A stretch of 20,326 nucleotides of DNA from positions 1 to 20,326 of IMG/VR virus record IMGVR_UViG_3300050821_004583. One strand, given 5' to 3'. Positions 1 through 20,326 of the stretch are shown here, piece after piece. The notes under the pieces were generated by a model. That model did no database searches. It saw nothing but the letters and a program-made list of their open reading frames with translations, and was not told where the DNA came from. The translations under genes were made by a program, and so were the position numbers. The stretch is from a virus. The first letter of the stretch is position 1. Each line of letters opens with the position of its first letter.

Positions 1-737
1 GGTGTATTAACCTGAGTCTGTGCCTGATGTTCCGATACTATCCTTGCTTCTTCCCCTGTAGGCATCGGACGACGATGAGGCGGTGTTACTTGACGTTTAA
101 GACTAACGCTCATTTTTAGTCTTTCTCCATTTTCTGGATTGGTTACAAACTTCCAGTGTTTTCCGTCTTCCAAGAAAACTTCTCCATCTGGAATTTTAGA
201 ATAATCAATCTTTTGTTTTGGAGTCCTGGTCTTAGCCGCTGGCTTCTTTGCAGCCTTCTGAGCGTTAGCAGGAGGAGACAGCGGTGTTACCACTGGCGAT
301 AACGGTTTCGTTGTTTGTGGAGCTTGCGGTTGCGTTACAGCAGTATTAGGTGTTGCACCGACAGACTGATGTTTCTCATGATAACGATCTGCCAGCCACT
401 GTAATACAGCAATCTGAGTTTCATTAAACGGCAATTCAGCTTTTTGCTTTGGAGCAGTAGACAGGTTCAATAACACTGCCATTCGCTCGCGTGCAAATGC
501 CCTAACTTCAGCATCTACGATCTTAGCTGCCTCTGAACCGTCTTTAAAGATACCGCCCTTAGCAAGTTGACGATAATAGCTACCAAGATTGAAGCGATGT
601 TCTGCTTCAGCTAGCTCTTCGTCGAGGATTTCTTCTTGTTCGAGCAATTCCTCGTCGAGATCTTCTACTGGTGCTTCTTGATTCGGTGAAATTTCGAAGT
701 CAGCGTCTAATGAATTAAATATCTTACCGCCTGCCAT
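1..737 (-). CDS. Unknown protein, C-terminus beyond window edge
   Basis: An open frame starts at the ATG at 737 and stays open to base 1, giving about 245 residues with no stop, so the C-terminus is missing. I do not recognise the family. The N-terminus (residues 1-50) is very acidic with many Glu/Asp. A helical segment at about 50-120 includes a Trp-containing stretch (QIAVLQWLADRYHEKH). A low-complexity Pro/Thr/Ala/Gln linker follows, then a Lys-rich stretch (KKPAAKTRTPKQK) and a short ordered-looking part (GEVFLEDGKHWKFV). There is no clear ribosome-binding site; the promoter-like motif ATTCGCTATAAG ends 9 bases before the ATG, which supports this start. It follows the ribonucleotide reductase gene on the same strand. 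A virion or scaffold-like role is possible but unsupported. Confidence 0.75.
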   Translation of the reverse strand, partial: MAGGKIFNSLDADFEISPNQEAPVEDLDEELLEQEEILDEELAEAEHRFNLGSYYRQLAKGGIFKDGSEAAKIVDAEVRAFARERMAVLLNLSTAPKQKAELPFNETQIAVLQWLADRYHEKHQSVGATPNTAVTQPQAPQTTKPLSPVVTPLSPPANAQKAAKKPAAKTRTPKQKIDYSKIPDGEVFLEDGKHWKFVTNPENGERLKMSVSLKRQVTPPHRRPMPTGEEARIVSEHQAQTQVNT

Positions 738-746
738 ATCAACTTA

Positions 747-758
747 CTTATAGCGAAT
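747..758 (-). promoter_or_regulatory. Conserved promoter-like motif ATTCGCTATAAG (copy 1)
   Basis: An exact 12-bp match on the minus strand, in the 38-base gap between the ribonucleotide reductase stop (776) and the ATG at 737. TATAAG resembles a -10 element. Nine bases separate it from the ATG, so a start of transcription 6-7 bases downstream would leave a leader of only about 2-3 bases. No convincing -35 box is visible upstream. The promoter role is inferred from recurrence, orientation and position. Confidence 0.6.
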
Positions 759-775
759 ATATTGAGATAACGTCA

Positions 776-2431
776 TTAAGCTCCACAAGATCCGCCTTTT
801 GTTATGTCGCACACATCCGCTTGTTCCATAACAACTTCAGACATTTCGACTCCCATGTGACGAACGGCAGTAGAATATTTGACAGGTGTTAGAGGTTGTC
901 CGCCACGTGCTCCGTCGGGATAGCAAGTAATACCTCGAAGGTCTGGTAAATACTTCATAAGCATTTCACCAAACTCACGAACACGAGAATCATTATTTAA
1001 TTCTGAACCCCAAGCAGGCAAATTAATGGTCGATGAAATAGCATGATCGACATATTTCTGTAACCATGCTTGGAATGCAACACGACGTTCTACGTTTTCA
1101 GCTAATGCATAAGCATCTTCTATAGAATCTGGATTAACACCCGATTCAATCAAACGCTGAGCGGTAGGGTCGACAACGTACTGATAATGGACAACGCTAC
1201 CTTTCATATAACGTCGCTTGTAAGCAATACAAAAAATAGGTTCCATACCGGTCGTGGTTTCTCCAACAATACCGATTGTTCCTGTAGGAGCTATCGCGCG
1301 TGTCTTTTTTGGACGAGAAATTTCCCATTCATCAGCATATCGCCAACTAATTTCAGTAGATTTGGTATAGATCTTTAAATACTCTTCTAATTCAGGATCA
1401 GGACCGTATTTCTTATCTTTCTTTAAGAGCCATTCATGCAGTCCCATTAATCCAAGACCAAGACGACGATTCTTTGTACGAACCAAATCTACTTTTGAAT
1501 AAGGAACATCGCTATAAACAGTACCAGCCAAGAGGAACGCAGTAGATAGTTCAACTATACGCTCCATCTCTTCAAGAGATGTTATGCGAGCCATATTGAT
1601 TGAACCGAGATTGCAAATATCGCTATCATCCGAGCTTGTAATTTCTGTACAAGCATTACGAAGATGTTCTCCTCGATTAGCACCACAATCGATACTAAAA
1701 CCGGGCTCGGCTGTTTTAAGCATTTGACGAACAACTGCCCAGTAAATGTTATTTGCTAAAGCATGATTCTTATGTTTTTCGTCTTTGTATGCTTTGAAAA
1801 AATCGTCATCTAAGATAACACTGATATTGGTCCCATCAAGCGTAGCCGGGAAGTTATAATCCTTCTCTTTCATAGCACGGACTTCAGGTATCCAATTTTT
1901 GATTTGAACAAATTTCAAGCAATCAGGGTGATTCCAATGCAAACCTGCCCATATCGCTGAACGACGCGAACCGCCCTGCATAATCCCTCTACCAGCTTCG
2001 TTTACCATTTGCATAAGAGCTAGAGGGCCTGTAGCAGTGCCTCCGGTCTTACGGATTGGTTTCCCCTCTGCACGTACATCACTATAAACAACTCCGATAC
2101 CGGCACCAGTCATAAGAGCCATCGAAGCTTTCTGCATCAGATCGGCCCAACCTTCTCGACTGTCTTCCGCTTTCATCAATAGACAATTTTGAACCTGATG
2201 GAATGGACGTCCTGAGGCATATAGATAACGACCGCCAGGAATAAACTTTCGGTCAGCTATCATTTTTTCTATTTCTTTTATAAGAGCTTTAGGAGCGTTT
2301 ACCGATTTCATTACATTGGTAGCAACTCGTCTTGCAATCTCTTCCCAAGTTTCCTTGCGATTATCTACTTCGTGGGCATATTTCTGGTTCATTATTGTCT
2401 GTGCAAAAACAGACATTGTCGTCTCAGGCAT
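776..2431 (-). CDS. nrdJ: Class II-type (adenosylcobalamin-dependent) ribonucleotide reductase
   Basis: This enzyme reduces ribonucleotides to deoxyribonucleotides to supply phage DNA synthesis. The visible catalytic set is complete: the first redox Cys at about 83 (QNCLLM), the radical-site motif N-A-C-T-E with Cys261 and Glu263, and the second redox Cys at about 273 (CNLGSIN). The substrate-phosphate loop APTGTIGIVGETTTGMEP lies at about 381-398. The C-terminal tail ends with Cys541 and Cys549 (CDITKGGSCGA), the expected shuttle pair. At 551 aa it is short and shows no ATP-cone domain and no intein. Class II is inferred from the compact size, the IPGGRYLY...QNC pattern and the absence of a small-subunit gene in the window. 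A class I large subunit is less likely. The start overlaps the HNH gene stop by 8 bases (ATGCCTGA); Met6 is an alternative start. Confidence 0.88.
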   Translation of the reverse strand: MPETTMSVFAQTIMNQKYAHEVDNRKETWEEIARRVATNVMKSVNAPKALIKEIEKMIADRKFIPGGRYLYASGRPFHQVQNCLLMKAEDSREGWADLMQKASMALMTGAGIGVVYSDVRAEGKPIRKTGGTATGPLALMQMVNEAGRGIMQGGSRRSAIWAGLHWNHPDCLKFVQIKNWIPEVRAMKEKDYNFPATLDGTNISVILDDDFFKAYKDEKHKNHALANNIYWAVVRQMLKTAEPGFSIDCGANRGEHLRNACTEITSSDDSDICNLGSINMARITSLEEMERIVELSTAFLLAGTVYSDVPYSKVDLVRTKNRRLGLGLMGLHEWLLKKDKKYGPDPELEEYLKIYTKSTEISWRYADEWEISRPKKTRAIAPTGTIGIVGETTTGMEPIFCIAYKRRYMKGSVVHYQYVVDPTAQRLIESGVNPDSIEDAYALAENVERRVAFQAWLQKYVDHAISSTINLPAWGSELNNDSRVREFGEMLMKYLPDLRGITCYPDGARGGQPLTPVKYSTAVRHMGVEMSEVVMEQADVCDITKGGSCGA

Positions 2432-2813
2432 TGAATTCTCTCAAATACGAAATGGCACGCTGAAGAATATCTTCTGATTCCTTAGCTTGACCAATTAAAA
2501 TGTTACATTTTGAACAAAGTAAACCTCTTACATCAGAGGTGGCATGATCATGGTCTACGTGAAAATACTTTCCTTTTCCAATATAAGGTCCGCGACAAAT
2601 CGCGCACAATCCGTTCTGTTTTTTCAGGATTTCATCATATCTATCAATGGTTATTCCATATTTAGATTTGTACTTACGACGTCTTTGCGATTCCGGGGTA
2701 TTATGACGCTTTCGGTATTCAGCTTGTTTTTTAGGATTATTTTTACGCCAATTTTTTAAATATTGACGATATTCATCTGGATGATCAATCCTCCATTGTC
2801 GACTATGTACCAT
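2424..2813 (-). CDS. HNH nuclease of the recombination endonuclease VII family
   Basis: The 129-aa protein carries the endonuclease VII signature. Two zinc-binding CxxC pairs are visible (Cys70/73 and Cys100/103). They flank the catalytic stretch FHVDHDH (about 84-90), and VRGLLCSKCN ends in the conserved Asn104. The family includes T4 gp49, which resolves Holliday junctions and branched DNA before packaging. The Arg/Lys/Trp-rich N-terminus (about 1-50, with NWRKNNPKKQAEYRKRH) is typical of free-standing phage HNH nucleases that bind DNA. It overlaps the RuvC-like gene upstream by 11 bases and the reductase gene downstream by 8. The position next to a ribonucleotide reductase gene also fits a homing-type nuclease, because such genes often sit near nrd genes. 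The sequence does not decide between resolvase and homing roles. Confidence 0.88.
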   Translation of the reverse strand: MVHSRQWRIDHPDEYRQYLKNWRKNNPKKQAEYRKRHNTPESQRRRKYKSKYGITIDRYDEILKKQNGLCAICRGPYIGKGKYFHVDHDHATSDVRGLLCSKCNILIGQAKESEDILQRAISYLREFNA

Positions 2814-3423
2814 CGGAAGGAACAGCCCCCTTAAAATAGGCTAGCCCTAAGCAAATGGCATCAGCAGCATCGTTGTCTTTTACTTTCAATTTAAGATTGA
2901 AGACTTGGTTGACATGAGCGATGGCGATATGCTTCTTATTTGTTTTACCTTTTACACCAAGTTTTTTCTTCATTGCGCGAGCACCAGAATCACCACTTTC
3001 GCGCTTAGCTTTGTTGATTTTGGCGTTTATCTTCTTTTGTTCCTTCGTCATCCAAATACCAAGGACCGAACGCCAATGAGAAGTGTCAAAGTAAATAACC
3101 TTTACCGCTTCCATCATTAACTTTCTCAGAAGCTCATGATGAAGAAATTCGAGCATCTTCTGAGAATAACGATTCTTACCCTTATTCGTCTCTTCGATGA
3201 CAACAACTTCGGGATCGTTTTCTTCCCAAAGGTTCTTTAAAGAATTTACGTGCTCTTCAGCTACTGTAACATAAGACCAGGGATAGCTATCTCGTTCCTT
3301 AACAGACGGTCCATCAAAATGGATCGTTCCATATTTTACAAGCTTAGGAATTGTGTCATCAACGGGACTGTCGAAAAACGCATAACCACAATGAAGAGAT
3401 AAGTCGAGACAGAGAACGCGCAT
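2803..3423 (-). CDS. RuvC-like Holliday junction resolvase (RNase H fold)
   Basis: The 206-aa protein has the acidic residues expected of a RuvC/RNase H-fold nuclease: Asp7 in the first strand (VLCLDLS), Glu77/Glu78 in VVVIEE, and the C-terminal DNDAADA (Asp183, Asp185, Asp188). It would cut four-way DNA junctions in a metal-dependent reaction, clearing branched replication and recombination intermediates before packaging. A basic stretch at about 125-165 (rich in Lys/Arg) probably contacts DNA. Length is close to other phage RuvC-like proteins. The gene begins 12 bases past the stem of a terminator-like hairpin and has no obvious Shine-Dalgarno sequence, and it overlaps the endonuclease VII gene, with which it is presumably co-translated. 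The family call is firm; the precise substrate is inferred. Confidence 0.82.
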   Translation of the reverse strand: MRVLCLDLSLHCGYAFFDSPVDDTIPKLVKYGTIHFDGPSVKERDSYPWSYVTVAEEHVNSLKNLWEENDPEVVVIEETNKGKNRYSQKMLEFLHHELLRKLMMEAVKVIYFDTSHWRSVLGIWMTKEQKKINAKINKAKRESGDSGARAMKKKLGVKGKTNKKHIAIAHVNQVFNLKLKVKDNDAADAICLGLAYFKGAVPSDGT

Positions 3424-3435
3424 TAGATAAAGAAA

Positions 3436-3476
3436 GCCCCGCGAAATTAAAGACTCAGTATGAGATCTCGCGGGGC
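3436..3476 (-). terminator. Rho-independent-terminator-like hairpin
   Basis: A perfect 9-bp GC-rich stem (3436-3444 with 3468-3476, GCCCCGCGA/TCGCGGGGC) closes a 23-base loop that has its own 4-bp inner stem (3454-3457 with 3461-3464). On the minus strand it is followed by TTTCTTT (3435-3429). It lies between the stop of the 109-aa gene (3498) and the ATG of the RuvC-like gene (3423). The loop is long for a classical terminator, so an attenuator or 5'-leader structure is also possible. Confidence 0.65.
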
Positions 3477-3497
3477 GTGTTTAGTTGTAGATTGTGA

Positions 3498-3827
3498 CTA
3501 ATTACTTTCGTTCGAAGATGGCGTGTGATGGTTCACAACTTGAGTTGGTCCACCCTTATCATCTAGAGCTTTCTTCATGTATTCGATCTTCAACTTATTT
3601 GTTTTGAATCCTTCACGATACATAGCGCTGGCATCTTTATATTGCTCTGCACATTCCTTAAGATGCTCGTCTTCCTTCTTTAGGCGGCGTAGCTCTGCAT
3701 CATCAAGAGCGACTTTAGCAATTCGAAATTGAATTTCTTCTCGGGAAGAACCGGCAACAGCTTCTCGCCAATCTGACGGTAAATCAGCAAACGGATCTAC
3801 GACCTTCTTAAAACCCTTACGTGGCAT
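3498..3827 (-). CDS. Unknown 109-aa charged helical protein
   Basis: I do not recognise this family. The N-terminus is basic (MPRKGFKK), followed by DPFADLPSDWREAV. A long charged helix (about 28-92) with many Glu/Lys/Arg residues suggests a coiled coil or helical bundle. The C-terminus is polar (VNHHTPSSNESN). The start is well supported: AGGAG at 3833-3837 lies 5 bases before the ATG. The gene is preceded by the promoter-like motif (3853-3864) and followed by the terminator-like hairpin, so it may be its own transcription unit. Size and composition resemble small DNA-packaging or regulatory phage proteins, but no function can be assigned. Confidence 0.7.
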   Translation of the reverse strand: MPRKGFKKVVDPFADLPSDWREAVAGSSREEIQFRIAKVALDDAELRRLKKEDEHLKECAEQYKDASAMYREGFKTNKLKIEYMKKALDDKGGPTQVVNHHTPSSNESN

Positions 3828-3852
3828 CAGTACTCCTAATCCTTACACTTCT

Positions 3853-3864
3853 CTTATAGCGAAT
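3853..3864 (-). promoter_or_regulatory. Conserved promoter-like motif ATTCGCTATAAG (copy 2)
   Basis: An exact minus-strand copy that begins directly after the TAA of the 67-aa gene (TAA|ATTCGCTATAAG, the same arrangement as the copy at 13648). It lies 25 bases before the ATG at 3827. A good ribosome-binding site (AGGAG, 3837-3833) lies between, so this copy would give a conventional short leader. It supports the reading of the motif as a transcription signal rather than a translation signal. Confidence 0.62.
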
Positions 3865-4068
3865 TTAACACTTAGCTTTACAATCGATTTTATTAAGACC
3901 GATATAAGCTGGTCCCTTACAGCGTGGACACTTATGCGGATACCGATCATCTTTAGCCGGAATTATTTCAAACTCTATTTCATCAACTAATTTCCTGGCA
4001 GGAGCGGCATTGTAACTTCCTGCTTCAAGGGCCTTAGTGAGAGCTTCTATTGCTTCTATTGCATTCAT
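3865..4068 (-). CDS. Small zinc-finger protein
   Basis: A 67-aa protein of unknown function. The C-terminal half has four cysteines in a zinc-ribbon-like pattern: Cys47-P-R-Cys50 and Cys63-x3-Cys67. The N-terminal 25 residues are an Ala-rich amphipathic helix (AIEAIEALTKALEAG). AGGAT just upstream of the ATG, overlapping the stop of the preceding gene, gives a good ribosome-binding site and supports the start. The stop abuts the promoter-like motif at 3853-3864. Small zinc proteins of this type are common in phages and often bind nucleic acid or host proteins; that is a general family expectation and nothing here shows it directly. Confidence 0.7.
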   Translation of the reverse strand: MNAIEAIEALTKALEAGSYNAAPARKLVDEIEFEIIPAKDDRYPHKCPRCKGPAYIGLNKIDCKAKC

Positions 4069-4077
4069 AATAATATC

Positions 4078-4455
4078 CTAATTCGGCACCATGTAAGCTC
4101 CGTGAAACGTATCTACCTCTATAGGCCACGATTCATCGTCAAGCACACATACTGCAACCCTGACAGGGCATTTATAATGTTCCATGCTCAATGCGTCTAT
4201 ATCATCAAGCAAATACCAAACATCTTTTAAGGTCACTTCGCTGACTCGCATGTCACCGTAGATGATCTTCACATAATCACAATAAGCGTCTGCATCATCC
4301 TTTGACAGGAATAAACGCAAAAGAGATTCTTGAGGAGCTGATTCTTCTAGTCCTTGTTCTTCAGGAGACTCCGCAAAGAATATGCCTTCAGGATTCAAAA
4401 TCGCATAGTACGCATCTGTCCCGTAAGCTTTTTCAAATAATTCTTGGGTTAGCAT
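4078..4455 (-). CDS. Unknown 125-aa acidic protein
   Basis: I do not recognise the family. The protein is strongly acidic, with clusters such as ESPEEQGLEES and LLDDIDALS, and has the look of a small single-domain alpha/beta protein. No membrane segment, signal peptide or metal-binding motif is visible. The start overlaps the stop of the SbcC-like gene by 7 bases (ATGCTAA), and the downstream zinc-finger gene begins 9 bases after its stop, so it belongs to the same operon. Its acidic character could fit an inhibitor or DNA mimic, but that is speculation. Confidence 0.68.
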   Translation of the reverse strand: MLTQELFEKAYGTDAYYAILNPEGIFFAESPEEQGLEESAPQESLLRLFLSKDDADAYCDYVKIIYGDMRVSEVTLKDVWYLLDDIDALSMEHYKCPVRVAVCVLDDESWPIEVDTFHGAYMVPN

Positions 4456-6293
4456 CGGATCTTTGAACGCTCATTCTTATAATCAATTTCGATAACACGA
4501 TTGAACATTTCTTTAAACTCGCTCGCATGCTCAACGATGATTATCAATTTTTTATCTGAATACTGTTTGAGGATTTCTATACATCCTTCTTTTGTGACCT
4601 TATCAGAACCGTTTGCAAATGCTTCATCCAAGATTAACCATCCCAAATTAGTTCCAGTACGTTGAGCAATGATGTTACCGACAGCTAAATCAACCGCTAG
4701 CTCTATCGAAGTGTACATACCTCCTGAAGCTCCAGATTCAAGAGACCAAATCCTTCCTCCAAAATAAGCTACGGGAGTTATTTCATTACGAGTTTTTCCT
4801 TCTTGTGTTTCTCTGTTTGTCTCAAACTTCAGTGTCACTTTTGAAGCATTGGGCAAATTAGCGAGTATCCTATTAGTTTCATTAGAGATTTCTTGTAATA
4901 TTTCGGCAAATATTTGACCAAGAAACCCACGCAACATTTCCAAGTAATCCGTCTCGGTTTTTTCGACCTTGAGTAATTCGGTATGTCTTAATGCTTCTTC
5001 CTTATATTTCGCCTCTGCAGAAGCGATAGTCTCTAGAGCTTGTTGACGAAGACGTAAATTTGTCTCATTGTGATTCTTTGCTTCTTGAAGAACACTTCTC
5101 TTTTGGCTAAGGTCTTCCGCAGCGACAGTTAATTCCTTCTCCCCCTCACTTAATTTCTGTCGTTTTAATTCAGAACGACTATTAATATCTTCTAGATGTT
5201 TCAAAGAAGCCGCATGAATCTCTGATTGTTTTATATCAATTTCGTGAAGGATTTTCGTCTCTGTATCTTTAAGTGTTTGAAGATTTCTAAATTGACTCTC
5301 GGCTTCTTGAAGATGACCTTCATGTCGTTTTATTTCTTGATGATTATTTTCCATCTCGATTCGAGATTTATCCCATTGACGATCACAACGAGGGCATTTG
5401 TCATCAAATAACCTCTTTATCTCTGATTGAAGACGAAATATTTCTCGTTGAGCACGCTGTATCAATAATTCAGGCTGTCCTAAACGTTGAATCCTGGAGC
5501 GACACTGCTTTAATAAATTTTGCAAACGGTCAAGCTCGGATGAATCATATTCAAATTTTATATTCTTATAGGTATCAATTTCAGTTTGCAAAATAGCTCT
5601 GTGATCACTAAGAACCCTTAAAATCAAAAGAGCGCGCTCTACCTGATGCTCTAAATCACTTGTGTCTCGCTGATTTTCAAGAGGTAGACGAGCCTTGGCT
5701 TCGTCAATCAGTTTCTTATGTAGCTCTACAATAGGTTCATGACTAACACGTTCCTTTGTTGCGACTGATAGTTTTTTAACAGCTTCTTCAATCGCTTCTT
5801 CAAGCCAATGTAATTGTAGAAGCTCCACTAGAAATTCTTTTTTTTCACTATCTTTCTTTGAAAGGAAAAGACCGAAGGTACGTTGCTTGCGATATGTCAT
5901 CGCTTCACGCATCTTCTTATTCATTCCACAGACTGCATCGAGCATTTCGTTGACAGTTTTGGCACTGGTAATTTTCTTACCATTAGACTTAATCCACAGC
6001 CTATCTCCTCGATGGATAGTCATCGGACCATAAGATGTCATTAATTCTAATTCAACGAACATAGGGTCTTCGTTATGCCAGCAACGGAGATCGGTGGCTG
6101 CATAAGGGGCGCAGTCTAGTACATATGCTATAGCGTGGAATATGGTCGACTTACCGGCTCCAGACTCTCCTCGTGAATCATGATTGAAACCACGAACCAA
6201 ATACAAACCCGTCTCTTCGAAGTCGATTGAATGCAATCCTTCGAATGAACGAAAATTCTGTAGAGTCAAACGGCGAAGGAAAACTGTTCCCAT
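4449..6293 (-). CDS. SbcC/Rad50/T4 gp46-like recombination ATPase
   Basis: A 614-aa SMC-type ATPase that would pair with the SbcD/gp47-like nuclease at 13962 to process DNA ends for recombination-dependent replication. Walker A is GESGAGKST (about 42-50). Long heptad-rich coiled-coil arms (about 170-295 and 310-450) flank a zinc hook, CPRC (300-303). The C-terminal head carries the ABC signature ESGASGGMYTS (about 519-529), a degenerate LSGGE. Walker B and D-loop follow in LILDEAFANGSD (about 553-564). A switch His is likely in IIIVEHASEF. Length is close to T4 gp46 (about 560) and much shorter than bacterial SbcC. It is separated from the upstream zinc-ribbon gene by 9 bases and overlaps the next gene by 7. 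Confidence 0.92.
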   Translation of the reverse strand: MGTVFLRRLTLQNFRSFEGLHSIDFEETGLYLVRGFNHDSRGESGAGKSTIFHAIAYVLDCAPYAATDLRCWHNEDPMFVELELMTSYGPMTIHRGDRLWIKSNGKKITSAKTVNEMLDAVCGMNKKMREAMTYRKQRTFGLFLSKKDSEKKEFLVELLQLHWLEEAIEEAVKKLSVATKERVSHEPIVELHKKLIDEAKARLPLENQRDTSDLEHQVERALLILRVLSDHRAILQTEIDTYKNIKFEYDSSELDRLQNLLKQCRSRIQRLGQPELLIQRAQREIFRLQSEIKRLFDDKCPRCDRQWDKSRIEMENNHQEIKRHEGHLQEAESQFRNLQTLKDTETKILHEIDIKQSEIHAASLKHLEDINSRSELKRQKLSEGEKELTVAAEDLSQKRSVLQEAKNHNETNLRLRQQALETIASAEAKYKEEALRHTELLKVEKTETDYLEMLRGFLGQIFAEILQEISNETNRILANLPNASKVTLKFETNRETQEGKTRNEITPVAYFGGRIWSLESGASGGMYTSIELAVDLAVGNIIAQRTGTNLGWLILDEAFANGSDKVTKEGCIEILKQYSDKKLIIIVEHASEFKEMFNRVIEIDYKNERSKIRC

Positions 6294-6302
6294 TCGCGCA
6301 CC

Positions 6303-6596
6303 TTATTCTTTTGTTGGATCGATCTTAGAACGTTCTTTATGGAGTCGTTCAGCGTCTACTAAACGTTCCACGGCACGAGGCATAAGACCATTATCGAGAC
6401 GTTCATAACGTTGATTGGTGGGACCGGAGGGATCACGTTCCATTGTGTTTTCATTTGCTGTAGCAGGTAAATTTGGACCATCGTTATCTCGCGCGCTACA
6501 ATCTCCGCATTTTATCGGGATTTTTGCCTGCGCTGGAGAACATATACGACGTCTTTTATTACCGCATTTGGGACAAATGAAATTGTATAATGGCAT
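6303..6596 (-). CDS. FmdB-like zinc-ribbon protein
   Basis: The 97-aa protein begins MPLYNFICPKCG and has CxxC pairs at Cys8/Cys11 and Cys30/Cys33, which is the pattern of the FmdB-type putative regulatory zinc ribbon (MPxYxFxCxxC start). The rest (about 40-97) is polar and probably disordered or helical, with many Arg/Asp/Glu. Function of this family is not settled; a nucleic-acid or protein-binding role is usual. The ATG overlaps the stop of the preceding membrane-anchored gene by 1 base (TAATG), indicating translational coupling. Confidence 0.78.
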   Translation of the reverse strand: MPLYNFICPKCGNKRRRICSPAQAKIPIKCGDCSARDNDGPNLPATANENTMERDPSGPTNQRYERLDNGLMPRAVERLVDAERLHKERSKIDPTKE

Positions 6597-7759
6597 TAAT
6601 TCTTCTTAGACTTCTTCTTCTTTACTGAAAGCTTACGCTTAACAGGACGCTTATGGACACCGACTACTTTGAAGCTCGGTATCTTACTCACTCTATCAAT
6701 TGGAGGAAGCGTTATTTCAATAGGAGGCAATACCTCATCAGGTACATCCCATAATTCTGGGTTCGGAGCAGGAGTCTTGAAGGTCTCCAATTCGGCCTTT
6801 AGTTCTGCTATTTCCTTTTCCTTCTCTTCTAATACAGTCTTATGATAAAACGCTTCATCTTCTAGTTTCGTAGCTATTTCTTTTAGAGCGACCACGATCA
6901 TGTTACGGGCTGTATGAATTTTTTCTACTTCTTTTAAGTCCTTTAACAATTCGTCTTGTTGTTTCAAAGCATAAACTATATTTCCAAATGTTGGATTCCC
7001 GTCGTAATCCTCATTTTTAGGATCTATGCGCTTATGCTGAGTCGAAGCCCACTGAGCAGCGGCTTGTCCAGCACTTACAGCACTGATTTCTCCATAACTA
7101 GGCATCGTCACAGCGTGTGGACTTCCTACCATTTGCTGATATGTCTTAGGTTCCTTCTTAGGCTTAATGGTAAGCGGATCGATAAATGGGTATAGTCTAT
7201 TAGGTACGTCCTTCTTATTCTTACCTGCTAAGAAATCGAAAACTTGATTACCTGTGTGATGTCTAACTTGTTTATCTTTTAAATATTCTGTTACAACGTC
7301 TAATGCCGTATTGAAAGCCACTGCTCTATCATGAGGATCGTATTCAAGATCGCCATACTTACTTTCATGTTTATAACAAGTTCTCAAATGATTAGTTTCT
7401 GCCTCTTTAAAACGTCTTTCAACTTCCATAGCAGATACAGGCTCAAGGGTGTTACGATTTACTAAATCATGAGCACACGGACCTTCGTGTCCATAATCAC
7501 GAGTACAAGCAGAATATAAACCAGCAGTGTTCGGGGGAACAAATCCACACCTATCTTCAGGCATAGTTTCATCAAGAACGGATTCTGCAGCGTCCCTTAT
7601 CTTTTGACTCCATTCATCACCGATCAGATCTTCTCCTGAAGAATCAGTAGGAGCACTTAGTTGATTATCCTTATAACGACGATAAGCCATCACAGCGAAT
7701 AACACTAACGTCATTACCGCTATGGGAACAACTAAGAAACAAAATAACATTGCGATCAT
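6596..7759 (-). CDS. Membrane-anchored coiled-coil protein, unknown function
   Basis: A 387-aa protein with one N-terminal hydrophobic segment (about 2-25) followed by RRYK, predicting an N-out, C-in signal anchor by the positive-inside rule. A Cys/His cluster follows: Cys71, Cys85, His91, Cys95 and His97 in CGF...C...GHEGPCAH, a possible metal site of a type often seen in phage proteins. A long coiled coil is likely at about 268-335 (KDLKEVEKIH to AELETF). A Pro-rich stretch comes next, and the C-terminus is very basic (KRKLSVKKKKSKKN), suited to binding nucleic acid or acidic phospholipid. I do not recognise the family. The ATG directly follows the TAA of the 55-aa membrane protein gene, so the two membrane proteins may work together. 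Confidence 0.75.
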   Translation of the reverse strand: MIAMLFCFLVVPIAVMTLVLFAVMAYRRYKDNQLSAPTDSSGEDLIGDEWSQKIRDAAESVLDETMPEDRCGFVPPNTAGLYSACTRDYGHEGPCAHDLVNRNTLEPVSAMEVERRFKEAETNHLRTCYKHESKYGDLEYDPHDRAVAFNTALDVVTEYLKDKQVRHHTGNQVFDFLAGKNKKDVPNRLYPFIDPLTIKPKKEPKTYQQMVGSPHAVTMPSYGEISAVSAGQAAAQWASTQHKRIDPKNEDYDGNPTFGNIVYALKQQDELLKDLKEVEKIHTARNMIVVALKEIATKLEDEAFYHKTVLEEKEKEIAELKAELETFKTPAPNPELWDVPDEVLPPIEITLPPIDRVSKIPSFKVVGVHKRPVKRKLSVKKKKSKKN

Positions 7760-7927
7760 TTAAAACATACCTTTCAGAGCCCCTAAGAGGGCGATTGCTA
7801 CAATTGACATTAATACTATCAGAGTATATAAAAACCAAGCTTGATTTTGAACCTTACACTGTTCACCCATCTCTCTTACAAAGATAAGTAACAATAAACA
7901 AACAGTGACTAATTCAAACGGTGTCAC
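7760..7927 (-). CDS. Small 55-aa two-helix membrane protein
   Basis: A short frame fills exactly the gap between the chaperonin stop (7928) and the next ATG (7759). It starts with GTG at 7927, immediately after the chaperonin TAA, and its TAA (7762-7760) is immediately followed by the next ATG. The protein has two hydrophobic segments, about 3-17 (FELVTVCLLLLIFV) and about 31-50 (WFLYTLIVLMSIVAIALLGA), joined by a short charged loop (REMGEQCKVQNQ). This suggests a small hairpin inner-membrane protein. The perfect fit on both sides supports coding; an internal ATG (Met20) would give only one helix. Holin-like size and topology are noted, but nothing else supports a lysis role. Confidence 0.68.
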   Translation of the reverse strand: MTPFELVTVCLLLLIFVREMGEQCKVQNQAWFLYTLIVLMSIVAIALLGALKGMF

Positions 7928-9775
7928 TTAACGCTCATTTGCCTCATTGATATTTGCGTTTCGTTCAAAATCTTGAGCGTTATGTGCTTCAGTCCTTTCA
8001 AACTGAGTATCACGATGGAATACAACGGTACCACCGAGAGTGCCTAACTGACTTGCAATAGAAATTGCATTACGAATAGCTTCCAAAACAGCTGGAGTTG
8101 AATCTAATACCCCAAGCTCGACAGGATCGCCATGACGATGCTCATAAGCATCATATACAACAGTTTTTCCGTCTCGAAGACCTTCAAGAACTGGAGATAA
8201 AATCCTTTTTATATCATTATCATTAAATCCACAATTCTTTAACAATCGATCAACCGGAACAATCAATGCCGGCTTCAATACGTTAGAGACAACAGCATCT
8301 GCATCAGACAGCAATGAACAAAGCTTCAAAAGCATCCAGCCGCCGCCAGGTAGACAACCATATCTGATTGCTCCTCGAACAGCACAAACAGCATCTTCTG
8401 CTCGGGCTGCCTTTTCCTTTAGCTCTCCGTTAGAACTGCCAACTACGTGGAGCTTAGCAATTCCACCAGTCAACTTACCGACACGTTCTTGAAGCCAGAT
8501 TTTGTCTGCATCTGATTCAGGATTTCTCAACAGAGCTTCAACGTCTGCTACACGAGCCAAAAGGCGATCTTCGTATGTTTCAAATTTTTCATAGTCGACT
8601 GAGCCTTCTGGTATTTGACCTTCGGCTCGACCAATTATGATAGAACGGAAACGAGAAGATTCAAACGTTGTCAGACCGGGGCCCAAATCTTCTAGCTCTC
8701 CTCTATCGGGAGGATTAGTGATGGGGTCGAATACGACCGCTCCTGTTACAGCAGCCAAATCTTCCAGGAATTGACGCTGTCCATTCGTTGCTGCAAGCAA
8801 AGGAACGAGTAGTGGAAAAATTCGAATCGAATTAGGCTGCGTAGAAGCGTGAGCAAACGATGCTATAACCTTAGGAGAGAATCCCGTCGCAATTACTACA
8901 ACATTATAGTTTCTGTAATCCGACCTAAAATTAGGAAGTGGCTGACCAGCAGCATCGTTACCTCCGTTCAATCTCATCTCCAGCTGATCTCCCACTTTCT
9001 GTAAGAGCGGAAGAATCGGCTGAACGTCATTTATCACTCCATGGTAAAGAAGAAATACAGGCTTCTCCATGACGACCTTTTGAGTGCCCGCATCGTTGAT
9101 GAAAGCAGAGTAATACTTTGCACACGACTGTTCATATCCAATCGGTATAGGATATCCTTCAAGACGTTCTACTTGATAACCAGTAGGGCCTGAACGTTCC
9201 AAGATCGTTACGTTACCTTCGTCTCCGATTTCATCAAAGCATTGCATGACGGCCTCAGCAAGATCTTCTTCGTTATTTGCCGAAATCTTTGCTACAGACT
9301 TTTGTAGTTTTCTATCGTTTTTGACGACAATCGAAGATGCTTCAATAGCAGGGACGATTTGATCCCTGAATGTAGTCTCAAGAGTACGTACAACCTTCTG
9401 AGGAGAGACATGAGGATTTCTTTTACAAAAATCATCGATATATCGGACTAAAGCCTCCGATAACACCGTTGCTGTAGTTGTACCGTCTCCTGCTTCATTG
9501 GCCGTCTTTACGGCGGCATCACGAGCAGCTTCCATGATGCAATGGTCGGTCGGATCTGCCATACCAAGGGCACGCATTACCGTCACACCATCCTTCGTAA
9601 TTAGAGGAGGTAGCCCATGTTCAAATCTCTCAATAAGAACAGGTTGACCGCTTGGACCAAGTGTAGAGCCGACAATCGAGCTAACAATATCCATGGTACC
9701 AAGTACACGCTTTCGAAGAGTGTTACCCTTAACGGTAATCACCTTCGAGGCTGACTTAGCCTTCTGATATTCCAT
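7928..9775 (-). CDS. Phage GroEL-type (group I) chaperonin
   Basis: A 615-aa ATP-dependent folding chaperone, presumably for phage proteins. The equatorial and intermediate domain motifs align clearly with GroEL: TLGPSGQPV (about 38-46), TKDGVTV with Asp62 (GroEL Asp52), GDGTTTAT with Asp97 (GroEL Asp87), ERVGKLTGGIAKLHV (about 430-444) and RAEDAVCAVRGA with Asp461 (GroEL Asp398). All three ATPase aspartates are present. It is about 65 residues longer than E. coli GroEL; the extra length is mainly in the apical region around 260-300 and 325-370. The C-terminus lacks the GGM repeats. No standard GroES gene is seen nearby. The ATG directly follows the TAA of the AT-hook gene, and the stop abuts the 55-aa membrane gene. 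Confidence 0.95.
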   Translation of the reverse strand: MEYQKAKSASKVITVKGNTLRKRVLGTMDIVSSIVGSTLGPSGQPVLIERFEHGLPPLITKDGVTVMRALGMADPTDHCIMEAARDAAVKTANEAGDGTTTATVLSEALVRYIDDFCKRNPHVSPQKVVRTLETTFRDQIVPAIEASSIVVKNDRKLQKSVAKISANNEEDLAEAVMQCFDEIGDEGNVTILERSGPTGYQVERLEGYPIPIGYEQSCAKYYSAFINDAGTQKVVMEKPVFLLYHGVINDVQPILPLLQKVGDQLEMRLNGGNDAAGQPLPNFRSDYRNYNVVVIATGFSPKVIASFAHASTQPNSIRIFPLLVPLLAATNGQRQFLEDLAAVTGAVVFDPITNPPDRGELEDLGPGLTTFESSRFRSIIIGRAEGQIPEGSVDYEKFETYEDRLLARVADVEALLRNPESDADKIWLQERVGKLTGGIAKLHVVGSSNGELKEKAARAEDAVCAVRGAIRYGCLPGGGWMLLKLCSLLSDADAVVSNVLKPALIVPVDRLLKNCGFNDNDIKRILSPVLEGLRDGKTVVYDAYEHRHGDPVELGVLDSTPAVLEAIRNAISIASQLGTLGGTVVFHRDTQFERTEAHNAQDFERNANINEANER

Positions 9776-10279
9776 TTAGGAGACCTTATCGAAGCTCGAT
9801 ACCTTAAACTCTCGTAGATCGTTTACGACGATTGTACGACGAGTGCCGAATCCACCAGACGAATGTCTGAAGCGATGCAGAGAAATCTCTACACGAGGCT
9901 TCTTATCATCATCAGGAAGCGTTTCTTCCTGCAGCTTGCGTAGGTAACGAGCTACTTGTCGAGGCGATACGCCTACTCTAAAATGCTCTCCCCATTCACC
10001 GATAGCCTTTGCTAAATCTTCATTCGTTCCTTCAAAGGGACGACTTTGGACTTTCGCATAGTCTTGCAAGTACTTCAGGACGACGTGTTTGTGATAATCA
10101 AATTGGCCAACCGGGCGACCACGCTTAGGTTTCTTCTCTTGGACTTCAGTAAGTAACTGAGTAGTGTCAGGAGATGTATTCAAAATTTCCTTCATGAAAC
10201 TCTTATAGCGGATTTTCTTCATCCATCGTTCAGGGTCATATTGGTCAACGGTATGACGTTTGATAACATAATCTTCCAC
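9776..10279 (-). CDS. AT-hook and helix-turn-helix DNA-binding protein
   Basis: The 167-aa form starts with GTG at 10279. It contains an AT-hook at about 49-57 (KKPKRGRPV), then a helical domain (about 67-118) that looks like a winged-helix or HTH: NEDLAKAI followed by VSPRQVARYLRKLQ, with the second helix as a plausible recognition helix. A beta-rich C-terminus follows. It is likely a transcriptional or replication regulator acting on AT-rich DNA, possibly the adjacent divergent region. The start is uncertain: an in-frame ATG at 10195 (Met29) lies 6 bases after a near-perfect promoter-like motif, the same spacing as at the start at 10482, and would give a 139-aa protein that keeps both DNA-binding parts. 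The chaperonin ATG follows its stop directly. Confidence 0.78.
   Translation of the reverse strand: MEDYVIKRHTVDQYDPERWMKKIRYKSFMKEILNTSPDTTQLLTEVQEKKPKRGRPVGQFDYHKHVVLKYLQDYAKVQSRPFEGTNEDLAKAIGEWGEHFRVGVSPRQVARYLRKLQEETLPDDDKKPRVEISLHRFRHSSGGFGTRRTIVVNDLREFKVSSFDKVS
10202..10213 (-). promoter_or_regulatory. Near-match promoter-like motif ATCCGCTATAAG, inside a gene
   Basis: This minus-strand sequence matches the conserved motif at 11 of 12 bases and lies inside the 5' part of the AT-hook gene (encoding IRYK). Six bases separate it from the in-frame ATG at 10195, the same spacing as the motif before the gene at 10482. It could drive a shorter, leaderless form of the AT-hook protein and the chaperonin downstream. 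Because it lies in coding sequence, chance conservation cannot be excluded. Confidence 0.45.
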
Positions 10280-10332
10280 TGGGAAAACCCATTAAAAGTC
10301 GTGCCTGGTATCCTTAGATAGTTAACTGTAAT

Positions 10333-10375
10333 AAGTAAACTTAATTATCTTAATGTAGAAACTACAGATTTACTT
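10333..10375. repeat. Inverted repeat in the divergent region
   Basis: AAGTAAA (10333-10339) and TTTACTT (10369-10375) are perfect 7-bp complements. Nested between them is a second 5-bp inverted repeat, TGTAG/CTACA (10354-10358 and 10362-10366). It could be an operator for the AT-hook/HTH protein encoded alongside, but such AT-rich repeats can arise by chance. Confidence 0.4.
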
Positions 10376-10463
10376 TAGTGTAGTACATTTAGTTTTAAAC
10401 TTTAGTTACGAAAAGATTTTTGAAACTTGTAGCGAAACTAACAGATTTAAGTACCATTAAAAG

Positions 10464-10475
10464 ATTCGCTATAAG
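10464..10475 (+). promoter_or_regulatory. Conserved promoter-like motif ATTCGCTATAAG (copy 3)
   Basis: An exact plus-strand copy. The spacing to the ATG at 10482 is 6 bases (ATCAGT), so if TATAAG is a -10 element, transcription would start at or next to the A of the ATG and give a leaderless mRNA. No Shine-Dalgarno sequence is visible before this gene. It would drive the whole right-hand block. Confidence 0.65.
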
Positions 10476-10481
10476 ATCAGT

Positions 10482-11066
10482 ATGAGAATTAGTTTCATCG
10501 GGTGTCCATGTAGTGGGAAAACCACAACAGCTGCAATGACTTTTGCTTCTATGAAAGAAATTGGGATTAATTGCGAATTCATTGCAGAGCAAGCTCGTAT
10601 GTATATTGCTGAACGTCGCAAGATTCTCGGACTCAAACCAGAACAGAAATTAATACTTGAAGATATCGATCAACTAGATATCATGCAAGCGCAACTTTAT
10701 ATCGAAGAAACATTTGATTCAGTCTGTGATAAAGGAACTTTAATAATCACAGATTCATCTCCATTTAATTCAATTTTATATATGACAAACAATGCAAGAG
10801 AAATAGCAATAAATAATAAATACATTGAAAGAGCTATATTTGGAGCCGATCTAGTATTTTACTGTCCTCCAGCAATTACAACCGGAACACTCGATGCTAA
10901 CCGAATTCATGATGAACAACAATCACTCAAAATTGATGAATCGATACCTGTTATTTTGCGGACAATCGCTCCTGCAGTTTGGAAAAACATAATTTGGCTA
11001 GAAGGTGATCCCAAGACTCGTTTGAGTCAAGTGACAGCAGCCATTATGTTGCGTCGCATGACCTAA
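10482..11066 (+). CDS. P-loop ATPase/kinase-like protein (AAA_28, NadR-like)
   Basis: The 194-aa protein has a clear Walker A at residues 7-15 (GCPCSGKTT) right at the N-terminus. A Walker B-like strand ends in TLIITDSSPF, with Asp followed by Ser-Ser-Pro. The region around RIHDEQQ may serve as the lid. This layout is typical of the AAA_28/NadR-type group of small P-loop kinases found in phages, whose substrates may be nucleosides, NAD precursors or other small molecules. The substrate here is unknown; nucleotide or NAD metabolism is only a family-based guess. It is the first gene of the right block, with the promoter-like motif 6 bases ahead, and its TAA overlaps the helicase ATG by 1 base. 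Confidence 0.8.
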   Translation: MRISFIGCPCSGKTTTAAMTFASMKEIGINCEFIAEQARMYIAERRKILGLKPEQKLILEDIDQLDIMQAQLYIEETFDSVCDKGTLIITDSSPFNSILYMTNNAREIAINNKYIERAIFGADLVFYCPPAITTGTLDANRIHDEQQSLKIDESIPVILRTIAPAVWKNIIWLEGDPKTRLSQVTAAIMLRRMT

Positions 11067-12625
11067 TGATAACGATTACCGAGCCAACTATAGCAAGATT
11101 TGACGATAGCTACGCAGATAAAAATATTGTTGATGGAGCAAACCTAGATAGTAGAAAGCTACGTCTCCTCAAGTCTCAGTTAAAATATATTGATAAGAAG
11201 ATCGAGTACGATATCAAGCGTCTTAAGTCTAGTGCTCATTGGTATGAGGGAGATAAAGAAAAAGAAGCTAAGTATAAAATCAAACTAGACTCCCTCAAGT
11301 CTGAAAAACAAAAATCCCTCTTATTTGAAGATGAACATGGTTACTACACCTATTCTGGTATCGCGCACTCACTTGCTTCTCAATTCGGAGACAGTGTCAA
11401 AGTTGGGTATCAGTTACCTTCCTTTGGTCCCTTACCCTATGCCAATAAACCAAAACACGAAGCAAGACCATATCAACAAATCGCCCACGATAAATTACTA
11501 CATTCTGCCCATCTGGGACCACGTCGAGTTGAAATTGGTACTGGACTAGGTAAATCTACAATTATTCGAATGCTGATTAAGACCATCGGTCTTAAGACAG
11601 TCGTCATGGCTCCTTCAGCGAATATAGCTGATCAACTATATAAAGACTTTGTCTATCATTTCGGTAAGCGTTACGTAGGTAAGTTTGGTGATGGTAAGAA
11701 GCAATCAGATAAGCTCATTACAGTAGGGATCGATGATTCCCTTACATTGGTAGAGGAGGGAACAGAACATTGGGAAAACCTTTCAAAGGCTCAAATGTTC
11801 ATAGCTGACGAATCTCATTTAGTTCCTTCTACGACTCTTGCAAAAGTATGTCTAGGGTTGTGTAAAGATGCTTCCTATCGTTTCTTCTTTTCTGCTACTC
11901 AAATAAGAAATGATGGTCTCGATTTAGTCCTTAACGGGATTACAGGAGAGACTGTCTTCTCGATGACAGTACGAGAGGGTATCGAACAAGAATATCTGTC
12001 AAAGCCTCATTTCAAGATGATTCATATAAAGTCAGATGTTGAATCAAAAACAACAGACCCTGGCAGGTTGACTCGCCAACATCTCTATTATAACAATAAG
12101 GTCATTCAGACAGCAGCTAGTTTAGCTAATATGTACGTGAAGGCTTTGAAACGTCCAACGGTCATTCTAGTAGAAGAGCTAGAACAATTTACGATGCTCC
12201 TGCCTTATTTGAAATATCCGGCTCGATTTGCCCATGGTCCTTTGAATGATAAAAGAAAGAAACTCATACCCAAAGAATACCATGATGACGATCCTACTGA
12301 ATTAGTAAATTTGTTTAATGAAGGTAAAATCCCTATTTTGGTTGGTACGTCATGCATCGCTACGGGTACGGATTTACAAGCTGTAGAAGCTCTGATTTAT
12401 TTACAGGGTAAGTCGAGTGAAATAAAAACGAAACAAGCTGTAGGTCGAGCAACTCGTGGAGGCAAGAAAAGCTTCGTCTTTAATCCTTGGACTGAAAAAC
12501 AAAAGCTTGATTGTATCTATATCGACTTTGTAATCAATAATGTGGAATTGGTAAATCGTCATTCATATATACGTAAGGGATACTATAACGAATTATATGG
12601 GCCGGTAATAGAAGTGGATATGTAA
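11066..12625 (+). CDS. SF2 DNA helicase, UvsW-like
   Basis: A 519-aa superfamily 2 helicase. The motifs run in order: RPYQ (about 134-137), motif I GTGLGKST (158-165), motif II DESH (248-251), motif III SATQ (276-279), motif V region TSCIATGTDLQAVEA (about 428-441) and motif VI QAVGRATR (457-464). The N-terminus (about 28-85) is a charged coiled coil not seen in minimal helicases. The organisation resembles T4 UvsW, which remodels branched DNA and R-loops and helps switch replication from origin-dependent to recombination-dependent modes; the match to UvsW specifically is inferred. The start overlaps the preceding stop (TAATG), as does its stop with the next start, indicating tight translational coupling. 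Confidence 0.9.
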   Translation: MITITEPTIARFDDSYADKNIVDGANLDSRKLRLLKSQLKYIDKKIEYDIKRLKSSAHWYEGDKEKEAKYKIKLDSLKSEKQKSLLFEDEHGYYTYSGIAHSLASQFGDSVKVGYQLPSFGPLPYANKPKHEARPYQQIAHDKLLHSAHLGPRRVEIGTGLGKSTIIRMLIKTIGLKTVVMAPSANIADQLYKDFVYHFGKRYVGKFGDGKKQSDKLITVGIDDSLTLVEEGTEHWENLSKAQMFIADESHLVPSTTLAKVCLGLCKDASYRFFFSATQIRNDGLDLVLNGITGETVFSMTVREGIEQEYLSKPHFKMIHIKSDVESKTTDPGRLTRQHLYYNNKVIQTAASLANMYVKALKRPTVILVEELEQFTMLLPYLKYPARFAHGPLNDKRKKLIPKEYHDDDPTELVNLFNEGKIPILVGTSCIATGTDLQAVEALIYLQGKSSEIKTKQAVGRATRGGKKSFVFNPWTEKQKLDCIYIDFVINNVELVNRHSYIRKGYYNELYGPVIEVDM

Positions 12626-13647
12626 TGAGTGACGACACGCATTTTAGACAATTCGCTGTTACGTTAGAAAAGTCTATAGAGAAATATGGCGATATAGATA
12701 ATTTCAACAAGCGTCAACAGCAACAGATAAAGAGCTTGATTGCTCTTGAGAGCGATTTCCGTCAGGCTCTTATTGATCACAGTCTTGGCAACAGAATGTA
12801 TAAGGCTTTCGTTCGTTATATTAACGTCTACAAGCATAACATACTAGCTGCTCGTCCCTTCTTCCGTGAACGTCAGAGGATTTTCACTCGTTCTATTTCA
12901 AAAGCTTTGAAGACCGGTGATATTGAAAAGTTACAAAAGTTCCGTTTCAACTTTACATTTGTTCAATTCGTACTTGGTTCATATCCTTGGCGACCGAATT
13001 CAAAGGTGGCAAAGATTGCGAGGGAAATAGTCAAATTACGTTGGGAGTTGGTGACTTTAAATTTGCCGCTTGCTATCAGTCGTGCTCGTATATTCTTTAG
13101 CCGTACGCCTCGCTCTCATCTTGATTACATGGATCTGGTCGATATCGCTTGTGAGGGATTGATGAACGCTATAGATAAATTCGTTCCTTCAGCAGAAGCT
13201 GGTGCATTCCCTTCGGTTGCTATTCAACGTATGACGGGTAATTTCATAGAAGAATACTCAGAGACTAAAATTCACTTCTATCCAGTCGACAAGAGAAAGA
13301 TCTATAGGGCCAATAAAATCCTCGGTCGTAATGGCGAAGTGATTATCGAAGAGTTAGTAAAAAGGGTCAATTTAGGTGTTGAAAAATCTGGACGTACTAA
13401 CGCCGATGAACTTTCCGGCCTCTTAGCGGCTCAGTCTTGTATCAGCATGGAGAATAAAATCCAAGCCAATGAGTTTGGAAAAGACGAAGTCAAGATCGAG
13501 GAGCACTTTGAGGCACCCTCTGAAACGCAACCAGACGTGATATGCGAGGAGATGGACTCCATGGTGTCACTCGCACAGGCTATTTCTCAACTAACGCCTC
13601 TGGAGCAGAAGATCCTAAAGCTTCGTGGTGTAGATTTACTACAATAA
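12625..13647 (+). CDS. Sigma-factor-like protein lacking region 4.2
   Basis: The 340-aa protein shows sigma-70-family features. Region 2 lies at about 140-213: NLPLAISRARIFF, then DLVDIACEGLMNAIDKF (the DLxQxGxxGLxxAxxKF pattern) and a following helix ending IEEY. Region 3-like sequence follows at about 222-285 (including DELSGLLAAQ and ISMENKI). The start of region 4 is visible at about 312-337 (SQLTPLEQKILKLRG). The protein then stops at LLQ, just where the -35-binding helix-turn-helix (4.2) should be. No other frame continues it, so this is not a simple frameshift. T4 gp55 is likewise reduced and recognises a -10-only late promoter. The role would be to redirect host RNA polymerase; it may read the ATTCGCTATAAG motif found next to its own stop. 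The N-terminal 120 residues are unrecognised. Confidence 0.8.
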   Translation: MSDDTHFRQFAVTLEKSIEKYGDIDNFNKRQQQQIKSLIALESDFRQALIDHSLGNRMYKAFVRYINVYKHNILAARPFFRERQRIFTRSISKALKTGDIEKLQKFRFNFTFVQFVLGSYPWRPNSKVAKIAREIVKLRWELVTLNLPLAISRARIFFSRTPRSHLDYMDLVDIACEGLMNAIDKFVPSAEAGAFPSVAIQRMTGNFIEEYSETKIHFYPVDKRKIYRANKILGRNGEVIIEELVKRVNLGVEKSGRTNADELSGLLAAQSCISMENKIQANEFGKDEVKIEEHFEAPSETQPDVICEEMDSMVSLAQAISQLTPLEQKILKLRGVDLLQ

Positions 13648-13659
13648 ATTCGCTATAAG
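13648..13659 (+). promoter_or_regulatory. Conserved promoter-like motif ATTCGCTATAAG (copy 4)
   Basis: An exact plus-strand copy starting directly after the TAA of the sigma-like gene and ending 9 bases before the ATG at 13669. The expected start of transcription would leave a leader of about 3 bases. It would separate the downstream nuclease, packaging and head genes from the sigma gene, as expected if the sigma product activates them. Confidence 0.65.
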
Positions 13660-13668
13660 ATAAGTACG

Positions 13669-13962
13669 ATGATTACGATTAATGATTGGATAGCAACTAC
13701 TCCGTTTCCTTCTGTTAATGTCAAGACAGTTCACCATCGTGGCGTTGCTTTGGCAGAGCAACAGACGAAGCTCACTGAATTAACGGTTTTGTATACAGCG
13801 GCATTAAAGGATGGTCGAAGTTTAAATCCTGGGGATAAGGTTTATGTCAAAGGCGATGCGATGAAGCATCAATGGTCTGGTGATATTCTTACTACGGAAG
13901 ATGATACGAAGTATATCTTAGTGCCTATTGCTATCGTCGTAGCTATCAAAGAGAAGGTGTAG
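13669..13962 (+). CDS. 97-aa protein, possibly GroES-like
   Basis: The family is not certain. The C-terminal half, SLNPGDKVYVKGDA followed by KYILVPIAIVVAIKE, resembles the GroES pattern of VGDxV, then a reactive loop, then a final strand ending in LAII/V. The length equals GroES (97 aa), and HHRGVALAEQQTK could be the first strand. However, the GroES mobile loop (about 20 residues with a hydrophobic tripeptide) is not evident. The window encodes a GroEL homologue without an obvious partner, which makes the idea attractive but unproven. The ATG is 9 bases after a promoter-like motif with no clear Shine-Dalgarno, and the stop overlaps the nuclease GTG start by 1 base (TAGTG). Confidence 0.7.
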   Translation: MITINDWIATTPFPSVNVKTVHHRGVALAEQQTKLTELTVLYTAALKDGRSLNPGDKVYVKGDAMKHQWSGDILTTEDDTKYILVPIAIVVAIKEKV

Positions 13963-14957
13963 TGAGATTACTTGTTGTCGGTGATTACCATGCTGAACCT
14001 TCAGATCTTGATGATTGTCGTCGTTTAGCTGACTTTATTGTCAAGATAGCGACAGAAAATCAAGCTGTCGTTTTATTGATGGGTGATCAATATCATACTC
14101 ATGCAATAATACATGCTGAGGTTCAACTTTTTTGGATTCTATTCTATCAGAAGTTGAAAGACGCAAATATACCATCGATTTCCCTTATAGGAAATCATGA
14201 CCGTCCAGGATCTGCCCATTCGAAAGCAACCGCTATGCTGGCTCATCAGCATCACACAAGAGTTGTTCATCAGCCGACAGGGTTTTTAGAGACGCATCCA
14301 CTGTGGATGTTCGTTCCGTATATGGATGACCCTGAAGAATTCGTAAAGGTCTGTAATAAGTCTCCAATGGTTCATACTGTTTTTTGTCATCAGACATTTA
14401 ATGGAGCGGCTTATGATAACGGATTTTACGACAAACACGGTGTCGACCCCAATCTTATTCCACAGAAACAAGTAATTAGCGGTCATATACATAAACCACA
14501 AGAATTCTCGAAAGTCTGGTATGTCGGCGCTCCTCGTTGGCGTACCTTGTCGGACGCTAATACTGAAAGAGCTATATGGCTCATTGACTTTAATCCTGAT
14601 GGCACAATTGCAAAAAGAACACCTTTCGATACTGGCACTGTCTGTAGGAAGATTTGTACCTTTGACGATTGTGAAACGGGTGGAGATTTACCTCCCAAGT
14701 ACCTCGATCCGGCTCACGAATGGAGAGTTGATATATATGGCTCAGCTGAATGGATCGATAAGCGTTCTGCATTATACCGAGCGATGGGATGTAAAGTCAG
14801 AACATTCCGTACCGAGCTACAACAACCTAAGGTTAAAGAGTCTGATGGCGTTGTAGTCGCATTTCAAAAATGGGTTGAAGATTATCGTCCTCAACATGGA
14901 ACAGATAAAGAAGATCTAAAACAAATATTGAGTGAGAGAGTGGAATTTGGCAAGTAG
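13962..14957 (+). CDS. SbcD/Mre11/T4 gp47-like nuclease subunit
   Basis: A 331-aa metallophosphoesterase with the complete two-metal site: Asp8 and His10 (GDYHAEP), Asp42 (LLMGDQYH), GNHD (Asn78, His79, Asp80), His143 (VFCHQ) and SGHIH (His175, His177). It would act with the SbcC/gp46-like ATPase as an exo/endonuclease that processes DNA ends for recombination-dependent replication. Length matches T4 gp47 (339 aa). The GTG start overlaps the stop of the preceding gene by 1 base. Unusually, its partner is in the opposite, divergent block about 7.7 kb away. The C-terminus (about 240-331) would hold the SbcC-binding and capping regions and overlaps the next gene by 26 bases. Confidence 0.92.
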   Translation: MRLLVVGDYHAEPSDLDDCRRLADFIVKIATENQAVVLLMGDQYHTHAIIHAEVQLFWILFYQKLKDANIPSISLIGNHDRPGSAHSKATAMLAHQHHTRVVHQPTGFLETHPLWMFVPYMDDPEEFVKVCNKSPMVHTVFCHQTFNGAAYDNGFYDKHGVDPNLIPQKQVISGHIHKPQEFSKVWYVGAPRWRTLSDANTERAIWLIDFNPDGTIAKRTPFDTGTVCRKICTFDDCETGGDLPPKYLDPAHEWRVDIYGSAEWIDKRSALYRAMGCKVRTFRTELQQPKVKESDGVVVAFQKWVEDYRPQHGTDKEDLKQILSERVEFGK

Positions 14958-15396
14958 TCTAGAAAATAAAGGTAACGCTTGGGAGCAATTGCAGGCTCTA
15001 AAGGTGTTAACGTTTGAGACTGGGGTTGTTCATCAAGCACAATTGGATCAACTTCGATTATGGGGTCGTGTAGCTTTTCAATTCGTCCCTAAAGAAGGAT
15101 TTGAATGTCAGGTTGATACCGACCATCAAGATGTTCATTACGTCCTTAATGGAGGTAAGCTCTTTAAGGAACCGTCGTGGTTTAGTTTTAAAAAGAAAGA
15201 ATTCGATTTTGATTGGCTAGTAGGAATCATCGCTGGACTCGATCGTTCAATACACGATTTGTTAGGACCGGAATGGAGACTTCTTGTAACTCATAATGGG
15301 AAACTCGAATATGAGGGTGGGCGAGAGAAGACTATAGAAGAGATGAAACATGAGCGTAGAGAATACCAAAAAGAACGAAATAGAACTGGCCGTTAA
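14932..15396 (+). CDS. Unknown 154-aa protein
   Basis: I do not recognise the family. It looks like a compact alpha/beta domain with aromatic-rich strands (RVAFQFVPKEGFECQV, WFSFKKKEFDFDW) and a central hydrophobic stretch (WLVGIIAGLDRSIHDLL). The C-terminus is a charged, Arg/Glu/Lys-rich helix. The GTG at 14932 overlaps the nuclease gene by 26 bases; a TTG at 14947 could be the true start, since it gives a smaller overlap. It also overlaps the terminase small subunit-like gene by 47 bases. The position between nuclease and packaging genes gives no clear functional hint. Confidence 0.68.
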   Translation: MREWNLASSLENKGNAWEQLQALKVLTFETGVVHQAQLDQLRLWGRVAFQFVPKEGFECQVDTDHQDVHYVLNGGKLFKEPSWFSFKKKEFDFDWLVGIIAGLDRSIHDLLGPEWRLLVTHNGKLEYEGGREKTIEEMKHERREYQKERNRTGR

Positions 15397-15973
15397 GCTA
15401 GATGAGCGTGAAGAACAGGCATTAGTTAAGTGGCAACACAGCCAGCATCCAGCTATCGCTCCTGAGACTCAGGCTCGTTTATTTCGTCTTTATCTTAATG
15501 GTAAGTCGACTCATGAGATTCATCGTTTGAATCAACAATTCAGTCTTGGTCAGATCGTTAATGCCAAGATTCAAGGTAAATGGGATGAACGTGTAGAGCA
15601 ACATGTCGATGAATTGCTTAATGGCGTGAAAGCTCGTGTACAACAAGTTACTCTTGAATCTATAGACTTTGTTGCAGATTTGATTTCAGCAGCTAATAAG
15701 CTCTACGGTGAAAGAATTAAAAGATATCTACAGACAGAGAATCCTGAAGATTTAGGTGATCTACAGATATCAAGTCTAGATGGATACCGAAAAGCAATCG
15801 AGTTGCTTCAAAAACTTACTGGACAAGATAAACAACAGAAGGGCGAAGTGACTGTTCTTCATAAGGCTGATGAAAGTATGCAGCAAGTATCTGAGAAGGT
15901 ACTTCATTCGTCAGATGAAGCTGCAAGAGTGTTAGAGCTGCTGGTTGCAGCTTCAAAGGTTAAAAAGGAATAG
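15350..15973 (+). CDS. Probable terminase small subunit
   Basis: The 207-aa protein has a helix-turn-helix-like N-terminal segment (about 40-78: ARLFRLYLNGKSTHEIHRL followed by FSLGQIVNAKIQGKW). Long helical and coiled-coil-like stretches follow (about 79-165), and the C-terminus is charged (EVLHSS...ASKVKKE). A DNA-binding N-terminus with a helical oligomerisation core fits small terminase subunits, which recognise phage DNA and regulate the motor. It lies three genes before terL in the packaging block. GAAGAG about 8 bases before the ATG supports the start. The call rests mainly on context and HTH-like sequence; another regulatory protein is possible. Confidence 0.6.
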   Translation: MSVENTKKNEIELAVKLDEREEQALVKWQHSQHPAIAPETQARLFRLYLNGKSTHEIHRLNQQFSLGQIVNAKIQGKWDERVEQHVDELLNGVKARVQQVTLESIDFVADLISAANKLYGERIKRYLQTENPEDLGDLQISSLDGYRKAIELLQKLTGQDKQQKGEVTVLHKADESMQQVSEKVLHSSDEAARVLELLVAASKVKKE

Positions 15974-15975
15974 AT

Positions 15976-16161
15976 ATGAACGAACGTGATTTTTGTTATT
16001 GGCTTCAGGGATTTTTTGAGCTTGACGGTGGTGATGATCAAGCTCGTCAGGGATTAACTAAAGAACAAGTTGAAATGATCAAAGAACATCTTGCTCTTGT
16101 TTTTAAGAAGGTAACAACACCTAAAACGGAGAAAACAAAATCCAGAGGATCAGCTTCGTAG
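15976..16161 (+). CDS. Small conserved-type phage protein, unknown function
   Basis: A 61-aa protein starting MNERDFCYWLQGFFEL, a pattern that I recall from many phage small proteins of unknown function. A short helical region follows (LTKEQVEMIKEHLALVFKKV), and the tail is Lys/Thr/Ser-rich and probably disordered. The start is supported by AAAGGA 6 bases before the ATG, overlapping the preceding stop. No catalytic or metal motifs are visible. Its position in the packaging block suggests a role in head assembly or packaging, but this is only contextual. Confidence 0.75.
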   Translation: MNERDFCYWLQGFFELDGGDDQARQGLTKEQVEMIKEHLALVFKKVTTPKTEKTKSRGSAS

Positions 16162-16199
16162 AAATATAGATCGACTTTATTGTCATCACACTGGATCGA

Positions 16200-16397
16200 A
16201 TGTTCGACTTTGTTAAGAGATTCTTTTCATGGTTAATGCTATGGATTAGTATTGCTATGATTTGGAGTAAGTATGTGTCTTTGGTAACGGGGGCACAAAT
16301 TATTGATTTTGTCCGTTTTGTTGTTCATTACGTAGCGGCTAGTTTCTTATGGATAGAGAATAAGCTGTCTAAGGCATATGATTGTTTGATGAAGTAA
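16200..16397 (+). CDS. Small membrane protein before terminase
   Basis: A 65-aa protein with two hydrophobic segments, about 9-23 (FSWLMLWISIAMIWS) and about 34-52 (IDFVRFVVHYVAASFLWIE), rich in Trp and Phe, joined by a short loop. It is likely an inner-membrane hairpin or a peripheral amphipathic helix protein. The family is not recognised. A weak GGATCGA-type upstream sequence precedes the ATG, and its TAA directly abuts the terminase ATG (TAAATG), so it is co-translated with terL. Holin-like size and topology are noted, but lysis genes are not otherwise seen here. Confidence 0.66.
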   Translation: MFDFVKRFFSWLMLWISIAMIWSKYVSLVTGAQIIDFVRFVVHYVAASFLWIENKLSKAYDCLMK

Positions 16398-18347
16398 ATG
16401 GAATCTGATGTAGCTGAAGAAATGCTTAAGCGACGTGTTCTTTTTACACCACTTCGCACTAAAGAAGCTCTCCATAACTGGATTAAGGTATTTCTAAACG
16501 TAGAATTACCTGATGCTATTGTTGCGGATGAAGGACCCAATCCTTCAAATTGTTCTCCTATGGAGATGGTATGGCGTCTTTATGATATGTGCTTGAATAA
16601 TAGGACTGGGCAGACGCCGAGAGTTATGGCTTATGCTAGTCGAGATTCATTTAAGACGTTAGGAGCAGCTATATTCGAAGTTCTTTGTATGCTTCATCTA
16701 GATAGAACTGTAGGACACTTGGCCGCTGTTACCGACCAAGCCATTAATGCTCAATTGTATGTTAAAGGATTCTTTGATTTACCATTACTAAAGGATTTTA
16801 AGCTCGGAGACTCTGTAGAAAAGACAGACATAATCCGTTATCAACATAAGAAGACTAAAGATAGTATATCTACTATTGAGTGGTTAGGGTTAAAACCAGA
16901 AGACCGTTCTTTTTATAAGAAGATTCATAATTGGATTAAGATCGTTGTTTGTACTATGCGAGGAGCTAACGGTCTTCACGCTAACGTGCTAGTTATCGAC
17001 GAAATCGATGTTGTCCAAGACCCTCGTGCCTATAAACAAGCTCGTTTCATTCCATCTCCTCGTGATGGCAAAGAGCCCTTGACTCTCTTAACTTCAACTC
17101 GAAAGACTGGTACTGGATTAGTACAGGCTGAATTGGATAGTGCAGAGAAAACCGGTCTTACTGTTTGGCATTGGAATATATTAGACGTAACTGAGAAGTG
17201 TCCTACTTCACGTCATCGTCCAGATTTACCTAAGTTAACGATTTATCGTTCAGACGATACCTTACTTTCTCTTGGCGAGGATGAATGGAAGAGTCTATCA
17301 GACGATGAACAGAAGAAGTATGCAAAGGATGAGGATTGCAATGCTGGATGTTTGAAGAATTGTAAGATTTATTCTGTCTGTAGAGGGAAGTTGGCTACGA
17401 GACAGACTAAAACAGCTGCTGAGACTAATACATTACGTAGTATTGTCAATACACAGAATCGTTTCGTTGAGAATTCTACTGACGAAAACTTGCTTAAAGC
17501 AGAAATGCTCTGTTGGCGACCGTCTACAGAGAATTTGATTTATCCTCGTCTTAATTCAGAAATTCATAAGATCACTGCTGCTCAAATGGCAGAAAAGATT
17601 CTTGGAGAGCCTGTACCAGCTAATTATACGAAGCAGCAACTATATGCTCTATGCATACAACGCGATATGCAATTCTATTGCGGTATGGACTGGGGATATA
17701 CACACAATTACGTTGTCGTTGTCGCTGTTCGTGACGGTGCACGTATGTTTATTATTGATACGTGGTCACTAGGAGAGATGGACGATGGACAGAAGATAGA
17801 CTTTTGTACTCGTAGAATTAAACATCTCAAGCCAATCATCTTTGCCGATCCTGAAGCTCCTCAGACGATTAAGCAATTCAAGCGAGCTGGTTTTACTATG
17901 CGTGATTGGCAAAAGGGCAAGGGATCAGTACAAGGTGGTATTGAAGCTGTCCGTTTAAAATTGTGGCCGGTTATGGGTCGAGAGCCCCAGTTGTATTTTT
18001 TAAGAGGAGATCGAGGAGTCGATTACCTGTTTGAGATGCTACAAAAATGGCACTGGGTTGAAGATAAAGCTGGACGTCTTACTGATGAACCAACAGATGT
18101 TGGTAAAGACGAACCTGACGCTCTTCGTTATCTAGTTATGAACGTTTACGCCCCTGGTGGAAGATTAGTCATTCCAAAAGAGGACGAACGCCCTGCTCCT
18201 CCGTTGTTAAATGAACCTCAATATACGATGGAAAATTGGGCTCGCCAGATTATTGCAGAACAGACCGGTGGGTTTGATGAAGACGCTTCTCTTTCGGATG
18301 TACCGACGAAAGGTAAGAAGGGGAATTTTATTTGGGACTTGGGTTAA
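16398..18347 (+). CDS. terL: Terminase large subunit (packaging ATPase and nuclease)
   Basis: A 649-aa motor that packages DNA into the prohead and cuts it. The N-terminal ATPase has an atypical Walker A (about 79-87, YASRDSFKT, lacking the usual double-Gly pattern), Walker B with catalytic Glu in LVIDEID (Asp201, Glu202) and a coupling motif LTSTRKTG (about 230-237). The C-terminal RNase H-fold nuclease has Asp431 (MDWGYT), Asp484 (ADPEA) and Asp574 (EPDALRY). Between the domains is a Cys-rich stretch: Cys268, then Cys314, Cys318, Cys322 and Cys328 (CNAGCLKNCKIYSVC), a possible zinc or Fe-S site that is unusual for this family. Length is typical. The ATG directly follows the stop of the small membrane gene. 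Identity is well supported. Confidence 0.94.
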   Translation: MESDVAEEMLKRRVLFTPLRTKEALHNWIKVFLNVELPDAIVADEGPNPSNCSPMEMVWRLYDMCLNNRTGQTPRVMAYASRDSFKTLGAAIFEVLCMLHLDRTVGHLAAVTDQAINAQLYVKGFFDLPLLKDFKLGDSVEKTDIIRYQHKKTKDSISTIEWLGLKPEDRSFYKKIHNWIKIVVCTMRGANGLHANVLVIDEIDVVQDPRAYKQARFIPSPRDGKEPLTLLTSTRKTGTGLVQAELDSAEKTGLTVWHWNILDVTEKCPTSRHRPDLPKLTIYRSDDTLLSLGEDEWKSLSDDEQKKYAKDEDCNAGCLKNCKIYSVCRGKLATRQTKTAAETNTLRSIVNTQNRFVENSTDENLLKAEMLCWRPSTENLIYPRLNSEIHKITAAQMAEKILGEPVPANYTKQQLYALCIQRDMQFYCGMDWGYTHNYVVVVAVRDGARMFIIDTWSLGEMDDGQKIDFCTRRIKHLKPIIFADPEAPQTIKQFKRAGFTMRDWQKGKGSVQGGIEAVRLKLWPVMGREPQLYFLRGDRGVDYLFEMLQKWHWVEDKAGRLTDEPTDVGKDEPDALRYLVMNVYAPGGRLVIPKEDERPAPPLLNEPQYTMENWARQIIAEQTGGFDEDASLSDVPTKGKKGNFIWDLG

Positions 18348-18363
18348 AGCACAATCTTCCTCT

Positions 18364-18369
18364 AAAGGA
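18364..18369 (+). promoter_or_regulatory. Ribosome-binding site AAAGGA
   Basis: AAAGGA lies 8 bases before the ATG at 18378, in the 30-base gap after terL. It is one of the clearest Shine-Dalgarno sequences in the window and fixes the start of the beta-rich structural gene; it would fit a highly expressed gene. Confidence 0.7.
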
Positions 18370-18377
18370 CTAATAAT

Positions 18378-19364
18378 ATGCAAGGCACACTTACTATTCA
18401 GACCCGCACCCTCGGCTTTGCGGATCCTCAAAATCCGGGTAATGACCCATTAAAAAGAACGGTTGATTGGGCGTCTACGATTACTATTCCGGCGAATAAT
18501 GCTACCGCTCAGCCTTATACAATAGATCCTGGTGCTACTCTTTCTTTATTCAGTGGCTCGCGTACGATTAGTGCTGACGGTACAACGCAATGGACATTGA
18601 CGTTAAGTCCTCTCGCTTCGAATCGTTATAGATTTACTAATAATGCTGGTACCGCTCCTGCTCTTCGTACTGATAGAGCATTAGCTCTTAATACGCAAAC
18701 CGTAACGGTTGTAGTTAATTCAAATCAGACGGCTACATTTACGGCTTCTGGTGGTGGAGCATTCAGCGCAGTCGTTGCCGGCGATACTTTCTTCATCCCC
18801 GGTGTTTCAACTGGTGATACAGCAGGCCCGTTCAATGCGTTAAATGAAGGTGTTTGGGTCGTATTGTCTTCAACCGGTACTGTACTACAAGCAGCACGTC
18901 CGACCGGAACAGCTTTCCAGGGATTCGCTCAGGGTCCTATTACCATAACATCGAATATCCAAGTTCAGGCATTTAGCGCCGCTGGCGTTCAAGTAAACGA
19001 TGGCGTTTATATTAGTGCTGGATTCCCGACCGCAGTATTGACTCATTTTACAGTCATTGCAGTTAATCCAAAATGGTTTGAGATTTTGAGCAACGCTCCT
19101 CTTCCGGTAACTTCTATTGCTACTCCTGGAGCAAACGGTATTCAATTCTATAATCGTGCAAAGCGTCGTATTGAAGTATGGGCTGACCAAGAATGTGTTG
19201 TTCAAGTAAATGGAGATGCAGGATTGTCGAATAAGGTTTCTCCATGGCAAGCAGCCGATGTGACTCAGATGGGTTCTTACATTAAAGACGGATTAACATT
19301 CTCTGCTACCGTCGTGAATATGTCTGTTTTGCCTTTGAACGTTCTTTATATTTCTGCTGAATAA
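18378..19364 (+). CDS. Probable virion structural protein (beta-rich)
   Basis: A 328-aa protein, rich in Thr, Ser, Ala, Gly and Val with alternating polar/hydrophobic residues, suggesting a beta-sandwich or similar fold. It has no Cys apart from one, near EVWADQECVVQVNGD (about 273-287). The segment RRIEVWADQECVVQVNG and the tail LPLNVLYISAE look like a conserved C-terminal module found in phage head-region proteins. It sits between terL and the portal with a strong ribosome-binding site, which fits a head decoration, vertex or stabilising protein; a tail protein is less likely by location. No enzymatic motifs are visible. The exact role is unknown. Confidence 0.72.
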   Translation: MQGTLTIQTRTLGFADPQNPGNDPLKRTVDWASTITIPANNATAQPYTIDPGATLSLFSGSRTISADGTTQWTLTLSPLASNRYRFTNNAGTAPALRTDRALALNTQTVTVVVNSNQTATFTASGGGAFSAVVAGDTFFIPGVSTGDTAGPFNALNEGVWVVLSSTGTVLQAARPTGTAFQGFAQGPITITSNIQVQAFSAAGVQVNDGVYISAGFPTAVLTHFTVIAVNPKWFEILSNAPLPVTSIATPGANGIQFYNRAKRRIEVWADQECVVQVNGDAGLSNKVSPWQAADVTQMGSYIKDGLTFSATVVNMSVLPLNVLYISAE

Positions 19365-19365
19365 A

Positions 19366-20326
19366 ATGAAGTCCAATTTAGAACAAACATCTCTTACACG
19401 AGCAGTGCTCGAAGCGCTAGGACAAACACGTCCTAGACGTGAAAAGCCGCGTGATGTCACGTTTCATTTAGATCCTCAAACAGAGCAAAATCTCCATAAG
19501 GCAGAAGAGTCACCGACTCTTATGAAGTCTGTACTCAATGCAATGAATAAGGACGAGTTGGTAAGACTCGCCTTTGAGACAGACCCTTCACAAATAACTC
19601 AATATCAGTCGCTTTATAAAAATAAGATGCGACTTATTCCTGATAAGCTTCTCAAGAGAATCGCTATTCAGGACGACTTAGTTGCTTCTATCGTACAAGC
19701 TCGTCAGGCTCAAATGTCGGCATTCGGCCGTCCACGTCCAGACCGTTTCTCAACTGGTTTTATCATTGAAATGCGTCAAGAAACTAACGAACGTATTGAG
19801 ATGTTAGAAGAGCAAGACAAGCAGGAGAAGAAAAAGGAATTACAGAAGCGTATGGCTGATATCACCAAGCGTCTAATGACATGTGGTGATCCAGATGCTC
19901 TTGGTGAAGACGACCAGTTAACGTTCCCTCAATACATTTCTATGAGCGTTCGTAACTCTATTGTAGTAGGTAGATTGGCGACTGAAGTTATTTGGGCTGA
20001 CGGCAATGACGGCAAGAAGCATTTCTCTTGTTTCCGTGTAATTGATGCTGGTACTATTTACAGGGCAGCTCCTCAGCGTGCTGCTGCTGAACAAGTACGT
20101 CGTCAAGCTCGTTTGCTCTTAGAGCAGATAAAGAATAAGAAGCTTGTACCAGAACGTTATCAGAATGACGAATATTCATGGGTACAAGTTATTGACGATC
20201 GTCCAGTACAAGCCTTTACTTCAAAGGAATGTATAGTTCACAATTTCTATGAGGTTCCTGATGTTGAATTGGACGGATACCCAGTTACCCCGCTCGATAA
20301 CGTTATATCGGCTGTTACTACTCACA
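19366..20326 (+). CDS. Portal protein, N-terminal part (runs off window)
   Basis: An open frame from the ATG at 19366 continues to the window end, giving about 320 residues and no stop. The portal is the dodecameric ring at the head vertex through which DNA passes. Supporting sequence: a long N-terminal helical region; RPRPDRFSTGFIIEM (about 124-138) ahead of a charged helix; the segment RNSIVVGRLATEVIW; CFRVIDAGTIYRAAP; and TPLDNVISAVTTH at the edge, which fits the conserved portal wing and crown pattern. It follows the structural gene by 1 base. The C-terminal half is outside the window, so length and clip features cannot be checked. Confidence 0.82.
   Translation, partial: MKSNLEQTSLTRAVLEALGQTRPRREKPRDVTFHLDPQTEQNLHKAEESPTLMKSVLNAMNKDELVRLAFETDPSQITQYQSLYKNKMRLIPDKLLKRIAIQDDLVASIVQARQAQMSAFGRPRPDRFSTGFIIEMRQETNERIEMLEEQDKQEKKKELQKRMADITKRLMTCGDPDALGEDDQLTFPQYISMSVRNSIVVGRLATEVIWADGNDGKKHFSCFRVIDAGTIYRAAPQRAAAEQVRRQARLLLEQIKNKKLVPERYQNDEYSWVQVIDDRPVQAFTSKECIVHNFYEVPDVELDGYPVTPLDNVISAVTTH

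Follow-up and report, generated by a model that had tools for sequence, protein, structure and literature searches.

Single-element promoters are a known kind in phages: the late promoters of T4 (TATAAATA), read by gp55, are -10-only, and those of phiEco32 also rely on one element. The middle and late promoters of phiEco32 have the single element tAATGTAtA, with transcription starting 6−8 bases downstream; they are read by the sigma factor gp36, and the missing -35 box is explained by the absence of region 4 from gp36 (PMC8948821). As for Thermus phage P23-45, its middle and late promoters belong to the extended -10 class and use the host sigma-A together with the phage protein gp39 (PMC7403470).

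The virus fragment analysed here has two promoter-like motifs, class A (ATTCGCTATAAG, consensus TYCGC-TATAAG) and class B (YAATCTT/A), with the traits of the single-element kind: one conserved element before genes, no -35 box, and a sigma factor devoid of region 4.2. The gp36 promoters of phiEco32 are the closest precedent, having in common with this locus the single element and a sigma factor without region 4; however, the tAATGTAtA consensus differs from both class A (TYCGCTATAAG) and class B (YAATCTT), and the presence of two single-element classes with a marked leaderless arrangement distinguishes the present case. The likeness to T4 late promoters lies in the -10-only format and, more generally, in the T4-like SbcC/D-like, helicase, and recombinase genes near class A; T4 late promoters stand before late structural genes, whereas class A combines TATAAG with TYCGC and stands before replication-type and terminase-region genes. 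With P23-45 this locus shares the lack of -35 dependence and the extended -10 class, the difference being that the sigma factor is phage-encoded here. In the open-access papers searched, neither the two motif sequences nor such a pair of classes nor so strong a leaderless arrangement has a precedent.

The window, that is, the whole stretch of DNA analysed, is a 20,326-base IMG/VR virus fragment with a G+C content of 41%, and no close DNA match to it was found in the phage collection. It encodes, in this order, a helicase, the sigma factor, an SbcD-like protein, the terminase large subunit, and the portal protein, with GroEL and SbcC-like genes on the opposite strand. This gene order agrees with that of Myxococcus phage Mx1 (OR576727.2, 169,621 bp; terL 41% identical), for which only a genome announcement was found in the literature (PMC10720576). 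Two other relatives are G001 (43.9 kb, terL 77% identical to that of the window, G+C 54%) and G016 (20.2 kb, terL 61% identical, G+C 63%), and beyond them there are about 30 more distant related loci; single-protein scans for relatives returned G001 alone or nothing. Between G001 (L032−L034) and the window the shift in composition is strong (G+C 54% vs 41%), yet terL and the sigma factor are ∼77−83% similar.

Regarding class A, the original prediction placed four exact copies of ATTCGCTATAAG in the window, two of them directly after a TAA and each followed by AGT or AAGT, and all of this holds (Table 1). Chance repetition had been deemed unlikely, in line with the 0.004 copies expected in the window under a third-order Markov model; among all 12-mers of the window, four copies are found only for ATTCGCTATAAG and its reverse complement, and the most enriched 9-mer is CGCTATAAG, with 5 copies vs 0.15 expected. 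A loose search allowing up to 3 mismatches gave 27 sites vs 22.7 expected, a count not above chance, so the signal resides in the near-exact copies only. Two copies had been missed at first reading: ATCCGCTATAAG, with one mismatch, located inside ORF 9776−10279, and the weaker TTTCGCTACAAG.

Table 1. Promoter-like elements of the window and the genes discussed with them; transcription starts (+1) are predicted.
Feature	Position	Strand	Remarks
Class A promoter (putative), exact	747..758	-	+1 at 740; 3-nt leader; ATG 737 (gene 3-737)
Class A promoter (putative), exact	3853..3864	-	+1 at 3846; 19-nt leader with AGGAGT; ATG 3827
Class A promoter (putative), one mismatch (ATCCGCTATAAG)	10202..10213	-	+1 = A of ATG 10195 (leaderless)
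Weak class A-like copy (TTTCGCTACAAG)	10426..10437	-	faces the wHTH/GroEL operon; no pyrimidine at -1
Class A promoter (putative), exact	10464..10475	+	+1 = A of ATG 10482 (leaderless)
Class A promoter (putative), exact	13648..13659	+	+1 at 13666; 3-nt leader; ATG 13669
Class B (late) promoter-like element, CAATCTT	18352..18358	+	before gene 18378-19364; +1 at 18365
Possible class B copy, CAATCTA	3488..3494	-	upstream of hairpin and RuvC-like gene 2803-3423; conserved in G001
wHTH-like gene, start corrected (MKEIL..)	9776..10195	-	weak HTH matches, below curated cut-off
Phage sigma factor, 340 aa	12625..13647	+	spans regions 2 to 3.2, ending just into region 4

The copies recur at the orthologous genes of G001. 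The one at 10464, which heads the kinase-helicase-sigma operon, corresponds to a G001 copy at 12857; the one at 13648, which directly follows the stop of the sigma gene and precedes gene 13669−13962, the SbcD-like gene, and the terminase region, has its ortholog at 9724 and a variant form in L058/G017; that at 3853, ahead of gene 3498−3827 and of the RuvC-like and ribonucleotide reductase genes, is matched at 19105. The ATCCGCTATAAG copy stands 6 nt ahead of the likelier start of the wHTH-like gene, which is followed by the GroEL and SbcC-like genes, and the arrangement at G001 13278 is identical. The longest ORF at this site starts at GTG 10279, probably wrongly, because G001 conserves nothing of the extension ahead of ATG 10195 except the motif itself. 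In a place comparable to that of the weak TTTCGCTACAAG copy, G001 has a second copy (12884−12895), and the counterpart of the 747 copy is at 22648−22659. HNH endonuclease genes are found at several differing places, in the window (2424−2813, minus strand) and in G001 (L032, L033); one of those in G001 separates the 22648 motif from the gene that it directly precedes in the window.

The prediction would have failed if the motif were absent or randomly placed elsewhere; instead, CGCTATAAG recurs in two relatives, mostly directly before genes, with 13 copies vs 0.08 expected in G001 and 5 vs 0.03 in G016. In these two sequences, too, it ranks first or very near the top despite their higher G+C, and the enrichment in all three (41, 54, and 63% G+C) was found without a prior model. 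Further G001 copies stand before genes for DNA polymerase, a UvsX-like recombinase, and a Clp-type protease, and three (42279, 12884, and 31525) are not directly followed by a clear gene. More distant lineages have drifted versions (TTCGCTAC.. and ATTCGATAGAA) with the geometry of class A: GTTTCGCTAC in G017, GATTCGCTATA in G020, with GG(Y) before +1, and (A/T)GATTCGATAGAA in G009, where GATTCGATAG reaches 26 copies vs 0.05 expected. All three keep TTCG(C/A)TA and have start codons 6−7 nt behind the hexamer at several sites; those of G009 precede GroEL and the helicase-sigma operon, the same places as in the window. Such drift makes class A a natural series for studying the evolution of promoter specificity. 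G002, G004, G008, G013, G021, and Mx1 all bear the sigma factor, but no class A was detected in them. The terL tree did not show the class A lineages as one clade; they may have a single origin.

The anatomy of class A was derived from 25 copies aligned on CGCTATA(A/T)G. The consensus reads T-17, Y-16, C-15, G-14, C-13, T-12, A-11, T-10, A-9, A/T-8, and G-7; TYCGCTATA(A/T)G is nearly invariant, and the logo has no information near -35, as expected from the initial claim that no -35 box is apparent. The view of the motif as a -10 element stands for the TATAAG core and has to be extended for the rest: besides a -10 box, the motif includes TYCGC, which lies upstream of it and hardly varies. A pyrimidine-purine step, the mark to be expected if transcription began 6−8 bases downstream, occurs 6/7 bases after TATAAG, with Y at -1 in 24/25 copies and R at +1 in 25/25; when the five sites whose +1 coincides with the start codon are left aside, Y is at -1 in 19/20 and R at +1 in 20/20. 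The start codon lies 6 nt past the hexamer at five sites, 8−10 nt past it at nine, and at least 20 nt past it at five, with none at 11−19 nt; those within 6−10 nt imply predicted leaders of 0−4 nt. Over all class A lineages, Shine-Dalgarno-like sequences are found at 0/15 sites at distance 6 and at 13/23 sites at 11 nt or more.

The frequent position at a fixed 6−9 nt ahead of the start codon would also suit a translational or RNA-processing signal, a reading that is very improbable: other copies lie 20−25 nt upstream, mostly with an intervening Shine-Dalgarno-like sequence, the pyrimidine/purine mark keeps a constant distance to the motif and not to the start codon, and no pairing with the 16S rRNA end is evident. 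Rfam returned no match.

An ordinary promoter of the host housekeeping sigma factor, of the extended -10 type, could likewise do without a -35 box, as the P23-45 middle and late promoters illustrate (PMC7403470), and TATAAG is just one base apart from TATAAT. Nevertheless, the host housekeeping sigma is unlikely to read class A: every copy (25/25) has G at -7, a position for which sigma-70 prefers T; in other lineages this base is C, G, or A while TTCG(C/A)TA is retained, and it is uncommon for housekeeping promoters to show such a number of nearly invariant positions. Neither of the sigma-70 hallmarks, a -35 near TTGACA and T at -7, is present in class A, and a generic sigma-70 promoter scan stayed below the shuffled expectation.

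As for a promoter of a T7-like single-subunit RNA polymerase, CGCTATAAG resembles the CACTATAG of such promoters. This origin is extremely improbable: the start mark of class A is ∼7 bases further downstream than such a promoter would have, and the Mx1 annotation lists no such polymerase; PF00940 had no match in nine relatives, a result to be read with the fact that its controls were without match too. 

The recurrence before genes in relatives and the lack of a -35 box support the original proposal, and class A is very probably, from its sequence features, a phage-specific -10-only promoter.

The second motif, CAATCTT, emerged family-wide from a prior-free search of upstream regions. In the form YAATCTT/A, this single element precedes virion genes across the family, Mx1 included, where it stands before the portal, tail sheath, tailspike, and baseplate genes. 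Its copy in the window lies before gene 18378−19364, placed between the terminase and portal genes; YAATCT (YAATCTT/A) precedes the ortholog of this gene in 17 of the 18 sequences examined, the remaining one having GAATCTT. Class B has no -35 box either. The distance to the start codon peaks at exactly 6 nt (38/183 sites, with at most 8 at any other distance and 0−6 for control hexamers), and Shine-Dalgarno-like sequences accompany 4/45 sites (9%) at 6 nt vs 62% at 18 nt or more. That two unrelated motifs have this geometry in common speaks for both being -10 elements followed by a start 7 bases downstream. In Mx1 (L005), the start of the putative prohead protease is annotated at 13002, upstream of a CAATCTT whose predicted +1 is the in-frame ATG 13023; the annotated start is probably wrong, and the gene probably begins at this ATG. 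On the minus strand of the window, positions 3423−3494 contain CAATCTA and, after it, a conserved hairpin, rich in G+C and ending in a T-rich tail, an arrangement also found in G001; the hairpin may act as a terminator or belong to a leader.

The sigma factor matches phage sigma factors of PHROG 351, and its profile aligns to RpoD over regions 2 to 3.2 and into the first part of region 4 (E 1e-7). In all relatives the protein stops at about the same point, the start of region 4, and in nine relatives a search for the region 4 family gave no match, its controls being positive. A structure model built on a 17-row alignment had moderate confidence (pLDDT 74), and sigma-A and sigma-70 chains were among the listed matches of a fold search with it, with low global TM-scores. 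Lack of the -35-binding region 4.2 fits -10-only promoters.

Which class this sigma factor reads can be weighed from its distribution: sigma and class B are family-wide, and class A is missing from many sigma-bearing relatives. On this ground the sigma is tentatively assigned to class B, for which the chances appear evenly balanced. A more doubtful alternative is that it reads ATTCGCTATAAG, so that its own operon is positively autoregulated, and that recognition of YAATCTT falls to another factor or to the sigma together with a coactivator. The absence of region 4.2 from the sigma and of a -35 box from class A would agree with this, as would the class A copy before the sigma operon, the lack of a second copy of this sigma in the records searched (the 182-kb G009 included), and the drift of class A between lineages, expected for a coevolving phage factor; against it stands the distribution just described. 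The reader of class A may be the same sigma, another phage factor encoded in unsampled sequence, or an alternative host sigma; no gene specific to the class A lineages was found among the records, several of which are fragments.

With the sigma on class B, a transcription plan can be proposed, in which start sites at class A, timing, and the pairing of factors with classes are all predicted from the DNA. Class A would act as an extended -10 box without a -35, with the start at the pyrimidine/purine step 7 bases past TATAAG, and would drive the replication, nucleotide, chaperone, and terminase-region operons from mRNAs that would often be leaderless or nearly so. The copy at 10464 would drive the operon containing the sigma; deprived of the -35-binding part, this protein would then direct the host core RNA polymerase to the late YAATCTT/A before virion genes. 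Gene functions, from which the timing is taken, suggest that ATTCGCTATAAG is a middle class expressing the sigma, which in this plan would be a middle-gene product itself, like gp36 of phiEco32. More broadly, it is somewhat probable that the whole large-phage family, Mx1 included, uses single-element promoters that put the start site right at the start codon of many genes, and that leaderless translation is regular for virion genes and, in some lineages, for replication-type genes too; in the latter, two classes would coexist, one diverging by lineage and the late one fixed. The family in which this plan can be tested includes many metagenomic phages and, as the one sequenced and culturable member found, Mx1. 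The plan offers two different single-element promoter sequences together with a candidate sigma factor, and it suggests that leaderless mRNA is widespread among the phages of at least one myxobacterium.

Among other repeated words of the relatives, two were rejected. In Mx1, AGATCCGC, which at first sight resembles class A, has 31 copies; the promoter-like ones float between TTGACA and TAnnnT, others are located outside such contexts, and the word is probably a separate element. Among the small minus-strand genes at ∼87−121 kb, it lies inside TTGACA/TAnnnT spacers at varying positions, in an operator-like manner. AGATCCAG of G021 was discarded for having no promoter-like context. G013 (L112−L119) has words of the GCGCTAACAG and GCTTCAGCAG type in 16−24 repeats, far over expectation. 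Finally, TAGATCAAC occurs in Mx1 in 11 copies vs 0.5 expected, shortly before start codons, for instance at 44652−44660 and 125834−125842.
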